From assembly GCF_022811665.1 (NCBI RefSeq), contig NZ_CP094529.1, forward strand, positions 2,046,001 through 2,110,000: a DNA stretch of 64,000 bases, written 5' to 3'. A program made the translations under genes and the position numbers. The DNA comes from Chryseobacterium oryzae (GTDB taxonomy: Bacteria; Bacteroidota; Bacteroidia; Flavobacteriales; Weeksellaceae). The notes below the pieces were generated by a model. That model was given only the letters and a program-made list of their open reading frames with translations, was not told the origin of the DNA and made no database searches. Shown piece by piece: positions 1 to 64,000 of this stretch (positions within the stretch are counted from its first letter, which is position 1; each line of letters opens with the position of its first letter).

Positions 1-752
1 CTTTGCTGAATTAAAAACTGTTCTTCCCGATGCACAAAAAAGTATTGCAAATTCAGATTTTCGCTTTTTATTTTTTTTGTTTTTACCGGAAATTGGGAAG
101 TTTTCTGTAAAGAAAATGCGATACAATCCTCATTAAGCGGACAATCTCCGCACAACGGATTTCTTGGCTTACAGATTTCCGAACCCAAATCCATCATTGC
201 CTGATTAAAATCTCCAACATTATTTGGCATGATCCTATAAGATAATTCCGAAAAATATGCAAATGCCCGAGAGGACGAAACATCAAAATCGTCTGCAAAA
301 ATACGACTCAAAACTCTGTAAAAATTACCATCAACAGCTGGCATTTTTCCTTTAAAACAAATACTAGAAACTGCAGCAGCAGTATATTTTCCAATACCTT
401 TAAGTTTCAGAATTTCTTCGTACTGAGATGGAAAAATGCCATTGTAATCTGATATAATCTGTTTTGCCGCTTTATGAATATTAATTGCTCTGGAATAATA
501 TCCCAAACCTTTCCAATACAGTAAAACCTCATCTTCTGAAGCTTCTGCCAATGTTTTTACATCTGGAAATCTTTCTACAAATCTATTGTAATGATTAAGC
601 CCCTGTAAAATTCTTGTTTGCTGAAAAACAATCTCACAAATCCAAATCTTGTACGGATCTTTGGTCTTTCTAAAAGGAAGATCTCGCGCATTTTGATAAT
701 ACCAGTTGAGCAGTTTTGTACCTATATGGAGCAAATCGTGGTTATTTTTCAA
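1..752 (-). CDS. mutY: A/G-specific adenine glycosylase MutY (C-terminus outside window)
   Basis: DNA repair glycosylase that removes adenine mispaired with 8-oxoguanine. I translated the minus strand from a TTG at 750-752 (LKNNHDLLHIG); the codon two before it is a stop, so TTG is the only sensible start. About 250 residues are visible and the frame stays open to base 1, so the C-terminal NUDIX-like 8-oxoG recognition part lies outside. Visible motifs are WICEIVFQQT with the catalytic Glu, the helix-hairpin-helix LKGIGKYTAAA, the VDGN segment holding the catalytic Asp, and the 4Fe-4S ligand set CKPRNPLCGDCPLNEDC (Cx6Cx2Cx5C). A -7-like TATCTTTG lies upstream at 780-787 on the minus strand. 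Confidence 0.93.
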   Translation of the reverse strand, partial: MKNNHDLLHIGTKLLNWYYQNARDLPFRKTKDPYKIWICEIVFQQTRILQGLNHYNRFVERFPDVKTLAEASEDEVLLYWKGLGYYSRAINIHKAAKQIISDYNGIFPSQYEEILKLKGIGKYTAAAVSSICFKGKMPAVDGNFYRVLSRIFADDFDVSSSRAFAYFSELSYRIMPNNVGDFNQAMMDLGSEICKPRNPLCGDCPLNEDCIAFSLQKTSQFPVKTKKIKSENLNLQYFFVHREEQFLIQQ

Positions 753-828
753 GTGTTATGAGAATAAAATTGTAGGGTGCAAAGATAGATATTGTTATTT
801 CTTTTTAAGAATAGAAAAAAAATAAAAA

Positions 829-852
829 AGCTGTCCTTTTTACAAGACAGCT
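829..852 (-). terminator. Rho-independent terminator of the M13 peptidase gene
   Basis: Read on the minus strand, AGCTGTC and GACAGCT form a 7-bp stem followed by a T-rich run. It lies just beyond the stop codon of the peptidase gene. Confidence 0.85.
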
Positions 853-868
853 TCATTTTTTATTAAAA

Positions 869-2968
869 TTACCAGATTTTTATTCTTTCTTCCGGAGCTT
901 TATACAATTTGTCTCCTGGTTTAATATCAAAAGCTTTCATAAAAGAATCCTGATTCACTAACGGTCCAAACGCTCTGAAATATCCCGGAGAGTGCGGATC
1001 TGTTTTTACCTGATTCATCATATACTGTTCTGTAGATTTGGTTCTCCAAACTGTTGCCCAACTCATAAAAAATCTTTGATCCTGGTTGTAACCACTTATT
1101 AATCCCGGATTTCCGTGATCTTTAAGATACATCTGAAGCGCATCGTAAGCAACCGCTACTCCACCCAAATCTCCAATATTTTCGCCACTTGTAAATTTAC
1201 CATTTACAAAACTCCCTTTTACAGGTTCGTAAGCGTTATATTGTGCCGCCAACTGACTTACTTTTGCATCAAAGTTTTTTCTGTCTTGCTCTGTCCACCA
1301 ATTATTCAAGTTTCCATCACCATCGAATCTGGAGCCACTATCATCAAAACCATGAGAAATTTCGTGCCCGATTACAGCTCCAATTCCACCAAAATTTACC
1401 GCTGCATCAGCTTTAGGATTATAAAACGGAGGCTGGAGAATAGCCGCTGGGAAAACAATTTCATTATTAGAACCACTGTAATAAGCATTAACAGTTTGAG
1501 GAGACATTCCCCACTCTGTTTTATCTACCGGTTTACCTACTTTTTCCAAACTTTTCTGGTATTGCCAAGCTGAAACATTTTGCAGATTAGAATACAAAGT
1601 TGCACCTTGCGAAGGAGATTCTACTTTCAGTTTAGAATAATCTTTCCACTGATCAGGATAGGCAATTTTCACCGAAAATTTAGACAGTTTTTCTTGTGCT
1701 TTCACTTTAGTTTCCGGCGACATCCAATCCATGTTATTGATGTGATTTTTGAATGATTTCAAAATATAATCAATATACATTTCCATCTGTTTTTTAGATT
1801 CCGGGCTGAAATATTCATCAACATAAAGTTTCCCGAATGCTTCTCCCAAAACGCCGTTCACAAGAGCTAAACCTCTTTTATCCATAGAGCGTTGCTCTTT
1901 TTGTCCCTGAAGATATTTTGAATAAAAATCGAATCGTATAGTATCCAGATTATCACCAAGATTACTTGCATTTCCGTTAATAATATGGTATTTTAGGTAA
2001 TCTTTCAGTAAAGGAAGATTTTTCTGATTGATAAACTGATCCATATTCTGATAATACTTTAACTCTCCAATAATTACCCTATCGGTTTTCACTCCTGCAT
2101 CAGAAAGATATTTTGCCAGATTTACATTTTTAACCAACCCTGAAAGTTCAGAAAGATTTTTAGGATTGTATCTTAAATTGGCATCTCTGTTTTGCTCTAA
2201 AGTTAAGAGATAATTGGCAAGCTGCTTTTCAAAATCTACTACATTTTTTGCAGCCTGATTAGCATTTTTATATCCTAAAACTCCAAATAATTTTGACACA
2301 TAATTCTGATATTCTGCCAAAGTTTTAGTATTGGCATCATTTACTTTTTGGTAATAATCTCTTCCCAATCCCAAATCCGGACCTCCAAGGTAAACAGCAT
2401 TCATTTTAGAATTTTTCAGGTCTGCACCCACTCTCCATCCATAAAAAGAATTATCGCCCAGTTTTGTAGCTTCCAAAAGATATTTCTGAAGATCATTTAC
2501 ATTTTTAATTGCATCAATTTTGGCTAAATCAGATTTAATAGGGGTAATTCCCTCAGCATTTCTCTTGCTTATATCCATAAAAGAAGCATACAGATTCTGA
2601 ATTTTCTGACCTTCTGAACCATCGGCATATTTTTCTGATAAAATTTTATTCAGAATCGATAAAGAAGCATCATCTACATTTTCTCTTAATGCATTAAAAG
2701 ATCCCCAACTGGCTTTATCTGACGGAATTTGCGTGGTTTTAATCCAATTACCGTTTACATAATTAAAAAAATCGTCTTGCGGACGAACACTTTTATCCAT
2801 ATAAGAAAGATTCAGACCTTCTTCCGGCATCTCTTTTTTCGGGGTTTCTGTCACAGCTTCAGGCTGTGGTTCTTTAGATTGATTAGTGGCTGTATTTTTG
2901 GATGCGCCACAAGAATTTAAAAATACAATTCCTGAAAGTGCAAGAACTGCAATATTTACATTTTTCAT
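869..2968 (-). CDS. M13 family zinc metallopeptidase (PepO/neprilysin-like), lipoprotein
   Basis: Zinc endopeptidase of the neprilysin family, expected to cut small peptides in the periplasm or at the cell surface. I start it at the ATG at 2966-2968 (MKNVNIAVLALSG), because this gives a clean lipoprotein signal ending in LNSC with the lipid-bearing Cys at residue 20; an upstream ATG would add 21 charged residues. The product is 699 residues, normal for M13. The zinc motif HEISH is at about 535-539, the third-ligand motif GENIGD at about 595-600, and the substrate-binding NAYY at about 494-497. It stands alone with its own terminator. A -7-like TATATTTG is at 3112-3119 on the minus strand. Confidence 0.92.
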   Translation of the reverse strand: MKNVNIAVLALSGIVFLNSCGASKNTATNQSKEPQPEAVTETPKKEMPEEGLNLSYMDKSVRPQDDFFNYVNGNWIKTTQIPSDKASWGSFNALRENVDDASLSILNKILSEKYADGSEGQKIQNLYASFMDISKRNAEGITPIKSDLAKIDAIKNVNDLQKYLLEATKLGDNSFYGWRVGADLKNSKMNAVYLGGPDLGLGRDYYQKVNDANTKTLAEYQNYVSKLFGVLGYKNANQAAKNVVDFEKQLANYLLTLEQNRDANLRYNPKNLSELSGLVKNVNLAKYLSDAGVKTDRVIIGELKYYQNMDQFINQKNLPLLKDYLKYHIINGNASNLGDNLDTIRFDFYSKYLQGQKEQRSMDKRGLALVNGVLGEAFGKLYVDEYFSPESKKQMEMYIDYILKSFKNHINNMDWMSPETKVKAQEKLSKFSVKIAYPDQWKDYSKLKVESPSQGATLYSNLQNVSAWQYQKSLEKVGKPVDKTEWGMSPQTVNAYYSGSNNEIVFPAAILQPPFYNPKADAAVNFGGIGAVIGHEISHGFDDSGSRFDGDGNLNNWWTEQDRKNFDAKVSQLAAQYNAYEPVKGSFVNGKFTSGENIGDLGGVAVAYDALQMYLKDHGNPGLISGYNQDQRFFMSWATVWRTKSTEQYMMNQVKTDPHSPGYFRAFGPLVNQDSFMKAFDIKPGDKLYKAPEERIKIW

Positions 2969-3164
2969 ATTTTTTATTTTAAATTTAAATGTGATTTCAT
3001 CATGTTTATTTATTTTCCGTTTCTGAAACATGATGGAAATTCATATAAATTTTTATTTTAAAGGATTTAATTTTAATATTAACTAAGCTAAGTTTACCAT
3101 TATGATTAGATCAAATATAAGAAATTATGTTAAATAATGATTTCGTATTTCTCCCAACAAATAT

Positions 3165-3172
3165 TACCTTTG
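3165..3172 (+). promoter_or_regulatory. -7 element upstream of the Imm22-like gene
   Basis: TACCTTTG matches the Bacteroidota -7 consensus TAnnTTTG and lies 16 bp before the ATG at 3189. No clear TTTG was found at the -33 position. Confidence 0.5.
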
Positions 3173-3188
3173 ATGCTTAAATAACATT

Positions 3189-3575
3189 ATGAATAAGCAG
3201 ATTTTAGACTTTTGGGTAGGAAATTTCCAGACTGAAGAAGATTTTTACAACTTCGTAGAAGAAGACGAAAATTATTACACTAACGAAGAATCTGATGACA
3301 GCTATATTTCTAAATTTGCTGAATCTCAGGATACTGTATGGTTCGACCAAGATTTACTGGAATATGGTTTTGAAGAAGGCATACAACATTTTGCCGAATA
3401 TTCTTTTGCCGAACAGTGGTTACCTGTTTTAGTAAATAGAATGAACGAAATGAACCTTAAATTTGAGGTTAATTCTTTAATTTTTGTAAGCCACGGACAA
3501 ATTCCGCAGCCAAAATCTGTAGAAAATGACGATTTCTCTTTATCTTATTTAGGCGGAATAGAATTCGAGTTTTAA
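3189..3575 (+). CDS. Immunity protein 22 (Imm22)-like protein
   Basis: Small acidic cytoplasmic protein of 128 residues. The opening FWVGNFQTEEDFYNFVEE and the later FDQDLLEYGFEE resemble the Imm22 family, whose members are predicted to neutralise polymorphic toxins. No toxin gene with a matching delivery domain lies within several kb, so it is either an orphan immunity gene or a housekeeping-type Imm22 homologue. It has no signal peptide or membrane segment. It converges on the chloride channel gene and the two stop regions overlap by 4 bp. The family assignment is by memory of the motif pattern and is moderately sure. Confidence 0.7.
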   Translation: MNKQILDFWVGNFQTEEDFYNFVEEDENYYTNEESDDSYISKFAESQDTVWFDQDLLEYGFEEGIQHFAEYSFAEQWLPVLVNRMNEMNLKFEVNSLIFVSHGQIPQPKSVENDDFSLSYLGGIEFEF

Positions 3576-4930
3576 GATTTATCTTCGCTTCTCAGTTCTG
3601 CAAGAAAAGTATGTTTCAGAACATCATAAAGAGAATGTCTGCTTACTAATATTGATGCTATGGAAGAAATCATTCCGGCAAGCATCAGATGAAAAATGAG
3701 AGAATGCCTGTCTGTCATTTCCAAAACAATTATAGCTGATGTAAACGGAGCTCTGGTAATTCCTGTAAGAAAAGCAACCATTCCGGCAAGTACCACCACA
3801 TTGGTTTCATTAGGAGATAAATGTATAACTCCCGAAATAACAGATCCTATACTTGCACCAGCCGTTAAAGCCGGAGCAAAAATCCCTCCCGCTCCACCAG
3901 AAGTAAAGGAAAGTGCCGATCCCAACATTCTTAATAATGGAACATACCAAGCTTCATGTTTGTTTTCTGTAAAGAGAATACGCTCCATAATTTCTTTACC
4001 GGATCCAAGAATTTCCTGACTGATAAAAAAAGAGATACACGCAATAATTAATGCACAAACCACCAAAAAAATCACATTTGCTTTATTGGTTTTGAGTTTA
4101 TTTTTCTTCCAACGGTTAATTTTCAGCATACTTACGGAAAGTTGGCTTGCCAAAATCCCCGAAATTCCCGCAACTAAAATAATAGGAAACATCACCATTA
4201 GAGAAACATCGCCAGTTTTAGGATATCCTAAATAAAGGTAAGAACCTGCCAAAGTTTGTGCAGTTAAACCTGCAATAATTACAGCCGTAAAAAGCGCTGT
4301 TTTAAAATAATTGATATGTGTTTTCGAAAGTTCTTCCACCGCAAAAACAATTCCGCCTAAAGGAGTGTTGAATGCCGCAGCCAATCCCGCCGCAGCTCCG
4401 GTCATAATCATATTTTTCTTGGAAATCTTGGGCCACCATTCGGGAAGATATTCATTCACCTTTCTGAATATAGATCCTGCAATCTGTATAGTAGGACCTT
4501 CTCTTCCGACTGCTCCACCTCCAATGACCAAAACTACCGAAGAAATAATTTTGAAAATAATAATTTTCAGACTCAGAAGGTTAGGAATTTTACGGTGTTC
4601 TTTGGGATTTGCCAATTCCACAGCCGCCATCACCTGCGGAATACCGCTCCCTTTAGCATTCGGAGCAAATTCTTTTACCAACCACCAAGACAGAACAAAA
4701 CCTATAGGTGCAATAATAAAAATCATCCAATCATTCCAATTCAATATAAAATGTAAGAGATTTTCTCCCCAAGCAAATATCTTCGCATACATTACTGCAA
4801 AAAAACCTGTAATTATCGAACCTATCCAAAAAGGAATTGCCTGAAGAAGATTATTTTTCAGCTGTTCGTTTCGGATATTGTCAAAAGATTTTTTGAGAAT
4901 TTTACGGATGTAGATGAGTATTCCACGCAT
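3572..4930 (-). CDS. ClC-family chloride channel/antiporter
   Basis: Inner-membrane anion transporter of 452 residues with the usual hydrophobic ClC fold and no C-terminal CBS domains. The three anion-pathway signatures are present: GSGIP (94-98), GREGP with gating Glu144 (142-146) and GGIFAP (348-353). The pair Glu199-Glu200 in FAVEEL falls where the proton-transfer Glu of E. coli ClC lies, so coupled chloride/proton exchange is more likely than simple channel activity (inference). The gene is monocistronic and convergent with the Imm22-like gene. Confidence 0.93.
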   Translation of the reverse strand: MRGILIYIRKILKKSFDNIRNEQLKNNLLQAIPFWIGSIITGFFAVMYAKIFAWGENLLHFILNWNDWMIFIIAPIGFVLSWWLVKEFAPNAKGSGIPQVMAAVELANPKEHRKIPNLLSLKIIIFKIISSVVLVIGGGAVGREGPTIQIAGSIFRKVNEYLPEWWPKISKKNMIMTGAAAGLAAAFNTPLGGIVFAVEELSKTHINYFKTALFTAVIIAGLTAQTLAGSYLYLGYPKTGDVSLMVMFPIILVAGISGILASQLSVSMLKINRWKKNKLKTNKANVIFLVVCALIIACISFFISQEILGSGKEIMERILFTENKHEAWYVPLLRMLGSALSFTSGGAGGIFAPALTAGASIGSVISGVIHLSPNETNVVVLAGMVAFLTGITRAPFTSAIIVLEMTDRHSLIFHLMLAGMISSIASILVSRHSLYDVLKHTFLAELRSEDKS

Positions 4931-5152
4931 AGTTCAAATTTAAATCAAATTTTACGAAATCTGAAAAAAAACATTCAAAAATGATGTTAAAATTTAGACA
5001 TCCATAATTCAAAATAATTAACAAGTATTTCGCACTAAAAATTAGTTATAAAACATTGCTCAATTAATCCCTAATACTAAATTAAAAATTAATTTTTTAG
5101 AACATAGAATCAGTTATTAAATTAATTTTTTTTAAAATCATTTTAAGAAAAA

Positions 5153-5181
5153 AAGCGTCCAAAAAAATATTTGGAACGCTT
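5153..5181 (-). terminator. Terminator of the NIL-domain gene
   Basis: On the minus strand AAGCGTTCCAAA pairs with TTTGGACGCTT and is followed by a run of T. The hairpin lies 28 bp after the stop codon. Confidence 0.88.
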
Positions 5182-5208
5182 ATCAAATCAAACTATATGG
5201 ACTTACAT

Positions 5209-5514
5209 TTATAAATATCTTCTGCAATTATACTCTACAGTAGTGTTGAGAAGTTTATTTTCATTGAGAAAGAACTCAACTTTTTGAAATTCTTCACTGT
5301 TTGCATTAATACGTAATTGAAATGATCCAAAATTATTACCATCCACAAATTCTACATCGGCATTCAGCAGACTATAGCAAATACCCATGTTTTGATCTAT
5401 GCAATATAGAATTTGGTCGAATTTCAACTTCCCGTTAAGTTCTATTTCCAAAATAAGGTCTTTTCTGGTATCACTTGCAGCAATGTCTTTCTGTAGAAGA
5501 TTAGGAATAATCAT
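5209..5514 (-). CDS. Solo NIL-domain protein
   Basis: Protein of 101 residues that is almost entirely one small alpha/beta domain. The pattern of a beta strand, then LLNADVEFVDGNNFGSFQL, then an acidic helix and a closing strand matches the NIL (ferredoxin-like) domain found at the C-terminus of methionine-importer ATPases such as MetN, where it binds methionine allosterically. No ATPase, permease or binding-protein gene is next to it. It may be a free-standing amino-acid sensor (inference). It has its own strong promoter and terminator, so it is expressed alone. Confidence 0.7.
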   Translation of the reverse strand: MIIPNLLQKDIAASDTRKDLILEIELNGKLKFDQILYCIDQNMGICYSLLNADVEFVDGNNFGSFQLRINANSEEFQKVEFFLNENKLLNTTVEYNCRRYL

Positions 5515-5564
5515 GATGGAGATTTTAGTTACACTTCAATTACGTTTTAATCATTAATTCTTAG

Positions 5565-5595
5565 CAAAAATATAAAAAATATTTAGTCTACCAAA
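5565..5595 (-). promoter_or_regulatory. Consensus Bacteroidota promoter of the NIL-domain gene
   Basis: On the minus strand TTTG (5592-5595) is followed by 19 nt and then TATTTTTG (5565-5572), a full match to TTTG-N19-TAnnTTTG. The expected transcript start is about 45 bp before the ATG. Confidence 0.75.
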
Positions 5596-5688
5596 TTAGT
5601 AGGGTATTATTTGTAAAAAAAAAACAGCAATATAAATACTGCTGTAAATAGGAGATTGAATTTAATCTGCTATTATTGATGAAATAAG

Positions 5689-6024
5689 CTAAACAAATTT
5701 TAAGTAAATCTTTTTCCATTTTGCGACAGTATTTCTACTAAGATTGAAATGTATCGCCAGTTGAGTATTATTTAATCTATTTTTAACCTGATATTCTAAA
5801 ATTTGCAATATTGTTTCTTTATTATAAGATCTATACTTTTGGTTTTCCTGTTTTATTTCTTTACTTAAATTATTAAACAATTTTTTATTGAGATTAATAA
5901 TGTCTAAAAATGTAAGTGCTTCCTTATTCAAAATATTTTGACAAAGTTCTTTTTTGGAAGGAAACTTTTCGTTAATAATATCAGTATAAATTTTTTTATA
6001 ATTAGGAGTACTTAAATTATTCAT
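5689..6024 (-). CDS. Small helix-turn-helix protein
   Basis: Protein of 111 basic residues. The C-terminal third (ILQILEYQ..NRLNNTQLAIHFNLSRNTVAKWKK) is a clear helix-turn-helix of the Hin/transposase-like type; the N-terminal part is a charged helix bundle. Such small proteins are often annotated as transposase fragments, but there is no DDE catalytic domain or terminal repeat here, so I read it as a DNA-binding regulator. It follows a second, distantly similar HTH gene on the same strand with a 60-bp gap. The function is unknown; the neighbouring secreted-protein operon is a possible target. Confidence 0.65.
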   Translation of the reverse strand: MNNLSTPNYKKIYTDIINEKFPSKKELCQNILNKEALTFLDIINLNKKLFNNLSKEIKQENQKYRSYNKETILQILEYQVKNRLNNTQLAIHFNLSRNTVAKWKKIYLKFV

Positions 6025-6084
6025 GATTTTGCGATTTATATAATGTATTTTGGATTGCTACTGTATTAACTTCATAATTCTAAT

Positions 6085-6510
6085 TTAGACTTCATCTTTA
6101 GAAAACTTACTTAGCCATTTATAAAGAGTAGTTTTTGGAATTCTATATTCTTCTATTATCTGGTGTTTTGTTTTCTCCCCTTTGGTAATTTTTTCAATGA
6201 TAAAATCTATCATTTCTTTGGTATAAATATTTTTCCTGAAACTGGGTAATGTAGTTTTATTAGGTTTTCCTTTAGATCCGGTAGGAGAATGAAATATAAG
6301 GTGTTGAGAATATATTCTGAAAAAATCATATTCTAAAAGTTTACTCCATCTTAAGAGAATTTCTGTATCCAAACTTTTAGAATTGAGCATTTCTTCAACT
6401 TCTTCTTCTGAGCAATTCAAGAAATTACAAATTCGAGACATCTCGATTTCACTTTCGGATAAAGCATTTCTAAGCATATTACCAATATAGATGTCTTTAA
6501 AAAAACTCAT
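6085..6510 (-). CDS. Helix-turn-helix protein, paired with the next gene downstream
   Basis: Protein of 141 residues. The N-terminal half (MSRICNFLNCSEEEVEEML..LEILLRWSKLLEYDFFRIYS pattern) looks like an XRE-type helical module, and the C-terminus (KTKHQIIEEYRIPKTTLYKWLSKF) is a second helix-turn-helix. Two DNA-reading modules without a catalytic domain suggest a regulator. Similar pairs are common in Chryseobacterium genomes (recollection). It is likely co-transcribed with the 111-residue HTH gene downstream. What it controls cannot be read from the sequence. Confidence 0.62.
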   Translation of the reverse strand: MSFFKDIYIGNMLRNALSESEIEMSRICNFLNCSEEEVEEMLNSKSLDTEILLRWSKLLEYDFFRIYSQHLIFHSPTGSKGKPNKTTLPSFRKNIYTKEMIDFIIEKITKGEKTKHQIIEEYRIPKTTLYKWLSKFSKDEV

Positions 6511-6661
6511 AACATTATTTTTTAGAAACTCATTAAAGAATTATAGAAAAGATGATTATCCGCATTTGCTTATATTTGAAGATTACAAATAATATTCTAT
6601 ATTATAAGCATAATGCAGATAATCGGTATATATAAAGTGTTTTTACTTATTTTTAAAGAAC

Positions 6662-7681
6662 TTAGGGTACTTGTGTCATTATCATTGAAGAATCTACAGA
6701 GTATCCTCCATCAAAATGACCATCGCTCATTCTTTCTACATTTATTAAGTATTTAGAATTACCCGAAGTACTTGCACTTCCTGAAGGACTTACCTGAACC
6801 ATTGTAAAGGTAATACGATAATTAGATCCCGTAGTTCCATCGTTTATTTGATAAATAGCAATATCATTTACATCTACACCCCCGTTACTGAAAATTAATT
6901 TTCTTCTTTCGGTATCATTAACATCGGAAGAAACAGGATATCTTGTTAAAAAAGTAACTAATGGTCTATCTGTTCCTTGCGAAGCATATGCTAGCTGTTT
7001 TCTATCGGGTGTAAACCAGCCGGAATTATCAATATCCATCTGTGGATTACCTCCAGAATCCTTATAGAGTTTATAGATAGCTACAGATGAGAATGGAACA
7101 TTTGATAGAACATTAGTAGAAGGGTTTACATAATTAGATTTTATTTCTAGATAAGCTCCTGTTGGAGCTCCTGTATGTCTTACACATATTGTTCCTACGC
7201 ATACCTCACTTTGTCCTGCGCCAGTAGGGTTATTAAATGTAAACGAACTTACAGAGATATTTGGAGTTCTCCCATTTATTGTTGCATTGTTACATTGCCA
7301 AGTTGGGCTGCGTGAGGAAACATACGTTTGGAAGCATTTTTGTTCTTTATTATAAATGGTAAGTCCTGAAATTGGATTTGTAATTCCATTACGTTCTGCT
7401 GTAAGCATCCTAGGTATTAAAATTCCTCTTTCTGTACTTTTTATTTCAAATGCAGCAGAAGCATCTGGAGAAGTTGTCCCTATTCCTATAGAGCCCGATG
7501 TTGTTACTACTACATCATTTGCATCTTTTTGCACTTGGGTAAGTGTTGTCGAGTTATTGTCTTTTCCTGCATCGACGTGTAAAATAGTACCGGAAGCTGG
7601 TTTATCTGTATTAATGCCCACTTGAGCAATTAAAGAAAAATTAAATAAAACCAAACTAAGTAATGTATAATATCTTTTCAT
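6662..7681 (-). CDS. Secreted QVGINT-type protein, third gene of paralogous operon
   Basis: Exported protein of 339 residues with a signal peptide ending LFNFSLIAQ, then VGINTDKPASGTILHVDAG. This opening, together with the RGILIPRMLTAERNGI..GLTIYN segment around residues 95-115, marks a large family of flavobacterial surface proteins that resemble phage tail-fibre heads. The C-terminal 180 residues are beta-rich and unique. It ends in VERMSDGHFDGGYSVDSS and has no typical type IX secretion sorting domain. Its ATG lies 15 bp after the previous paralogue, so it is the last gene of a three-gene operon. A structural or adhesive role is inferred only. Confidence 0.75.
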   Translation of the reverse strand: MKRYYTLLSLVLFNFSLIAQVGINTDKPASGTILHVDAGKDNNSTTLTQVQKDANDVVVTTSGSIGIGTTSPDASAAFEIKSTERGILIPRMLTAERNGITNPISGLTIYNKEQKCFQTYVSSRSPTWQCNNATINGRTPNISVSSFTFNNPTGAGQSEVCVGTICVRHTGAPTGAYLEIKSNYVNPSTNVLSNVPFSSVAIYKLYKDSGGNPQMDIDNSGWFTPDRKQLAYASQGTDRPLVTFLTRYPVSSDVNDTERRKLIFSNGGVDVNDIAIYQINDGTTGSNYRITFTMVQVSPSGSASTSGNSKYLINVERMSDGHFDGGYSVDSSMIMTQVP

Positions 7682-7696
7682 TATTTGAAGTAGAAT

Positions 7697-8635
7697 TTAA
7701 TTAAAACGTTCTGCTACTATTAGGTAACGACCTGCACCTTGATTGGGTAAGTAATTGGTTTTACTATTGGATAATAAAGTTAAAAATATCCTGAATGCGT
7801 GTCCTGTTTGTGGCACAATGATGGTATAATTAATAAATTCACCACCACTTGCACCACCTCGGTACATTGTTGCTGGAGTTCTGTAATAAGTTTGGTTTGC
7901 ATAGGTTTGTGTTTCTATATACGCAGGGCCTTGGCCATCTATATAAGCATAAACTCCTCCACCTTCTTTGTTATTACTCGTAGCATTTTGCCAACCATGA
8001 ATAAGAACATGATTTAGAATATAAGAATTATCTGTTCTTACAGTTAGATCTCCTTCATTATCAGCACCATTATGACCTATAATTAAATTCGTTAAAAGTG
8101 TTCCAGAAGCATCTTTGATATCGAATTTCAAGCTACCTCTCGGACTTTGTGATCCATTTACAATATTGGTGCTGTTGGTGGAATATGAAGGTAGGTTATA
8201 AATCATTTTCTGGTTGTCCGGAACCTGAGTCACGCACTGCCATGATGGTGATGATTTAGTTCCCACATTCACCTGTATGCAAGATTCCGTACTGTTGTAA
8301 ATCATTAGACCGGTTTCTGGCTGACTAATATTACCTCTCTCTGTCGTGGTTAATGAAGGAGGCATAAATCCCTTGTTGTTTGCTTGTATATCCAAGTAAG
8401 ATGATGCATCGGGTGCTATATTTTTCACGCCTATCTGACCTGTATTGGTAATAACAAAATCATTTGAAGCTTCTGTAGCGCTTATGCTTCCAACTGTGGC
8501 TGTACCATTGTCTTTTAGACCATCAACATGCAATTGGGTATTTGTTGCAGGCTTATTAGTATTAATACCTACTCCCTGTGCCATCAAAAAACTCCCGAAA
8601 ACTAGTGAGATAATACTGTATATTAATTGTGTCAT
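7697..8635 (-). CDS. Secreted QVGINT-type protein, second gene of paralogous operon
   Basis: Protein of 312 residues with a signal peptide (MTQLIYSIISLVFGSFLMAQ) followed by GVGINTNKPATNTQLHVDG. The middle carries the family segment GFMPPSLTTTERGNI..GLMIYN, and the C-terminus ends GRYLIVAERFN, which parallels the ends of its two neighbours (YLINVER and YFIVVEKLR). The three proteins are therefore paralogues with conserved start and end and a divergent central beta domain. No enzymatic motif is seen. It sits 27 bp after the first gene of the operon. Confidence 0.75.
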   Translation of the reverse strand: MTQLIYSIISLVFGSFLMAQGVGINTNKPATNTQLHVDGLKDNGTATVGSISATEASNDFVITNTGQIGVKNIAPDASSYLDIQANNKGFMPPSLTTTERGNISQPETGLMIYNSTESCIQVNVGTKSSPSWQCVTQVPDNQKMIYNLPSYSTNSTNIVNGSQSPRGSLKFDIKDASGTLLTNLIIGHNGADNEGDLTVRTDNSYILNHVLIHGWQNATSNNKEGGGVYAYIDGQGPAYIETQTYANQTYYRTPATMYRGGASGGEFINYTIIVPQTGHAFRIFLTLLSNSKTNYLPNQGAGRYLIVAERFN

Positions 8636-8662
8636 TATTTATTTCTCTATGTGTATTTTTAT

Positions 8663-9664
8663 TTATCTTAATTTCTCTACAACAATAAAATATTTTATTC
8701 CTCCTCTGTTTGTCCATCTCGGTTCACCGTTGTATGGAATCGGACTACCAGGAGGAGAAATTGATGTAGCTCTTACCATACCTGGATTCATAAGCTCTGC
8801 GGCGGTAATGCGGTAGTTCTCCCCATCAATGGTAGTTACATGATATGTAATAACATCCCCACGATAAGGATTAAGTTGTAACATGTCTACATTTACGTCT
8901 GAACCCGAAAGTTCTAAGAAAGTGCTGGGATCAAGATTTCCTGAATAGAAATATCTTCTAAAATTTACTCCATCAAAATTATTATTTTGGGGAAATTGAT
9001 CCGGCATCATACGAAAATCCGTAATAAAACTTTGGTATCCTCCTATGCTTACTTTTAAAGGTTTGCCTGTGTTAGAAGCTATTAAAATTTTACCATACTT
9101 TGCATCGATTGGCCAAGGATTCCAATCTGAATAATTATATATAGGATCTGCACCGTTATGGCGAACTTTAATTGACCCTAGAGCAACTTCGCCGTTGTTA
9201 GCATCACCAGCTAAAGTATAAGAGTATTTAGAAACTACAAAAGTACCTTCCGGTCCTTGCAGACCAATAGCACTCCAATTGGGAAATTGTGGGGTACCAT
9301 TGTTTACTTCTAATGCTTTGGTATCTAAATTATAAATAAACAAACCTGTTGCGGGAAGAGAAATTGCATCGCGTTGCTTGGTACTCATTCTAGAGGGCAA
9401 AAAACCTTGATTTGTATTCGTGCCTGTTCCGACTCCATTTACAGATAAAGCAGCACTTGAAGGTACAGTTGCCATTTTTACACCTAAAGCACCATTTTGC
9501 GTAACAACTACATCATCAGTGTTTAAATTTATTCCGGATGACGAATTGTTACCTTTACCATCTACATGTAAAATCTGAGTAGGCTGATTAGTATTAATCC
9601 CTACTTGGCAAAGTGCATTTATTGAAACCGAAATCAATAATAATATTACTAGTTTTATTTTCAT
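8663..9664 (-). CDS. Secreted QVGINT-type protein, first gene of paralogous operon
   Basis: Protein of 333 residues; signal peptide MKIKLVILLLISVSINALCQ, then VGINTNQPTQILHVDGKG. The family signature GFLPSRMSTKQRDAI..GLFIYN follows, then a Tyr/Asn-rich beta domain. The end GGIKYFIVVEKLR matches the other two genes. As the promoter-proximal gene it is separated by 369 bp from a divergent membrane-anchored regulator, which is the best candidate for its control. No cysteine ladder, lipobox or type IX sorting domain was found. Confidence 0.75.
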   Translation of the reverse strand: MKIKLVILLLISVSINALCQVGINTNQPTQILHVDGKGNNSSSGINLNTDDVVVTQNGALGVKMATVPSSAALSVNGVGTGTNTNQGFLPSRMSTKQRDAISLPATGLFIYNLDTKALEVNNGTPQFPNWSAIGLQGPEGTFVVSKYSYTLAGDANNGEVALGSIKVRHNGADPIYNYSDWNPWPIDAKYGKILIASNTGKPLKVSIGGYQSFITDFRMMPDQFPQNNNFDGVNFRRYFYSGNLDPSTFLELSGSDVNVDMLQLNPYRGDVITYHVTTIDGENYRITAAELMNPGMVRATSISPPGSPIPYNGEPRWTNRGGIKYFIVVEKLR

Positions 9665-10033
9665 TTTTTGTTTTAAGTTATTCTATAATTTTTTTTTAAT
9701 TTCATTAATTTGAAATTATGAAAATGATAAAAAAAGAAAATTATAATAATACTACTTTAAAAAAAGAATGCTTTCAAATTTCATTTTTTAAAATCAAATA
9801 TTATATTTTCGATCTCATTTTAAATTCAAAACTATTTTTTTTAATAATACTAAAAAAATGAAAATGTACCTTTTAACGCTATAATACAGATGCATTACGT
9901 ATCTAATACGTATGTTGGAAATATATATTTTTATTAAAGCTGGGAAGGTAAGTAATTATACTATGTATAGGATAATTCTTTATTCTAGCTCTTGCAAAAA
10001 TTATTTTTGTTTGTGAAAACTAAACAACAATAA
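9665..10033. promoter_or_regulatory. Divergent intergenic region with a 7-bp inverted repeat
   Basis: Very AT-rich 369-bp region between the secreted-protein operon and the regulator gene. It holds the inverted repeat TACGTAT-CTA-ATACGTA at 9896-9912, a possible operator, and a TATTTTTG -7 match at 10002-10009 pointing at the regulator. On the minus strand a TAGTTTTG match lies at 9827-9834. No ORF or RNA gene is evident. Confidence 0.45.
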
Positions 10034-11578
10034 ATGTTTATTTTTGTGAAAAATAAATTCATACTCTTGGGAAATTTCATTAAAAATAATTTCTTGTTAA
10101 TTCTGGTTTTTTGTTCTGTATTTTTATTTGCAGGAGAACCATCATCAGCTTTAACAAGGAAGATTGATGAAAAAATAAACCTTATCGCCATGCAGGCAGT
10201 AGAGGATATTTATAATGACAAATACATTCATCAGTTAAATGTTGTAAACGAAGAATCCAAGAAAATAAATTATTCAAGAGGGATTTTAAATAGTTATTTT
10301 CTGAAAAATTATATCTATAATTTTCGTGGAGATAATGAGAAGTTACTAAAGTCTTTTGGAGAGCTCGATTCTAAATTTTTAGTAAAGAAACCTGAAAATG
10401 ACAACAATATTAATAGTTTTTATTGGCAATTAGGAGGAGTTTTTCTAGATTTAGGCTTTCACGAAAGGTCTATCGATTATCTTAAAGAAGGAATTTCTAA
10501 ACTTACCCACAAAGATGATTTTGCATTTCAATTTAACACAGATATTGCATACAATTATGGTGAACTAAAAAATTATCGCCAATATCTATATTATATAAAA
10601 GAGGCCGAGGGTAATTATATAAGGGCTACTCCGCAAAGTGTATATTATAAAGATCCAGATTACAGATATTATCTTGATTCTTTTTATGCTTTGGCGTATT
10701 CTAACCTAAAGAAATTTGGACAGGCAAATCATTATTTGAACTTAACCAGAAAAAATCTAAAGAATGTAAATTCACATTCGATGCTTTTAAACATCTATAA
10801 TAATCTTTCGGATACAGAGGTTAATTATAAAAATTATAATCAAGCATGGGACGATATATTTAACGCAAAAAAATATTATGAAGAAGTTAATGTAATAACA
10901 CTTAGCTCCGATTTAGAATTAAGCCAAAAAATTCTGAATCTTTCTATTTTAACCCAAAAGAAAGATAGTATAGAAATATACACAAAAAAGGTAGAAGAGA
11001 TTAAAGAAAAAATTAAAGAAAGAGATCGTAATGCCAAAGATTTTGCTTTAAATTGGGCTCTGAATGATGAAATAAAAAAAGATAAGAATGAAGTTCTGAA
11101 ATACGTAGTTTCAGCCGTTGTTTTAAGTGTTTCAGCAGGTATCTTGGTTTTTTTATATTTAAAAAAGAAAAAGAAATCTCGCTATAATAGTAAGACAGTA
11201 GAAAATAATGAGGAAGAGCTGTCAACAGAAAATAAAATATTTCAAAATAATATAGAACCCAAAACAGTTGAGTTTTCTAATGAAAAATTTATACAACTGA
11301 ATGAATTGGCAAGAGCAAACAGTCCTGAATTTTTAACTCTCTTTCAGGAGCTATACCCTAATTTTATGCCTAAAATATTGGATATTGATCCTAAAACCAA
11401 TATTACAGAATTGCGTTTTTATGCGTATTTGTTTTTAAATTTTTCCACTAAAGATATTGCTCAGTTTACCAATACATCTATAAGAACGGTACAGACGAAA
11501 AAATCTAATATTCGTAAGAAATTAAACATTCCAAGTGGTGAAGATGTGTATTTGTGGTTCGGAAAATTGATGAATTAA
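10034..11578 (+). CDS. Membrane-anchored TPR regulator with LuxR-type helix-turn-helix
   Basis: Protein of 514 residues. An N-terminal signal/anchor (NNFLLILVFCSVFLFAG) leads to a helical region of about 310 residues with TPR-like repeats, which should lie outside the cytoplasm. A transmembrane helix follows at about 355-375 (VVSAVVLSVSAGILVFLYL, then KKKKKS), then a cytoplasmic tail with a C-terminal LuxR/GerE-like HTH (about 455-510; LNFSTKDIAQFTNTSIRTVQ). Such one-protein sensors are common in flavobacteria. Being divergent from the three secreted-protein genes, it probably regulates them (inference). A TATTTTTG also occurs just inside the ORF start, so a slightly later start is possible. 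Confidence 0.8.
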   Translation: MFIFVKNKFILLGNFIKNNFLLILVFCSVFLFAGEPSSALTRKIDEKINLIAMQAVEDIYNDKYIHQLNVVNEESKKINYSRGILNSYFLKNYIYNFRGDNEKLLKSFGELDSKFLVKKPENDNNINSFYWQLGGVFLDLGFHERSIDYLKEGISKLTHKDDFAFQFNTDIAYNYGELKNYRQYLYYIKEAEGNYIRATPQSVYYKDPDYRYYLDSFYALAYSNLKKFGQANHYLNLTRKNLKNVNSHSMLLNIYNNLSDTEVNYKNYNQAWDDIFNAKKYYEEVNVITLSSDLELSQKILNLSILTQKKDSIEIYTKKVEEIKEKIKERDRNAKDFALNWALNDEIKKDKNEVLKYVVSAVVLSVSAGILVFLYLKKKKKSRYNSKTVENNEEELSTENKIFQNNIEPKTVEFSNEKFIQLNELARANSPEFLTLFQELYPNFMPKILDIDPKTNITELRFYAYLFLNFSTKDIAQFTNTSIRTVQTKKSNIRKKLNIPSGEDVYLWFGKLMN

Positions 11579-11678
11579 CTTTTTTTATTTAGAAAAAAAT
11601 AGCAGGATACTTCCGAGGTATTCTAGAAATGATAAGCGTTCGTTTTTTTTGAAATTTCTTCAAAAAAAATGTAATTTT

Positions 11679-12884
11679 ATGAGCAGAATGAAAGAAATCC
11701 AATTACAGCCACGCTTTAAAAACGCTTCCCATTTTCGGAATTTCTGGGAAAAAGGAAACGGAAAACAACTTATCGACTTTTCGGGAGCTCAGGTAAATTT
11801 CAACGATTTTGAAAAGTTTTCTCAATTCTATTATCATACAGATTCAGCGGGAGATGAGGTTGTAAAAGATATTTATTTCACAAGAAGTTTTAAGAAAGCA
11901 TCCGAAGAAATAGAACAGTATATCCGAAAAGGAGTTTTAGTTGATGATGATGTTCCCGAAAGTGTTAAGGCACTTTTTCTTCAAACTCAGAAAATACCCG
12001 ATTGGTTAGATTATCAGTTAATTAATAAAGGAGCGGAGCTTTGCATGAGAAGCAATCTCGATTCTCTTATTTCCCTCAGAGATTATTGCCTTATCGGAGG
12101 ATACGATTACGCCTATCTGAACAAGCCTCTCATCGCCACTGAAGCTTTAAAGAAAGGAGCTGTAAAAAGGCTTTCGGAAACTTTAGATTTTTGGGTGAAT
12201 GTTACTCGCTACAACGCCTTGGAAATTCATAAAAAAGGGTATGAATTTGCCATTAAAACAAGACTTATCCATTCTTACGCAAGGCTTTCTATAAAGAAAC
12301 ATTATAAAGCCTGGGATACCGAAAAATGGGGAGAACCCATTAATTCTTGGGATATGATGGCAACTTATATCGGTTTTAGCTTGGTTTTTATGCACAGTCT
12401 TAAAAAATTGGGAAATACCATTGCATTAGAAGAAGAAAAGGGGCTTTTCCATCTTTGGAAGTATGTAGGATATCTTTTGGGAATTCCGGAACAGCTTCTG
12501 CCGGATGATAAAAAACAGGCAACAGAATATTTTTATTTGTGGACTTCAGTTCAGCCGTCATCCGATGAGGATTCCGTTTTACTTGCGCATTCACTTTTAA
12601 ATGAATCTTTGGAAAATCCTATCCTTAAATATAATTTTCAGCGTAAAAATCTCCGTTATCTTCACATTTGCTGTACATGGTTTTTGCTTGGTGAAGAAGT
12701 ATGCGAACGATTGAAAATTCCAGATGTTCCCTTTAAAAGCGGTTTTCCAGTAACTAAAAAATTCTTGAATTTTATTTATAACAATCTCGTAAGCCGAAAA
12801 GCACGAATCGAAAAAGGAAATAAAGATCAGATGAAAGTGTTGGAAGATTACCTTAAAATATCTCAGCATTCAAATTTTCATTAA
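11679..12884 (+). CDS. Oxygenase of the MpaB / rubber oxygenase (Lcp) family
   Basis: Predicted haem-dependent oxygenase of the DUF2236 family, related to MpaB and latex-clearing protein. The start is set at ATG 11679 (MSRMKEIQLQPRF); a TTG 30 bases earlier is less likely, and ATG 11688 is an alternative. The product is about 400 residues. Family segments seen are the Arg/His-rich stretch TRLIHSYARLSI (His is the likely haem ligand) and the helix WDMMATYIGFSLVF. It has no signal peptide, so it is probably cytoplasmic. The physiological substrate is unknown. It stands alone between the TPR regulator and recA. Confidence 0.8.
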   Translation: MSRMKEIQLQPRFKNASHFRNFWEKGNGKQLIDFSGAQVNFNDFEKFSQFYYHTDSAGDEVVKDIYFTRSFKKASEEIEQYIRKGVLVDDDVPESVKALFLQTQKIPDWLDYQLINKGAELCMRSNLDSLISLRDYCLIGGYDYAYLNKPLIATEALKKGAVKRLSETLDFWVNVTRYNALEIHKKGYEFAIKTRLIHSYARLSIKKHYKAWDTEKWGEPINSWDMMATYIGFSLVFMHSLKKLGNTIALEEEKGLFHLWKYVGYLLGIPEQLLPDDKKQATEYFYLWTSVQPSSDEDSVLLAHSLLNESLENPILKYNFQRKNLRYLHICCTWFLLGEEVCERLKIPDVPFKSGFPVTKKFLNFIYNNLVSRKARIEKGNKDQMKVLEDYLKISQHSNFH

Positions 12885-12951
12885 ATGATTTTTTAACGTT
12901 TTTAATGATTTTCAGACTCAAATAAAATTAGCTTTTCAAATTAAAATTGCG

Positions 12952-12959
12952 TAATTTTG
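12952..12959 (+). promoter_or_regulatory. -7 element of recA
   Basis: TAATTTTG matches TAnnTTTG and lies 20 bp before the recA ATG at 12980. A possible in-frame TTG start at 12947 would overlap this element, which supports the later ATG. No convincing -33 element or LexA-type box was seen. Confidence 0.55.
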
Positions 12960-12979
12960 ATAAATTATATTTAATCGGA

Positions 12980-13981
12980 ATGAGTAACATAGAAGATAAG
13001 AAAAAAGCACTTGCACTGGTGCTGGATAAATTAGATAAAACATACGGAAAAGGTACTGTGATGACTTTAGGAGACGATTCTGTAGATAATACTATAGAGG
13101 TAATACCTTCAGGTTCTTTAGGATTAGACATTGCTTTAGGTGTAGGAGGTTATCCAAGAGGAAGAATTATTGAAATCTACGGTCCTGAATCTTCAGGTAA
13201 AACAACCTTAACGCTTCACGCTATTGCTGAAGCTCAAAAAGCTGGTGGTATTGCCGCTTTTATTGATGCTGAACATGCATTCGACAGATCTTATGCTTCA
13301 AAATTGGGTATCGATCTGGAAAATCTTATTATTTCTCAGCCAGATAACGGAGAACAGGCTTTGGAGATTGCAGATAATTTAATCCGTTCCGGAGCTATTG
13401 ATATTGTGGTAATCGACTCTGTTGCAGCATTAACTCCTAAAGCTGAAATTGAAGGGGAAATGGGAGATTCTAAGATGGGGCTTCATGCAAGATTGATGTC
13501 TCAGGCATTAAGAAAATTAACAGCAACAATTTCTAGAACCAAATGTACGGTGATTTTCATTAACCAGTTAAGAGAAAAAATCGGGGTAATGTTCGGAAAT
13601 CCGGAAACTACTACCGGTGGAAATGCTTTGAAATTCTACGCTTCAGTAAGAGTAGATATCAGAAAAGCCAGTGCACCAATTAAAAATGGTGATGAGGCTA
13701 TCGGAAGCCGCGTAAAGGTGAAAATTGTTAAAAATAAAGTGGCTCCGCCATTTAAACAAGCTGAATTTGATATTATGTACGGCGAAGGGGTTTCTAAAGT
13801 TGGAGAAATTCTAGATACCGCTGTAGATTTAGGAGTTGTTAAGAAAAGTGGTTCTTGGTTTAGCTATGAAGATTCTAAATTGGGACAAGGTAGAGATTCT
13901 GTAAAAGATGTTCTTAAAGATAACCCTGAACTTGCAGAAGAAATCGAAAATAAAATTAAAGAAGAACTGAAGAATAAATAA
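12980..13981 (+). CDS. recA: Recombinase RecA
   Basis: Central recombinase and DNA-damage sensor; it forms ATP-dependent filaments on single-stranded DNA. 333 residues, starting [20 protein letters not shown]. Walker A is GPESSGKTT, Walker B lies in [12 protein letters not shown], and the conserved loops [20 protein letters not shown] and [20 protein letters not shown] are intact. The C-terminal tail is short and ends KIKEELKNK. Monocistronic, with a strong terminator behind it. Confidence 0.98.
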
Positions 13982-14003
13982 AATTTTTTATTTACAAAAT
14001 ACA

Positions 14004-14036
14004 ATGAGTTACCGATTTTTCGGTAGCTCATTTTTT
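14004..14036 (+). terminator. recA terminator
   Basis: GAGTTACCGA and TCGGTAGCTC form a 10-bp stem (one G-U pair) with a TTTT loop, followed by TTTTTT. Confidence 0.88.
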
Positions 14037-14162
14037 ATAACCTGATTAATTATTTAGCTGAGGTATTATAAACAAAGAAGATAATTCTGTTTAATTGATA
14101 TAGATCAATAAAATTGCCAAGCAAAGATGATTATATTTGCAGCTTCAAAATTATTTAAAAAA

Positions 14163-14729
14163 ATGAAAAAATTATTGTTATTGGCAGTATTGGCAAGCGG
14201 ATTGGCTTTCGGACAGACAAAAAAAGTAGTAAGCTCCGATGTGCACTGGTGGGGATATAAAGTAGCTAAATCTGCAGCGAGTTCTCATGACGGAACCATT
14301 AATGTAAAATCTGGAAATGTTGTTGTAAAAGGCAACGAAGTTGTTGGCGGATCTTTTGTGTTGGATATGACTTCGATTAATGCAACCGATGTTTCCGGCG
14401 AAATGCAAGGTAAACTAAACGGACATTTAAAAGACGGAGATTTTTTTGAAGTTGAAAAATACCCTACAGCCAATTTCAAAATTACTTCTGTAAAAAAGAA
14501 TAATAATAAATCTTACAACAAAACCGTTACGGGAGATCTTACGGTAAAAGGGAAAACAAGTTCTGTTTCTTTCCCTGCCAATATAATTGTGAAAGACGGT
14601 GCAGTGTCTCTTACTTCCGCTAAATTTTCTTTCGACAGACAAAAATTTGATGTAGCGTACAAATCGTCCATGAAAGATGTTTTTGTGAAAGATGAAGTAG
14701 ATATGACGGTAAAGCTTACGGCAAAATAA
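14163..14729 (+). CDS. YceI family secreted protein
   Basis: Periplasmic lipocalin-like protein of 188 residues with signal peptide MKKLLLLAVLASGLAFGQ. YceI proteins bind isoprenoid-type lipids in a beta-barrel. Typical segments are SDVHWWGYKVAKSAASSHDGTI near the start, VLDMTSINATD, FFEVEKYPTANFKITSV and GDLTVKGKTSSVSFPANI. The ATG at 14163 is chosen because it starts the signal peptide; an upstream ATG at 14127 lies before the -7-like TATATTTG at 14132-14139. A paralogue follows 78 bp downstream. Confidence 0.88.
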   Translation: MKKLLLLAVLASGLAFGQTKKVVSSDVHWWGYKVAKSAASSHDGTINVKSGNVVVKGNEVVGGSFVLDMTSINATDVSGEMQGKLNGHLKDGDFFEVEKYPTANFKITSVKKNNNKSYNKTVTGDLTVKGKTSSVSFPANIIVKDGAVSLTSAKFSFDRQKFDVAYKSSMKDVFVKDEVDMTVKLTAK

Positions 14730-14753
14730 TTTATTTAAAAAAAGATTGTTAAA

Positions 14754-14786
14754 AGTGTAGAAGTTCTACACTTTTTTTTATTTTTG
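14754..14786 (+). terminator. Terminator between the two YceI genes, overlapping a -7 element
   Basis: AGTGTAGA and TCTACACT form a stem followed by a T8 run. The end of that run (TATTTTTG, 14779-14786) is itself a TAnnTTTG -7 match for the next gene, so the two YceI genes are separate units. Confidence 0.75.
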
Positions 14787-14807
14787 TTGAATTGTAAATA
14801 AAAAAGA

Positions 14808-15419
14808 ATGAAAAGATTACTATTGTTTGTTTTGATGTGTGCATGCATGTCATCGGTTTTTGCCCAAAAGAAAGGAGATAAAGTTTCTAAGGTCGTTACT
14901 TCTGAGATAAAATGGTGGGGACACAAGGTGGTAAAAACAAAAGCGACATCCCATTACGGAACCATAAAACTGAAAAGCGGTAAATTTAATTTCGACAAGA
15001 CAGTTTTGGTAGATGGTGAGTTTGTAATAGACATGAGAAGTTTAATGGTGGCAGATTTATCGGGGGATGACCAAGTGAAGCTTACCAATGATCTTAAAGG
15101 ACCAACTTTTTTCGATGTTAAAAAGTTTCCTACAGCAACATTTCATTTAAAAAGAATTATTCCTTTGGCAAACGAAGAGTATAATTCTACAATTGTTGGA
15201 GATATCACTATTAAAGGGGTGAGAAAGACTATCTCTTTCCCGGCTAATGCACATATCACGCAGTTTACAGTAGAGATTGAATCTTCTAAATTCTCTTTAA
15301 ACAGAAGAGATTTTAAAGTTTTCTATCAAAGTTCAATGAAAGATTATTTCATTAAAGACGAGATGGAAATTCAATTTAAACTTTCTACAGAAAAAGTAGA
15401 TAACGAAAGACCTAGATAG
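14808..15419 (+). CDS. YceI family secreted protein, second copy
   Basis: Protein of 203 residues with signal peptide MKRLLLFVLMCACMSSVFAQ. It is clearly paralogous to the preceding gene: EIKWWGHKVVKTKATSHYGTI, FVIDMRSLMVADLSGD, FFDVKKFPTATFHLK and GDITIKGVRKTISFPAN fall in the same order. A slightly longer basic tail ends STEKVDNERPR. A role in binding or moving a small lipid across the periplasm is inferred from the family. The arrangement is a tandem duplication, but each gene keeps its own promoter and terminator. Confidence 0.87.
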   Translation: MKRLLLFVLMCACMSSVFAQKKGDKVSKVVTSEIKWWGHKVVKTKATSHYGTIKLKSGKFNFDKTVLVDGEFVIDMRSLMVADLSGDDQVKLTNDLKGPTFFDVKKFPTATFHLKRIIPLANEEYNSTIVGDITIKGVRKTISFPANAHITQFTVEIESSKFSLNRRDFKVFYQSSMKDYFIKDEMEIQFKLSTEKVDNERPR

Positions 15420-15442
15420 GGTTAAACTTTCATAAATTAATC

Positions 15443-15475
15443 AGGACTGCTTTCAATTAAGCGGTCCTTTTTTTA
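15443..15475 (+). terminator. Terminator of the second YceI gene
   Basis: AGGAC-GCTT pairs with AAGC-GTCCT around a short loop and is followed by TTTTTTT. Confidence 0.85.
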
Positions 15476-15506
15476 TTTTAGCTTAACGAAAAAACAGTTT
15501 ATACTG

Positions 15507-16148
15507 ATGAAAATTTACGTAATAAGTGGTCTCGGTGCAGATTTTAAAGTATTAGAAAGGCTTCAGTTTCCTAAACAGCACGAAGTGGCTTTTATAGATT
15601 GGCTAATTCCCGAAGCAGATGAGTCATTTTCTTCGTATGTCGGTAGAATGGCAGAAAAAATTAATCATGCCGAACCATTTTATTTGCTAGGATACTCTTT
15701 CGGTGGAATTATAGTGCAGGAAATCAACAGATTAAAACCCGCTGAAAAAGTGATTATTTTGGGAAGTATAAAATCTGATAAAGAAAAATCGAAGCTCATT
15801 AAAATGGGAGAAATAACCAAAATACCCAAATTTCTTCCCACCAATTTTTTTGGAGAAAAAACATCTCTACTTTATACAAGGTTAAGAAAAATGGTAGATC
15901 CTAAAAACCCTAAATTACTGGAGTATTTTCAGGTTCGGGATCCCTATTATCTTAAATGGTCTGTAGAAAAAATTTCAGAATGGAAGTTTGAAGAAATTCC
16001 CAATGTAATTCAGATTTTGGGAGATCGCGACATTGTTTTTCCTATTAAAAATTCTAAACCAGATTATATTATTAAGGGCGGAACGCATTTGTTTCCGGCA
16101 ACAAAATCTAAAGAGGTTTCGCTAATTTTAAATAAACTATTCAATTAA
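15507..16148 (+). CDS. Alpha/beta hydrolase
   Basis: Small cytoplasmic alpha/beta hydrolase of 213 residues. The oxyanion region ISGLGADFKVLERL is near the start, the nucleophile elbow is GYSFGGII (about residues 67-74), an Asp follows in ILGDRDIVFP, and the catalytic His is in KGGTHLF. All three catalytic residues are present, so it should be active, but the substrate cannot be predicted. There is no signal peptide. It lies alone between the YceI pair and the ammonium transporter. Confidence 0.78.
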   Translation: MKIYVISGLGADFKVLERLQFPKQHEVAFIDWLIPEADESFSSYVGRMAEKINHAEPFYLLGYSFGGIIVQEINRLKPAEKVIILGSIKSDKEKSKLIKMGEITKIPKFLPTNFFGEKTSLLYTRLRKMVDPKNPKLLEYFQVRDPYYLKWSVEKISEWKFEEIPNVIQILGDRDIVFPIKNSKPDYIIKGGTHLFPATKSKEVSLILNKLFN

Positions 16149-16224
16149 GATGTAAATAATTTGATATAGTGTATTTTTTTAAGGGTTGTTTATTTAAAAT
16201 ATGTGTTTTTATAAAATTTATTTA

Positions 16225-16232
16225 TAATTTTG
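16225..16232 (+). promoter_or_regulatory. -7 element of the ammonium transporter gene
   Basis: TAATTTTG matches TAnnTTTG, 21 bp before the ATG at 16254. An in-frame TTG at 16230 overlaps it, so the ATG is preferred as the start. Confidence 0.5.
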
Positions 16233-16253
16233 AGGGGGTTAAAAATAAATTTT

Positions 16254-17600
16254 ATGAAAGTTGGTTTGAAATGGAAAATTTCATTTGTAATTATTTGCAT
16301 TGTTGCCATCGGTGGATTATTTTTCAGGCCGGATGTTGATCTTCCCAATACAGGTAATTTTTTAAGCGAAAAAGAAATTGTAGGCTCAGATGTTGCCTGG
16401 ATTTTGGCAGCTGCAGGTTTGGTTCTTCTCATGACTCCGGGTTTGTCATTCTTCTACGGCGGAATGGTAGGTAAAAAAAATGTGATTTCTACCATGTTGC
16501 AAAGCTTTATTGCTTTGGGAGTAATTTCTATTTTGTGGATTGTTATCGGTTTTTCTCTATCCTTCGGAGAGTCTATCGGATTCACTATCAATGGTGTACA
16601 TTATGGGATTATAGGAAATCCTTTTACGTATCCATTCTTTAACCATGTAAGTATTTATCCGCATAAAGCGATGGCATCTACCATACCTTTCATTCTTTTT
16701 GCACTTTTCCAGATGAAATTTGCCGTAATTACCCCGGCTTTAATTACCGGTTCTTTTGCCGAAAGGGTAAGATTTATTTCTTATTTGGTTTTTATGGTAC
16801 TTTTCAGTCTGTTTATTTATACTCCGTTATGTCATATGGTTTGGCATCCGGATGGGCTTTTAAATAAATTTTTCGGTATTAAAGATTTTGCAGGAGGAAC
16901 AGTAGTTCATATGAGTGCGGGGTTTGCTGCATTAGCCGGAGCTATTGTCTTGGGCAGAAGAAAAAATCCTCATCATGAGCCATCCAATATTCCGTACGTG
17001 ATTCTTGGAACGGGGATGCTTTGGTTTGGATGGTTTGGGTTCAATGCGGGATCTGCTTTAAGTGCAAATGCAACGGCTGCTATTGCATTCGGAACAACAA
17101 CTATTGCATCGGCCTCCGCAATGATGACGTGGATTTTTTTTGACAGAATTAACGGAAGAAAAGTTTCTGCTTTAGGAGCCTGTATTGGGGCTGTAGTAGG
17201 TTTGGTGGCGATTACTCCTGGTTGTGGATTTGTTTCGGTACAGGAAAGTATTTTTATAGGTTTTGTTTCTGCAATTGTTTCCAATATCATGATGAATTGG
17301 AAGTCACTGAAAAAAATTGATGATACTCTCGATGTATTTGCCTGTCACGGTGTTGGTGGGATTATGGGAATGATTCTTACGGCTATTTTTGCTCACGGTG
17401 AGAATGCAAGCCTTCTTCATGGAGGATTTGGAGTTTTTGGACATCACATGATGGCTTTGGTTCTGGTTTCTATTTTTACGTTTTTCGGTTCTTTGATTTT
17501 ATATAAAATTACTGACAGGATTATAAGCTTAAGAGTAAAAGAAGATTCTGAAGAGATGGGACTTGATTTGTCTCAACACGGAGAAAACCTGAAATGGTAA
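16254..17600 (+). CDS. amtB: Ammonium transporter (Amt family)
   Basis: Inner-membrane ammonium uptake protein of 448 residues with about eleven helices. The twin pore histidines are present: His219 in VVHMSAGFAAL and His365 in ACHGVGGIMG. Other family segments are TPGLSFFYGGMV, ITGSFAERVRF and WFGWFGFNAGSAL. The start at 16254 gives MKVGLKWKISFVII. No PII (glnK) gene is beside it, unlike many bacterial amtB loci. It converges on murA and the two share a two-way terminator. Confidence 0.95.
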   Translation: MKVGLKWKISFVIICIVAIGGLFFRPDVDLPNTGNFLSEKEIVGSDVAWILAAAGLVLLMTPGLSFFYGGMVGKKNVISTMLQSFIALGVISILWIVIGFSLSFGESIGFTINGVHYGIIGNPFTYPFFNHVSIYPHKAMASTIPFILFALFQMKFAVITPALITGSFAERVRFISYLVFMVLFSLFIYTPLCHMVWHPDGLLNKFFGIKDFAGGTVVHMSAGFAALAGAIVLGRRKNPHHEPSNIPYVILGTGMLWFGWFGFNAGSALSANATAAIAFGTTTIASASAMMTWIFFDRINGRKVSALGACIGAVVGLVAITPGCGFVSVQESIFIGFVSAIVSNIMMNWKSLKKIDDTLDVFACHGVGGIMGMILTAIFAHGENASLLHGGFGVFGHHMMALVLVSIFTFFGSLILYKITDRIISLRVKEDSEEMGLDLSQHGENLKW

Positions 17601-17638
17601 ATCAATCATTATATTAATCCAATAATTACATTAAGTAA

Positions 17639-17689
17639 TAACTCATTAAAAAAAACGCTTCATGACTGAGGCGTTTTTTTAATGAGTTA
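17639..17689. terminator. Bidirectional terminator between amtB and murA
   Basis: A long dyad: TAACTCATTAAAAAAA-ACGC on the left pairs with GCGT-TTTTTTTAATGAGTTA on the right. It has a T-run on both strands and serves the two convergent genes. Confidence 0.9.
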
Positions 17690-17727
17690 TATTTTAAAAT
17701 GAGGATATCAATTCAATCTAGATTATT

Positions 17728-19035
17728 TTATATTCGTTCAATATCTGCACCAATGGCTTTTAATCTGCCGTCAATATTTTCGTACCCTCTGTCGATTTGT
17801 TCAATATTATGAATGATGGATTTCCCTTCAGCCGAAAGAGCAGCAATTAAAAGAGCATTTCCCGCTCTGATATCCGGAGAAACCATTGTAGTACCACGTA
17901 AAGGAGATTCCTGATTGAGACCAATAACGGTAGCTCTATGCGGATCGCACAAAATAATTTGCGCACCCATATCAATAAGTTTATCAACAAAAAACAATCT
18001 TGATTCGAACATTTTCTGGTGAACCAAAAGACTTCCTTTAGCCTGTGTAGCCACTACCAAAATAATAGACAGTAAATCTGGTGTAAATCCTGGCCAAGGT
18101 GCATCTGAAACGGTAAGGATAGAACCATCAATAAATTTCTGAATTTTATAGTGTTCCTGAGCCGGAATATAAATATCGTCCCCACTTTGTTCAAGCTGAA
18201 TACCCAATTTTCTGAACGTATTTGGGATTACACCAAGCTGGTTCCAGTTGACGTTTTTTATGGTGATTTCAGATTTAGTCATAGCTGCAAGACCAATCCA
18301 CGAACCAATTTCTACCATATCAGGAAGCATTGTATGCTCTGTACCATGAAGATTGTTGACACCTTCTACAGTGAGAAGGTTAGATCCAATACCAGAAATA
18401 TTTGCTCCCATCCTGTTTAACATCTTACAAAGCTGTTGTAAATAAGGTTCGCAGGCTGCATTATAAATCCTTGTTTTACCTTTTGCCAAAACTGCAGCCA
18501 TTAAGATATTTGCAGTACCTGTAACAGAAGCTTCTTCCAAAAGAATAAATTTTCCGTTCAGTTCTTTGGCTTTTAAAGAGTAAAATGCTTCTTCGTCATC
18601 ATAATGAAATTCTGCACCCAACTCTACCAACCCCTGAAAATGAGTATCTAATCTTCTTCTACCAATTTTATCACCGCCCGGAGTTGGCATATACGCTTCT
18701 CCGTATCGTGCAAGCATTGGTCCCATCAACATAATTGAACCTCTTAATTTCGCACCGTCTTTTTTGAATTCAGTTGATTTAATATAATCGAAATTAACCT
18801 CATCAGATTTGAAGGTATAATCTCCATGACCGTTTTTAGTCACTTTTACACCAAAATCTCCTAAAATTTCGATAAGCCTGTTTACATCATGTATATCGGG
18901 AATATTTTTAATTCTTACTTCCTCGTCAGTTAACAAAACTGCACATAAAATCTGTAAAGCTTCATTTTTTGCTCCTTGCGGAGTAATTTCGCCTTGCAGT
19001 CTTTTTCCTCCACGTATTTGAAATGTTCCACTCAT
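17728..19035 (-). CDS. murA: UDP-N-acetylglucosamine 1-carboxyvinyltransferase MurA, Cys-to-Asp active-site variant
   Basis: First committed enzyme of peptidoglycan synthesis: transfers enolpyruvate from PEP to UDP-GlcNAc. 435 residues, cytoplasmic. GAKNEALQIL near the start and the loop MPTPGGDKIGRRRLDTHFQG are family hallmarks. In E. coli the loop reads PGGC and the Cys (C115) is the residue alkylated by fosfomycin; here it is Asp122 (codon at 18670-18672). Asp variants are known to be active and fosfomycin-insensitive in other bacteria. The start lies 2 bp after the stop of the DUF4290 gene, indicating one operon. Confidence 0.96.
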   Translation of the reverse strand: MSGTFQIRGGKRLQGEITPQGAKNEALQILCAVLLTDEEVRIKNIPDIHDVNRLIEILGDFGVKVTKNGHGDYTFKSDEVNFDYIKSTEFKKDGAKLRGSIMLMGPMLARYGEAYMPTPGGDKIGRRRLDTHFQGLVELGAEFHYDDEEAFYSLKAKELNGKFILLEEASVTGTANILMAAVLAKGKTRIYNAACEPYLQQLCKMLNRMGANISGIGSNLLTVEGVNNLHGTEHTMLPDMVEIGSWIGLAAMTKSEITIKNVNWNQLGVIPNTFRKLGIQLEQSGDDIYIPAQEHYKIQKFIDGSILTVSDAPWPGFTPDLLSIILVVATQAKGSLLVHQKMFESRLFFVDKLIDMGAQIILCDPHRATVIGLNQESPLRGTTMVSPDIRAGNALLIAALSAEGKSIIHNIEQIDRGYENIDGRLKAIGADIERI

Positions 19036-19037
19036 TA

Positions 19038-19688
19038 CTATCTTCTGTTCTTATGATTGTTGTTATTATTAAATCTTCTTTTAGCAGGTTGGTTTTTATT
19101 GTTGCTATTTTTATTATTATTCCGATTGTTATTATTGGCGTAATAAATTTTACTTTTTTCCAGGCTGTCGATACCGGTAAGATCGAGTCTGTTGTTTGAA
19201 AGCTCTTTCAGGTGACGGAAAATAACATCATCTGTAACATGCTCTTTATTATAGACATTGTAAGACTTTTTCATGTTATTGGCAATCACTTCAATAAGTG
19301 CTTCTTTCTCGTCTCCACTTTCCAATTCTATTGCTTTTTCAATTAATTGGAGAATACTTTTGCCATAAAACTTAAAATCTCCCTGAAGTTTAGGATATTC
19401 CATCCTTTTAGGTTTTTCTGCAAGCTCTTCTCTTGTAGGAAAAGGATAAGGAGAATCTACATCCATATCATAGTTTGCGAGAATAAAAAGATGATCCCAA
19501 AGTTTATGTTTATAGTTTTCTTCGTCTCGAAGTTGCGGGTTTCTCTGCCCCATAAAATCTATTATAGCCATTGCCATTTCGTTTCTCTCTTCACGGTCTG
19601 AAACTTCTTTGCAACGTTCAACAAGCTGTTGTATAATTCTGCCGTATTCCGGCATATTTAGATGTGTTTTTTGGGTATTGTATTCCAT
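19038..19688 (-). CDS. DUF4290 family protein
   Basis: Protein of 216 residues of a family restricted to Bacteroidota, usually found beside murA. I start at the ATG at 19686-19688 (MEYNTQKTHLNMPEYG), three codons after a weaker TTG. The first 175 residues are helical and acidic, with the conserved EYGRIIQQLVE..C and MGQRNPQLRD..N..HKLWDHL segments. The last 35 residues are a low-complexity Asn/Lys/Arg tail, likely disordered and nucleic-acid or surface interacting (inference). A -7-like TATATTTG overlaps the start region at 19695-19702. Function unknown. Confidence 0.85.
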   Translation of the reverse strand: MEYNTQKTHLNMPEYGRIIQQLVERCKEVSDREERNEMAMAIIDFMGQRNPQLRDEENYKHKLWDHLFILANYDMDVDSPYPFPTREELAEKPKRMEYPKLQGDFKFYGKSILQLIEKAIELESGDEKEALIEVIANNMKKSYNVYNKEHVTDDVIFRHLKELSNNRLDLTGIDSLEKSKIYYANNNNRNNNKNSNNKNQPAKRRFNNNNNHKNRR

Positions 19689-19804
19689 AGAATGCAAATA
19701 TATGGATTAATAAAAAAAAGAATTTAAAAACTTTCTTATTTATTGATGATTTAACAGAAAGTTAAGCCTCAATAGAAATCAAACTCCAAAATGTAAACCA
19801 ATTA

Positions 19805-20221
19805 TTAAAACTCAATAAACTTCTTCCTTTGATTATAGTCGGGTACAAAGCATTTTTGATTGGCTAATTTCTTCCTGTTTTTCGATATTACATCATAAAT
19901 ACTGTCTGTAATTTGCTTTGGGAACACGTTTGCAATGAAAGAAATTTTATAAATACCACCTAATAAATTGGCAATTTTAAGCACAGCTTTAGACTTTATC
20001 AAATAGTAATGATTAGGTTTCCAGAGATACAAAGTATTGAATTCGATACTATTTAAAGCCCTTTCTTTTAAAAATTTTTGCCCGAAATCTGACTGTAACG
20101 AAGCAAATAAAAACTCATCTTTCTTATCCTTTTCCAAAATCCATTGTACCCAAAAATTGCAGAATCCACAATCTCCATCGTAAAAAACAACATGTTTTTC
20201 TTGCCAGTTTTGCTCACTCAT
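19805..20221 (-). CDS. DCC-family thiol-disulfide oxidoreductase-like protein (DUF393)
   Basis: Protein of 138 residues with the DUF393 signature: VVFYDGDCGFCNFWVQWIL near the N-terminus, where DxxCxxC resembles a thioredoxin-type redox pair, and later FASLQSDFGQKFL. A thiol redox function is predicted but not proven for the family. It begins directly after the stop of the haem-binding protein gene, so the two are co-transcribed. That pairing suggests a redox role near the membrane (inference). Confidence 0.85.
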   Translation of the reverse strand: MSEQNWQEKHVVFYDGDCGFCNFWVQWILEKDKKDEFLFASLQSDFGQKFLKERALNSIEFNTLYLWKPNHYYLIKSKAVLKIANLLGGIYKISFIANVFPKQITDSIYDVISKNRKKLANQKCFVPDYNQRKKFIEF

Positions 20222-20680
20222 TTATTGCAATTTACGTTTAGTTTCTTCAATCTCTCTTTTGAAATATTGGATAAGTTCTTGTCTTTCGCTATCGCTAAGT
20301 TTCGCATCCTGATGCCCAAGATAATAAGACTCCAATGGCATTTCATGTTTCTCCAACATTTCTACACACTCTTCCATCTTATTAATTTGCCTTTTCGGTT
20401 CATACATAGCAAAAGTGGAAAAATTAAGATGCTTTCTTCCCTCGTTGATATGATTTTTCACCCACCATGAAGCTGGAGCAATATTAGCATACCACGGATA
20501 TTTTGTTTCATCGGAATGACAATCATAGCAAGAATTATTAATAAGTTTAGAAACTTGAGATGGTGTCTTTTTAATCTGCAAAAAATCCATTCCTTTATCT
20601 ACAGGTTTGTTCGTTTTATCTATCGGAAAAAACTGTATTATGATGAACGCAACCAATATAACGACAAGTATTTTTTTCAT
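20222..20680 (-). CDS. Haem-binding domain protein with a CxxCH motif, membrane-anchored
   Basis: Protein of 152 residues. The N-terminal helix KILVVILVAFIIIQFFPI anchors it in the membrane. The motif SCYDCHSDETKYPWY holds a c-type haem attachment site (CYDCH), and IAPASWWVKNHINEGRKHLNFS is typical of the flavobacterial haem-binding domain family. It should carry one covalently bound haem on the periplasmic side. It is the first gene of a two-gene unit with the DCC protein and is the last chromosomal gene before the integrated island. Confidence 0.86.
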   Translation of the reverse strand: MKKILVVILVAFIIIQFFPIDKTNKPVDKGMDFLQIKKTPSQVSKLINNSCYDCHSDETKYPWYANIAPASWWVKNHINEGRKHLNFSTFAMYEPKRQINKMEECVEMLEKHEMPLESYYLGHQDAKLSDSERQELIQYFKREIEETKRKLQ

Positions 20681-20870
20681 GAAATAGATTTTTTAGATTT
20701 TTTTTAATAATTTCAAAATTAATGTTCAAAAAAACATACTAAATATAGCTGATTTTTTTGTTTGAAGAGCTATTTGTAGAAATAATTATATAATTAAAAA
20801 CCAAAAATTATCAGAAAATGTCAATTAATGTATTATCATTTAGTTGTATTATGAGGCTTAGAAAATGACG

Positions 20871-20886
20871 ATTATTTCCCGATACA
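20871..20886 (+). repeat. Left attachment repeat (displaced mnmE 3' end)
   Basis: ATTATTTCCCGATACA, identical to 43918-43933 at the true 3' end of mnmE. Read on the minus strand it encodes Cys-Ile-Gly-Lys-stop, the MnmE C-terminus. It marks the left boundary of the integrated element. Confidence 0.85.
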
Positions 20887-20953
20887 GTATTTAAAGAAGT
20901 GGTTATTAATGGTGGTTTACACAATACAAGGTGTACAAAAGTGGTACAGGATT

Positions 20954-20978
20954 AAGATGCTGCAACATCTTTTTTTTC
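20954..20978 (+). terminator. Terminator-like hairpin near the left end
   Basis: AAGATG and CATCTT flank a 6-nt loop and are followed by a run of T. It may block transcription entering the island. Confidence 0.55.
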
Positions 20979-21060
20979 TACTTTTTCGCACGAATCTCGT
21001 CGCGCTAAACAATTGCAAACCAATGCTTTAAAGTTTTTTATGATAAATTTAAAAATACAT

Positions 21061-21077
21061 TTGTACTACTTCTGTAC
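21061..21077 (+). repeat. Arm-type repeat, left copy
   Basis: TTGTACTACTTCTGTAC, present in inverted orientation at 43808-43824 at the other end of the island. It is a candidate integrase arm-binding site. Confidence 0.7.
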
Positions 21078-21485
21078 ACCTTAAACCTTGTAACTTGCAG
21101 TAAACTAAATACTTAACACTTCCCGAATACTACAGTGATAATTGATAGATTTCGCCAGTACAACTCAATTTTCACTAATTGTGTAGGACGAAATAATTTA
21201 CAGTTTTTACATTATAGCTCAAATTTCTATCAAATATTTTAATCAATTATGAACACAATCTTTCAACCAAATCCTCCTGTATAAACTCCAGTTGCGAACG
21301 TCTCTCACGGATATTATCAACTATTTTTATTGTATTTTGATTAGAAAATAAATAATATAATAATATCTATTATTACTAAGTAATAAATAATATCACTGTA
21401 TTACAAAATATATTGAATTTATTGTTCCAACTTACCTATCGTCGAATCATTTTTTACTGTTTGACACTATAAAATTAATTCAGTC

Positions 21486-21507
21486 TTTTTTGAGTTGTTA
21501 CTCAAAA
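21486..21507 (-). terminator. Terminator of the hsd-KAP-mcr operon
   Basis: TTTTGAGT and ACTCAAAA form an 8-bp perfect stem with a TGTT loop. It lies 4 bp after the mcrC stop and is followed by further T on the minus strand. Confidence 0.75.
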
Positions 21508-21511
21508 TGAG

Positions 21512-22744
21512 TTAAAGCAAATCAACAAGATGTTTTCCAATTGATTCGTCCAGTTTCCCTTCAACATTAAATATAGAAATCCTTCCCAAACCGCATTGAT
21601 GATTTGGATCTTCTTTTATCTGAACAAAAGATTTAAAATCATTTAGATTGTTATTGTTTGAAGGATAAAGCAAAAGTGATCTTTTACTTTTCCAGTATTC
21701 GTTGTACACATACATCTGTCTCAAATCATGAGTATTAGGTTGAGACTGATCGATATTTTTCCACTTGGTATCAATAATTAAAACTATATCATTATCTTTT
21801 TCTATTACAATATCAGGACGAATGGTAATACCATTCCAAAATAGCTTTGAATTTTGACCGTAGACTGCAATATCATTATCCTGACATGCTTGTTTTAATC
21901 TTACCAGAACATATTCTTCCCAAAGACTGTTCATATCAAAAAGCAATGCCAGCATCTTTTCAGAACCACTTGAAATGTTGGGAGCATAGTTCAGAATAAT
22001 TAATCTAGCGATGGCTAATGCATTTTCATACGGAGCTGACTTTCTCGATTTTAGAATTCTCGTAAAAGTATTTTCATTGGCGTTGATAGATTTTACTTCA
22101 GGAAAATTGAGCTGTACCGTCTTGCATTTGCTGTACAGATAATTGCCTTTTGATAGAGTCGAAATAATTTCTAAAGCTTGACCTAAGATTTGGTGAATCA
22201 AATGGTCTTTATCATACACCTGATGCGTAGTGTAGAATCTTTCTTTATGAACAAGATTTTTATTGATATGACCTGCAAATTCGAGTTTTCCTTTCAATGC
22301 TTTTACATTTCCTGTTTCTTTATAATATTGCTTGATTAATCCTTGATGTATCAACAATTGCACTTCATTCAGAAACCATTCGAAATAAATATCTAATAAG
22401 TGGATAGATTGTCTAGAAACATTCGCCTGACCTACCTGTTGAATGTTCAGTTTTTTAGTGACACGCAACATTTCTATTAATACCTTTTGCCACTTTGTTT
22501 TGTTTTCCTGATCTTCAGATTCGTAACGGTCAATCTTGGGAAGGATTTCAATAGTCAGATTGTCAACCTGAATGACGCCAACAAACTGCTTAAATCTTAC
22601 TCCATTATGACTCAAATCAAAATATTTGTTACTATGTAAAACATTTAATTTTGAGAGAGCTACAAAATGTCGTTGTTCAAAATCACTGCTTCCAATAGGT
22701 AAGAAGCTGTACTCAAAAACTTGAATGGTATTTTTCTTCAGCAT
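21512..22744 (-). CDS. mcrC: McrC-like nuclease subunit of a McrBC type IV restriction system
   Basis: Partner nuclease of the McrB GTPase; McrBC cuts DNA carrying modified cytosine. 410 residues. The N-terminal half has the McrC DNA-binding/bridging pattern (FDLSHNGVRFKQFVGVIQV..LTIEILPKI). The PD-(D/E)xK site is near the C-terminus: RPDIVIEK followed by LIIDTKWK gives Asp, Asp and Lys in the right spacing. It lies 2 bp after mcrB and ends the six-gene operon. All catalytic residues look intact, so restriction of modified phage DNA is expected. Confidence 0.9.
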   Translation of the reverse strand: MLKKNTIQVFEYSFLPIGSSDFEQRHFVALSKLNVLHSNKYFDLSHNGVRFKQFVGVIQVDNLTIEILPKIDRYESEDQENKTKWQKVLIEMLRVTKKLNIQQVGQANVSRQSIHLLDIYFEWFLNEVQLLIHQGLIKQYYKETGNVKALKGKLEFAGHINKNLVHKERFYTTHQVYDKDHLIHQILGQALEIISTLSKGNYLYSKCKTVQLNFPEVKSINANENTFTRILKSRKSAPYENALAIARLIILNYAPNISSGSEKMLALLFDMNSLWEEYVLVRLKQACQDNDIAVYGQNSKLFWNGITIRPDIVIEKDNDIVLIIDTKWKNIDQSQPNTHDLRQMYVYNEYWKSKRSLLLYPSNNNNLNDFKSFVQIKEDPNHQCGLGRISIFNVEGKLDESIGKHLVDLL

Positions 22745-22746
22745 TT

Positions 22747-25182
22747 TTAAGCAAGCAATGTCTCCAATGCAATATCAAAATTAAACGCGTCATCCTCAAA
22801 CGGAATTAATTCATAAGACTTCAAGATTTCAATTTCATTTCTTGTCTCAAACTCAGCAAATATGTTTTGAGTATTGATTTTAGAAATTTCTTTTTCACGA
22901 ACAAATCCTTTTCCAAGAATCAGTCCGATTTTACCATAATCATTGTAAAAATATTCTTGAAGTAAGGGAATAATTTCGTTTTTAAAAGACTTTTTGAAAT
23001 CTTCTTTAATGAAATAAGAATGCCCAAGTGTGTAATTTTTATCTAACAACAACTCGATTCTTTGATTAATCTTCTCCATAATATCAACTCTCAAGTAGTC
23101 TATGAATTCTTTCTGTTCTACAACTTTCAATTCTGGCATCATTTCAATGAAACTAAATCTTCTCCTAAGTGCTGTGTCCAAAGCTTCTACACTTCTATCC
23201 GCAGTATTCATCGTCCCTATGATATATAAATTAGATGGGATACCAAAATCTCTTTTGGAATAGGGTAATTTTATTTTAAGTTCATTCTTTGCTCCTAGTC
23301 TTTTATCTTCTTCAATAAGAGTGATTAATTCCCCAAAGATAGCAGAGACATTCCCTCGATTGATCTCATCTATAAAAATAGCATAATTACTATCTGGATC
23401 TGCAGTGGCTTTCAAACATAATTTTTTGAATATTCCATCTTTAATCTCAAAACCTAATTCTGTTTCATCCTCTTCTAATCTGGGTTTTATTCCTTCAATA
23501 AAGTCTTCATAGCTGAATGACTGGTGAAAAGTAACAAAATCATAATTTTTAACCAATGTTTCTGCATTTCCAATAAAATTCTGAGTAGAGTTTAAAATTT
23601 CAGAGGCTTCCGGATAATATTGGTTCAATAGCTCAACATCAATTGTCCAATTTGAATCTTCATCCTTACTAAAATAAAGTGGTTCTGATCTATCTCTTAC
23701 TTTTACATTTGGACATTCTAAGATTGTGTGACTTTGCAATTGTCTCCATATAGTAGGTCTCACATTATTGGAATTAGATAACTTTTCTTTAATTTTTACT
23801 AACTCGTGATCATATATTGTATTGACTTTAGCAGTTTCTAAATCTAGTAATGCAATGCTTATTACTTGCCACCAACTCAATTCTGATACTAAATTTTCAA
23901 GAAATTGATCTCTTGATAATGATGAGCCTTTAAGCGTAAATTTATCAAAAAATTCATTTTGGAGTCTATGAGTCTTTCCTGTTCCAGGTGGACCATATAA
24001 AATTTGATTTAAATTGTCGTTGTCCATAATATTCGACTTACTGTCATTTGAGATTGTGTTGTTTTTTGATACTGTCAAAGAATCTATCAGACTAAATGTA
24101 TCACTATAACCTTCTTTTACCTTTTGAATCGTGTCGGCAGTAGCAATATTAAAACCTGACCAGTCACCTATTGCATTATTCAATTTTCTCTGTGATTTGT
24201 TAATCCAGACAATTTTAATCACTTTATCTTCAGCATAACCATTTTCTAAATATTCGTTATTAAGAATTACACCTATGCCGGCCATATTTTTGGTTCCTCT
24301 TCTGACTATAACTATATTACCATCAAATACTTTATCTAAAGGATATTCACCACCTCGTGTTTTATGATCTCCTGAACTACCAGCACGAACCTCATTGTTG
24401 CGGACAAAATCATCGTAATAATCATTGTGCTTTTGCCCATCAACCATTGTGCTGATTTGGCAGAAGTTTTTCTTTAAAGCATGTTGTTTTTCTTTGCCCG
24501 TAAACTGACTAAGAAATAGATTTACTTCATAAGGGTAACAATTTGGAAATTTCTCTTTGTAGAATTCGAGTAGTTGTTCATATTTTGCAAGTCCTATATT
24601 ATTAATTTCTTTCCCAATATTTGTTGAAGTTGGAAGTAGTGTAGCTGTTCTTTCATCAATAGGTAAAAACTTTTCAGCATTTATCAAAAATAATGTCTGT
24701 GTTAGTTTTACAACACCAACATTGATTATTGATAGTATATTTTTAAATTGTTCGTTATTAAGATTTCTATCATTTATAGCATCTGAAAATAATCCCCAGA
24801 TGATATCTACAGAAATACTAATTCCATCATTATCAATATATTCTCCTTTTTTATAATATAAACTTTTTGTTTGAGGCGTTGGCGTAGGAAAGTGCCAATC
24901 TGTTGGCAAATCTATATCTAAAGAAAAAGCATCTATACAATTTTGAAAACTTACAACTCTTTGATTTTTTGTATTTTTTTGTGCCAGTGTATATACAAAC
25001 GATAACGGATCTACTTCCGGGTTCGTATATATTGGATGGGTTTCACCAAATACATCTTTGGCTTTTTCTTTTAAGAGTATATTTCTTTTTTCTTTATCTT
25101 GACCAATCAGATCTATTGCTTTACAAACTGATTTGAAAAAATCAACCCAATCATATAATTTTACATTTTTAAATTCTTTCAT
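22747..25182 (-). CDS. mcrB: McrB-like AAA+ GTPase with N-terminal modified-DNA reader region
   Basis: Motor subunit of the type IV restriction system, 811 residues. The AAA+ core starts about residue 390: Walker A GPPGTGKT (397-404), Walker B AIFIDEINRGN (601-611), the McrB signature GTMNTADRS (656-664), and the Arg finger region RRRF. The N-terminal 390 residues are unlike E. coli McrB. They contain a beta-rich piece at about 285-350 (GNIVIVRRGTKNMAGIG..IKIVWINKS) that resembles EVE/PUA-like readers of modified bases (inference). It follows hsdR by 24 bp. Base composition is much more AT-rich than in hsdR. Confidence 0.9.
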   Translation of the reverse strand: MKEFKNVKLYDWVDFFKSVCKAIDLIGQDKEKRNILLKEKAKDVFGETHPIYTNPEVDPLSFVYTLAQKNTKNQRVVSFQNCIDAFSLDIDLPTDWHFPTPTPQTKSLYYKKGEYIDNDGISISVDIIWGLFSDAINDRNLNNEQFKNILSIINVGVVKLTQTLFLINAEKFLPIDERTATLLPTSTNIGKEINNIGLAKYEQLLEFYKEKFPNCYPYEVNLFLSQFTGKEKQHALKKNFCQISTMVDGQKHNDYYDDFVRNNEVRAGSSGDHKTRGGEYPLDKVFDGNIVIVRRGTKNMAGIGVILNNEYLENGYAEDKVIKIVWINKSQRKLNNAIGDWSGFNIATADTIQKVKEGYSDTFSLIDSLTVSKNNTISNDSKSNIMDNDNLNQILYGPPGTGKTHRLQNEFFDKFTLKGSSLSRDQFLENLVSELSWWQVISIALLDLETAKVNTIYDHELVKIKEKLSNSNNVRPTIWRQLQSHTILECPNVKVRDRSEPLYFSKDEDSNWTIDVELLNQYYPEASEILNSTQNFIGNAETLVKNYDFVTFHQSFSYEDFIEGIKPRLEEDETELGFEIKDGIFKKLCLKATADPDSNYAIFIDEINRGNVSAIFGELITLIEEDKRLGAKNELKIKLPYSKRDFGIPSNLYIIGTMNTADRSVEALDTALRRRFSFIEMMPELKVVEQKEFIDYLRVDIMEKINQRIELLLDKNYTLGHSYFIKEDFKKSFKNEIIPLLQEYFYNDYGKIGLILGKGFVREKEISKINTQNIFAEFETRNEIEILKSYELIPFEDDAFNFDIALETLLA

Positions 25183-25206
25183 ACTAATTAAAATAACTCA
25201 CATTAA

Positions 25207-28200
25207 CTACCTATTCCTCTTAAAATTCTCCGCCTGCTCCAGCACATTCTTATACACCTCATCCTGCGTGATCGGCGGATAGCCAAACTCGTGCAGCTTC
25301 ACAATGATTTCCATTTTCAATTGCGCTTTGATGTCATCCCTGTCGCTCCAATCCGGAAATCTGGCAGTGTCATCTACAATCTTTTTAATTTCTCTGGCGA
25401 GCTCCAGCATTTTGTCTTTGTCGAACTCAAAACCATATTGCTTGCAGATCATATCCAGAATGTCGTAAAACGCTTTTTCTTCGTAGTCAATGCCTAAGTC
25501 TTCAAAAGAAGCCATTTCAGTACGCAATTTTAGAATCAGGTCGAGAATTTGTTCCGAAGTATCCGCTTGGATACCATCGTAATCCAGCAGGTCGGCTTCG
25601 CTTCGTTCGTTGTAGCTGTTGATAATTTTTTGTAGCCTTTCAGAAAATTCGATGCCTTTCACCTTGTTTACCTTTTTGAAATCAGAGATCGCCTGGTTCA
25701 GCAGTCTTTCCAATATTTTAATCTTGGTATTCGGCAGTTCAAGGGCGTCGATTTTTTCTAAAAACTTATCGTTGAACAGATCTATCGCATTGGCTTTGTT
25801 GTCATCCAGTTTAAAGATTTCTTCCACGCCTTCCGAGACGATGGCATCTTCTACCATTTTGCTCACTTTGGCATTCATCTGTGCCGTGTCGGGAGCTTCG
25901 CCTTTGGTCAGTTTGACGACAATCGATTTAATGGCAAAGTAAAAATGGATCTCATCGGTTTCTTTGTCATTAAAGATTTCCGAACCGCAGGTTAAGTTGT
26001 AAGCGGCCTTCAATTTTTTCGTGACATCCACAAAGAACTTTTCCGACTTTTCGGTGAGCAATACCAATTCAGAGGCACGGTTCAGACAATGCAACTGCTC
26101 AACGAGCGAACCTTTGAAATAATCCGTGGTATCAAACTGATAGAAAAACTGTCGCAGTAAATCCAACTGGTCTTTTACAATAATCACCGCCTTATCAAGG
26201 TCTTCAAAATCATCGGCTGCAGTCGTGTTATTGAATAATCCCAAAGCGTGATTCAGATTTTTCTTAATGCCAATGTAATCGACCACTAGGCCTTTATCCT
26301 TACCTTCAAACTTTCTGTTCACACGGGAAATCGTCTGAATCAAATTATGCGTTTGCAAAGGCTTATCGATGTAGATCGTGTCCAAAAACGGAACATCAAA
26401 ACCAGTGAGCCACATATCCACAACGATAGCTATTTTAAAGTTGGAATGGATCTGTTTAAACTGTCTGTCCAGTTCTTTTCGGTCTTCTTTATTGCCGAGC
26501 AGATTCCACAAACTCTCTTCGTCATCTTTGTTTCGGGTCATCACCATTTTGATGCGCTCGATGGGTTTGATGTCTTTCTGCTCTTTTTCGCTAAGGTTTT
26601 CTGCAACACTTTTTTCACTCCATTCGGGTCTTAGCCTGATGATTTCTTTATAAAGTTTATAGGCAATTTCACGTGAGGCACAAACGAACATGACCTTTCC
26701 GGCAACGGTCGCTTTCTCCTCGATTCGTTTTTCATAATGCGTAATGAAATCCTGTGCAATCGCTTCAATTCTTCCAGGATCGCCCAAAATCACTTCCATT
26801 CTGGCAATGGCTTTCTGGCTGGCTTCCACGTGGTATTCCGAAGCGCCTTCTCCTACAGCGTTTTGATAATACTGTTCAATTTCCACCACTTTTGAATGGT
26901 TCAGATTAACCTTGGCAGCACGACCTTCATAAACCAACCGAACCGTAATCTCATCCACCACCGATTCAAACATGGTGTAGGAATCTACCACAGGACCAAA
27001 GACATCCAGAGTCTTATCAATCGGCGTTCCCGTAAATCCTACATACGTCGCATTGGGAAGAGAATCGTGAAGGTATTTGGCAAAGCCGTATGATTTTTTC
27101 ACACCATCTTCATCGACGCGGACTTTCAAATCCAGATTCACCTGTGAGCGGTGGGCTTCGTCGGAAATACAGATGATATTGGTGCGATCACTTAAAATCT
27201 CGCTGTCCTCTGCAAATTTCTGGACGGTCGTCAGAAAAACGCCGCCACTTTCCCTGCCCCGCAATCTGGTACGAAGATCGGCTCTGCTTTCTATGTTGAT
27301 AATATTTTCATCGCCAATAAAATCCTTGGCGTTGGTAAAATCTCTTGACAGTTGGTCATCCAGATCGGTACGGTCGGAGATGATAATGATGGTCGGACTT
27401 GCCAATTGCGTGGAACGCATCAGCAGTCTCGACAGGTAAAGCATCGTATAACTTTTCCCGCAACCTGTTGCTCCGAAATAGGTTCCGCCTTTTCCGTCGC
27501 CTTCCGGTTTTCGGTGCTTTTGGATATTGTCAAACAGTTTGTTGGCAGCATAATACTGCGGATAGCGGCACAGGATCTTTTCTTCTTTTTTAGTCGTATC
27601 GGGAAACCAAATGAAATGATGCAAAATATCACAAAGCCTTTCCCTGTTCAGCATTCCGTGGACAATGGATGTGGCGGTATGAATGCCCGTCAGTGCTTTC
27701 TTTTCTTCACCTGTTATTTTGTGCCAACCATAGAAGAAATCGTAAGGCGCAAACAGAGAACCTGCTTTGTTGTTCACGCCATCGCTGATGATGCAGAACG
27801 CATTGTATTTCATCAGTTCCGGAATATCTCTTTTATAACGCTTGGTTAATTGTTCGTATGCATTAAAAATTGTAACGTTTTCTTCAATCAAAGTTTTAAA
27901 CTCAAAAACCACCACCGGAATCCCGTTGATATACAGAATCAAATCGGGAATGCGCAGTTCTTTTCCCTGAATCTCCAGCTGGTTCACAATCTTAAAGCAA
28001 TTGGTTTCCAGAATACTGGTTGAATCAAAATCTATATAACGAATGTGTAAATCTTTTTTAGCAGGATTGTTTCTCTTAAAAATCAGACCGTCTGCCAAGA
28101 GTTTGCTAATGTATTTATTGCTGTCATACAGATTAGATGAAGGTTGGTACGCCAGTTCATTGATAAGGCTTTCCAGCTCTACCGCTTCCAAATCAGGATA

Positions 28201-28350
28201 ACGCGACAGCAGAAAATCACTTAAATCTTCCCGAATCAAAACATCTTGGTTTGATGCCCGAACTACGTCTTTGCCATTCACGTACTCATAGCCTTCCTCT
28301 TTCAGAAGATGGATGAATGATTTTTCTAATTGGGATTCGGTGTATTTCAT
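25207..28350 (-). CDS. hsdR: Type I restriction enzyme R subunit
   Basis: Motor and nuclease subunit of a type I restriction-modification enzyme, 1047 residues. The PD-(D/E)xK nuclease is at 135-152 (PDLILYINGIPVVVFEFK). The SF2 translocase follows: Walker A GATGCGKS (292-299), DEAH box (396-399), and motif III GFTGTPIDK. The C-terminal helical region that docks on the methylase is complete. Its ATG overlaps the stop of the KAP gene by 4 bp (ATGA), so the two are translationally coupled. A hand-counted sample (26281-26340) is 45% GC against 22% for a KAP sample, so it has a different recent history from its neighbours. Confidence 0.96.
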   Translation of the reverse strand: MKYTESQLEKSFIHLLKEEGYEYVNGKDVVRASNQDVLIREDLSDFLLSRYPDLEAVELESLINELAYQPSSNLYDSNKYISKLLADGLIFKRNNPAKKDLHIRYIDFDSTSILETNCFKIVNQLEIQGKELRIPDLILYINGIPVVVFEFKTLIEENVTIFNAYEQLTKRYKRDIPELMKYNAFCIISDGVNNKAGSLFAPYDFFYGWHKITGEEKKALTGIHTATSIVHGMLNRERLCDILHHFIWFPDTTKKEEKILCRYPQYYAANKLFDNIQKHRKPEGDGKGGTYFGATGCGKSYTMLYLSRLLMRSTQLASPTIIIISDRTDLDDQLSRDFTNAKDFIGDENIINIESRADLRTRLRGRESGGVFLTTVQKFAEDSEILSDRTNIICISDEAHRSQVNLDLKVRVDEDGVKKSYGFAKYLHDSLPNATYVGFTGTPIDKTLDVFGPVVDSYTMFESVVDEITVRLVYEGRAAKVNLNHSKVVEIEQYYQNAVGEGASEYHVEASQKAIARMEVILGDPGRIEAIAQDFITHYEKRIEEKATVAGKVMFVCASREIAYKLYKEIIRLRPEWSEKSVAENLSEKEQKDIKPIERIKMVMTRNKDDEESLWNLLGNKEDRKELDRQFKQIHSNFKIAIVVDMWLTGFDVPFLDTIYIDKPLQTHNLIQTISRVNRKFEGKDKGLVVDYIGIKKNLNHALGLFNNTTAADDFEDLDKAVIIVKDQLDLLRQFFYQFDTTDYFKGSLVEQLHCLNRASELVLLTEKSEKFFVDVTKKLKAAYNLTCGSEIFNDKETDEIHFYFAIKSIVVKLTKGEAPDTAQMNAKVSKMVEDAIVSEGVEEIFKLDDNKANAIDLFNDKFLEKIDALELPNTKIKILERLLNQAISDFKKVNKVKGIEFSERLQKIINSYNERSEADLLDYDGIQADTSEQILDLILKLRTEMASFEDLGIDYEEKAFYDILDMICKQYGFEFDKDKMLELAREIKKIVDDTARFPDWSDRDDIKAQLKMEIIVKLHEFGYPPITQDEVYKNVLEQAENFKRNR

Positions 28351-31300
28351 TGGTTTTCCGTATTTCCTTTTGGTTTTCTAATATCAATTTTTTTTGCTAA
28401 CTGTTCAATCAGATCGTTGGATTCTCTTTTTTCATTAATAGTATTTCGAAAGCCATCTTTATCAGTTGTCGGCGCCTGCTGATAAATATTTTTAGCGAAA
28501 TCTGAATTTGAAATCAGAAATTTCACAAAATCGCTATCAGATAAAAATTCATTCTTGATAATTAATCTAAATATATCCTTTTGATTACTTAACAAATCAT
28601 ATTTTAAGAAATATGGTAAAATTAATTTTGCAACTTCTAAATTTAAGGTTATTGAAGAATTTAAAATCTGGTCTCTAATATTTTTTAATGTATTTACAAC
28701 AGAAAGGTCAGCATTGTTTTCGTCATACTTTTTCAGAATCTTCCACCATTGTTTATCTATTTTATTACCAGATTTTAATAATTCAATAAACTTATTTTCA
28801 TATACATCCAACGATTCCTGAGTTAGGCTTTCTAGCTCTAAATGTTCAAAATACTTAAAATGAACATCTGATTCATCATCAAAAACAGTTTCATAAGTAT
28901 CTTTATAAAAATTTTTAAAATCACTATTAAAAACCTCCAAGAAATCTTTTGTCATTCTAGAGTCCAGATTTTTAATGGAATCGCTAATAAATTCATCATC
29001 TAGTTTATTTACGTCAAGATTATCCTTGTTAATTTCCCACTTATTTAATTCGGTAATTAATTCGCTGTCATCTATTTTTAAACTATCTTTAATTTCTTGA
29101 TATTTGTTTATTAAATCAATAATATTTGCAGTCTTTTTTACAGAAGTTAACGGAAACATTGACAAAATAATCTGCCTAAACAATGGTGCATTTTCAAATG
29201 TCTTAGACAATAAAAGTAATTCACCATAAGAGATGTACTGCAAAATTATTTGTGCAATTTTACTAGCTCTTTCTTCATCTTCTGTATTGAGAACATTATT
29301 AAAAGTACTTTTGTAGGAGGTACTAAATGTATTTCCTTTAGCGATTCTCATTGATATAAAATCATTTACTATTGGCAATTCTGATGTTTTATTATTTGTA
29401 TAAAAAGTATATATCTCATCATCATCTAATAAATTTTGTAGCTCAGCACTTTTTTTAACCGTTTCCTTTATTTTAATCAAAGTATCATTTGCTAGCTTAG
29501 TATCATTTTGATTTATAAATTTTTTAAATGCATTTTTTAACGATTCACTATATTGTTTTGAACTAGTAGTTTGAGCAATAATATCGGTGTGCTCTAGCGC
29601 TAAAACATCTTCAATTTTCAATTTGGAAAGATGTAAATCAAGTTGATAAAAATTTGTTTTTAATTTATACTTTTTATAATCATCACTTTTGTATTCGATT
29701 AATTTTATAAAATTACTAGCAGAGATTGTTTTTTCATTTAAAGCAGCATTAATTCTATCATCACCTAAATCTTTTGAGATATCGTCTATCAAATCTGCAT
29801 AGTTTTCTATATTACTGTCATCTATTAATGTATAATAATTTGCTAATAATTTAGATAAATAAGTATCATCAGAAATATTTCTTAATAAAGTCACTTGCCA
29901 ATTTTCAATTTCTAATTTTCTTACAATATCAAGCTTTAATATTTTACTATAAAAAAAATCCCACGCTTGACTTATATGCAACTTAGAAAGATTTGTTTCT
30001 TCATCTAATTTTGACAATGTTAATATTGGATTTTCTAAAATCTCCAATTCAGTAATCGCAGAATTAAATATTGAGTCAATAAACTCAGATTTGCATATAG
30101 TATTAAATTGTTCTACATCATTTTTATTCATTGAATCTTTCAACTCTTGAGTGTATATGAGCTCTATTGCATTTTCTACATCAATATGGTAAACTATTGC
30201 AGTTAATTGTTTTGCAAAATCTTTATCGTTGCTATAAAACGATTGTAGACCTTTTAGGTATTCTAGATTTGTAATAGCATCTAGAGGATTTTTTAAAATA
30301 TCATCCTTTTTTAGAACAAAAATTGCTATATACCTTTCTTTAAAGCTGTCGTCTAATAATTTAATTGTGAGTATTTCATTTATAAAAGATATAATTTCTC
30401 TCGGCGTTATTCTTCTATTCAAAAACTCATAAACTTGCATAACCAATCTTAACTCATCCTCATCATAGTTTATAAAAGCTTTCTTCCATTGTTCAGTAAA
30501 AAACTTTTTCCAGTTAGACATAATTGGCAAAGTGATTCTAAATACAATATCAAAAGTTTTATTTACATAATCATCCCCAAATTTAGTATCTAAACCGTTC
30601 AATTCTTTAAATGCATTTTGAATGTGCTCTCGATCGAAGGGAATGATAACTTTAATATTATCATAAACTTCTTCAGCAAAAAAGATATGAATTGATGACC
30701 ATATGCTTTGAATATGTTTTTTAGGCAATCTGTCAAAATTGTCAAATACAATTACGACTTTTTCTGTAAGATCTTCATCAATTTGTTTCATCCATTCTCG
30801 AAACTCTTTAACAGTAGGTTCTTTTTCACTGATTACTTCAATTTTAGTTTCTGACTCCTTTTGGCTATGATACACTTTAAATAATTCTTGTGCAGCATCT
30901 TGTCCATATTTTTTAAATCTTCCCCATCCGGTTAAATCATTTTTATCATTTAATTTGCCCTCTTTTTTGTATTTACAATAAAATTTTATGAACAATCCAA
31001 ATAAGAGTATGATTGGCAATAGAACAATTGGAATTTTAAGCCAAACATTTAATTCTTTTGCAAACGCATTCACGGTTGGCACATAAATAATAAGCAACAA
31101 AGAAAGTATAAACCCAATACTCAAATGTGGTATATTTGTGGTTGTTGTATTCTTTTCCTTACTAGTAAGTGACACTAATTTTTTTTTCCAGTCGCTATTT
31201 CCTTTAACAATACTCTTTATGGTTATAAAATCAGTAAGTTCAGATAATATTGAATGTCTCTGTTCGTCTTCTTGATGCCCCCAAACATCATAAACAAAAA

Positions 31301-31526
31301 ATTCATGAGTACTTTCAAGCTTTTTATCCAGTAGTCTTATCAAGTTACTTTTACCAGAACCCCATTCACCATCAATTCCAATAATCTTAAATTCTGGATC
31401 ATCTATGATTTTTTCACTAATAACTTGCGCTATTTTATCTTGCGATTTATTTTCAAACAAATCTTCACCTAGAGGTTGATTCGTTAGAAACTTTAATTTG
31501 CTCTCGTTTGTAGAATTATCTGTCAT
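28347..31526 (-). CDS. KAP family P-loop NTPase inside the type I restriction operon
   Basis: Large protein of 1059 residues. Walker A is GEWGSGKS (53-60). Two transmembrane helices interrupt the NTPase domain at about 134-155 and 160-182, as in KAP NTPases, and Walker B is KVVIVFDNFDRL (256-267). The C-terminal 600 residues are helical and unlike anything I recognise. KAP proteins include PifA, the F-plasmid phage-exclusion protein. Here the gene lies between hsdS (31-bp gap) and hsdR (4-bp overlap), a slot where some type I operons carry an anticodon nuclease. A membrane-linked back-up defence is inferred. It is very AT-rich. Confidence 0.85.
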   Translation of the reverse strand: MTDNSTNESKLKFLTNQPLGEDLFENKSQDKIAQVISEKIIDDPEFKIIGIDGEWGSGKSNLIRLLDKKLESTHEFFVYDVWGHQEDEQRHSILSELTDFITIKSIVKGNSDWKKKLVSLTSKEKNTTTTNIPHLSIGFILSLLLIIYVPTVNAFAKELNVWLKIPIVLLPIILLFGLFIKFYCKYKKEGKLNDKNDLTGWGRFKKYGQDAAQELFKVYHSQKESETKIEVISEKEPTVKEFREWMKQIDEDLTEKVVIVFDNFDRLPKKHIQSIWSSIHIFFAEEVYDNIKVIIPFDREHIQNAFKELNGLDTKFGDDYVNKTFDIVFRITLPIMSNWKKFFTEQWKKAFINYDEDELRLVMQVYEFLNRRITPREIISFINEILTIKLLDDSFKERYIAIFVLKKDDILKNPLDAITNLEYLKGLQSFYSNDKDFAKQLTAIVYHIDVENAIELIYTQELKDSMNKNDVEQFNTICKSEFIDSIFNSAITELEILENPILTLSKLDEETNLSKLHISQAWDFFYSKILKLDIVRKLEIENWQVTLLRNISDDTYLSKLLANYYTLIDDSNIENYADLIDDISKDLGDDRINAALNEKTISASNFIKLIEYKSDDYKKYKLKTNFYQLDLHLSKLKIEDVLALEHTDIIAQTTSSKQYSESLKNAFKKFINQNDTKLANDTLIKIKETVKKSAELQNLLDDDEIYTFYTNNKTSELPIVNDFISMRIAKGNTFSTSYKSTFNNVLNTEDEERASKIAQIILQYISYGELLLLSKTFENAPLFRQIILSMFPLTSVKKTANIIDLINKYQEIKDSLKIDDSELITELNKWEINKDNLDVNKLDDEFISDSIKNLDSRMTKDFLEVFNSDFKNFYKDTYETVFDDESDVHFKYFEHLELESLTQESLDVYENKFIELLKSGNKIDKQWWKILKKYDENNADLSVVNTLKNIRDQILNSSITLNLEVAKLILPYFLKYDLLSNQKDIFRLIIKNEFLSDSDFVKFLISNSDFAKNIYQQAPTTDKDGFRNTINEKRESNDLIEQLAKKIDIRKPKGNTENQ

Positions 31527-31557
31527 CTTTTTGTGATTATTAGTTTTAGTTTTTTTA

Positions 31558-32739
31558 TTAAGTACTCACTTCCTCCCCAACCGCCAACCGCGACAATAAC
31601 AAACTTTGTAGTTTTGTGAGTATTTGGTTTTGATCAGCTATATTTTTTATTTGCTTGAAAAGCTTTTTTACAATTTCTTCAAATTTTATATAAATTATAT
31701 TATTATCCGCTTTCAAAACATCAATATTATTTAAAATTCCTTGTGTTAAGAGTGGGTGACTACTTCCTTCGCTTTTAGAATTAAGATTTAAACTATTGAG
31801 TAAAAGAAAATCATAATATATCGTATCATTTTTTGAAATTCCAGCTAAAGCATTATCACTAATCCATATTTTACTATCGTTATAATAAACTGAACCACAA
31901 TAAGCACCTACACGACCAATAATATTTAATCTTTCATAATTATTTTGATTTACATACTCAATAATCCCATTACCTCCATAAACAGGAATATTTCCATTAC
32001 TATTTGGCTTAATTTTGCCGTTTTTAATTAAAACAAAATCTTCAAGCTTACCAACTTCCCACCCGTCCGGAATCTCCTTCCCAAGCTCGTCATTCAAAAC
32101 CATTTTACCGCCGGAAGATTTGTAAGGTTTCCCTTTGACCATCCCGTCCTGCGGACACCCCTCCGACGGAGGGGAATAGGGAAACTCAAAATCCACAAAC
32201 CAATGTTTATACAAAGCCTGAGCAGTAGCTTCCAACTTTTCGCAAATCTGCTCGTTGACTTTTATTTTGTTGGCTATGCTTTGGTATTGCGAAACAATTT
32301 GTCGTTGTTCTTCGATGGAAGGAATGGGTAATTCAACTTCACACATTTCTTCCATATCAAAAAATTCGTGAGCACTTCCGTGAGATTTGAAGCGTGCATA
32401 TCTGTCAAATTCGGGTCTTGTAAACCACATCTGTAAATAATCAGGATGCAACACATTCTCATCTCTTACCTCAAAAATCCTATACGATGGAGAAACAATA
32501 CAACTTTCGCCTTTTCTCAAAGCAATTGATATCTTATCGCCATTACGTGTAGTTGCTCTATTAAAAACAAATTGATTATAATGAGCTACCCGATATTTCG
32601 ACAAGTCAATCCCGATGATGTTTGTTTTCGCCTTTTGGAAATATTTGTTATTGCTTACACCTTGCAACAATTTGTATTTATCCCCATCATTGAACTCCAC
32701 TTTTTCAATGATATAATCACCAAGTTTTTTATAGCTCAT
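31558..32739 (-). CDS. hsdS: Type I restriction enzyme specificity subunit S
   Basis: Determines the DNA sequence recognised by the type I enzyme; 393 residues with two target-recognition domains and two coiled-coil spacers. The first TRD spans about 1-140 and ends IPSIEEQRQIVSQYQSIANKI; the central spacer includes LYKHWFVDFEFPY; the second TRD starts EIPDGWEVGKLEDF. Between them about 15 extra residues (PPSEGCPQDGMVKG) come from an in-frame palindromic insertion at 32127-32185. The second TRD is AT-rich and was probably exchanged. The gene overlaps hsdM by 11 bp. Confidence 0.93.
   Translation of the reverse strand: MSYKKLGDYIIEKVEFNDGDKYKLLQGVSNNKYFQKAKTNIIGIDLSKYRVAHYNQFVFNRATTRNGDKISIALRKGESCIVSPSYRIFEVRDENVLHPDYLQMWFTRPEFDRYARFKSHGSAHEFFDMEEMCEVELPIPSIEEQRQIVSQYQSIANKIKVNEQICEKLEATAQALYKHWFVDFEFPYSPPSEGCPQDGMVKGKPYKSSGGKMVLNDELGKEIPDGWEVGKLEDFVLIKNGKIKPNSNGNIPVYGGNGIIEYVNQNNYERLNIIGRVGAYCGSVYYNDSKIWISDNALAGISKNDTIYYDFLLLNSLNLNSKSEGSSHPLLTQGILNNIDVLKADNNIIYIKFEEIVKKLFKQIKNIADQNQILTKLQSLLLSRLAVGEEVST
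32127..32185. repeat. Nested palindromic insertion inside hsdS
   Basis: An outer inverted repeat GTTTCCCT (32127-32134) / AGGGAAAC (32178-32185) encloses a GC-rich inner one, CCCCTCCG-A-CGGAGGGG (32158-32174). The GC-rich core stands out in an AT-rich gene and adds residues in frame. It looks like a REP-type palindromic element. Confidence 0.7.
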
Positions 32740-34294
32740 AACCTAATGATTTAAAGACATTTTCAACTTCAATTTTTAATGAGGATTCTTTATCAAAAAG
32801 AACCTTTAGATCTGATGTAATATCATTCATCTTTTCATCGAAATTGAAATCCTCTTCAATGTTTTTGAAGTCGATATATTTACTTGGAACCAATGAATAA
32901 TCTTTCTTACGAATTTCATCCAAAGAAACACTCTTGCAATATTCATCTACATTTTTATAGTTTTCTTGCCACGTTTGCAATTGCCATTGATGATAATGTT
33001 GAGCAATTTCTGAAATTGAATTTTCATCAAATTCTATAAATTTCTTCTCAAACGGAACACCTTGCTTTCTTAAATCAAAAAACAAGACTTCATTGGAACG
33101 ATCTCTATAATCTTTTATAACATCATTTAATTCAATAGTTCTTTCTTTTTTATTTCTATTAATAATCCACATAGAAACACTGATGTCTGTCGAATAAAAC
33201 ATACTTCCAGGCAAAATCAAAATAGCCTCCACCAAATCATTTTCAATAATCTGCTTCCGGATTTTATATTCTTCGCCACCACCACTCAAAGCACCGTTTG
33301 CCAAAATAAATCCGGCTACTCCATTCTGAGAAAGCTTGGAGATCATATTCAGGATCCACGCATAATTGGCATTGGATTTTGGTGGCACTTCATAGCCTGC
33401 CCATCTTGGGTCGGTTGTGAGTTCGTTTTCTGCACGCCAGTCTTTTAAATTAAAAGGCGGGTTTGCCATAATGTAGTCGGCTTTCAGATCTTTATGCTGG
33501 TCATCGCCAAAAGTATCTGCCGCTTTATTCCCCAGATTAGAAGAGATCCCACGTATGGCGAGATTCATCTTGGCGAGTTTATAAGTGGTATTAGTGAGCT
33601 CCTGACCGTAGATAGAAACGTCTTTTTTGTTGCCCTTATGTTTTTCAATAAACTTCAGCGATTGTACAAACATCCCACCCGAACCACAGGAAGGGTCATA
33701 GATTTTCCCTTTGTACGGTTCTATCATTTCAGCGATAAGGTTCACGATAGACTTAGGCGTGTAAAATTCTCCTTTTCCTTTCCCTTCGGCAATCGCAAAT
33801 TTGCTCAGGAAATATTCGTACACACGCCCCACAATATCGTGGGCTTCGTCGCGCAGCGTATCAATATTGTTGATGGTATCCAGCAATGCCGAGAATTTAG
33901 ACTGATCCAATCCGAGACGGGAAAAATAATTATCGGGCAAAGCACCTTCCAGAGATTTGTTGGTACGCTCAATGGTTTTCAGGGCAGAATCTACAATCAA
34001 TGTAATATTTTCCTGCTTGGCGTTTTCCATAATGAAAGTCCACCGAGATTCTTCGGGAAGATAAAAGACATTCTCAGCCTGATAGAATTCGGGAATATCC
34101 AAAAATGCTTCTTTGTGTTCGTTGACAAGTTTCTGTCTTCTTCTCAAAAATTTGTCATTTGCAAACTTTAGGAAGATCAGACTCAACACAACGTGCTTGT
34201 ATTCTGATGGTTCTACAGAACCTCGTAATTTATTTGCGGAATCCCAAAGGATTTCTTCAGTACTTTTTGTTTTTGCAGCTGTTTTCTTTGCCAT
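32729..34294 (-). CDS. hsdM: Type I restriction enzyme methylase subunit M
   Basis: N6-adenine methyltransferase subunit, 521 residues; it protects host DNA and forms the complex core with HsdS and HsdR. The helical N-terminal HsdM domain (about 10-150) is followed by SAM-binding motif I DPSCGSGG (200-207) and catalytic motif IV NPPF (278-281). This is the first gene of the operon hsdM-hsdS-KAP-hsdR-mcrB-mcrC. The first half is GC-richer than the surrounding DNA. The upstream region is shared with a broken HTH regulator gene read in the same direction. Confidence 0.96.
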   Translation of the reverse strand: MAKKTAAKTKSTEEILWDSANKLRGSVEPSEYKHVVLSLIFLKFANDKFLRRRQKLVNEHKEAFLDIPEFYQAENVFYLPEESRWTFIMENAKQENITLIVDSALKTIERTNKSLEGALPDNYFSRLGLDQSKFSALLDTINNIDTLRDEAHDIVGRVYEYFLSKFAIAEGKGKGEFYTPKSIVNLIAEMIEPYKGKIYDPSCGSGGMFVQSLKFIEKHKGNKKDVSIYGQELTNTTYKLAKMNLAIRGISSNLGNKAADTFGDDQHKDLKADYIMANPPFNLKDWRAENELTTDPRWAGYEVPPKSNANYAWILNMISKLSQNGVAGFILANGALSGGGEEYKIRKQIIENDLVEAILILPGSMFYSTDISVSMWIINRNKKERTIELNDVIKDYRDRSNEVLFFDLRKQGVPFEKKFIEFDENSISEIAQHYHQWQLQTWQENYKNVDEYCKSVSLDEIRKKDYSLVPSKYIDFKNIEEDFNFDEKMNDITSDLKVLFDKESSLKIEVENVFKSLGYEL

Positions 34295-34465
34295 TGTATC
34301 TTTTGTGAACAGAGTATTTTAAATAATCGTTAAATATAACTAAAGGACAACAAAAGAAAAAACGGTTAACCGTATAACAAGTATTTTTTTTAAAATTAAT
34401 TTGAAAGACGCTATTGCTCGCTTTACTTTATTTCTCTGAAATGCTAGTCGATCAATTTTAGTGTA

Positions 34466-34497
34466 AAAAAAATACCAACTCTCGTCGGTATTTTTAA
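34466..34497 (-). terminator. Terminator behind the broken HTH gene
   Basis: AAAAATACC and GGTATTTTT form a stem with an 11-nt loop, followed on the minus strand by TTTTTTTT. It lies 14 bp past the HTH stop codon, so that gene was its own unit, separate from hsdM. Confidence 0.78.
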
Positions 34498-34510
34498 ATA
34501 TTGTACTTTT

Positions 34511-34732
34511 TTAAAGTCCAGCCATCTCAAAGAATTTAGACAACTTAATATTCTTTGCCTCGCAAATTCTCATTATAGTAATTAAACTAATTTGATAATT
34601 GGTATCTTCTCTAATTCTTCTTACAGTCTTCTAGTCAATATTATTTTCAGTTGCAAATTGACTGTTATTATTCCTTGGAATAACCCATTTATCCCTTATA
34701 AATTCAACAATCTTTCTATTTGCAATTTTCAT
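34511..34732 (-). pseudogene. XRE-like HTH regulator interrupted by an in-frame TAG
   Basis: Translating the minus strand from the ATG at 34730-34732 gives 33 residues beginning MKIANRKIVEFIRDKW. A TAG follows (34631-34633), and then, without frame change, 39 residues KTVRRIREDTNYQIS..SKFFEMAGL to a TAA. The whole reads as one small helix-turn-helix regulator in which one codon, probably Glu or another residue before KTVRRI, became a stop. A terminator follows and a 10-bp inverted repeat lies upstream. It may once have controlled the restriction operon or the sigma/dead-Cas12f locus. A suppressed stop or restart cannot be excluded. Confidence 0.7.
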
Positions 34733-34761
34733 AAAAGCAAATAAAAGTGATATTGCGTAAA

Positions 34762-34787
34762 ATAATTCGGACTAAAATCCGAATTAT
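34762..34787. promoter_or_regulatory. Perfect 10-bp inverted repeat, operator candidate
   Basis: ATAATTCGGA-CTAAAA-TCCGAATTAT lies 29 bp upstream of the broken HTH gene and 17 bp before the promoter of the structured RNA. There is no T-run, so an operator is more likely than a terminator. Confidence 0.55.
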
Positions 34788-34803
34788 CCAATTTTTTTAT
34801 ATA

Positions 34804-34835
34804 TTTGTAAAATAAGTTACTGCTTTGTAACTTTG
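34804..34835 (+). promoter_or_regulatory. Consensus Bacteroidota promoter of the structured RNA and sigma/dead-Cas12f genes
   Basis: TTTG (34804-34807), 20 nt, then TAACTTTG (34828-34835): a full match to TTTG-N20-TAnnTTTG. The predicted transcript start, about 34842, is just before the structured RNA. TATATTTG at 34800-34807 is a second possible -7. Confidence 0.75.
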
Positions 34836-34875
34836 CGATAGTTCAAAGAAATATAGAAGCTATTGCTTAGATTCT

Positions 34876-34985
34876 CGACTAGAAAACTGGCACTTTTCAA
34901 AAAGCGATGAGATGATAAGTAAATGTGCCCACGACTTCGGCGTGGGCTCACTTATCGTTGCTTGGTATGCCAGTACCTCTAGTCG
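34876..34985 (+). ncRNA. Highly structured RNA upstream of the sigma/dead-Cas12f pair (guide-RNA scaffold candidate)
   Basis: Five nested helices are visible: CGACTAG (34876-34882) with CTAGTCG (34979-34985); ACTGGCA (34886-34892) with TGCCAGT (34968-34974); AGCGAT with GTTGCT (G-U pairs); GATAAGT (34914-34920) with ACTTATC (34950-34956); GCCCACG (34927-34933) with CGTGGGC (34941-34947). No U-tract follows directly, so it is not a simple terminator. A consensus promoter points into it. About 17 nt later there is a T-rich TTTTCTTTT (35005-35013 region), so a short spacer-like stretch would lie at the 3' end. It could be the guide scaffold for the dead Cas12f (inference), or a cis-acting leader. 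Confidence 0.65.
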
Positions 34986-35113
34986 GTAAGTTGAGTTCCA
35001 CGCCTTTTCTTTTGTGCAAGATATAATAAACTAAGGAATATAGTAAAGAGTAGAATTCACCTTATTAATTTAAGCAGTTCCTTCCAGCAATAATTAGCTA
35101 AAATCCGCTGCTT

Positions 35114-35929
35114 ATGAAAAGAACAAACTCTTTACCCAAAAAATTAACCAATTTTCAGTTGTACGAACTGCTGAAAAAAGGTAGTCCAATTGCTCTGGAA
35201 TACATTCATCTGCGCTACAAAAGACTTCTTTTCTGGTCTGGATGGCAGGTGCTGAAGGATGATTTCATAGTGGACACTATTGTTCAGGATACCTTTCTCA
35301 AATTGTGGCTGCACCGCGATACCATTGAATCGCCTAATCACATTACCGGCTTTTTACGGTTTGTGATGAAAAGGGATTGTATTGCGTATGTCACTGCGCC
35401 AAGGAATAAATTCACGCGCTTAATGGCTTCCCTTGACAGTTTTGAGAATTATCAGGAATATCTTGCAGGTTACGATCCTTTGAAAGATAAAGAGTATTTA
35501 CATAGCCAGGAATCAGACCAAAAGAGATTCGATGAAATCACAAAGGTTTTACCCGTACTGAACCCCAAAAGGAAACACCTGATAGAACTTTGCCTAGAAT
35601 ACGGCTTTCAGTACAAACCCATCGCAGAAGCTATGGGAAGCAGCGTGACAGGCATCAGCACGGAGGTGAGCAAAGCCATACATGATCTTCGGAAAATTCT
35701 TAAGGTAACTACTTTTGAGCAGCCAGAAGAAAAAGCTTTTGACAAAGAAGAGCAGTTAGAAAAACTCAGCAGTCAGCAGCTCGAGATTATTAAAAGACGG
35801 TTTAAACAGAAGTCTTCATTTGCGGTCATTGCACAAGAACTTAAACTTTCTGAAAAGGAAGTGCATCGGGAATTTCTTTACGCCTATCAGCATCTGCAAA
35901 ATCAAAACCTATCTGAAATACTCCTTTGA
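35114..35929 (+). CDS. ECF-type sigma factor with C-terminal extension, partner of dead Cas12f
   Basis: Sigma-70 family ECF sigma factor of 271 residues. Region 2 spans about 12-85 (KGSPIALEYIHLRYKRLLFW..DTIVQDTFLKLWLHRD). Region 4 lies at about 145-195 (LPVLNPKRKHLIEL..YKPIAEAMGSSVTGISTEVSKAI). A further 70 residues carry a second region-4-like HTH (about 210-262; SFAVIAQELKLSEKEVHREF), which ordinary ECF sigmas lack. No anti-sigma gene or FecR-like partner is present. Instead the next gene starts 1 nt after its stop (TGA-A-ATG), so it is translationally coupled to a nuclease-dead Cas12f/TnpB homologue. RNA-guided recruitment of RNA polymerase is the best reading (inference from architecture). 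Confidence 0.85.
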   Translation: MKRTNSLPKKLTNFQLYELLKKGSPIALEYIHLRYKRLLFWSGWQVLKDDFIVDTIVQDTFLKLWLHRDTIESPNHITGFLRFVMKRDCIAYVTAPRNKFTRLMASLDSFENYQEYLAGYDPLKDKEYLHSQESDQKRFDEITKVLPVLNPKRKHLIELCLEYGFQYKPIAEAMGSSVTGISTEVSKAIHDLRKILKVTTFEQPEEKAFDKEEQLEKLSSQQLEIIKRRFKQKSSFAVIAQELKLSEKEVHREFLYAYQHLQNQNLSEILL

Positions 35930-35930
35930 A

Positions 35931-37025
35931 ATGGAAAAGTCTACGATAACCTTAACACGGAAAATTCAGCTGGTGATTGATGTTCCATCTGAGGATAAAA
36001 GCAAAATGTGGGAAAAGCTCTATAGGTATCAGAACCGCTGTTTCAGGGCGGCTAATCTAATTGTTTCCCATTTGTACGTACAGGAAATGATCAAGGATTT
36101 CTTTTACCTCACTGAAGAAATCCAATATAAATTAGTTGACGAAAAAAGAGATGAAATGGGAATCTTCAACCGTTCTAAAACAAATACAACTGCACGCATG
36201 GTCTTTGACCGTTTCAAAGGAGAGATCCCCACAGATATTCTGGGATGCTTAAACAATACAATTCAATCTACCTTTTCCAAAAACAAAGCCGACTACTGGC
36301 AGGGAACAAAATCACTGACAAACTTTAAAAAAGACATTCCTATTCCGCTTCCGGTCAAGTGCATCAGCAAAATGAAGTATGACCCTGAAAAGAAAGCGTT
36401 TACCTTCAATATGTTTGCGATTCCGGTCAAAACCTATTTAGGGAGAGATTTCTCCGATAAACATTTGGTACTGGAGCGGCTGTTAAGAGAAGAGATCAAG
36501 CAATGCAACTCACAAGTCCAGCTGAAAGACGGTAAAATATTTTGGCTATCTGTCTTTGAGTTTGAAAAGGAAAACCATGGCTTAAAACCAGAGATCATTG
36601 CCGAAGCATCTTTGTCTCTGGAACATCCCATCGTGGTAAAAGCCAACAATGTGCGAATGACTATTGGCTCAAAAGAGGAATTCCTCTACCGCAGGTTGGC
36701 GATTCAGGCGAGTAATAAAAGGATTCGAGCAGGAGTGGCTTACTCCCGTTCGGGAAATGGAACCAAACGGAAACAGAAGGCATTGCAAAAAACAGAGAAT
36801 TTGGAAAACCGTTTTGTGAGTCATCATCTCCATCTGTACAGTCGGCAGTTGATTGATTTCTGCATCCGACAGCAGGCGGGCACATTAATTCTTAAAGATC
36901 AGGAAGACAAAATAGGGATTGCAAAAGAACAGGAGTTTGTACTTCGTAATTGGAGCTATTATGAATTGCAGACAAAAATAAAATACAAAGCAGAAAAAGC
37001 CGGAATCGAATTGATTATCGGATAG
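35931..37025 (+). CDS. Nuclease-dead TnpB/Cas12f-like RNA-guided DNA-binding protein
   Basis: Protein of 364 residues, starting MEKSTITLTRKIQLVIDVP at the ATG 1 nt after the sigma stop. The C-terminal half keeps the TnpB/Cas12f backbone: IGSKEEFLYRRLAIQ, the Arg/Lys-rich bridge GNGTKRKQKALQ, ENRFVSHHLHLYSRQLIDFC, AGTLIL, and FVLRNWSYYELQTKIKYKAEKAGIEL. The RuvC residues are gone: the GVDLG-type Asp aligns with Ser227, the second-site Glu with Lys322, and the chain stops at LIIG before the zinc ribbon and third Asp. It should bind guide RNA and target DNA but not cut. Pairing with an ECF sigma matches reported RNA-guided transcription systems (recollection). Confidence 0.85.
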   Translation: MEKSTITLTRKIQLVIDVPSEDKSKMWEKLYRYQNRCFRAANLIVSHLYVQEMIKDFFYLTEEIQYKLVDEKRDEMGIFNRSKTNTTARMVFDRFKGEIPTDILGCLNNTIQSTFSKNKADYWQGTKSLTNFKKDIPIPLPVKCISKMKYDPEKKAFTFNMFAIPVKTYLGRDFSDKHLVLERLLREEIKQCNSQVQLKDGKIFWLSVFEFEKENHGLKPEIIAEASLSLEHPIVVKANNVRMTIGSKEEFLYRRLAIQASNKRIRAGVAYSRSGNGTKRKQKALQKTENLENRFVSHHLHLYSRQLIDFCIRQQAGTLILKDQEDKIGIAKEQEFVLRNWSYYELQTKIKYKAEKAGIELIIG

Positions 37026-37397
37026 CTAAAAAATGAGGGTGCTTGTAAACCCGTAGGGTGAGGTTTTGAACACTCACTAAATACTGGAATTAAATACTTT
37101 TTCCGGTGTATACAATGGCGTGGGTTTCTTTTTTCTAAAAAAAAGCATGAAATTAGAATAGTTGGTGGAGGATAGAAATAAAATTACAGAATAAATCATA
37201 TTCTTTAAAAAAACGAGTTCCAAAACAAAAAAAAACGAGTTCCGAAGTTTTTTCACCCTTTTCGCGGAAAAGGCAAGAGAGTCTAGGTAGTATAAAATGT
37301 AAATTTTGTACGTACAAAGACACATCTTGCTGTAAAGTTTTCAAAAGTCAAAATTTTATTTAGTCTACCTTAATTTAGACCAGTCGAATAGTTGATT
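37026..37397. other. Intergenic region after dead Cas12f
   Basis: 372 bp. The first 100 bp hold the possible guide region. GGCGTGG at 37117-37123 is the complement of CCACGCC at 34998-35004, upstream of the sigma gene. AAACGAGTTCC occurs twice (37211-37221 and 37232-37242). The rest is AT-rich without a supported gene. Confidence 0.4.
37036..37100 (+). ncRNA. Possible guide-RNA 3' region downstream of dead Cas12f
   Basis: Right after the stop, GGGT/ACCC pairs and a GTGAG (37058-37062) / CTCAC (37073-37077) stem around GTTTTGAACA are visible. They are followed by about 20 nt (37078-37097) and then TTTTT. In TnpB and Cas12f loci a guide commonly follows a terminal stem at this position, so 37078-37097 could be the guide. 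The evidence is positional and structural only, and no target was found in the window. Confidence 0.4.
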
Positions 37398-38036
37398 TTA
37401 ATCTAGGTTCGGTCTTTTAATTAGTGGAAGATTAGATAACGAAGAATTTCCATTAAAGTGTGAAACCTCAAGGGTATTCATATTTTTTTCAAGAGTAGAT
37501 TTCCAATTCAAAATAGGTCTTCCCAATGAATTTTTCCAATCTGCTTCTTCCCATTTCTGAAATTTTTGAATCAATAAATCATCTAGTTTTTCTGAATAGT
37601 CTTTTAAAGTTTTTGCAAAATCTATAAACTGTTTTAAGTTCGGATATTTTGAAAATGAGCTATTGGTATTAATTTCCGATTCCTCAATGGTTTTTAATTC
37701 ATCACTAGGTTTATCTATTGTTTCATAGGTATTTGGTGTTACTTTTGGCATTGGGTTTCCATTTAAAATAAAACGATTTGGAAAACCCTGATTTCTATTG
37801 TAATCCAAAAGTCCTAAAAGTTTGAGTTTGTTTTTTGCAGTGATGACCGTTTGCCTGGAAAGCCTAAGCTCTCTTGCAATTTGATAGTCTGATAGAACTA
37901 TTTCTTTTCGTGGATCTTCACATTTATATAGGATAAAAGTAAAAACAGCTATAGTATTTGCTCCGATTTTATTTTCTGAATTTAAATCAAACATTTTATC
38001 AAATAAGTTAATATCAAAAGTTTTTGAATTTTTCAT
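37398..38036 (-). CDS. Helix-turn-helix replication/transfer protein of the island
   Basis: Protein of 212 residues. The N-terminal 75 residues (IGANTIAVFTFILYKCEDP..VLSDYQIARELRLSRQTVITAKNKL) form a winged helix-turn-helix like those of replication initiators or DnaD-type proteins. The C-terminal part is charged and ends in a region rich in Trp/Lys (KWEEADWKNSLGRPILNWKSTLEKN), reminiscent of primosomal proteins. It overlaps the Toprim gene by 4 bp, so they form one unit. A role in replication of the excised island is inferred. Confidence 0.65.
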   Translation of the reverse strand: MKNSKTFDINLFDKMFDLNSENKIGANTIAVFTFILYKCEDPRKEIVLSDYQIARELRLSRQTVITAKNKLKLLGLLDYNRNQGFPNRFILNGNPMPKVTPNTYETIDKPSDELKTIEESEINTNSSFSKYPNLKQFIDFAKTLKDYSEKLDDLLIQKFQKWEEADWKNSLGRPILNWKSTLEKNMNTLEVSHFNGNSSLSNLPLIKRPNLD

Positions 38037-38980
38037 CTCTTAAATGCAGATTTGTATTGTTTTTGAACTTCTTCAGTTTTCTTAACAAGATATTCATTCA
38101 AGTCCTTAAAATTAGAATAGAAAGCTCGACAGTCTTTTACATTTTGTAATACATCACTGATGATTTCTACAGCACGATTCCCAGCTTGGTCATTATCAAA
38201 ATAAAGCTCAATATTTTCATATTTTTCAAGAGAATTTTTAATATTTTGGATCATCGAAACAGAGTTCAAAACGAGATAATCAGACGGTTCTTTTGCCAAT
38301 TGATTTTCTACAGTTTTAAATGAAAGGAAATCAAAAAAACCTTCAAAAATCCTAATGAAATTTGAATTGTTTTTAATTGTTGAAACATCTTTTTTACCCA
38401 AACAAATCTTAGAGTATTTATTGCGGAATTCATAACCACCAGAATCATTTTTGAAACCTATCCCAAAATAATTCTTATCGTCTATCCGATAATGAATCTC
38501 TTGTAGAAATTCGGTTTGATCTTCAACTTTTCTGCTCTTTAAATATTCCAAAAGTGCAGAATGCCTGACCGCTTTCACGCTAGTTATCTCATAATTTCTG
38601 CGTTGGTTATTACACTTCAGACTAGGACTGTTTTGCTTTTGAAAAGAAGAAAAATTTTGATTGTCAGCCCAATTCAAAACCCCATTGATGGAAGTATTCA
38701 GGTATTTTTTCATAAAGTCTGTATTATTCCCACCAATTCCTTCTGAAAATAGGTACCAATAGTTGAGGCTTTTATTGATTTTAAAAGAGGCCTGGGATTC
38801 GCTGGCAAAAGGATTGAGATACCAGGCTTCTTTTTCATTTTGTTTCGTGGGAAGGTGTCCGAGAGAAAGGAGGACTTCTTCCAACGAAATGCTATTGAAT
38901 TGTTTGCAGTTCATAAAATTTTGTGTTTTGTTTATAAAGTTTTGTAATTCACTTACCTTATTACCTATGCCTTTATTCAT
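38033..38980 (-). CDS. Toprim-domain primase-like protein
   Basis: Protein of 315 residues. The N-terminal 120 residues resemble the truncated zinc-finger-like domain of mobilisable-element primases (SLEEVLLSLGHLPTKQNEKEAWYLNPF..SFKINKSLNYWYLFSEGIGG). The C-terminal half is a Toprim fold: the catalytic Glu is in RIFEGFFDFLSF and the DxD pair in ELYFDNDQAGN. It probably makes primers for the excised or transferring form of the element. Such proteins are widespread on Bacteroidota mobile elements. An iteron-like repeat cluster lies directly upstream. Confidence 0.78.
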   Translation of the reverse strand: MNKGIGNKVSELQNFINKTQNFMNCKQFNSISLEEVLLSLGHLPTKQNEKEAWYLNPFASESQASFKINKSLNYWYLFSEGIGGNNTDFMKKYLNTSINGVLNWADNQNFSSFQKQNSPSLKCNNQRRNYEITSVKAVRHSALLEYLKSRKVEDQTEFLQEIHYRIDDKNYFGIGFKNDSGGYEFRNKYSKICLGKKDVSTIKNNSNFIRIFEGFFDFLSFKTVENQLAKEPSDYLVLNSVSMIQNIKNSLEKYENIELYFDNDQAGNRAVEIISDVLQNVKDCRAFYSNFKDLNEYLVKKTEEVQKQYKSAFKR

Positions 38981-39012
38981 TGAGAGTTTTAAACATTTAC
39001 ATCCTACCTCCC

Positions 39013-39124
39013 TTTACCTGCTTACCTATATTTTAAGTAATTAGGTAAGTTTACTTTTGTAAGTTACCTTATCATAAACTTTGTGTCAATGGTGGTTTTC
39101 GCAATGTTGAGGTAAGTGGTAAGT
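39013..39124. repeat. Iteron-like cluster of AGGTAAG/CTTACCT motifs
   Basis: Copies of the same 6-7-mer in both orientations: TTTACCT (39013), CTTACCTA (39021-39028), TAGGTAAG (39042-39049, perfect inverse of the previous one), GTTACCTT (39063-39070), AGGTAAG (39110-39116), GGTAAG (39118-39123). It lies between the VapE-like and Toprim genes and is a candidate replication origin or operator. Confidence 0.5.
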
Positions 39125-39138
39125 AATTTTAGATTATA

Positions 39139-40299
39139 TCATTCATCAATTTTCCTTCGGATCAAATATCCATAGACTTGTCTTTTAGGATGTTTAATTC
39201 TGTCGTAGTTTAGTGCAGTCAAGGCTTTACCAACTTTTATGATATTTAGACGTACCCCTAGTGCATTATTCATAGCAAGCATAATGTCCGAAGGTGTTAG
39301 AAATTCACTTTGAAGTTTTGATTTTTCGAAATGACTAAGAATAATTTCCTGTTCCAGAGATACCTGTTTGAATTTTTCATTCCGCCTTTCGTTTTCCAGG
39401 ATATCTTCAGCCGTCAGTTCCGGATTGTAATTTTTCCTTTCAAAAGCATTGTAGTATGCTTGTGACCAAACTTTTTCAATATTGATTTCCTTAGAATAAT
39501 TGAAATCAATCTCCAAAACTTCAAAAATCTGCCACCGCACACTTCCGGTTTCATCGGTTAAAAAATCCGACCGGTTGGTAGAGCCACAAAACGAAGCTGT
39601 CCGGTGCATCAATGACGATTTGCGATCGTAAGGCAAACGTGCATTGACGGTATTTTTAGAAATGAAAGACTTAAGAATATTGACATCCGTTTTTGACATT
39701 ACCGAAAGTTCATCAATATTGACCAGAAGGTTTTTGCATAAAGAAATTAAGCCATCTTTATCAACACCAATGTCTTCTGTATAATATTGTTCAAGATTTG
39801 CAGGAATGAGAAATCGCAGAAAACTCGTCTTTCCACTATTCTGCTTAGTATTGAAAAGAACAAAACACTGTTTGTTGATGTAACCAGGTTTTAAAGCACA
39901 AATTACAGTCCTGGTTAACCACTTTTCGAAATACTTTAGGAATGATTTATCATCAGTCGTCTTTACATAACTGCAAAGCTTACCGATATGATTCTCGTTG
40001 TCCCAATCTTCCAAATTTTCGAAATATTCCCGAATCGGATTGTATTGCTGAATCAAATGACTTCTGACCAGAATTTCCAATTTATTAATTGGAATATCAA
40101 TTCCTGATCTAACAAGTTCTATAAATAAAGAATTCAAATTGAGCGCTGACCATTTTTTATCCGATACAAGTTTAATTTCAAGCTCAAGAGAGATTCTATT
40201 GAACCTAATTGAATATTTTGAATTCAAATAATTAATCGCTCTGTCAAATATTGTTTTCGTTTCAGTCTCGATTTGATACAGAATTTTATTTTCTTCCAT
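39139..40299 (-). CDS. VapE-like P-loop ATPase/helicase
   Basis: Protein of 386 residues of the virulence-associated E family, common on phage satellites and mobilisable elements. The P-loop is LFNTKQNSGKTSFLRFL at about 147-163, followed by an acidic Walker B-like KNLLVNIDELSVM and an Arg-finger/sensor part (STNRSDFLTDETGSVRW). A 130-residue N-terminal helical region comes first. VapE-type proteins act with primase-like partners in replication of the excised element; the Toprim and HTH genes are just downstream. Confidence 0.85.
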   Translation of the reverse strand: MEENKILYQIETETKTIFDRAINYLNSKYSIRFNRISLELEIKLVSDKKWSALNLNSLFIELVRSGIDIPINKLEILVRSHLIQQYNPIREYFENLEDWDNENHIGKLCSYVKTTDDKSFLKYFEKWLTRTVICALKPGYINKQCFVLFNTKQNSGKTSFLRFLIPANLEQYYTEDIGVDKDGLISLCKNLLVNIDELSVMSKTDVNILKSFISKNTVNARLPYDRKSSLMHRTASFCGSTNRSDFLTDETGSVRWQIFEVLEIDFNYSKEINIEKVWSQAYYNAFERKNYNPELTAEDILENERRNEKFKQVSLEQEIILSHFEKSKLQSEFLTPSDIMLAMNNALGVRLNIIKVGKALTALNYDRIKHPKRQVYGYLIRRKIDE

Positions 40300-40376
40300 A
40301 AAGCATTTTTTGATTTTGGAAGAACTCGCAAATAATTTTTATATTTGCTCTTTACTTCCAGTAAAACAAACATTTA

Positions 40377-40402
40377 AACCTAACTATGGCAGTAGTTAGG
40401 TT
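40377..40402. other. 10-bp hairpin between excisionase and VapE-like gene
   Basis: AACCTAACTA and TAGTTAGGTT enclose a 6-nt loop. The T-run follows on the plus strand, against the direction of the genes, so it may be an attenuator, an RNA-processing site or a terminator for antisense transcription. Confidence 0.45.
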
Positions 40403-40687
40403 TTATTTTTTGCGTAAAGAAAATTCTATTGCCTCTTGTTGGATTTCGTCATTTGATTTATGACTGTTTTTCAGCAACCATTCGTCAATTTTTTTCCGTT
40501 CAAAGAATAGAATTTTGCCAGATGGTTTTGAAAATGGGATAGAGTTGGTATGAACCAATTTGTAGATATACGATTTCTTGAACCCTGTGTAATCTGAAAG
40601 TTCTTCTACATTAAGAATTGCTTTTAGTCCGAAAATATGCTTTTCAATTCGGTTGAGCTTATGAATGATGATTTCGTTATTTTCCAT
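40403..40687 (-). CDS. Excisionase-type helix-turn-helix protein
   Basis: Protein of 94 residues with a MerR/Xis-like winged HTH: LNVEELSDYTGFKKSYIYKLVHTNSIPFSKPSGKILFFERKKIDEWLL. Such proteins direct the integrase towards excision or control element genes. It is the first gene of the replication/excision module and lies about 80 bp before the VapE-like gene. Tandem 41-bp repeats upstream (40764-40848) may be its binding sites. The family is clear; the exact role is inferred. Confidence 0.82.
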   Translation of the reverse strand: MENNEIIIHKLNRIEKHIFGLKAILNVEELSDYTGFKKSYIYKLVHTNSIPFSKPSGKILFFERKKIDEWLLKNSHKSNDEIQQEAIEFSLRKK

Positions 40688-40763
40688 CTGTTTCTTTTAA
40701 TTGATTTAACAAAACAAAAGTCAACAATAAAAATCACAAACAAAAGACTATCAATAACATGCG

Positions 40764-40848
40764 GGCTAAATAAGAATATTTTGGACTAATCTGAAATGTT
40801 AAAAGGCTAAATAAGATTATTCTGGATTCAACTGAATTAAAAAGCCAT
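40764..40848. repeat. Imperfect 41-bp tandem repeat upstream of the excisionase gene
   Basis: GGCTAAATAAGA starts at 40764 and again at 40805. After each copy the sequences remain similar (TATT-TGGA-T..CTGAA..TTAAAA). The 285-bp gap between the excisionase and hipT holds no gene. Confidence 0.6.
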
Positions 40849-40972
40849 TTTCATTAAGGTAAAAAAGTGAAAATGAAATTAATGACTCAATCACTGATTA
40901 CGTTATATCCTTTCTCATAAATTCGTGTAGGAATTGTGCAAAATAATCTAGATAACTCATAATAAAAAATAG

Positions 40973-41917
40973 TTAGTTATCTTTAAGATATTCTAATCGA
41001 TGACTAAGTAAATCTTTATATATTTTTTTCTTTTCTTCATCAAGGAAAGAAATACTTATTAATTCCTTCATCTTTTCTTCCTCTTTTATAAATCTTTTAA
41101 AAATATTTTCTATCTGTCTTTCAGTCAATCCAAATTTTAATCCTAAATTGATAAAGTCAGCTTTTGTTAATCGGCTCTTCTTCCCCCCAATTGTCAATGC
41201 TGTTTCTTCTTTATCTTCCGGTAAATGAAGTTGGACATTAAGTAAATCATAAGCGGGCGATAATACCCAATCTTCACCTTTCAAAATCATAGAAAAATTC
41301 TTTAGGTGCATATCATTATTCCCAGTGATGTAACTAAAAATAGATACTTCATAAAGTCGTACAACATCAAGTAAGGTATTAGAAGAATACTCATTCACAG
41401 CTTTGCCCACCTTCTCCATAGAGCTTTTATACTTATCAAATGCTTCTGTTATTTGAAACATATCCAGCATATGTATTTTCCTAGATCCTGTTCTATCAAT
41501 TCTTTTGGTTATGTAAGAAAGTTCCCCTGATTTCAATCTTATCAATGAAGAGATTACAGCTTGGATTCCTAATAATTCTGCCAATTTCATTGTCAAATGT
41601 TCGTTTTCAGGCATTTGAGGAAAAACTACATTTTGAGGTTTCAAGATGTAATTTCCGCCTAGAGCTTCCAGAACGGTTAATCTTCCTCTAGTCCCATCTT
41701 CCAATTTTTCTTTTACAAAACTTAAAGACAATTTTGGTTGTACACCTGGTACTGAAATCGATGTTTCTATGACTTCCTTAGCTAAAAGTTCCATTTCGCT
41801 CAGAGTGTAATTAAGCAATGGAGCTGTTTCTGTTCCAAAGATTTTTTTACTGCATTTTTTATGAAAGTCAATCTCGTTGTCTTTCAAAAACTGATAACAA
41901 AAAAGACACTTATTCAT
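40973..41917 (-). CDS. hipT: HipT-like serine/threonine kinase toxin
   Basis: HipA-type kinase of 314 residues that lacks the N-terminal subdomain, which is supplied by the separate upstream gene; this is the HipT form. It begins with a small Cys/His motif (MNKCLFCYQF..HKKC). The Gly-rich loop SISVPGVQPKLSLS (53-66) carries the SIS autophosphorylation motif known from E. coli HipT. The catalytic segment TGNNDMHLKNFS gives Asp202 and Asn207, and SPAYDLLN holds the metal-binding Asp224. The expected target is an aminoacyl-tRNA synthetase (TrpS in E. coli), stopping translation. It overlaps hipS by 8 bp. Confidence 0.87.
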   Translation of the reverse strand: MNKCLFCYQFLKDNEIDFHKKCSKKIFGTETAPLLNYTLSEMELLAKEVIETSISVPGVQPKLSLSFVKEKLEDGTRGRLTVLEALGGNYILKPQNVVFPQMPENEHLTMKLAELLGIQAVISSLIRLKSGELSYITKRIDRTGSRKIHMLDMFQITEAFDKYKSSMEKVGKAVNEYSSNTLLDVVRLYEVSIFSYITGNNDMHLKNFSMILKGEDWVLSPAYDLLNVQLHLPEDKEETALTIGGKKSRLTKADFINLGLKFGLTERQIENIFKRFIKEEEKMKELISISFLDEEKKKIYKDLLSHRLEYLKDN

Positions 41918-42245
41918 CAGTAGATAAATCTAAAGGTTCAACACTCACCGATCCGATACAATTTTTACAACAAGCTAAAAGTAAGCCCATCCGATCATTT
42001 TTATTGATTTTCCAGTTATCAGAAGCAATATCCAAAAGCCAACCTTCAGGAATAAGTCCTTCAAAAAAAGGAAATAATCTTTTGTCTTTGTACACTTTGT
42101 CAGTTACAGGCATAGAAAATGTCAGAAACTGTTTAGGATATTCTTTAATATAAGAAGACTCATAGGCGAATGTATATTCGCCATCATTAGTTTCTGTAAT
42201 GATTCCTGCAAAAATATCATTGTAAAAAACTTTTCCTTGTCTCAT
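41910..42245 (-). CDS. hipS: HipS-like N-terminal HipA subdomain protein
   Basis: Protein of 111 residues that corresponds to the N-terminal subdomain of HipA (MRQGKVFYNDIFAGIITETNDGEYTFAYES..PVSLTFP-type core: FSMPVTDKVYKDKRLFPFFEGLIPEGWLL). In HipBST systems this small protein, HipS, acts as the antitoxin of HipT. Its start overlaps hipB by 4 bp and its end overlaps hipT by 8 bp, so all three are made in step. Confidence 0.85.
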   Translation of the reverse strand: MRQGKVFYNDIFAGIITETNDGEYTFAYESSYIKEYPKQFLTFSMPVTDKVYKDKRLFPFFEGLIPEGWLLDIASDNWKINKNDRMGLLLACCKNCIGSVSVEPLDLSTDE

Positions 42246-42454
42246 TCTTCAACTTCTTTAGAATTCATTGGAATAAGCTTACTCCCAAACATCAAAAGAA
42301 CCTGATTGACCTTTGCTAGACTCAAATTATCTTTTCCTTGTTCGATTTTACGAACTACAGTAAGAGCAACGCCTGTTCTATCAGCAAATTCTTCTTGGGT
42401 TAAATTAGCTTCTTTACGTTTTTGCTTTACAAAATTTGATAAGTTGGTGTACAT
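42242..42454 (-). CDS. hipB: HipB-like XRE regulator
   Basis: Protein of 70 residues that is almost wholly an XRE helix-turn-helix (LSNFVKQKRKEANLTQEEFADRTGVALTVVRKIEQGKDNLSLAKVNQVL). In this gene order it should repress the hipBST operon and boost HipS. A -7-like TAAATTTG lies at 42484-42491 on the minus strand. One arm of a 15-bp inverted repeat begins at the base next to its ATG. Confidence 0.88.
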   Translation of the reverse strand: MYTNLSNFVKQKRKEANLTQEEFADRTGVALTVVRKIEQGKDNLSLAKVNQVLLMFGSKLIPMNSKEVEE

Positions 42455-42469
42455 AATTATATGCTTTTA
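42455..42469. promoter_or_regulatory. HipB operator candidate, proximal arm
   Basis: AATTATATGCTTTTA, perfectly inverted at 42543-42557. It lies directly before the hipB ATG and next to the -7 element. Confidence 0.6.
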
Positions 42470-42542
42470 CATCTATTGTGATACAAATTTACAAAATATA
42501 TGCAAATAGATATAAAAATATAGAATAATCATATATTATATT

Positions 42543-42557
42543 TAAAAGCATATAATT
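42543..42557. promoter_or_regulatory. HipB operator candidate, distal arm
   Basis: TAAAAGCATATAATT, the exact inverse complement of 42455-42469. The 73-bp spacing would allow DNA looping or two-site binding. Confidence 0.58.
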
Positions 42558-42611
42558 GAAATATTATAAAACTAGTTTAATAAAGCAGATTTTTTTAAGA
42601 TAAGAGTTATA

Positions 42612-43751
42612 TCACAATTCAATATTTAATTCCGGAATAATCTCAGCAGCTTCTTTCATTTTGCTATCCACTATTCTTGCATAGATCTGTGTCGTTCTTA
42701 ATTCTCGATGTCCTAATCTTTTGGAAACTGTGTAAATATCTGCACCGTTTTCCAACAAGAGAACTGCATTCGTATGTCTGGCAGAGTGAAAAGTAATATG
42801 CTTAGGAACTGCAGCACGATTACACCAGCGTATAATTTCAGTATTGTAGGTCATTCCATACTTCAAACCTTTGAAAACTCTTTCTTGCGGATCTTGTCTT
42901 TCTCCTAACAATTCTCTTGCTTGTTTTGAGATATAAAGATATTCTACACCATCTGTTTTTTCCTGTCTGAAGTTGACTTTTGATATATCACCTTCATCAC
43001 GAACTTCTTTCCAAATCAAAGTATTGATATCCGACCAACGTAGCCCCGATAAGCACGAAAAAAGAAAAGCTTTCTTCAAAACCGGATATTTACATTCAGC
43101 TTTAGATAAACGTTGTAATTCATCAAAAATCAGATATTCTCTTTGGCTTTCAGCCTGTTCAAAGGATTTGACTTTTAATGCGTAATTTATAGTCAGATAT
43201 CCATTATCGAAAGCACTTCGGAGTGAAGCTTTAAACTTATTGAAATATGAATATTTTGAATTTTGAGAAAGTGGTAGCTCACTTTTAGTAAGAGCATCTT
43301 TTTCGAAATATCGGTGAACTTTCTTGACGAAACTTTCATCTATTTCTTCGAAAGTCATATTTTTCGGAACAATCTTTTTGAGATGTTGTAGAGTAGATAA
43401 CCAATTCCCGTAATTGTTAGAAGTATCCTGCTTTTGCTTTTCTTCTGTCAGTTCAGCAAAATAATTTAGAAATATTCTTTTGGACTTTGCAGTGTTTTTT
43501 AATTCAAATCTCCCTTGCGCATATTCAGCTTTTCTAATTGCAAGTACGTTTTCTGCAAATTCTAAAGCTTCTTTATTTTCTTTTTTTTCTTTTGCTGTTT
43601 TTGGATCTGAAATTAAATAAGAATCTAGATTCTCAAAGCTTCTGAGATGTTTTCTTTTTCCGTCTTCAGTAATTTCGGAACCACGATAAAACTCAATAGA
43701 CAGACTGATTCTTCCATCTTTCAATTTTCTTTGACTAAGTGATATTTTCAT
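42612..43751 (-). CDS. int: Tyrosine integrase of the island
   Basis: Site-specific recombinase of 379 residues. An N-terminal arm-binding domain (MKISLSQRKLKDGRISLSIEFYRG) and a SAM-like core-binding domain (about 95-195) precede the catalytic domain. The active-site set is visible: Arg238 in SGLRWSDI, His322 and Arg325 in FHSARHTN, His348 in LGHREL, and nucleophile Tyr357 in TTQIYARI. It lies 166 bp from the mnmE attachment repeat and faces away from it, the usual place for an integrase. The arm-type repeats at 43808 and 21061 are its likely ligands. Confidence 0.95.
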   Translation of the reverse strand: MKISLSQRKLKDGRISLSIEFYRGSEITEDGKRKHLRSFENLDSYLISDPKTAKEKKENKEALEFAENVLAIRKAEYAQGRFELKNTAKSKRIFLNYFAELTEEKQKQDTSNNYGNWLSTLQHLKKIVPKNMTFEEIDESFVKKVHRYFEKDALTKSELPLSQNSKYSYFNKFKASLRSAFDNGYLTINYALKVKSFEQAESQREYLIFDELQRLSKAECKYPVLKKAFLFSCLSGLRWSDINTLIWKEVRDEGDISKVNFRQEKTDGVEYLYISKQARELLGERQDPQERVFKGLKYGMTYNTEIIRWCNRAAVPKHITFHSARHTNAVLLLENGADIYTVSKRLGHRELRTTQIYARIVDSKMKEAAEIIPELNIEL

Positions 43752-43760
43752 AACTTTGGA

Positions 43761-43780
43761 TTTGTACTACTTTGTACTAC
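43761..43780. repeat. Direct repeat TTTGTACTAC x2 upstream of the integrase
   Basis: Two adjacent copies of TTTGTACTAC (43761-43770, 43771-43780) share their core with the arm-type repeats. They lie just upstream of the integrase start and may serve in autoregulation or recombination. Confidence 0.6.
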
Positions 43781-43807
43781 TTTTCACTATTTTAATATCC
43801 TGAAGTG

Positions 43808-43824
43808 GTACAGAAGTAGTACAA
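43808..43824 (-). repeat. Arm-type repeat, right copy
   Basis: Reads TTGTACTACTTCTGTAC on the minus strand, identical to 21061-21077 on the plus strand. The adjacent AAGTGGTACAG is also found at the left end (20939-20949). Confidence 0.7.
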
Positions 43825-43917
43825 ATATATAAATAAACTCCAAAAAGAGAAAATAAAATTTTTATAAATAATTGATAATCAAATAAAAGAAAGAAAAAGA
43901 AACTAAAGAAAAGCTAA

Positions 43918-43933
43918 ATTATTTCCCGATACA
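43918..43933 (+). repeat. Right attachment repeat at the mnmE 3' end
   Basis: ATTATTTCCCGATACA covers the last four codons and stop of mnmE and is identical to 20871-20886. The insertion leaves mnmE intact. Confidence 0.85.
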
Positions 43934-45304
43934 AAACTTAGAAAAAATATTCCCCAACACTTCATCATTAGTAAATTCGCCGGATATTTCTCCGAGATTT
44001 TCTAAAGCATTGCGGAGTTCGTAAGATAATAACTCTGTGGTAATTTGAAAATTGACCGCTTCTTCCACTTTCCTTACGGAAGTAAGGGATTTTTGCAAGG
44101 CTTCATAATGCCGCTGATTAGTGATGATAACATTTCCTTCTTCAGATTTCAGTTGCTCTACATAGGAAGATAATTCATTTTTCAAATCTTGGATATTCTG
44201 ATTTTCAACTGCTGAAATTTTGATAAAATCAAATTCCTGAGTGATAGATTCTCTTAAAACATTTTCTATGCTTTCATATTGATCAGGAATTACCTCATCA
44301 ATTTTTGTGGCACAGATAATCAGTTTCAAATCCTCTCTCAATAAAGATTTTAGCATATCAATATCTTCCGAAAAATCTTGGGTTGAAGCATCTATAAGAT
44401 AAATAAGAACTTCAGCATTTTCTACTTTTTCTTTAGCTTTTTTGACACCAATAGCTTCAATTTCGTCCGATGTTTCACGCAAACCTGCTGTATCAATAAG
44501 TCGGAAAGCATGTCCTTTTATATGAAGAATTTCCTCAATAGTATCTCTTGTAGTTCCTGCAATATTGCTTACAATAGCTCTTTCTTCTTTCAACAAAGCA
44601 TTTAAAAGTGTAGATTTTCCGGCATTCGGTTTCCCGATGATGGCAACCGCAGTTCCGTTTTTGATGGCATTTCCATATTGAAAACTTTCAATCAGAGAAT
44701 TCAGTTTTTCTTCAATTTTAGAAAGCAGAGATTTCAGTGCAGCTCTGTCGGCAAATTCTACATCTTCTTCTGCAAAATCCAGCTCTAGCTCAATAAGTGA
44801 AGTAAAATTCAGCAAGTCGTTTCTTAGGAAAGAAATCTCATTAGAAATTCCGCCTTTTAACTGATTTAAAGCCACTTTTCTACTCGCTTCATTTTCAGAT
44901 GCAATCAAATCTGCAATAGATTCAGCTTGGGAAAGATCAATCCTTCCATTCATAAAAGCACGCATGGTAAATTCACCTGCTTTTGCCATTCTTGCTCCGT
45001 TTTTTATTAAAACCTCAAGAATTTTTTTGGCAATATAAGGCGAACCGTGAAAAGAGATCTCCACAGAATTTTCTGTTGTAAAAGTTTTTGGGGCATGAAA
45101 TACCGAAACCATCACTTCATCAATTACCTCATAATCATCTTTTATAAAACCATACTGAACGGTATGAGAAGCTACTTTCGTTAGATTTTTACCTTCAAAA
45201 ACCGCATTTACAATTTCAAAAGATTTTTCTCCGGAAATTCTGATAATTCCGATTGCTCCCATTCCGTTGGCAGTTGCCAGTGCGCAGATTGTGTCCTGAT
45301 TCAT
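43919..45304 (-). CDS. mnmE: tRNA modification GTPase MnmE
   Basis: With MnmG it installs the carboxymethylaminomethyl group on U34 of certain tRNAs. 461 residues: an N-terminal tetrahydrofolate-binding domain (ICALATANGMGAIGIIRISG), a helical domain, and an inserted G domain with GKPNAGKSTLLNALL (G1), DTAGLRE (G3) and ATKID (G4). The C-terminus CIGK supplies the conserved Cys. This end is the integration site of the island and is preserved. A TAATTTTG -7 match lies only 5 bp upstream of the ATG, implying a very short leader. Confidence 0.97.
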   Translation of the reverse strand: MNQDTICALATANGMGAIGIIRISGEKSFEIVNAVFEGKNLTKVASHTVQYGFIKDDYEVIDEVMVSVFHAPKTFTTENSVEISFHGSPYIAKKILEVLIKNGARMAKAGEFTMRAFMNGRIDLSQAESIADLIASENEASRKVALNQLKGGISNEISFLRNDLLNFTSLIELELDFAEEDVEFADRAALKSLLSKIEEKLNSLIESFQYGNAIKNGTAVAIIGKPNAGKSTLLNALLKEERAIVSNIAGTTRDTIEEILHIKGHAFRLIDTAGLRETSDEIEAIGVKKAKEKVENAEVLIYLIDASTQDFSEDIDMLKSLLREDLKLIICATKIDEVIPDQYESIENVLRESITQEFDFIKISAVENQNIQDLKNELSSYVEQLKSEEGNVIITNQRHYEALQKSLTSVRKVEEAVNFQITTELLSYELRNALENLGEISGEFTNDEVLGNIFSKFCIGK

Positions 45305-45450
45305 AATGCAAAATTACGGAAATTTAAAAAGTGAAAGCTTTAATTTTCGAGGATGTGCACACCAAATTGAAAAACTGATTTTTTCAATTTAATTTCAGTA
45401 CAAAATAAGGAATAATTTAAGCAATTTAATACTACCATATAAACAAAAAA

Positions 45451-45478
45451 ACTCAGAGTCGCCGCTCTGAGTTTTTAA
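45451..45478 (-). terminator. Terminator of the cysteine synthase-type gene
   Basis: ACTCAGAG and CTCTGAGT form an 8-bp stem; T-runs lie on both sides. Confidence 0.85.
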
Positions 45479-45496
45479 AATATTTGTTTTGAAAGA

Positions 45497-46480
45497 TTAG
45501 TCTAGCCAGCCCATTTCTTTCATCCAGTCGTCATTATAAATCTTACCAACATATCGCGAACCGTGATCGTGAAGTAAAACAACAATAACATCGTCTTTTG
45601 TAAACTGGTCTTTCATCTGAATTAGCGAAGCAATAGCACTCCCAGCAGAATATCCGCAGAAAATCCCCTCTTCTTTTGCCAGTTTTCTTGCATAAATTGC
45701 TCCGTCTTTATCGGTAACTTTTTCAAAATGATCTATAACAGACATATCGTAGTTTTCCGGTAAAATATCTTCACCAATACCTTCTGTTATATAAGAATAT
45801 GCATTTTCTAGGTGAATTTCTCCTGTTTCGTGAATTTCTTTTAGAATTGATCCATACGTATCAACTCCAATTACTTTAATATTAGGATTTTTCTCTTTAA
45901 AGAACATTCCACAACCTGTAACCGTTCCACCAGTTCCTGCTCCAGCTAAAAAGTGAGTAAGTTTTCCTTCAGTCTGCTCCCAGATTTCTGGTGCAGTAGA
46001 TTCGTAGTGAGCCGTTCTGTTGGATAAATTATCATACTGGTTTACATACCATCCGTTTTCAGTTTCTTTTGCCAATCTTTTCGATACGGAATAATAAGAA
46101 CGCGGATCTGTAGGCTTTACATCTGTAGGACAAACAATAACTTCTGCACCAACAGCACGAAGAATATCACATTTTTCTTTAGACTGTTTAGAATTGGTGA
46201 CAAAAATACATTTGTAGCCTTTAATAATAGCGGCTAAAGCAAGCCCCATACCTGTATTTCCTGACGTACCTTCAATAATTGTTCCTCCCGGCTTCAATCT
46301 ACCGTCTTTTTCGGCATCTTCAATCATTTTAAGAGCCATTCTGTCTTTTACAGAATTTCCTGGATTGAAGGTTTCTACCTTTGCCAAAACCAATGCGGGA
46401 AAATCTTCTCCAAGAACTTTATTAAGTTTCACAAGAGGCGTATTTCCAATGGTTTCGAGTATATTTTCTGCGTATTTCAT
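45497..46480 (-). CDS. PLP-dependent cystathionine beta-synthase / cysteine synthase family enzyme
   Basis: Fold-type II PLP enzyme of 327 residues (a start two codons earlier, MF-MKYAEN, is possible). The PLP Lys is in NSVKDRMA; TSGNTGMGLA binds substrate carboxylate; GAGTGGTVTGCG holds the phosphate. The segment EGIGEDILPENYD is closer to the catalytic core of cystathionine beta-synthase than to CysK, so condensation of homocysteine or an activated serine is likely; the exact substrate cannot be fixed by sequence alone. It has no CBS regulatory domains. A TATCTTTG -7 match lies at 46501-46508. Confidence 0.85.
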   Translation of the reverse strand: MKYAENILETIGNTPLVKLNKVLGEDFPALVLAKVETFNPGNSVKDRMALKMIEDAEKDGRLKPGGTIIEGTSGNTGMGLALAAIIKGYKCIFVTNSKQSKEKCDILRAVGAEVIVCPTDVKPTDPRSYYSVSKRLAKETENGWYVNQYDNLSNRTAHYESTAPEIWEQTEGKLTHFLAGAGTGGTVTGCGMFFKEKNPNIKVIGVDTYGSILKEIHETGEIHLENAYSYITEGIGEDILPENYDMSVIDHFEKVTDKDGAIYARKLAKEEGIFCGYSAGSAIASLIQMKDQFTKDDVIVVLLHDHGSRYVGKIYNDDWMKEMGWLD

Positions 46481-46614
46481 AAACATTTTTATAAGCGCGG
46501 CAAAGATACGGCTTTATAACTTAAACTCTATTTAAGTTTATTGTAATTTGCTAAAACATTCATTTAACATCAATACTTTAAACTCATTAAAATATTGATC
46601 GATAAAGATGATTT

Positions 46615-47844
46615 TTAATTATATTTAATGGCTTTAACCGGAGATATTTTACTGATAAGATAACTTGGAATTACCAAAGCCATCCCGGAAATAATAAGAA
46701 TTCCGACAGAAATAGAGATAATAACCAACGGATTAAGATCTACGGGTACAACACTTACGTAATAATTTTCAGGATTAAGTTTGATGATTTCGAAATACTT
46801 TTGTGCAAAAAGAAGCCCTAAACCTATAATGTTTCCACATAGAAGTCCGGGAATCATGATAATTAATGTATAATTGATGAATGTTGTACGAATTTGTCCG
46901 TTTGTCGCTCCTAAGGTTTTAAGCAAGCCAATAGAATTGGTTCGTTCGATGATAAGAATCAGCAAAACCATAATAATATTGATAATCACAACAAGAAGCA
47001 TGATAGAAATAATAATCCCCATATTGGTATCGAAAAGACCAATCCAATCGTTAATCTGCGGATATTTATCGGTTGCTTTTTCAGCATAATTTTTATAGCC
47101 TATATATTTTTCTACTTGAGGAAAATCTTCATCTACATCGTTGACATTCTTAAAGAAAATATCAAGCCCTCCAATTTCTTCAGGCTTCATATCCAGAATT
47201 CTTTTTACATGGTTGATGTCTCCAACCACAAACTGATCGTCAATCATCTTTATGTCTGTCTTAAAAATACCTGTAACTTCAAATTTTCTGTAGATTGGTT
47301 TTTGATCTGCTTTCGAAAATACGGTTACAATGCTGTCTTTCACTTTTAAATGAAGATCATTTGCAATTTTTTCTGATATTACAACGCCATTATTATAGCC
47401 ATCACCATCAAAAAAGGGAGTTTTCCCAGCAATAAGAAACTTTTTGAATCTTAAACTATCAAAATCTTTTCCTACTCCTTTGAAAATAACACCGCAAAAA
47501 CTATGTTCATTCCGCATAATCCCCGTTACCATCGCATATTTCTGTACAGAAGCCACATCGGGAAGAGATTGTATTTTTTTTATGTCTAATCCTGCATTAT
47601 CCAACACAGATGTATTGTAAGAAGAATTCGACTGGGTAGATTTTATGGTAACATGTCCGCTGAAATCCCCTAACCTTTCTTTTATTGCTTTTTTGGAACC
47701 CAAACCGGTAGAAACCGTAATGAGCGATACAATAACCCCTAAAGCTACAGAAAGCCTGCCAATAAAGATGATCACCCTAGAAAGGTTATTTTTGTTATCT
47801 TTGGAAAACGCTATTTTTCGGGAGAAATATAATGGAAACTTCAA
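46615..47844 (-). CDS. FtsX-like ABC transporter permease
   Basis: Inner-membrane permease of the MacB/LolC type, about 409 residues: one N-terminal helix (VIIFIGRLSVALGVIVSLITV), a large periplasmic MacB-like domain, and three C-terminal helices (MGIIISIMLLVVIINIIMVLLIL; IIMIPGLLCGNIIGLGLLF; PLVIISISVGILIISGMALVI). I prefer the TTG at 47844 (LKFPLYFSRKIAF), where homologues normally begin. The ATG at 47913 would overlap the divergent muramidase gene by 65 bp. No ATPase gene is adjacent. Lipoprotein release or similar export is inferred. Confidence 0.82.
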   Translation of the reverse strand: MKFPLYFSRKIAFSKDNKNNLSRVIIFIGRLSVALGVIVSLITVSTGLGSKKAIKERLGDFSGHVTIKSTQSNSSYNTSVLDNAGLDIKKIQSLPDVASVQKYAMVTGIMRNEHSFCGVIFKGVGKDFDSLRFKKFLIAGKTPFFDGDGYNNGVVISEKIANDLHLKVKDSIVTVFSKADQKPIYRKFEVTGIFKTDIKMIDDQFVVGDINHVKRILDMKPEEIGGLDIFFKNVNDVDEDFPQVEKYIGYKNYAEKATDKYPQINDWIGLFDTNMGIIISIMLLVVIINIIMVLLILIIERTNSIGLLKTLGATNGQIRTTFINYTLIIMIPGLLCGNIIGLGLLFAQKYFEIIKLNPENYYVSVVPVDLNPLVIISISVGILIISGMALVIPSYLISKISPVKAIKYN

Positions 47845-47848
47845 GCCT

Positions 47849-49042
47849 ATGATTTTTAATTTCAAAAATAAAACATTCGTTCTTATTTGCCTAATTTTTT
47901 TAGGGATATTCAATAGATATTATTCTCAGACAAACGCTCAAGAATTTAAGACCGGAGCAGATCAGCCAGAAATATATTTACCTCTTTTAAAAAACAAAAC
48001 AATTGGGATTGTCACCAACCAGACTGGTTTATTGAAAGATAAAACTCACCTTGTAGATTTTTTGGTAAAAAACAATGTTTCTATTAAAGCCATTTTTGCA
48101 CCTGAACACGGTTTTCGTGGAGATGCAGATGCTGGAGAAAAAGTAAAAAACGGTGTGGATACCAAAACAGGAATTCCAATTATATCTCTTTACGGAAATA
48201 ATAAAAAACCTAAACCAGAGCAATTAAAAGGGATGGATTTGGTTATTTTTGATATTCAGGATGTTGGAGTTAGATTTTACACCTATATTTCTACCCTTAC
48301 TTATTTAATGGAAGCCGGAGCCGAAAATAATGTCGAAATAATGGTTCTGGACAGACCAAATCCTCATGACGGATATATTGACGGGCCCGTTCTCAAAAAA
48401 AAATGGGAAAGTTTTGTAGGAATGCACGAAGTTCCGGTTGTGTACGGACTTACTATTGGCGAATACGGAAAAATGGTGAATGGCGAAAAGTGGCTGAAAA
48501 ATGGAGTTCAGGCTCAATACACTTTAATTCCCTTGAAAAATTATTTTAAAAATAAACGTTATCCTATTTCCGAAAAACCTTCTCCCAACTTACCGAACGA
48601 TAAAGCGATTAATCTTTATCCAAGTTTATGTTTTTTTGAAGGAACACAAGTTTCTGTAGGTCGTGGCACCGATTTTCCTTTTCAGATTTATGGATCTCCG
48701 TGGACTAAAAATTTGCCTTATCAGTTTACACCAAAGCCAAACTACGGAGCAAAAGATCCTTTTTTAAACGGCCTTATGTGCTATGGAGAAAATCTGTCAA
48801 ATTATCCTGAACCATTACGTGAATTAAATTTAGAATGGCTTTTAAAAGCATATAAAAATTATAAAAATCCTCAACAGGATTTTTTCCTGAAAAACCTGTT
48901 TTTTGATAAACTTGCAGGTTCGGATGAACTCAGAAAACAAATAATTGCAGGAAAATCTTTAAAAGAAATAAAAGCTTCCTGGAAATCTGATCTTGAAAAG
49001 TTTTCCAAAATAAGAAGCAAGTACGTTATCTACAAAAATTAA
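47849..49042 (+). CDS. NamZ-like exo-beta-N-acetylmuramidase (DUF1343)
   Basis: Secreted protein of 397 residues with signal segment TFVLICLIFLGIFNRYYSQ. DUF1343 members such as NamZ cleave terminal N-acetylmuramic acid from peptidoglycan fragments. Family stretches are GIVTNQTGL, FAPEHGFRGDADAG, DIQDVGVRFYTYISTL, VLDRPNPHDGYIDGP and GRGTDFPFQIYGSPW. It probably works in wall recycling or scavenging. The ATG lies 4 bp from the alternative start of the divergent permease. Confidence 0.9.
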   Translation: MIFNFKNKTFVLICLIFLGIFNRYYSQTNAQEFKTGADQPEIYLPLLKNKTIGIVTNQTGLLKDKTHLVDFLVKNNVSIKAIFAPEHGFRGDADAGEKVKNGVDTKTGIPIISLYGNNKKPKPEQLKGMDLVIFDIQDVGVRFYTYISTLTYLMEAGAENNVEIMVLDRPNPHDGYIDGPVLKKKWESFVGMHEVPVVYGLTIGEYGKMVNGEKWLKNGVQAQYTLIPLKNYFKNKRYPISEKPSPNLPNDKAINLYPSLCFFEGTQVSVGRGTDFPFQIYGSPWTKNLPYQFTPKPNYGAKDPFLNGLMCYGENLSNYPEPLRELNLEWLLKAYKNYKNPQQDFFLKNLFFDKLAGSDELRKQIIAGKSLKEIKASWKSDLEKFSKIRSKYVIYKN

Positions 49043-49045
49043 CAT

Positions 49046-49086
49046 AAAAAAACTCGAATCTTTAGAGGATTCGAGTTTTTTATTTT
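49046..49086. terminator. Bidirectional terminator between the muramidase gene and rpoN
   Basis: ACTCGAATC and GATTCGAGT form a 9-bp stem, with A-rich and T-rich runs on either side; it serves both convergent genes. Confidence 0.88.
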
Positions 49087-50549
49087 TAGAGTTCTTTTCT
49101 TAATCTTGCCACCGGAATATTAAGCTGTTCTCGATATTTAGCAATAGTTCTTCTTGCAATATTATAGCCCTGTTCTTTAAGAATTACCACCAATGCATCA
49201 TCGGTAAGCGGTTTTCTTTTATTTTCTTTACTAATAACCTCCTGAAGATGATTTTTAATTTCTTTGGTAGAAACTTCCTCTCCATCATCATTGGTAAGAC
49301 TGTCAGAAAAAAGATCTTTCAAATAAATAATTCCGTTTGGAGTATCTGCATACTTACTTTTTACCACTCTGGAAATAGTAGAAATATCAAAACCTGTAAT
49401 ATCTGCAATATCTTTAAGAATCATAGGTCTTAGAGATTTTTCATCACCGGTAATAAAATAATTATGCTGAAATTTCACAATAGCCGTAATGGTCTGCAAT
49501 AAAGTATTTTGTCTTTGGTTGATGGCATCAATATACCATTTCGCAGCATCCAGTTTTTGTTTAATAAACAATGCAGCCTGTTTGTGTTCAGAAGAATTTT
49601 TATCGTGAGAATAAGTTGTTAAAATATCTTTATATTCTTCCGAAACACGCAAAGTTGGAGCGTTCTTACTGTTGAGTAAAGGAATTACCTGCCCATCTTT
49701 CACCTGAATAACAAAATCCGGGATAATTTCCTGATTAATGGTAATGGTTTGAGTATCAAAATTTCCTCCAACTTTAGGAGACAGTTTAGAAATTTCTTCC
49801 AAAGCAGCTTTCAAATCCTCTTCTTCGATATCGTATTTTTGAATGATTTTATTATAATGCTTATTAGTTAAAGCATCAAACTGAAATCTTAAAATATTGG
49901 CTGCCAAAGAAACAGCTTTATCAGAGCTTACTTTTTTTTCTATCTGAAGTAAAAGACACTCCTGCAAACCTCTTGCTCCTACACCAGGCGGATCCAGCTT
50001 CTGAATATAGTTTTCTAAAATATCTTCTACTCGTTCCTGAGTTGTATAAATCCCTTGAGAAAACGCTAAATCATCAACAATAGATTTTATTTCACGTCTT
50101 AAATAACCGTCAGTATCTAGATTTCCGATGATGTATTCTGCGATTTTAAGATCTTCATCAGAAATATTAACAAGATTAATCTGTTCCATCAGATAATCGT
50201 ATAAAGACTGCCCTTCTGTTAGCAGACTTTCATTATCAAAATCTTCATCATCTGCAGAATAATTGCTGGACGCCGTTTTGTAACTTGGTTCATCATCATA
50301 AAGATATTCATTTACATCGAAATCGGTTTCTATGCTTTCTGTTCCTTCTGTTTCATAAGAATCGTCCAATGAAGAATATTCATCATCCGAATTATCTTCT
50401 TTGGCAATTTCAAGTGCTGGATTTTCTTCCAACTCTCTTTCCAGCTCTTCTTCAAATTCCAACGTATGAAGCTGAATCAACTTCATCAGCTGAATTTGCT
50501 GCGGGGCAAGCTTTTGACCTAATTTAAGTTGTAAATGTTGTTTTAACAT
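49086..50549 (-). CDS. rpoN: RNA polymerase sigma-54 factor RpoN
   Basis: Alternative sigma factor that needs AAA+ activators. 487 residues: a Gln/Leu-rich activator region at the N-terminus (KQHLQLKLGQKLAPQQIQLMKLIQL), a long acidic spacer (about 50-110), the core-binding region, an HTH (ITGFDISTISRVVKSKYADTPNG) and the RpoN box ARRTIAKYRE near the end. No activator gene lies nearby. A -7-like TAAATTTG lies at 50613-50620 on the minus strand. Confidence 0.97.
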   Translation of the reverse strand: MLKQHLQLKLGQKLAPQQIQLMKLIQLHTLEFEEELERELEENPALEIAKEDNSDDEYSSLDDSYETEGTESIETDFDVNEYLYDDEPSYKTASSNYSADDEDFDNESLLTEGQSLYDYLMEQINLVNISDEDLKIAEYIIGNLDTDGYLRREIKSIVDDLAFSQGIYTTQERVEDILENYIQKLDPPGVGARGLQECLLLQIEKKVSSDKAVSLAANILRFQFDALTNKHYNKIIQKYDIEEEDLKAALEEISKLSPKVGGNFDTQTITINQEIIPDFVIQVKDGQVIPLLNSKNAPTLRVSEEYKDILTTYSHDKNSSEHKQAALFIKQKLDAAKWYIDAINQRQNTLLQTITAIVKFQHNYFITGDEKSLRPMILKDIADITGFDISTISRVVKSKYADTPNGIIYLKDLFSDSLTNDDGEEVSTKEIKNHLQEVISKENKRKPLTDDALVVILKEQGYNIARRTIAKYREQLNIPVARLRKEL

Positions 50550-50850
50550 ATCTTACTTTGTGTGTATTATTTGTAATTTAAAACGAATTTACTATATTTT
50601 TTTGAATTGAACCAAATTTAGCACGATTTTTGCTTTAAAAACATCAAATACCAAATAGATACGTACAACACGCATTTTTTCTATAAAATGCCTGATAATA
50701 TTTGTTCAAATTTCTTTAATATTCCTTTTTTTGAAATATTTTTCTTGTAATTTTTATTAATTCTTTATTATTCTAAATTTCAAATTTATTTTAAAAAAAA
50801 TCGGTGATATTACACAATACCACCGACTCATATTTTCTAAAAATTCAATA
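50550..50850. other. Region upstream of rpoN with the end of the phytase-like unit
   Basis: 301 bp of AT-rich DNA holding the rpoN -7 candidate (50613-50620) and the terminator of the phytase-like gene; no further gene is supported. Confidence 0.5.
50793..50826 (-). terminator. Terminator of the phytase-like gene
   Basis: On the minus strand TCGGTG and CACCGA, plus inner TATT/AATA pairs, form a long hairpin followed by eight T. Confidence 0.82.
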
Positions 50851-52122
50851 TTATTGAATATCCACAACGTACATTGTACCTTTATCCGTCTTTCCTGTTT
50901 TTGGAAGAATTTTAGCTTTAGGATTTCCGTTTCCATCATCTACAATTCCAAAATCATCATCATTAAATACAGCTAGTTTTTTATTTCCTAAATAAACTAT
51001 TCCTTCAAACTTATCGTGTTCGTATCCTAATTTAGAAACCAAATCTACTGCAAGAGTTTTGGTAACCGGTTGGTATCCTGCTGCCGCAATTTCGCTCCAA
51101 GTAGATTGTTCTAAAGTTTTACCGTTTATTTTTAACCCGTCTACCGCACTGATATCAGATCCATTTACATCTGAAGCACCGGAAATATTGATTTTGTAAA
51201 CTTTTTTAATACCTCCCTGAGAACCAAAATTACCATCTCTTTCGATAACCAAAAATTCTGTATTGCTTAAAGCCGTGATATCGCAAACGGAATCTGACGC
51301 TCCGCCATCTTGCTGATAAAGAAACTGCTTCGTCTGACCTGTTGCAATATCGAAAGTTACAATTCTTGTAAGTGTTTTATTGGTAGCCAGATTTTTGCTC
51401 GGTGCATACATCATAGACTGCATAGTTCCCACTAAAGTTTTACCATCCGGAGTTATACAAAGCCCTTCCATACCTCTGTTTGGTCTTCTTTTAGCTAAAA
51501 CGGCAGGTAATTTTCTAGTACCAGTATTTACCCCAATCGGGCTGATTCTTTCCATCTCCACACCTTCTGCACTATAATGAACGATGTGCGGTCCGTACTC
51601 ATCTGAAACCCAAAAAGTACCATCCTGAGCTGCAACAATACTTTCGCTATCTAATCCATAATTGTCTGTTCCCAAAACATTTCCATTGGCATCATAAGCA
51701 ACTTCACCTGTACTTCCCATTCCAACAGGATTTGGTAGACCTGTAATAAGCTGTCCGGAAGGATTTTTCAGTTTGATATATTTTATTACTTCTATATTTC
51801 CATCTGCATTAATCTTTAAATGCATAATGGTAGGAGTGAAATTCGGAACTAAAAATTTTTTACCATTAAGATAATCTGTATTAGGACCACGATCGGTGAT
51901 AACATAAAATTCTCCTTTCCTTGTAGGATGCGCAGCAGCACCAGAACCATATCCTCCGTTAATAACATCTACTCCATTAATTGTAGCCATTGTAGTAAAC
52001 GGAAATTCCTGAGGAAGTTTAGAATAATTTATATCCTTATTGTCATCGGTAATACTTGCTTCATTTTCTCTGCATGCAGTTAATCCAGCCAACAAAAGCA
52101 TAGATAGTAATGTTTTTTTCAT
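50851..52122 (-). CDS. Esterase-like activity of phytase family lipoprotein
   Basis: Lipoprotein of 423 residues (signal MKKTLLSMLLLAGLTAC, Cys17 lipidated). The beta-propeller region has the family stretches YGSGAAAHPTRKGEFYVITDRGPN, WVSDEYGPHIVHYS, RRPNRGMEGLCITPDG and LVIERDGNFG. The family is related to phytase-like phosphoesterases, but the true substrate is not known. The acidic loop pattern suggests calcium binding (inference). Monocistronic; a TACTTTTG -7 match lies at 52142-52149. Confidence 0.88.
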   Translation of the reverse strand: MKKTLLSMLLLAGLTACRENEASITDDNKDINYSKLPQEFPFTTMATINGVDVINGGYGSGAAAHPTRKGEFYVITDRGPNTDYLNGKKFLVPNFTPTIMHLKINADGNIEVIKYIKLKNPSGQLITGLPNPVGMGSTGEVAYDANGNVLGTDNYGLDSESIVAAQDGTFWVSDEYGPHIVHYSAEGVEMERISPIGVNTGTRKLPAVLAKRRPNRGMEGLCITPDGKTLVGTMQSMMYAPSKNLATNKTLTRIVTFDIATGQTKQFLYQQDGGASDSVCDITALSNTEFLVIERDGNFGSQGGIKKVYKINISGASDVNGSDISAVDGLKINGKTLEQSTWSEIAAAGYQPVTKTLAVDLVSKLGYEHDKFEGIVYLGNKKLAVFNDDDFGIVDDGNGNPKAKILPKTGKTDKGTMYVVDIQ

Positions 52123-52225
52123 GTAGTTTTATATTGTGCCGCAAAAGTAATTACGGTATATAAACTAATTTGAGCAGAAATATTAAGCTTTCATTAATAT
52201 ATCAACAGTAAATATTAATTGAAAA

Positions 52226-52771
52226 TTACTTCCATTTTGGATTATGCTTGAAAATTTCATGATTTATCGGACAGTTTTCAGAATGCGCCCCTTTAAGAAA
52301 GCCAATACTCATCAAAAATTCATTTACAATTTCTCCACCGGTAAATTTGAATGTTTTTTTGAACAATTTCATCCATTCCGGCAACGTTTTCGGATGATGA
52401 TAATCGAGCCATTTTTCGAAAGAACCAAATTCTCTTTGAAGTTCTACTATCGTCTTTGCATTTTCGATAGCCGCGTTTACTTTAAGTTTATTTCTGATGA
52501 TGCCGGAATCTTGCAACAATCTTTCACGATCTTTTTCATTATAAGCCGCTACTTTTTGAATATTAAAATTATCATAAGCAGCTCTGAAGCCTTCTTCTTT
52601 TTTCAAAATAGTTTCCCAGCTAAGACCTGCCTGATTGATTTCCATAATAAGTCTGCCGAATAATTCATTATCGTCATGAATAGGAAATCCATAAAAATAA
52701 TCATGATAGTTTTTGTGTAATAATTTCCTGCTTTCAGGCTGCATATTTTCTATAGCGGAACAGTAGCTCAT
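52226..52771 (-). CDS. tag: DNA-3-methyladenine glycosylase I
   Basis: Base-excision glycosylase that removes 3-methyladenine. 181 residues. The zinc ligands of the family are kept: Cys near the start (SYCSA), His in NYHDYFYG, and His and Cys in GAHSENC. The catalytic region EINQAGLSWETILKKEEGFRAAYDNF and the loop LLQDSGIIRNKLKVNAAIENA are typical. A TATCTTTG -7 match lies at 52791-52798, about 20 bp before the ATG. Confidence 0.94.
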   Translation of the reverse strand: MSYCSAIENMQPESRKLLHKNYHDYFYGFPIHDDNELFGRLIMEINQAGLSWETILKKEEGFRAAYDNFNIQKVAAYNEKDRERLLQDSGIIRNKLKVNAAIENAKTIVELQREFGSFEKWLDYHHPKTLPEWMKLFKKTFKFTGGEIVNEFLMSIGFLKGAHSENCPINHEIFKHNPKWK

Positions 52772-52833
52772 TGTGGTAAAATTTATTCATCAAAGATAAT
52801 AATGATTTACGACAACAGTCTGTCAGCAGAAAA

Positions 52834-54105
52834 CTATAAAAAATCAATCGACTTTTCCAGTGCAATTCCTCTGGAACCTTTCAGCAAAATATTATCAGAC
52901 ATAATTTTGTTATTTTTGAGATACTCGATTAAATCCTGAGTAGATAGAAACGACAAAGAAAAATTATTGATTTTCTTAAACTGATTTCCTACGGTAAAAA
53001 TTTCATCAAACCCTAATTCTTCTGCGAGATTAAGAATTGCCTGATGTTCTTTTTCGCTCTCTTCACCTAGCTCCAACATATCTCCAATGATAATGGTTTT
53101 GGAACCTTCAAAGGTTTTAAAATTATGAAGTGAAGCAGTCATAGAACTTGGATTAGCATTATAAGTGTCTAAAACTAAAGTTTTCCAGTCTTTTTTCACA
53201 ATCTGAGACCTCATATTGGTCGGCGTATAATCTTCTAAAGCAGTTTTAATTTCTTTAATATCTACCCCAAAGTGAAGCCCAAGACTTGCCGCTGCACAAA
53301 CATTGGTAAAGTTATAATCCCCAGTAAGTTTTGTGAGAAGATGAGTATTTTGATACTTTAAACCCACAAAATGTTCTTCATTAAATGGAGTAAAATAATA
53401 ATCAGAATCCGGTTTTCCGAAAGTTATTTTTAAATTACATTCGGCAGTTTTTTCAATTTGAATAGGATCATTTTCATTCACTAAAACAGTCTGATTGTTT
53501 TCTTTTATATAATCATAAAGTTCAGATTTACCTTTGATAACGCCCTCGAAACCTCCAAATCCTTCAAGATGAGCTTTTCCAAAATTGGTAATATAACCTA
53601 TATTTGGTTTTGCTATTTGACACAGAAACTCAATCTCTTTTTGGTGATTTGCTCCCATTTCAATAACCGCCATTTGATGTTCAGATTTAATAGAAAGCAC
53701 TGTTAACGGAACACCGATATGATTATTTAAATTTCCCTGCGTATATTGTACATTATACTTCTGCGAAAGAACAGCATGAATAAGCTCTTTGCTTGTTGTT
53801 TTACCATTACTTCCTGTAAGACCGATAATAGGAATACTAAGTTGACTGCGGTGAAAAACAGCTAAGTCTTGCAAAAATTCTAAAGTAGAATCAACATAAA
53901 ATATATTTTTATCGTGATCTTCAAACTTTTGATTTTCTACAATTACTGCAAGAGCCCCATCTTCAACAGCTTTGAGAGCAACCGTAGCGGCATCAAAATT
54001 ATCTCCTGAAAAGGCAAAAAAAACATCATTTTCTGATACTTTTCTACTGTCTATTGTTACTTTTTGTGATTTTAAATATATAGGATAAAACTGTTCTGGG
54101 CTCAT
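52834..54105 (-). CDS. murF: UDP-MurNAc-tripeptide-D-Ala-D-Ala ligase MurF
   Basis: Cytoplasmic ligase that adds D-Ala-D-Ala to the peptidoglycan precursor, 423 residues. It has the N-terminal uridine-binding Mur domain (VTIDSRKVSENDVFFAFSGDNFDAA), the ATP loop GSNGKTTSKE, the central NHIGVPLTVL and MGANHQKEIEFL, and the C-terminal domain with NANPSSMTASL and GDMLELGEES. It follows gldJ on the same strand with a terminator between them. All expected motifs are present. Confidence 0.96.
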   Translation of the reverse strand: MSPEQFYPIYLKSQKVTIDSRKVSENDVFFAFSGDNFDAATVALKAVEDGALAVIVENQKFEDHDKNIFYVDSTLEFLQDLAVFHRSQLSIPIIGLTGSNGKTTSKELIHAVLSQKYNVQYTQGNLNNHIGVPLTVLSIKSEHQMAVIEMGANHQKEIEFLCQIAKPNIGYITNFGKAHLEGFGGFEGVIKGKSELYDYIKENNQTVLVNENDPIQIEKTAECNLKITFGKPDSDYYFTPFNEEHFVGLKYQNTHLLTKLTGDYNFTNVCAAASLGLHFGVDIKEIKTALEDYTPTNMRSQIVKKDWKTLVLDTYNANPSSMTASLHNFKTFEGSKTIIIGDMLELGEESEKEHQAILNLAEELGFDEIFTVGNQFKKINNFSLSFLSTQDLIEYLKNNKIMSDNILLKGSRGIALEKSIDFL

Positions 54106-54182
54106 AAAGTAAATCTGTTTAAGTAAAAGCCAAACTATATTTTCAAAACAAATTTTTCAGCTTAAATTAATGGTTCAAAAAT

Positions 54183-54214
54183 AAAAAACCTCCCGAATAT
54201 ATGGGAGGTTTTTT
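54183..54214. terminator. Terminator between gldJ and murF
   Basis: AACCTCCC and GGGAGGTT form an 8-bp stem with A and T runs on the two sides. Confidence 0.88.
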
Positions 54215-54235
54215 GAAAGTATTTTGATAAATATT

Positions 54236-55825
54236 TTATCTTCTTGTTCTAGCTTTATCGCTTGCTCTTGCATCTTGCGCAACACGGAAACCAATCCATC
54301 CATACGCAGTATTCTGGCTTTTGAATCTTCTTTGTCCCGGATCTAACCAATAAGCTGAATCCATCCAAGAACCACCTTTTACTACTCTGATATCGTTAGA
54401 GATTTCTGAAGTTCTCTCTTTAGTATCTTTCTGTAAAACAACTCTACCGTTAGCATCAACGATAAATTTAGTTTTTGGAGAATTATACATATCGTAAGAA
54501 GCAGCAGAATCGCTTGCGTTTCTATAATCTAGAGAAGACATTCTGTCTCCATCTCTATAGTTTCTGTAATCAGCAATAGTTTTTCTTTCGAACTGACCTG
54601 GTAAGTTTTTATAAACCAATCTTCCATCAGCTAAAGTATCGTACTGAATAGTTCCTTCTTCTACCATTTTGTAAGTTCCGTCACCATTTCTTACGATTGC
54701 CTGTGGCATATTTCCTCTGTAATAGTTGAAATCACTAGCTTCCTCATCAATAATTGGTCTGTAAACATCGGCAGTCCATTCTGCAACGTTACCAAACATA
54801 CCATATATACCTAAATTGTTTGAAGGGTATTGTCTAACATCTGAAGTTTTAGAAGAACCATCATTTTTCCAACCAGCAGTACCAGAATAATCTCCTCTTC
54901 CTTGCTTGAAGTTAGCTAAAATTTCTCCTTTTTTATTTCTCAACATTTCTATCTGAGGTTTTTTATCAAGATAGTTGTTGTATTCTCTGTTTTTCTCCAT
55001 TCCCAAAGCTGCAAATTCCCATTCTACTTCCGTTGGAAGTCTGAATTTAGAAACCATTGCAGAAGAAGGAGATCTGTTTGCAGCAAGCAATCTTTGGTTG
55101 GTAGTTTTCATACCAGATTTTTGCTGTAATCTTTTCTCGTTAATGTAACCTTGCATTTCTGGATCATTCGATTTGAATTTATCCATATTGAATGCAGTAC
55201 CACCCTGATTATTAGATTCGTTAATATACAAATCTTTTGAAATAATTCCTGCTTGCATTAAAGCCTTTTCGTTGGCTCTGTCTGTCAACCATTCACAATA
55301 TCTGTTTGCCTGAGTCCAAGAAACTCCCACTACCGGATAATAATCATAATTCTGATCTCTGAAATAAGTCTCACTATTATCATTTCTAGACAGTTTATTA
55401 TCCCAAAGAAGAGTATCTGGCAAAGCACCATTGTAAATTTCTTTGTAACTTGGATCACTTGGCGGGAATACATACTTCAACCATGTAAGGTATTCGCGGT
55501 ATTCATAGTTAGTAATTTCAGTTTCGCCGATAAAGAACGAACTTACCTGCATTCTGCGAGGCGAATTGTTCCAATCGTGCATTACATCATCTTTCACTAA
55601 TCCCATGGTAAAAGTTCCACCTTCCACATATACCATTCCAGGCCAACCTTTTTGTTTTTGTTGCTTTCCTGCAAAAAACCAACCCTGTTTTTCGTTTGGT
55701 TTCCAACCTGTCTTGCTGACAAATTTTTTAGTACCACCGCCTTTGCTGGTACCCGAACCGCCACAACTGGTTAATGCAAGTGTAGAACTCAATGCTATTA
55801 ATGAAAACAACTTTAGTTTTTTCAT
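54236..55825 (-). CDS. gldJ: Gliding motility lipoprotein GldJ
   Basis: Lipoprotein required for gliding and type IX secretion in flavobacteria. 529 residues; signal MKKLKLFSLIALSSTLALTSC with Cys21 as lipid site. The rest is an FGE-sulfatase-like fold: YVEGGTFTMG, FFIGETEITNYEYREYL, YPVVGVSWTQANRYCEWL, LPTEVEWEFAALG, YGMFGNVAEWTAD, VVKGGSWMDSAYWL and GWIGFRVA. It is divergent from porU-porV, the same neighbourhood as in Flavobacterium johnsoniae (recollection). Confidence 0.96.
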   Translation of the reverse strand: MKKLKLFSLIALSSTLALTSCGGSGTSKGGGTKKFVSKTGWKPNEKQGWFFAGKQQKQKGWPGMVYVEGGTFTMGLVKDDVMHDWNNSPRRMQVSSFFIGETEITNYEYREYLTWLKYVFPPSDPSYKEIYNGALPDTLLWDNKLSRNDNSETYFRDQNYDYYPVVGVSWTQANRYCEWLTDRANEKALMQAGIISKDLYINESNNQGGTAFNMDKFKSNDPEMQGYINEKRLQQKSGMKTTNQRLLAANRSPSSAMVSKFRLPTEVEWEFAALGMEKNREYNNYLDKKPQIEMLRNKKGEILANFKQGRGDYSGTAGWKNDGSSKTSDVRQYPSNNLGIYGMFGNVAEWTADVYRPIIDEEASDFNYYRGNMPQAIVRNGDGTYKMVEEGTIQYDTLADGRLVYKNLPGQFERKTIADYRNYRDGDRMSSLDYRNASDSAASYDMYNSPKTKFIVDANGRVVLQKDTKERTSEISNDIRVVKGGSWMDSAYWLDPGQRRFKSQNTAYGWIGFRVAQDARASDKARTRR

Positions 55826-55990
55826 AGTCGATATAAATATTATTCAAAGTACAAAGAAAAAATAAATTATTCAATAAATCAAATAAAGATTTGATTTTTT
55901 TGAAAAATCTTAACAAATTAATTTTATGGTATCGTAAATTAATTATAAAATTTTCATTTATTTTGTAATTCAGAAATTTCAAAAACAAAC

Positions 55991-58900
55991 ATGAGACTAA
56001 AAATCACGCTTTTATTTGTATTTGCTTTTGTATCAGTCGCTTGGGCTCAGCGAATTTCCATAGATTGGAATGGCGCTAAAGTTCACGATTTTGGCGATAC
56101 GAAAAAGAATCTTCCTAATTTCAAAAATGAAGGTTTTTCATACAGCCAAAATAATATTTTTATAGTAAATACACAAAAAGTTGGAGAAAAACAACTTCGT
56201 GTTGCCAATTTGAATTGGGAACCTGTTTCTGCAAGAGATTTATATGATCTTGATAAAAATTTGATTCAGGACAGAGATATAGCTGAAATTAACTATTATT
56301 ACTCTGAAGGAGAAAGATTCGCAAGTGTATATGTATCTTTATTTAAAAATGTAAAAGGAAGTATTTTAAAACTTTCCTCTTTTGATATTTCTGAAAACAG
56401 CTCCACACCTCCTTCTTTAGCAAGTAAAGTAGGAAGCACACAAAACCCGTTATCTACCGGTACATTTTATAAAATAAAAGTAGACAAATCGGGAATTTTT
56501 AAAATTACCAGTCAGTTTTTGAGAGACAATGGAATTAATCCCTCTAACGTTAATCCTAAAAACTTCCGAATTTACGGAAATGGAGGAATTATGCTGCCTG
56601 AATTCAATCAGGATGTAAAATACAGTGCTTTGCAGGAAAATGCCATTCAGGTAGTAGGAGAAGATGATGGAGTTTGGAATGATGGAGATTATGCCCTTTT
56701 CTACGCCCAAGGCCCTAATGGATATAATTTATACAACAAAAATAATGGTAAAGGTTTTAAAAGAAATGATACAAGAAACGATAGAAGCGAAAATGTAAAA
56801 AACATTTATGAAGACGTATCTTATTATTATATAAACTTCGACAAAGGTGCGGGAAAAAGAGTTCAGAATTCTGATGCGAATCTGCCTACTAATCTAATTT
56901 CGCGTTATGACGATTACCAAGTCATTAATAATGACCAGAAAAACTTAGTAAAAGTGGGAAGAATCTGGGTAGAAGACCAACCTTTTACCACTCCAAAAAC
57001 TGTAACATTTAATTTGAATTCGCCTATTCAGGGAGGAGATGTTATTCGTTACAGAACTCAGGTTATCGGATGGAGATCACAACAAAACAGTATTAGTTTT
57101 AATCTCAATAATCAGAATACAGTTTCGTATGCAATACCTGCCAATCAGCCGGGATATGTCTATGATTTCTTTCCAACAAAATATACAGGAACGATTTCTA
57201 ACCTTTCCGGAAATACCATAACAATTAATTATACTCCTGATATCTCGGTTAATCCTAATGGCGTATTTCATTTAGATTATGTTGAAGTTCAGTATAAAGA
57301 AGATTTAAAATTCAACGGTTCCCAAATGAATTTCCGTGATTTTTCTTTGGAAAGCGGTTCAAACTTCAATTATGGTTTCAGTATTTCGAATGTTGGAAGT
57401 CTGGAGCAAGTTTGGGATGTTACAGATATTACTAATGCGAACAGAAGAGTAAATAAAGCAGCGGGAAGCGGAAGTTTCAACTTTGGATACAATGCATCGG
57501 ATCCTAATTTCAATAACGAGTTCGTGGCATTTCGTGCTGATGCGGCTTTTTCTCCTCAGTTTGTTGGAAGAATCAACAGCCAAAATATTTCTGCTCTTCA
57601 GAATATAGATTATTTAATTATTACCACTCCTCAAATGATGGCTCAGGCTCAGAGGATTGCCAATTATCATCAGCAAAAAAATAATTTCACTGTAGAAATT
57701 GTTGACACAGATAAAATCTATAATGAATATGGGAGCGGAAGCAGAGATCTTACTGCAATAAGAGACTTTATAACAAAACTGAATACTCCTGCAGGAAGTC
57801 TAAAATATGTTTTGATTGTAGGAGATGCATCTTATGATTATAAAAACAGAGTTGCCAATAATTCTAATGTTGTATCAAGCTATGAAAGTGAAGAATCTGC
57901 AGATTTTGTAGGCTCATATGTTACAGACGATTATATTGTAATGACAAAACCTCAGACTGTTTCTTCTGTGGCATTTAATTTACCCGATTTACCCATTGGG
58001 AGAATTCCTGCCGCAAATCCTACCGAAGCTGCAAATATGGTAGATAAAACCTTAGCATATTACAATTCTTTATCTGGACAATCTACCCCTTTCGGAGAAT
58101 GGAGAATGAAGCTTGATTTTGTTGTAGATGATGATAACGATGGTGCCAATGCTATCCCTTTTCATACGGTGATGAATAATACTTTACAAAGTATATTCGA
58201 AATTCCTGCAGTAAATACATTAAAAGAATATAACGTAAGAAAACTTTATCTTGATGCATTTCCTGCACAGAGTTCTGCCGGCGGACAAAGATACCCGCAG
58301 GTAAACCAAGCGATAGCAAATGATATTAACAACAGTTTGTATCTATTTTATTTCGGGCATGGAGGTATTAACGGATGGTCTCAGGAAAGAGTTCTTACCA
58401 CTACGGAAATTCAAAACGCTAATAATTTCTCTAATGTATACAGCAGATTTCCTTTTGTTTCTACCATCACCTGCGAATTTACCCTTTGGGATGAACCTTC
58501 TACTTTTTCAGCAGGAGAACAGTTCATTAAGCTGAAACAGGGAGGCCCTGCTGCAATGATTACTTCCAGCCGTGCTGTAGGCGTAGATTACGGTGTAGAT
58601 TTCACCAATTTGTACACTAAGGAAATGTTTAAAATGGTTAATGATGATTTTATATCCATTGGAAACGCTCATCTGAATGCCAAAAAACTAAGGATTGATG
58701 CCAACCATTTAAAAGTTAACTTTTTAGGCGATCCCGCAATGAAATTGAGCAGACCGCAAAGGCTTTTGGTGATTGATAATATAGATACGCCAGTTCCAGG
58801 TTTAATTAGAGGTTTAGATTTTGTGAAGGTAAGCGGTCATATTAATAATTCAAACGGAACTATAAATACGAATTTCAACGGAAGAGTTGTCATCAATATT

Positions 58901-59887
58901 TTTGATAAAAGACTGAATAAATCTACTTTAAATAACGATGGTAATCTTACCCCTATATTAAAGTACACTGAAGAAGGAAGTGCCATTGTTAAAGCTTCCG
59001 GAACAGCAGTAAACGGAGTGTTTACCGTAGAATTTTATGTTCCTAAAGATATTAACTACACTGTTGGTGAAGGAAGAATTTTAGGGTATGCAGATAATAG
59101 ATCTATTGATGTTTTCAACAATCAGTCTGTACAGGTAGGTGATATCAATCCTAACGGAATTAACGATAACCAACCACCCAAAGTAAAGCTTTACATGAAT
59201 AACACCAACTTTGCGAATGGTGGAATTACCGATCAAAACCCTATGCTTTTAGCCTGTGTGACAGACGATACAGGAATAAATTCTACAGGTTCTGGTATTG
59301 GTCATGATATTACTGTATATTTGGACGGTCAAATTATCAATACCGTAGTTTTAAATGACTTTTATTCTTCTGGAGAAGGAAATGGATGCCTTAATCCTTC
59401 TTTGGCAGCATACCAAAAAGGAAATGTAACTTACCCTTTCAGAAATCTTTCGGTAGGACAACACCAGTTAACATTTAAAATTTGGGATATTAATAATAAT
59501 TCGACTACAGAAACGTTAAACTTTGAGGTTAAAGATGAAGCAGATCAGCATTTAATAATTAACAGACCGCTGAACTGGCCCAACCCTTTCACCAACAAAA
59601 CTTACATTCATTTCGAGCATAATTGTGATGATATTTTGGATGTTAACGTGCAAATTTATACGATTACCGGAAAATTAGTAAGAACTTTAACAAATGTTGT
59701 AATCGCAGAACCGTTCCTACAGGGCTTTAGAACGCCACGTCAGGCAATAGAATGGGACGGAAAAGACGATTTTGGCGATACAGTTGCAAAAGGTACGTAT
59801 ATTTTTAAGATATTTGCAAAAAGTCAAAATCAAGAAAAATGCAAAGGTAGTGCTACAGCTGTAGAAAAAATGGTACTTTTGAAGTAA
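55991..59887 (+). CDS. porU: Type IX secretion system sortase PorU
   Basis: Gingipain-like C25 protease of 1298 residues on the cell surface that removes C-terminal sorting domains from type IX cargo and attaches the product to the cell. Signal peptide MRLKITLLFVFAFVSVAWAQ. The caspase-like catalytic pair is His790 in YFGHGGINGW and Cys828 in TITCEFTLWDEP. The C-terminus carries a FlgD-like module (NWPNPFTNKTYIHFEHN..WDGKDDFGDTVAKGTYIFKI). It is followed by porV 56 bp later. Confidence 0.96.
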   Translation: MRLKITLLFVFAFVSVAWAQRISIDWNGAKVHDFGDTKKNLPNFKNEGFSYSQNNIFIVNTQKVGEKQLRVANLNWEPVSARDLYDLDKNLIQDRDIAEINYYYSEGERFASVYVSLFKNVKGSILKLSSFDISENSSTPPSLASKVGSTQNPLSTGTFYKIKVDKSGIFKITSQFLRDNGINPSNVNPKNFRIYGNGGIMLPEFNQDVKYSALQENAIQVVGEDDGVWNDGDYALFYAQGPNGYNLYNKNNGKGFKRNDTRNDRSENVKNIYEDVSYYYINFDKGAGKRVQNSDANLPTNLISRYDDYQVINNDQKNLVKVGRIWVEDQPFTTPKTVTFNLNSPIQGGDVIRYRTQVIGWRSQQNSISFNLNNQNTVSYAIPANQPGYVYDFFPTKYTGTISNLSGNTITINYTPDISVNPNGVFHLDYVEVQYKEDLKFNGSQMNFRDFSLESGSNFNYGFSISNVGSLEQVWDVTDITNANRRVNKAAGSGSFNFGYNASDPNFNNEFVAFRADAAFSPQFVGRINSQNISALQNIDYLIITTPQMMAQAQRIANYHQQKNNFTVEIVDTDKIYNEYGSGSRDLTAIRDFITKLNTPAGSLKYVLIVGDASYDYKNRVANNSNVVSSYESEESADFVGSYVTDDYIVMTKPQTVSSVAFNLPDLPIGRIPAANPTEAANMVDKTLAYYNSLSGQSTPFGEWRMKLDFVVDDDNDGANAIPFHTVMNNTLQSIFEIPAVNTLKEYNVRKLYLDAFPAQSSAGGQRYPQVNQAIANDINNSLYLFYFGHGGINGWSQERVLTTTEIQNANNFSNVYSRFPFVSTITCEFTLWDEPSTFSAGEQFIKLKQGGPAAMITSSRAVGVDYGVDFTNLYTKEMFKMVNDDFISIGNAHLNAKKLRIDANHLKVNFLGDPAMKLSRPQRLLVIDNIDTPVPGLIRGLDFVKVSGHINNSNGTINTNFNGRVVINIFDKRLNKSTLNNDGNLTPILKYTEEGSAIVKASGTAVNGVFTVEFYVPKDINYTVGEGRILGYADNRSIDVFNNQSVQVGDINPNGINDNQPPKVKLYMNNTNFANGGITDQNPMLLACVTDDTGINSTGSGIGHDITVYLDGQIINTVVLNDFYSSGEGNGCLNPSLAAYQKGNVTYPFRNLSVGQHQLTFKIWDINNNSTTETLNFEVKDEADQHLIINRPLNWPNPFTNKTYIHFEHNCDDILDVNVQIYTITGKLVRTLTNVVIAEPFLQGFRTPRQAIEWDGKDDFGDTVAKGTYIFKIFAKSQNQEKCKGSATAVEKMVLLK

Positions 59888-59943
59888 ATAAATAATTAAA
59901 TAAGAATATCAATAAAAAACTGATAATATATAAAAGACAACAT

Positions 59944-61107
59944 ATGAATTTAACTACTAAACTGCTTTTAGGGATTGGTTTGAGTGCTGGTTTTCTAAGC
60001 TACGCACAAGATTTGAGTCAGGTAAGACCTGTATTAACAGGAGCCCCTTTCCTAAGAATTGCACCTGATGCAAGATCAGGAGGTATGGGAGATCAGGGTG
60101 TGGTAACATCTCCAGACGCATTTTCCCAATTCTGGAATGCTGCAAAATATCCTTTTAGCAGAACAAGTTCTTCTGTAGGTTTGAACTATACTCCATATAT
60201 GGGGAAACTTACCAATGATGTATTTTTATTGTATGGTGCTTTCCACAAATTTTTAGGACAGGAAGAAAGATCTACAATTTCTGCGAGTATTTATTACTTC
60301 AATATGGGACAGGTAGACCTTACTACACTTGTTGGTAGCGATGTAACTTCTTTGGGTACTTCTAAACCAAACGAATTCTCTATTGATGTTGCATATGGTC
60401 TGAAACTTTCAGACTCTTACTCAATGGCTGTTACTGGTAGATTTATCCGTTCAGATTTAGCCGGAGGATTCAATACAGATACTACACTGAAGCCTGCCAA
60501 TACTTTTGCAGTAGACATCTCTGGGTATTATACTTCACCAAGATTTTCGAGTTTTGGAGGTTATGAAGGAAAACTAAACGGAGGTTTCTCTATTCAGAAT
60601 TTAGGTCCTAAACTAGATTATACAGGAGACGATAACTCAAGATCTTATCTTCCAAGTATGGCAAGAATTGGGGTTGGGTACGATATGTTTTTGGATGACA
60701 TGAACAAAATCGGATTATCTGTAGAAGGTTCTAAAATTTTAGTTCCGGGATCAGAATTAATAGGTACAGATCCTAATTCTAGACAGCCTATCTATGCAGT
60801 TCCTAACGTTGGTGTAATGTCTGGGATAGGAAAATCTTTCAAAAACCCTAATTCTATTATGTATAGCGGTGCTTTGGAATATTCTTATGATAATGCATTT
60901 GCAATTAGAGGTGGTTATTTCCACGAAAGTGAACAGCAAGGTGCAAGACAGTTTGCAACTGCAGGTATTGGTTTAAAATATAGATCTTTCGGATTGGATG
61001 TTTCTTATTTAATCAACATGTCTAAAATTAATACAGCTTTGGATAACACATTACGTTTTGGCTTAACATGGAATATCGGTGACGAAACTTCTAATGCAGA
61101 AAACTAA
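59944..61107 (+). CDS. porV: Type IX secretion system outer-membrane protein PorV
   Basis: Outer-membrane beta-barrel of 387 residues (also called LptO) that shuttles cargo from the type IX translocon to PorU. Signal peptide ends FLSYAQ; the mature protein starts DLSQVRPVLTGAPFLRIAPDARSGGMGDQG, a strong PorV signature. The strands LNGGFSIQNLGPKLDYTGDDNSRSYLP and FAIRGGYFHESEQQGARQF and the C-terminal LRFGLTWNIGDE follow. Same strand as porU, probably one operon. Confidence 0.96.
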   Translation: MNLTTKLLLGIGLSAGFLSYAQDLSQVRPVLTGAPFLRIAPDARSGGMGDQGVVTSPDAFSQFWNAAKYPFSRTSSSVGLNYTPYMGKLTNDVFLLYGAFHKFLGQEERSTISASIYYFNMGQVDLTTLVGSDVTSLGTSKPNEFSIDVAYGLKLSDSYSMAVTGRFIRSDLAGGFNTDTTLKPANTFAVDISGYYTSPRFSSFGGYEGKLNGGFSIQNLGPKLDYTGDDNSRSYLPSMARIGVGYDMFLDDMNKIGLSVEGSKILVPGSELIGTDPNSRQPIYAVPNVGVMSGIGKSFKNPNSIMYSGALEYSYDNAFAIRGGYFHESEQQGARQFATAGIGLKYRSFGLDVSYLINMSKINTALDNTLRFGLTWNIGDETSNAEN

Positions 61108-61128
61108 AAAAAATATTTTATAAGCTTA

Positions 61129-61167
61129 AAAATCCGTCTTACATTTTTTGTAAGACGGATTTTTTAT
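61129..61167 (+). terminator. Terminator of porU-porV
   Basis: AATCCGTCTTAC and GTAAGACGGATT form a 12-bp stem, followed by TTTTT. Confidence 0.92.
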
Positions 61168-61263
61168 TAAATCTAAACCAATAAAACATTGTTAAGATTT
61201 CAAAAAAAATAATTTTAAGGCGTTAAAACTCCGAAGTTCATTATTAACTCTTATTTTTGCAGT

Positions 61264-63525
61264 ATGAACTATTCTGCGGAGCTAAAAAAAATCATCACAA
61301 GCCAATATTTGTATTCTGCCACCAGAATTACATTAGCAACCGTGCTTCCGTGTTTGGTTCTCTCCTATTTTGGAATACTTAAAGAATATTTTCTATTTCC
61401 TTTAGGAACTAGTTTTGTTGCACTTACCGACCAACCCGGTCCATTTATCCGAAGAAGGAATTCCCTAACTTTTGCTGTAATTTGCTTCGTTTTTGTCGCA
61501 CTCATTGCAAGTCTTGTAAAAGGAATTATTGCTTTAGTATTTCTGGAAATCATTATTTTCGGAATGTTCTTTTCCTTAATTGGTGTTTACGGACAAAGAT
61601 TGGGTGCCGTTGGATCTTTAGCTCTAGTCGTACTTGCCATTTTTATTGATGGACATTTAACAGGCGAACATATTTTTAAAGGTCTTCTGATTTTTACATC
61701 GGGATGCATTTGGTTTTTACTTATTTTTCTTATTGTCACCACTATTCAGCCTTATAAACTTGCAAGCCAAATGATTGGTGAAAACTACTTGCAACTTGCA
61801 GAATTTTTAAAAATAAAAGCCAATTTCTACCAGAAAAATCCAGATTTTGATAAGCTGTATTCTCAGGTAATATCCAAGCAGATAGAAATTAAAAACCTTC
61901 AGGAAGAAACCCGTGAAACCGTATTTAAAACGAGAACCATAGTAAATGAATCTACTACATTAAGCAGATTGCTGATGATGATGTTTCTGAACTCTATGGA
62001 TCTTCACGAAAAACTGATGACCTCAGAAAGTGACTACAAAAAATTGCAGGAAAGCTTCGATAAAGGAGATATTTTGGTTAAAATGCATAATTATCTGAAT
62101 ATTTTGTCGGATGAACTTTCTAATATCGGAATTGCACTTCAAAGCAGCAAAAGAGCAAAACCTCTTTATAATATTGAACTCGAATTTCAGGAACTTAATG
62201 TAGCATATTTTGAACTGAGAAATCGCCAAATATCTCCGGATACTTTAGAAAACTTCATGATTTTGAGACAAATCATGATGCGTATAAATGAGATTACCAA
62301 AGAAATTGAAGAAATCTACAAAGTTTTTTCTCAAAATGTAAAGTTGGCAAAAAGTCTTTCTACTGGATTAGATCTTAAAAAATTCCTTCCCAATCAGGAA
62401 AAAATTAACTTTAAAGTTCTCAAAAGTAATATATCTCTTTCATCATCACATTTTAGACATGCTGTTAGGGTTACTATTGCATTACTGATTGGATATTTGG
62501 TTTCTTTGCTTCCGTTTTTGGTTATTGGGCATACTTACTGGATTCTTATCACCATTATTGCAATCCTAAAACCAGCCTATTCTATAACAAAACAAAGAAA
62601 TCTGCTTAGACTGTATGGCACAGTCGTGGGAGCGGTAATAGCGTATGGAATTTTGTATCTTATAGATATTAATGCCGTTCTACTTGCCATTCTACTAATC
62701 AGCATGGTACTTTGCTTTACTTTCCTTAAAACAAAATATTTTTGGGCGGTACTGTTTATGACGATGTATATTTTCTTAAGTTTTAATTTTTTGAAACCAG
62801 GAAATGTAAATGTCATATTTAAAGACCGAATTGTAGATACTTTTATTGCAGGTGTTATTGCCTTTGCCGTTTCTTATCTCGTTCTTCCGGTTTGGGAGCA
62901 TACACAGAATTTAGATTTAATGAAAAAATCGGCTACTGCCAATCTTACTTATTTTCATAGTGTAATGGCTAAGTTTCTCAATCAAAACTACAATCTCGAA
63001 GAGTACAAAGTAAGAAGAAAAAATGCTATTATCTCTTTGGCAAACCTTTCGGATAATTTTCAGCGAATGATCTCTGATCCAAAAAATCAGCAGAAAAAAC
63101 TGGAAGTAGTTCATCAATTTGTAACCACATCACACTTAATTACGGCTTATACAGCATCTTTATCTCAATACGCAAATGATGAAAGACAGTATAGTGAAAT
63201 AGATTATGAAAGCTGGACAAAGAAAATTGAATCTGAAATGAATCAGGTTTCCGCATTGCTGAGCGACCAAAAGATAAGTGAAACACTCAAAATGGACAGC
63301 CATATTGAACCCGAAGATTCATCTCTTGAAGATTTAATTCTGAAACGAAAAACAGAGATTAAAGAAAATGATTTCTACGACCGCCGTGATCCGGATAAAA
63401 TCTCACGTTTAACGGAACTTAAAAACATTCATGATGTGTTGGAACTTATTTACAGTGTAGCCAAAGAACAGAGAAAAGTTATTGAAAAGTATAGATATGA
63501 GAAATCTACTCTTCTACAATCGTGA
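61264..63525 (+). CDS. FUSC family inner-membrane protein (YccS-like)
   Basis: Protein of 753 residues with two blocks of about five transmembrane helices (about 20-165 and 400-545), separated and followed by long cytoplasmic helical regions, the layout of YccS/FUSC proteins. Members are related to efflux pumps for aromatic acids or fusaric acid, but substrates are mostly unknown. TATTTTTG at 61252-61259 ends 4 bp before the ATG, implying a leaderless or very short-leader transcript. The 3' end overlaps the convergent transferase gene by 20 bp. Confidence 0.86.
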   Translation: MNYSAELKKIITSQYLYSATRITLATVLPCLVLSYFGILKEYFLFPLGTSFVALTDQPGPFIRRRNSLTFAVICFVFVALIASLVKGIIALVFLEIIIFGMFFSLIGVYGQRLGAVGSLALVVLAIFIDGHLTGEHIFKGLLIFTSGCIWFLLIFLIVTTIQPYKLASQMIGENYLQLAEFLKIKANFYQKNPDFDKLYSQVISKQIEIKNLQEETRETVFKTRTIVNESTTLSRLLMMMFLNSMDLHEKLMTSESDYKKLQESFDKGDILVKMHNYLNILSDELSNIGIALQSSKRAKPLYNIELEFQELNVAYFELRNRQISPDTLENFMILRQIMMRINEITKEIEEIYKVFSQNVKLAKSLSTGLDLKKFLPNQEKINFKVLKSNISLSSSHFRHAVRVTIALLIGYLVSLLPFLVIGHTYWILITIIAILKPAYSITKQRNLLRLYGTVVGAVIAYGILYLIDINAVLLAILLISMVLCFTFLKTKYFWAVLFMTMYIFLSFNFLKPGNVNVIFKDRIVDTFIAGVIAFAVSYLVLPVWEHTQNLDLMKKSATANLTYFHSVMAKFLNQNYNLEEYKVRRKNAIISLANLSDNFQRMISDPKNQQKKLEVVHQFVTTSHLITAYTASLSQYANDERQYSEIDYESWTKKIESEMNQVSALLSDQKISETLKMDSHIEPEDSSLEDLILKRKTEIKENDFYDRRDPDKISRLTELKNIHDVLELIYSVAKEQRKVIEKYRYEKSTLLQS

Positions 63526-64000
63526 AGCAGTAATCATCAAAAAACTCAACTCTTGCCCTCAATTCATCGGATATTTTATCATCATGTACTCTGCATTTAA
63601 TATGATGCAGATGTTTCAGCTCGAAAGGATAAACTTCGTAATGCTTTTTTAGTGACCAATGTTTAGAGTGATGAATTTTGTACATACTTTCCTTTACACT
63701 CCAAATGATCGTATAAAAAGTAACTTCGTTATCCAACGGGATAAATCCTCTTTCTTCCTCGAAAGTAAATTTATCTATAAGCCTTAATATTTTAGGATTG
63801 AATTTTTCTAGATCTATCCCTATTTTATTTTTAGAAATTGCAATAGCAGCAAATGGAAAAGAATGGGTAATTGAAATTTCCGCATCCTTAGGATAAAGAA
63901 ATGGCTCTCGTTCCTGATATAAAATTTTAGACATTGGCTTCAAACTTTTCAAAAGTTTTCTCACCATAAGAACCTCTAGAAGTTTTTTGGGATGATAATC
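63506..64000 (-). CDS. 4'-phosphopantetheinyl transferase (N-terminus outside window)
   Basis: Enzyme that moves phosphopantetheine from CoA to carrier proteins. The frame is open to the window edge; an ATG at 63967 is internal, as 11 upstream codons (DYHPKKLLEVL) also fit the family. Visible family motifs are ISITHSFPFAAIAIS, GIDLEKFNPK (Mg-binding Asp and Glu), and WSVKESMYKIHHSKHWSLKKHYEV with the catalytic Lys. It is of the Sfp-like short type. Confidence 0.86.
   Translation of the reverse strand, partial: DYHPKKLLEVLMVRKLLKSLKPMSKILYQEREPFLYPKDAEISITHSFPFAAIAISKNKIGIDLEKFNPKILRLIDKFTFEEERGFIPLDNEVTFYTIIWSVKESMYKIHHSKHWSLKKHYEVYPFELKHLHHIKCRVHDDKISDELRARVEFFDDYCFTIVEE

Follow-up and report, generated by a model that had tools for sequence, protein, structure and literature searches.

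A sigma factor gene and a gene for a Cas12f homologue adjoin each other at positions 35114 to 37025 of the stretch of Chryseobacterium oryzae DNA analysed here (64,000 nt, in the following called the window). This arrangement raises the question of whether the two products constitute an RNA-guided transcription system and, if so, which sites and genes their guide would address. We consider it probable that the pair is a chromosomal sigma-dCas12f system of this kind, acting at a structured leader which precedes both its own operon and susC-susD. The family as such is already known; what is added here are the guide, the target element and the genes belonging to it, and we do not claim that the targets are unpublished.

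The sigma-dCas12f gene pair and its relatives

The ECF-type sigma factor gene (35114..35929, plus strand) encodes 271 residues and the gene of the Cas12f homologue (35931..37025, plus strand; ATG at 35931, stop codon ending at 37025) encodes 364. Both reading frames are open and meet at TGA-A-ATG, i. e. with a spacing of 1 nt. In a Pfam scan, the sigma factor matched Sigma70_r4 (7.7e-10) and Sigma70_r4_2 (1.4e-08), both above the cut-offs, and Sigma70_r2 (1.4e-04), slightly below the cut-off; it possesses two region-4-like stretches (residues 140-188 and 215-252), the second one at the C end. For the Cas12f homologue, the Pfam scan gave no family above cut-off, and the NCBIfam match to guided_TnpB (4.6e-16) was below its cut-off. 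A phmmer comparison with PDB chains aligned its full length (residues 1-364) with 9n9c_A, named "Nuclease-deactivated Cas12f" (E 3.4e-158), a chain which also occurs in 9n9m, 9n9o, and 9n9q. Residues 16-262 of the sigma factor matched the "RpoE" chain of 9n9q (E 2.8e-74).

The protein aligns with active Cas12f (9nzr, 9nzo) over residues 83-361 (E 6e-39). In the alignment with 9nzr_A ("Cas12f Nuclease"), Ser227 is found opposite the aspartate of VGVDLG and Lys322 opposite the glutamate of QMERL, which we take to be the RuvC-I aspartate and the RuvC-II glutamate. The alignment ends at residue 416 of the 508 residues of 9nzr_A; the C-terminal part of the active enzyme, presumably zinc-ribbon and RuvC-III, is missing, and the intact RuvC triad of a CRISPR Cas12f/TnpB nuclease is absent. 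Among 51 dCas12f homologues, the first catalytic column contains serine in 44 and aspartate in 2 cases, and the second one contains glutamate in none (0/51). In further contrast to active Cas12f, no repeat-spacer array was found in 34300-37700, where only two short repeat families, A-rich or of two copies, occur.

Judged by its sequence, the pair is a further member of the known sigma-dCas12f family of PDB 9n9c/9n9m/9n9o/9n9q: both proteins are homologues of the solved ones, the RuvC residues are lost, and the sigma gene adjoins. The preliminary description, which had proposed a sigma factor spaced by 1 nt from a catalytically dead Cas12f homologue and an RNA-guided transcription system, thus named the right family. 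The solved complexes come from another species; here, the guide and candidate targets were read from the genome. Two preprints of 2025, by Hoffmann et al. and Xiao et al., reportedly describe a dCas12f-sigma complex of RNA-guided transcription. A second related group is TldR, which resembles sigma-dCas12f in its short guides and in regulating transcription; its members are repressors and are not known to have a sigma partner. Both are RuvC-dead TnpB relatives; in contrast to TldR, dCas12f is joined in an operon with a sigma gene here. PMC13418256 cites Wiegand et al. 2024 for TldR as RuvC-dead TnpB-like RNA-guided repressors.

The own genome contains one dCas12f copy. Close relatives were found at 26 loci (L001-L026) in Chryseobacterium and Epilithonimonas, and in 25 of them a sigma gene lies immediately upstream; therefore, the pairing is conserved and not due to chance. 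In the exception, L026, similarity is limited to dCas12f residues 252-364. The gene is present in 22 of 147 related genomes and in 8 of 395 genomes sampled across the phylum; at E <= 1e-40, it was detected in 69/301 genomes of the family of G513 and in 11/299 of the family of G240. Carriage of this subfamily by plasmids or phages was considered and rejected: the one plasmid and the one phage record encode TnpB-like proteins which share approximately 27% identity with the query across 70% of its length and thus fall outside this subfamily.

The genes flanking the pair are located on the minus strand, opposite to sigma-dCas12f, as had been noticed before. To the left are HsdR, KAP NTPase, HsdS, and HsdM (type I restriction), to the right Toprim, VapE-like, HTH_17, HipA-like, and integrase genes. 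The mobile defence island postulated earlier is real, with type I restriction and KAP NTPase genes to one side of the pair and genes of replication, HipA-like and integrase type to the other.

A predicted guide RNA downstream of dCas12f

A block directly 3' of the dCas12f gene is kept in the window and in L001-L026. From it, a guide RNA is predicted at 37035-37134 (plus strand), consisting of a scaffold with three hairpins (37035..37116, ending in TATACAAT) and a guide (37117..37134, GGCGTGGGTTTCTTTTTT) which starts with GGCGUGGG and whose T-run may double as transcription end. An alignment of the scaffold with distant relatives (48 sequences, 42 of them distinct) contains hairpins with covarying pairs and ends at ACAAC/T. 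In divergent loci, the variable part is the sequence past this end, which is constant within a lineage and differs between lineages. What emerges is a putative guide RNA made up of scaffold and 3' guide.

Among the Weeksellaceae-type guides listed, 28/28 start with GGCGTGGG followed by (C/T), and most Flavobacteriaceae guides read GCGTGG(G/A)CTCTCTTATTT. The guides of one sphingobacterial genus read GGCTCGCTT(A/G)T.., and the remaining lineages have yet other guide sequences. The scaffold filter was passed by 21 of the 48 loci of L105-L110 and L175-L216; in L178, L179, and L214 the scaffold is present further downstream of dCas12f, and in many of the remaining loci of this set, which failed the filter, there is no recognisable scaffold.

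Three other assignments were discarded. A guide consisting of ACTCACTAAATACTGGAATT right after TTTTGAAC is ruled out, as this stretch is a conserved scaffold hairpin in 27 loci and as the variable part begins past ACAAC/T in distant relatives. A two-piece RNA of tracrRNA and leader repeat is incompatible with the guides of L106 and others, which extend past GCGTGGGCTC. Finally, scattered genome matches of 88% to a piece of the scaffold are a different repeat and not additional guide RNAs.

A structured leader and its match to the guide

Upstream of the sigma gene, we identified a structured leader RNA of about 180 nt (34835..35013, plus strand) with two mutually exclusive folds. It closes with a terminator-like 3' arm, GAGTTCCACGCC (34993-35004), and a T-run (35005-35013), both on the plus strand. 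Folding of 34840-35113 gave a z value of -5.27 with respect to shuffles. Over 59 leaders, both folds are supported. In the arm fold, 99.1% of the cells are paired and 102 show a double change, compared to 26 in shuffles and no more than 19 when slid. The helix which joins the guide-matching strand to GAG..CCAYGCC has 97.6% paired cells and 21 double-change cells, compared to 8.3 in shuffles and no more than 3 when slid. Pairs changed on both sides number 6 in the arm fold (equalled by 72/500 shuffles) and 2 in the guide-strand helix (equalled by 378/500); only the cell counts and the scores of both folds exceed all shuffles. Wherever the 3' arm was found (58/59 leaders), there is a T-rich stretch behind it, with 6-11 T in 14 nt; this count has no control. 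In energy terms, the terminator-like fold was compared with the free minimum for 10 leaders: it reaches the minimum in 2 and lies 0.5-11.9 kcal/mol above it in the other 8 (7.7 in the window).

With its two folds and the T-rich stretch, the leader looks like an attenuator. As in Rfam attenuators and riboswitch-like leaders, there are two exclusive folds, one of them with a T-run; unlike those, the leader matches no Rfam family. The Rfam match to rli47 (E 0.072 at 34335-34433) lies outside the leader. Equally outside a leader, L217:742-874 (minus strand) contains a piece of a group-II-D1D4-4 intron, with 42.9 bits below the gathering score of 49.

Among the 147 related genomes, 75 contain the leader, namely 22/22 with dCas12f and 53/125 without it; therefore, its role is not tied to dCas12f alone. 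According to a manual count of the listed places, 19 of the 22 dCas12f-bearing relatives have at least one leader copy away from dCas12f. A covariance model built from 39 copies was applied to two sets of genomes which carry dCas12f but belong to other genera and families, and it detected the leader in 4/6 and 19/26 of them; G513 was counted in each set. Thus a widespread structured leader RNA, far commoner than dCas12f and without Rfam entry, is now exposed.

The candidate target of the guide lies within this leader. The first 8 nt of the guide, GGCGTGGG, occur twice in the 64-kb sequence: in the guide itself and at 34939 upstream of the sigma gene, where the site GGCGTGGGCTCACTTATC (34939..34956, plus strand) also forms the 5' arm of the terminator-like helix. 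The guide matches its own leader or the susCD leader in 8 exact nt and in 12/18 positions overall, or 16/18 with G-U pairs; 11/1000 shuffled guides equal the match to the own leader (single-letter shuffles, as in all guide-match and inverted-repeat controls). A 5' G is present at this site only if the guide start is taken as the second base. The genome search with the guide which had been suggested at the outset led to the own leader and the susCD leader (8 nt), whereas the longest exact match of the guide core GCGTGGGTTTC, at C1:3111032-3111042, is within a coding frame and not in a leader, and the reversed-pattern control also gave 1 match.

In 20 Weeksellaceae-type loci, the pair is accompanied by a complete leader; the 5' run of the match comprises 8-12 nt in 15 of these and 6 nt in 1. 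In 4/20, the leader is changed to GGCAAGGG and the guide GGCGTGGG no longer fits; these are the near-identical loci L014, L016, L018, and L020, in which the self-match is gone. In 6 of the 26 loci, the full leader is absent beside the pair. The match of the window's own guide is short and modest, and the case for the target rests on the relatives.

The Flavobacteriaceae loci L106 and L205-L216 were examined with the first 17 nt of their guides. In 6 of these 13 loci, 14-16/17 positions match at a site approximately 960-1020 nt upstream of dCas12f, whereas the second-best sites reach 11-13. When guides were compared with leaders of the same genome, 14/37 comparisons exceeded all 300 shuffled guides (13-15 of 15); two more were equalled by 1 in 300 shuffles and two by about 3 in 100. 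All 14 strongest matches, which are all outside Weeksellaceae, have a G just 5' of the site. A 5'-G target-adjacent motif is characteristic of sigma-dCas12f systems; in the window itself, it would apply only with the guide start at the second base. Altogether, a guide-leader match was found in 10/19 genomes tested, including G946 (15/17), with values up to 15/15 with 5' G. None was found in the other nine (G849, G916, G1062, G566, G956, G803, G771, G687, and G525). Of the three guides in G910, that of L216 has no leader match either; the L211 guide has a 16/17 self-copy just downstream, without 5' G, which was excluded from the match count. The putative guide of L200 in G687 starts with GAGTTCCAC and resembles the 3' arm of typical leaders; it has no significant match to the single weak leader of that genome.

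Such likeness might reflect an RNA motif shared by guide and leader, for example one recognized by a common binding protein, the true DNA targets being elsewhere. The GGCGTGGGCTC strand, near-invariant in leaders with or without dCas12f, would fit this explanation, as would the 9/19 genomes without a match. We nevertheless regard it as unlikely: two lineages use different registers of one element, the sphingobacterial guides (GGCTCGCTT...) being placed 5 nt further along the same leader element than GCGTGGGCTC..., and in G792 and G786 guides and leaders have lineage-specific letters in common.

Control might also operate at the RNA level. Since the guide has the same strand sequence as the 5' arm of this helix, the guide RNA could pair with GAGTTCCACGCC, the 3' arm, while the leader is being transcribed, and prevent termination; dCas12f would then be an RNA carrier and DNA targeting secondary. 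The preservation of the helix between guide strand and GAG..CCAYGCC, with its excess of double-change cells, and the T-rich stretch behind the 3' arm in 58/59 leaders are consistent with this mode. In contrast, guides match best in their 5' portion, which is how a Cas12-type seed behaves, and the matches end at the scaffold boundary; the 5' G accompanies all 14 strongest matches; and the G792 guide matches on (TCGTG) past the limits of the helix. These observations make control at the RNA level improbable.

Genes behind the leaders and proposed mode of action

A second leader copy in the own genome (C1:2263860-2264080, corresponding to L046:6861-7081, minus strand; 77% identical, E 3.6e-36) is followed after about 590 nt by a susC frame (999 aa) and then by susD (458 aa). 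The genes downstream were surveyed for 41 leader copies away from dCas12f, 29 from dCas12f-bearing genomes and 12 from others: 21 precede SusC-SusD, 3 protein X and then SusC, 16 protein X, and 1, at a contig end, neither. The SusCD operon usually extends to an S9-type peptidase gene, and DUF6520-like and MauE-like genes are often found on the opposite strand nearby. Protein X (about 180 aa; L150:3399-3935 and 18 more of the 41 loci) is a recurrent first gene after the leader; it matched no Pfam or NCBIfam family, and none of its PDB matches was better than E 0.17.

On the other side, the leader of the window is preceded by the box TATATTTG (34800..34807, plus strand), a -7 box of the Bacteroidota consensus type, and by the palindrome ATAATTCGGACTAAAATCCGAATTAT (34762..34787), a likely operator. 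TAnnTTTG is found near the start of 59/59 leaders (counted without control), and a perfect inverted repeat with arms of at least 6 is located ahead of the -7 box in 37/59, compared to 13.2 expected from shuffles. Upstream of 57/59 leaders (again counted without control), a divergent frame of 55 or more codons begins at a distance of 40-200 nt; HTH_3 was detected in 27 of 41 scanned proteins of this type. In the window, this gene is an Xre-like HTH remnant (34514..34732, minus strand) with one in-frame stop, and intact counterparts occupy the same place beside other leaders. Owing to this stop, the upstream promoter may be unrepressed in the strain.

Ten upstream proteins beside nine other leaders were chosen by eye as the first large frames past the HTH gene, and 7 of these have PADLOC matches: PDC-S49, DRT polymerase, type II methylase, PDC-M68B/LmuB-like, Aga-like, NucC-like, and a weak DUF3644. 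The defence neighbourhood therefore belongs to the HTH side of the leader and not to this locus alone. In L046, L117, L121, L145, L148, and L150, differing defence-type genes stand beside the HTH gene, as if the spot gathers defence cargo.

Starting from what the sequences establish, namely the family, the dead nuclease, the scaffold, the position of the guide and its match to leaders in several lineages, we propose the following course. The 3' end of the sigma-dcas12f transcript would yield the guide RNA, whose three-hairpin scaffold ends in ACAAC/T and is followed by the short guide. dCas12f would bind this RNA and open the DNA, forming an R-loop, at the conserved site within the leader; the sigma factor would bring RNA polymerase, and transcription would start downstream of the site. 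Recruitment of the polymerase and the switch-on are suggested by homology and by the 2025 preprints, in which the start reportedly lies a few dozen bases beyond the target site. At the leader ahead of sigma-dcas12f the result would be self-activation, and at leaders elsewhere ahead of susC-susD an activation of SusCD-type operons. With a start at that distance, the transcript would lack the 5' terminator arm and the HTH-controlled promoter would be circumvented; as the target is one arm of the terminator-like helix, such a start would also bypass the attenuator. RNA-guided initiation overriding an RNA attenuator is hinted at in this way. For natural sigma-dCas12f targets, a testable list results: one guide per genome and countable leader sites, located before the genes of the system itself and before SusCD-type uptake operons.

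A more comprehensive picture is possible, and we offer it tentatively. The leader may represent an undescribed family of two-state RNA attenuators of Bacteroidota, each copy with its own HTH repressor and changing defence genes. Sigma-dCas12f would be the RNA-guided override which restarts transcription past the terminator's 5' arm, so that neither the repressor nor the terminator takes effect, with the SusCD-peptidase operons and the system itself forming one regulon.

The site is downstream of the TATATTTG box and inside the transcribed leader, which would also suit the opposite effect, namely that dCas12f-sigma on its own leader blocks transcription from the upstream promoter, as in TldR. 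RuvC-dead TnpB-like RNA-guided repressors are described in PMC13418256; the sigma gene directly upstream in 25/26 loci and the PDB entry with dCas12f and RpoE together point instead to polymerase recruitment and make repression very unlikely.

A minor observation concerns two arrays of a hairpin-like unit of about 150 nt in the own genome (C1:1732537-1765572, plus strand; C1:1098954-1124606, minus strand; L034-L037), with a spacing of approximately 1-10 kb; inspected by eye, they are perhaps an integron-type cassette array.
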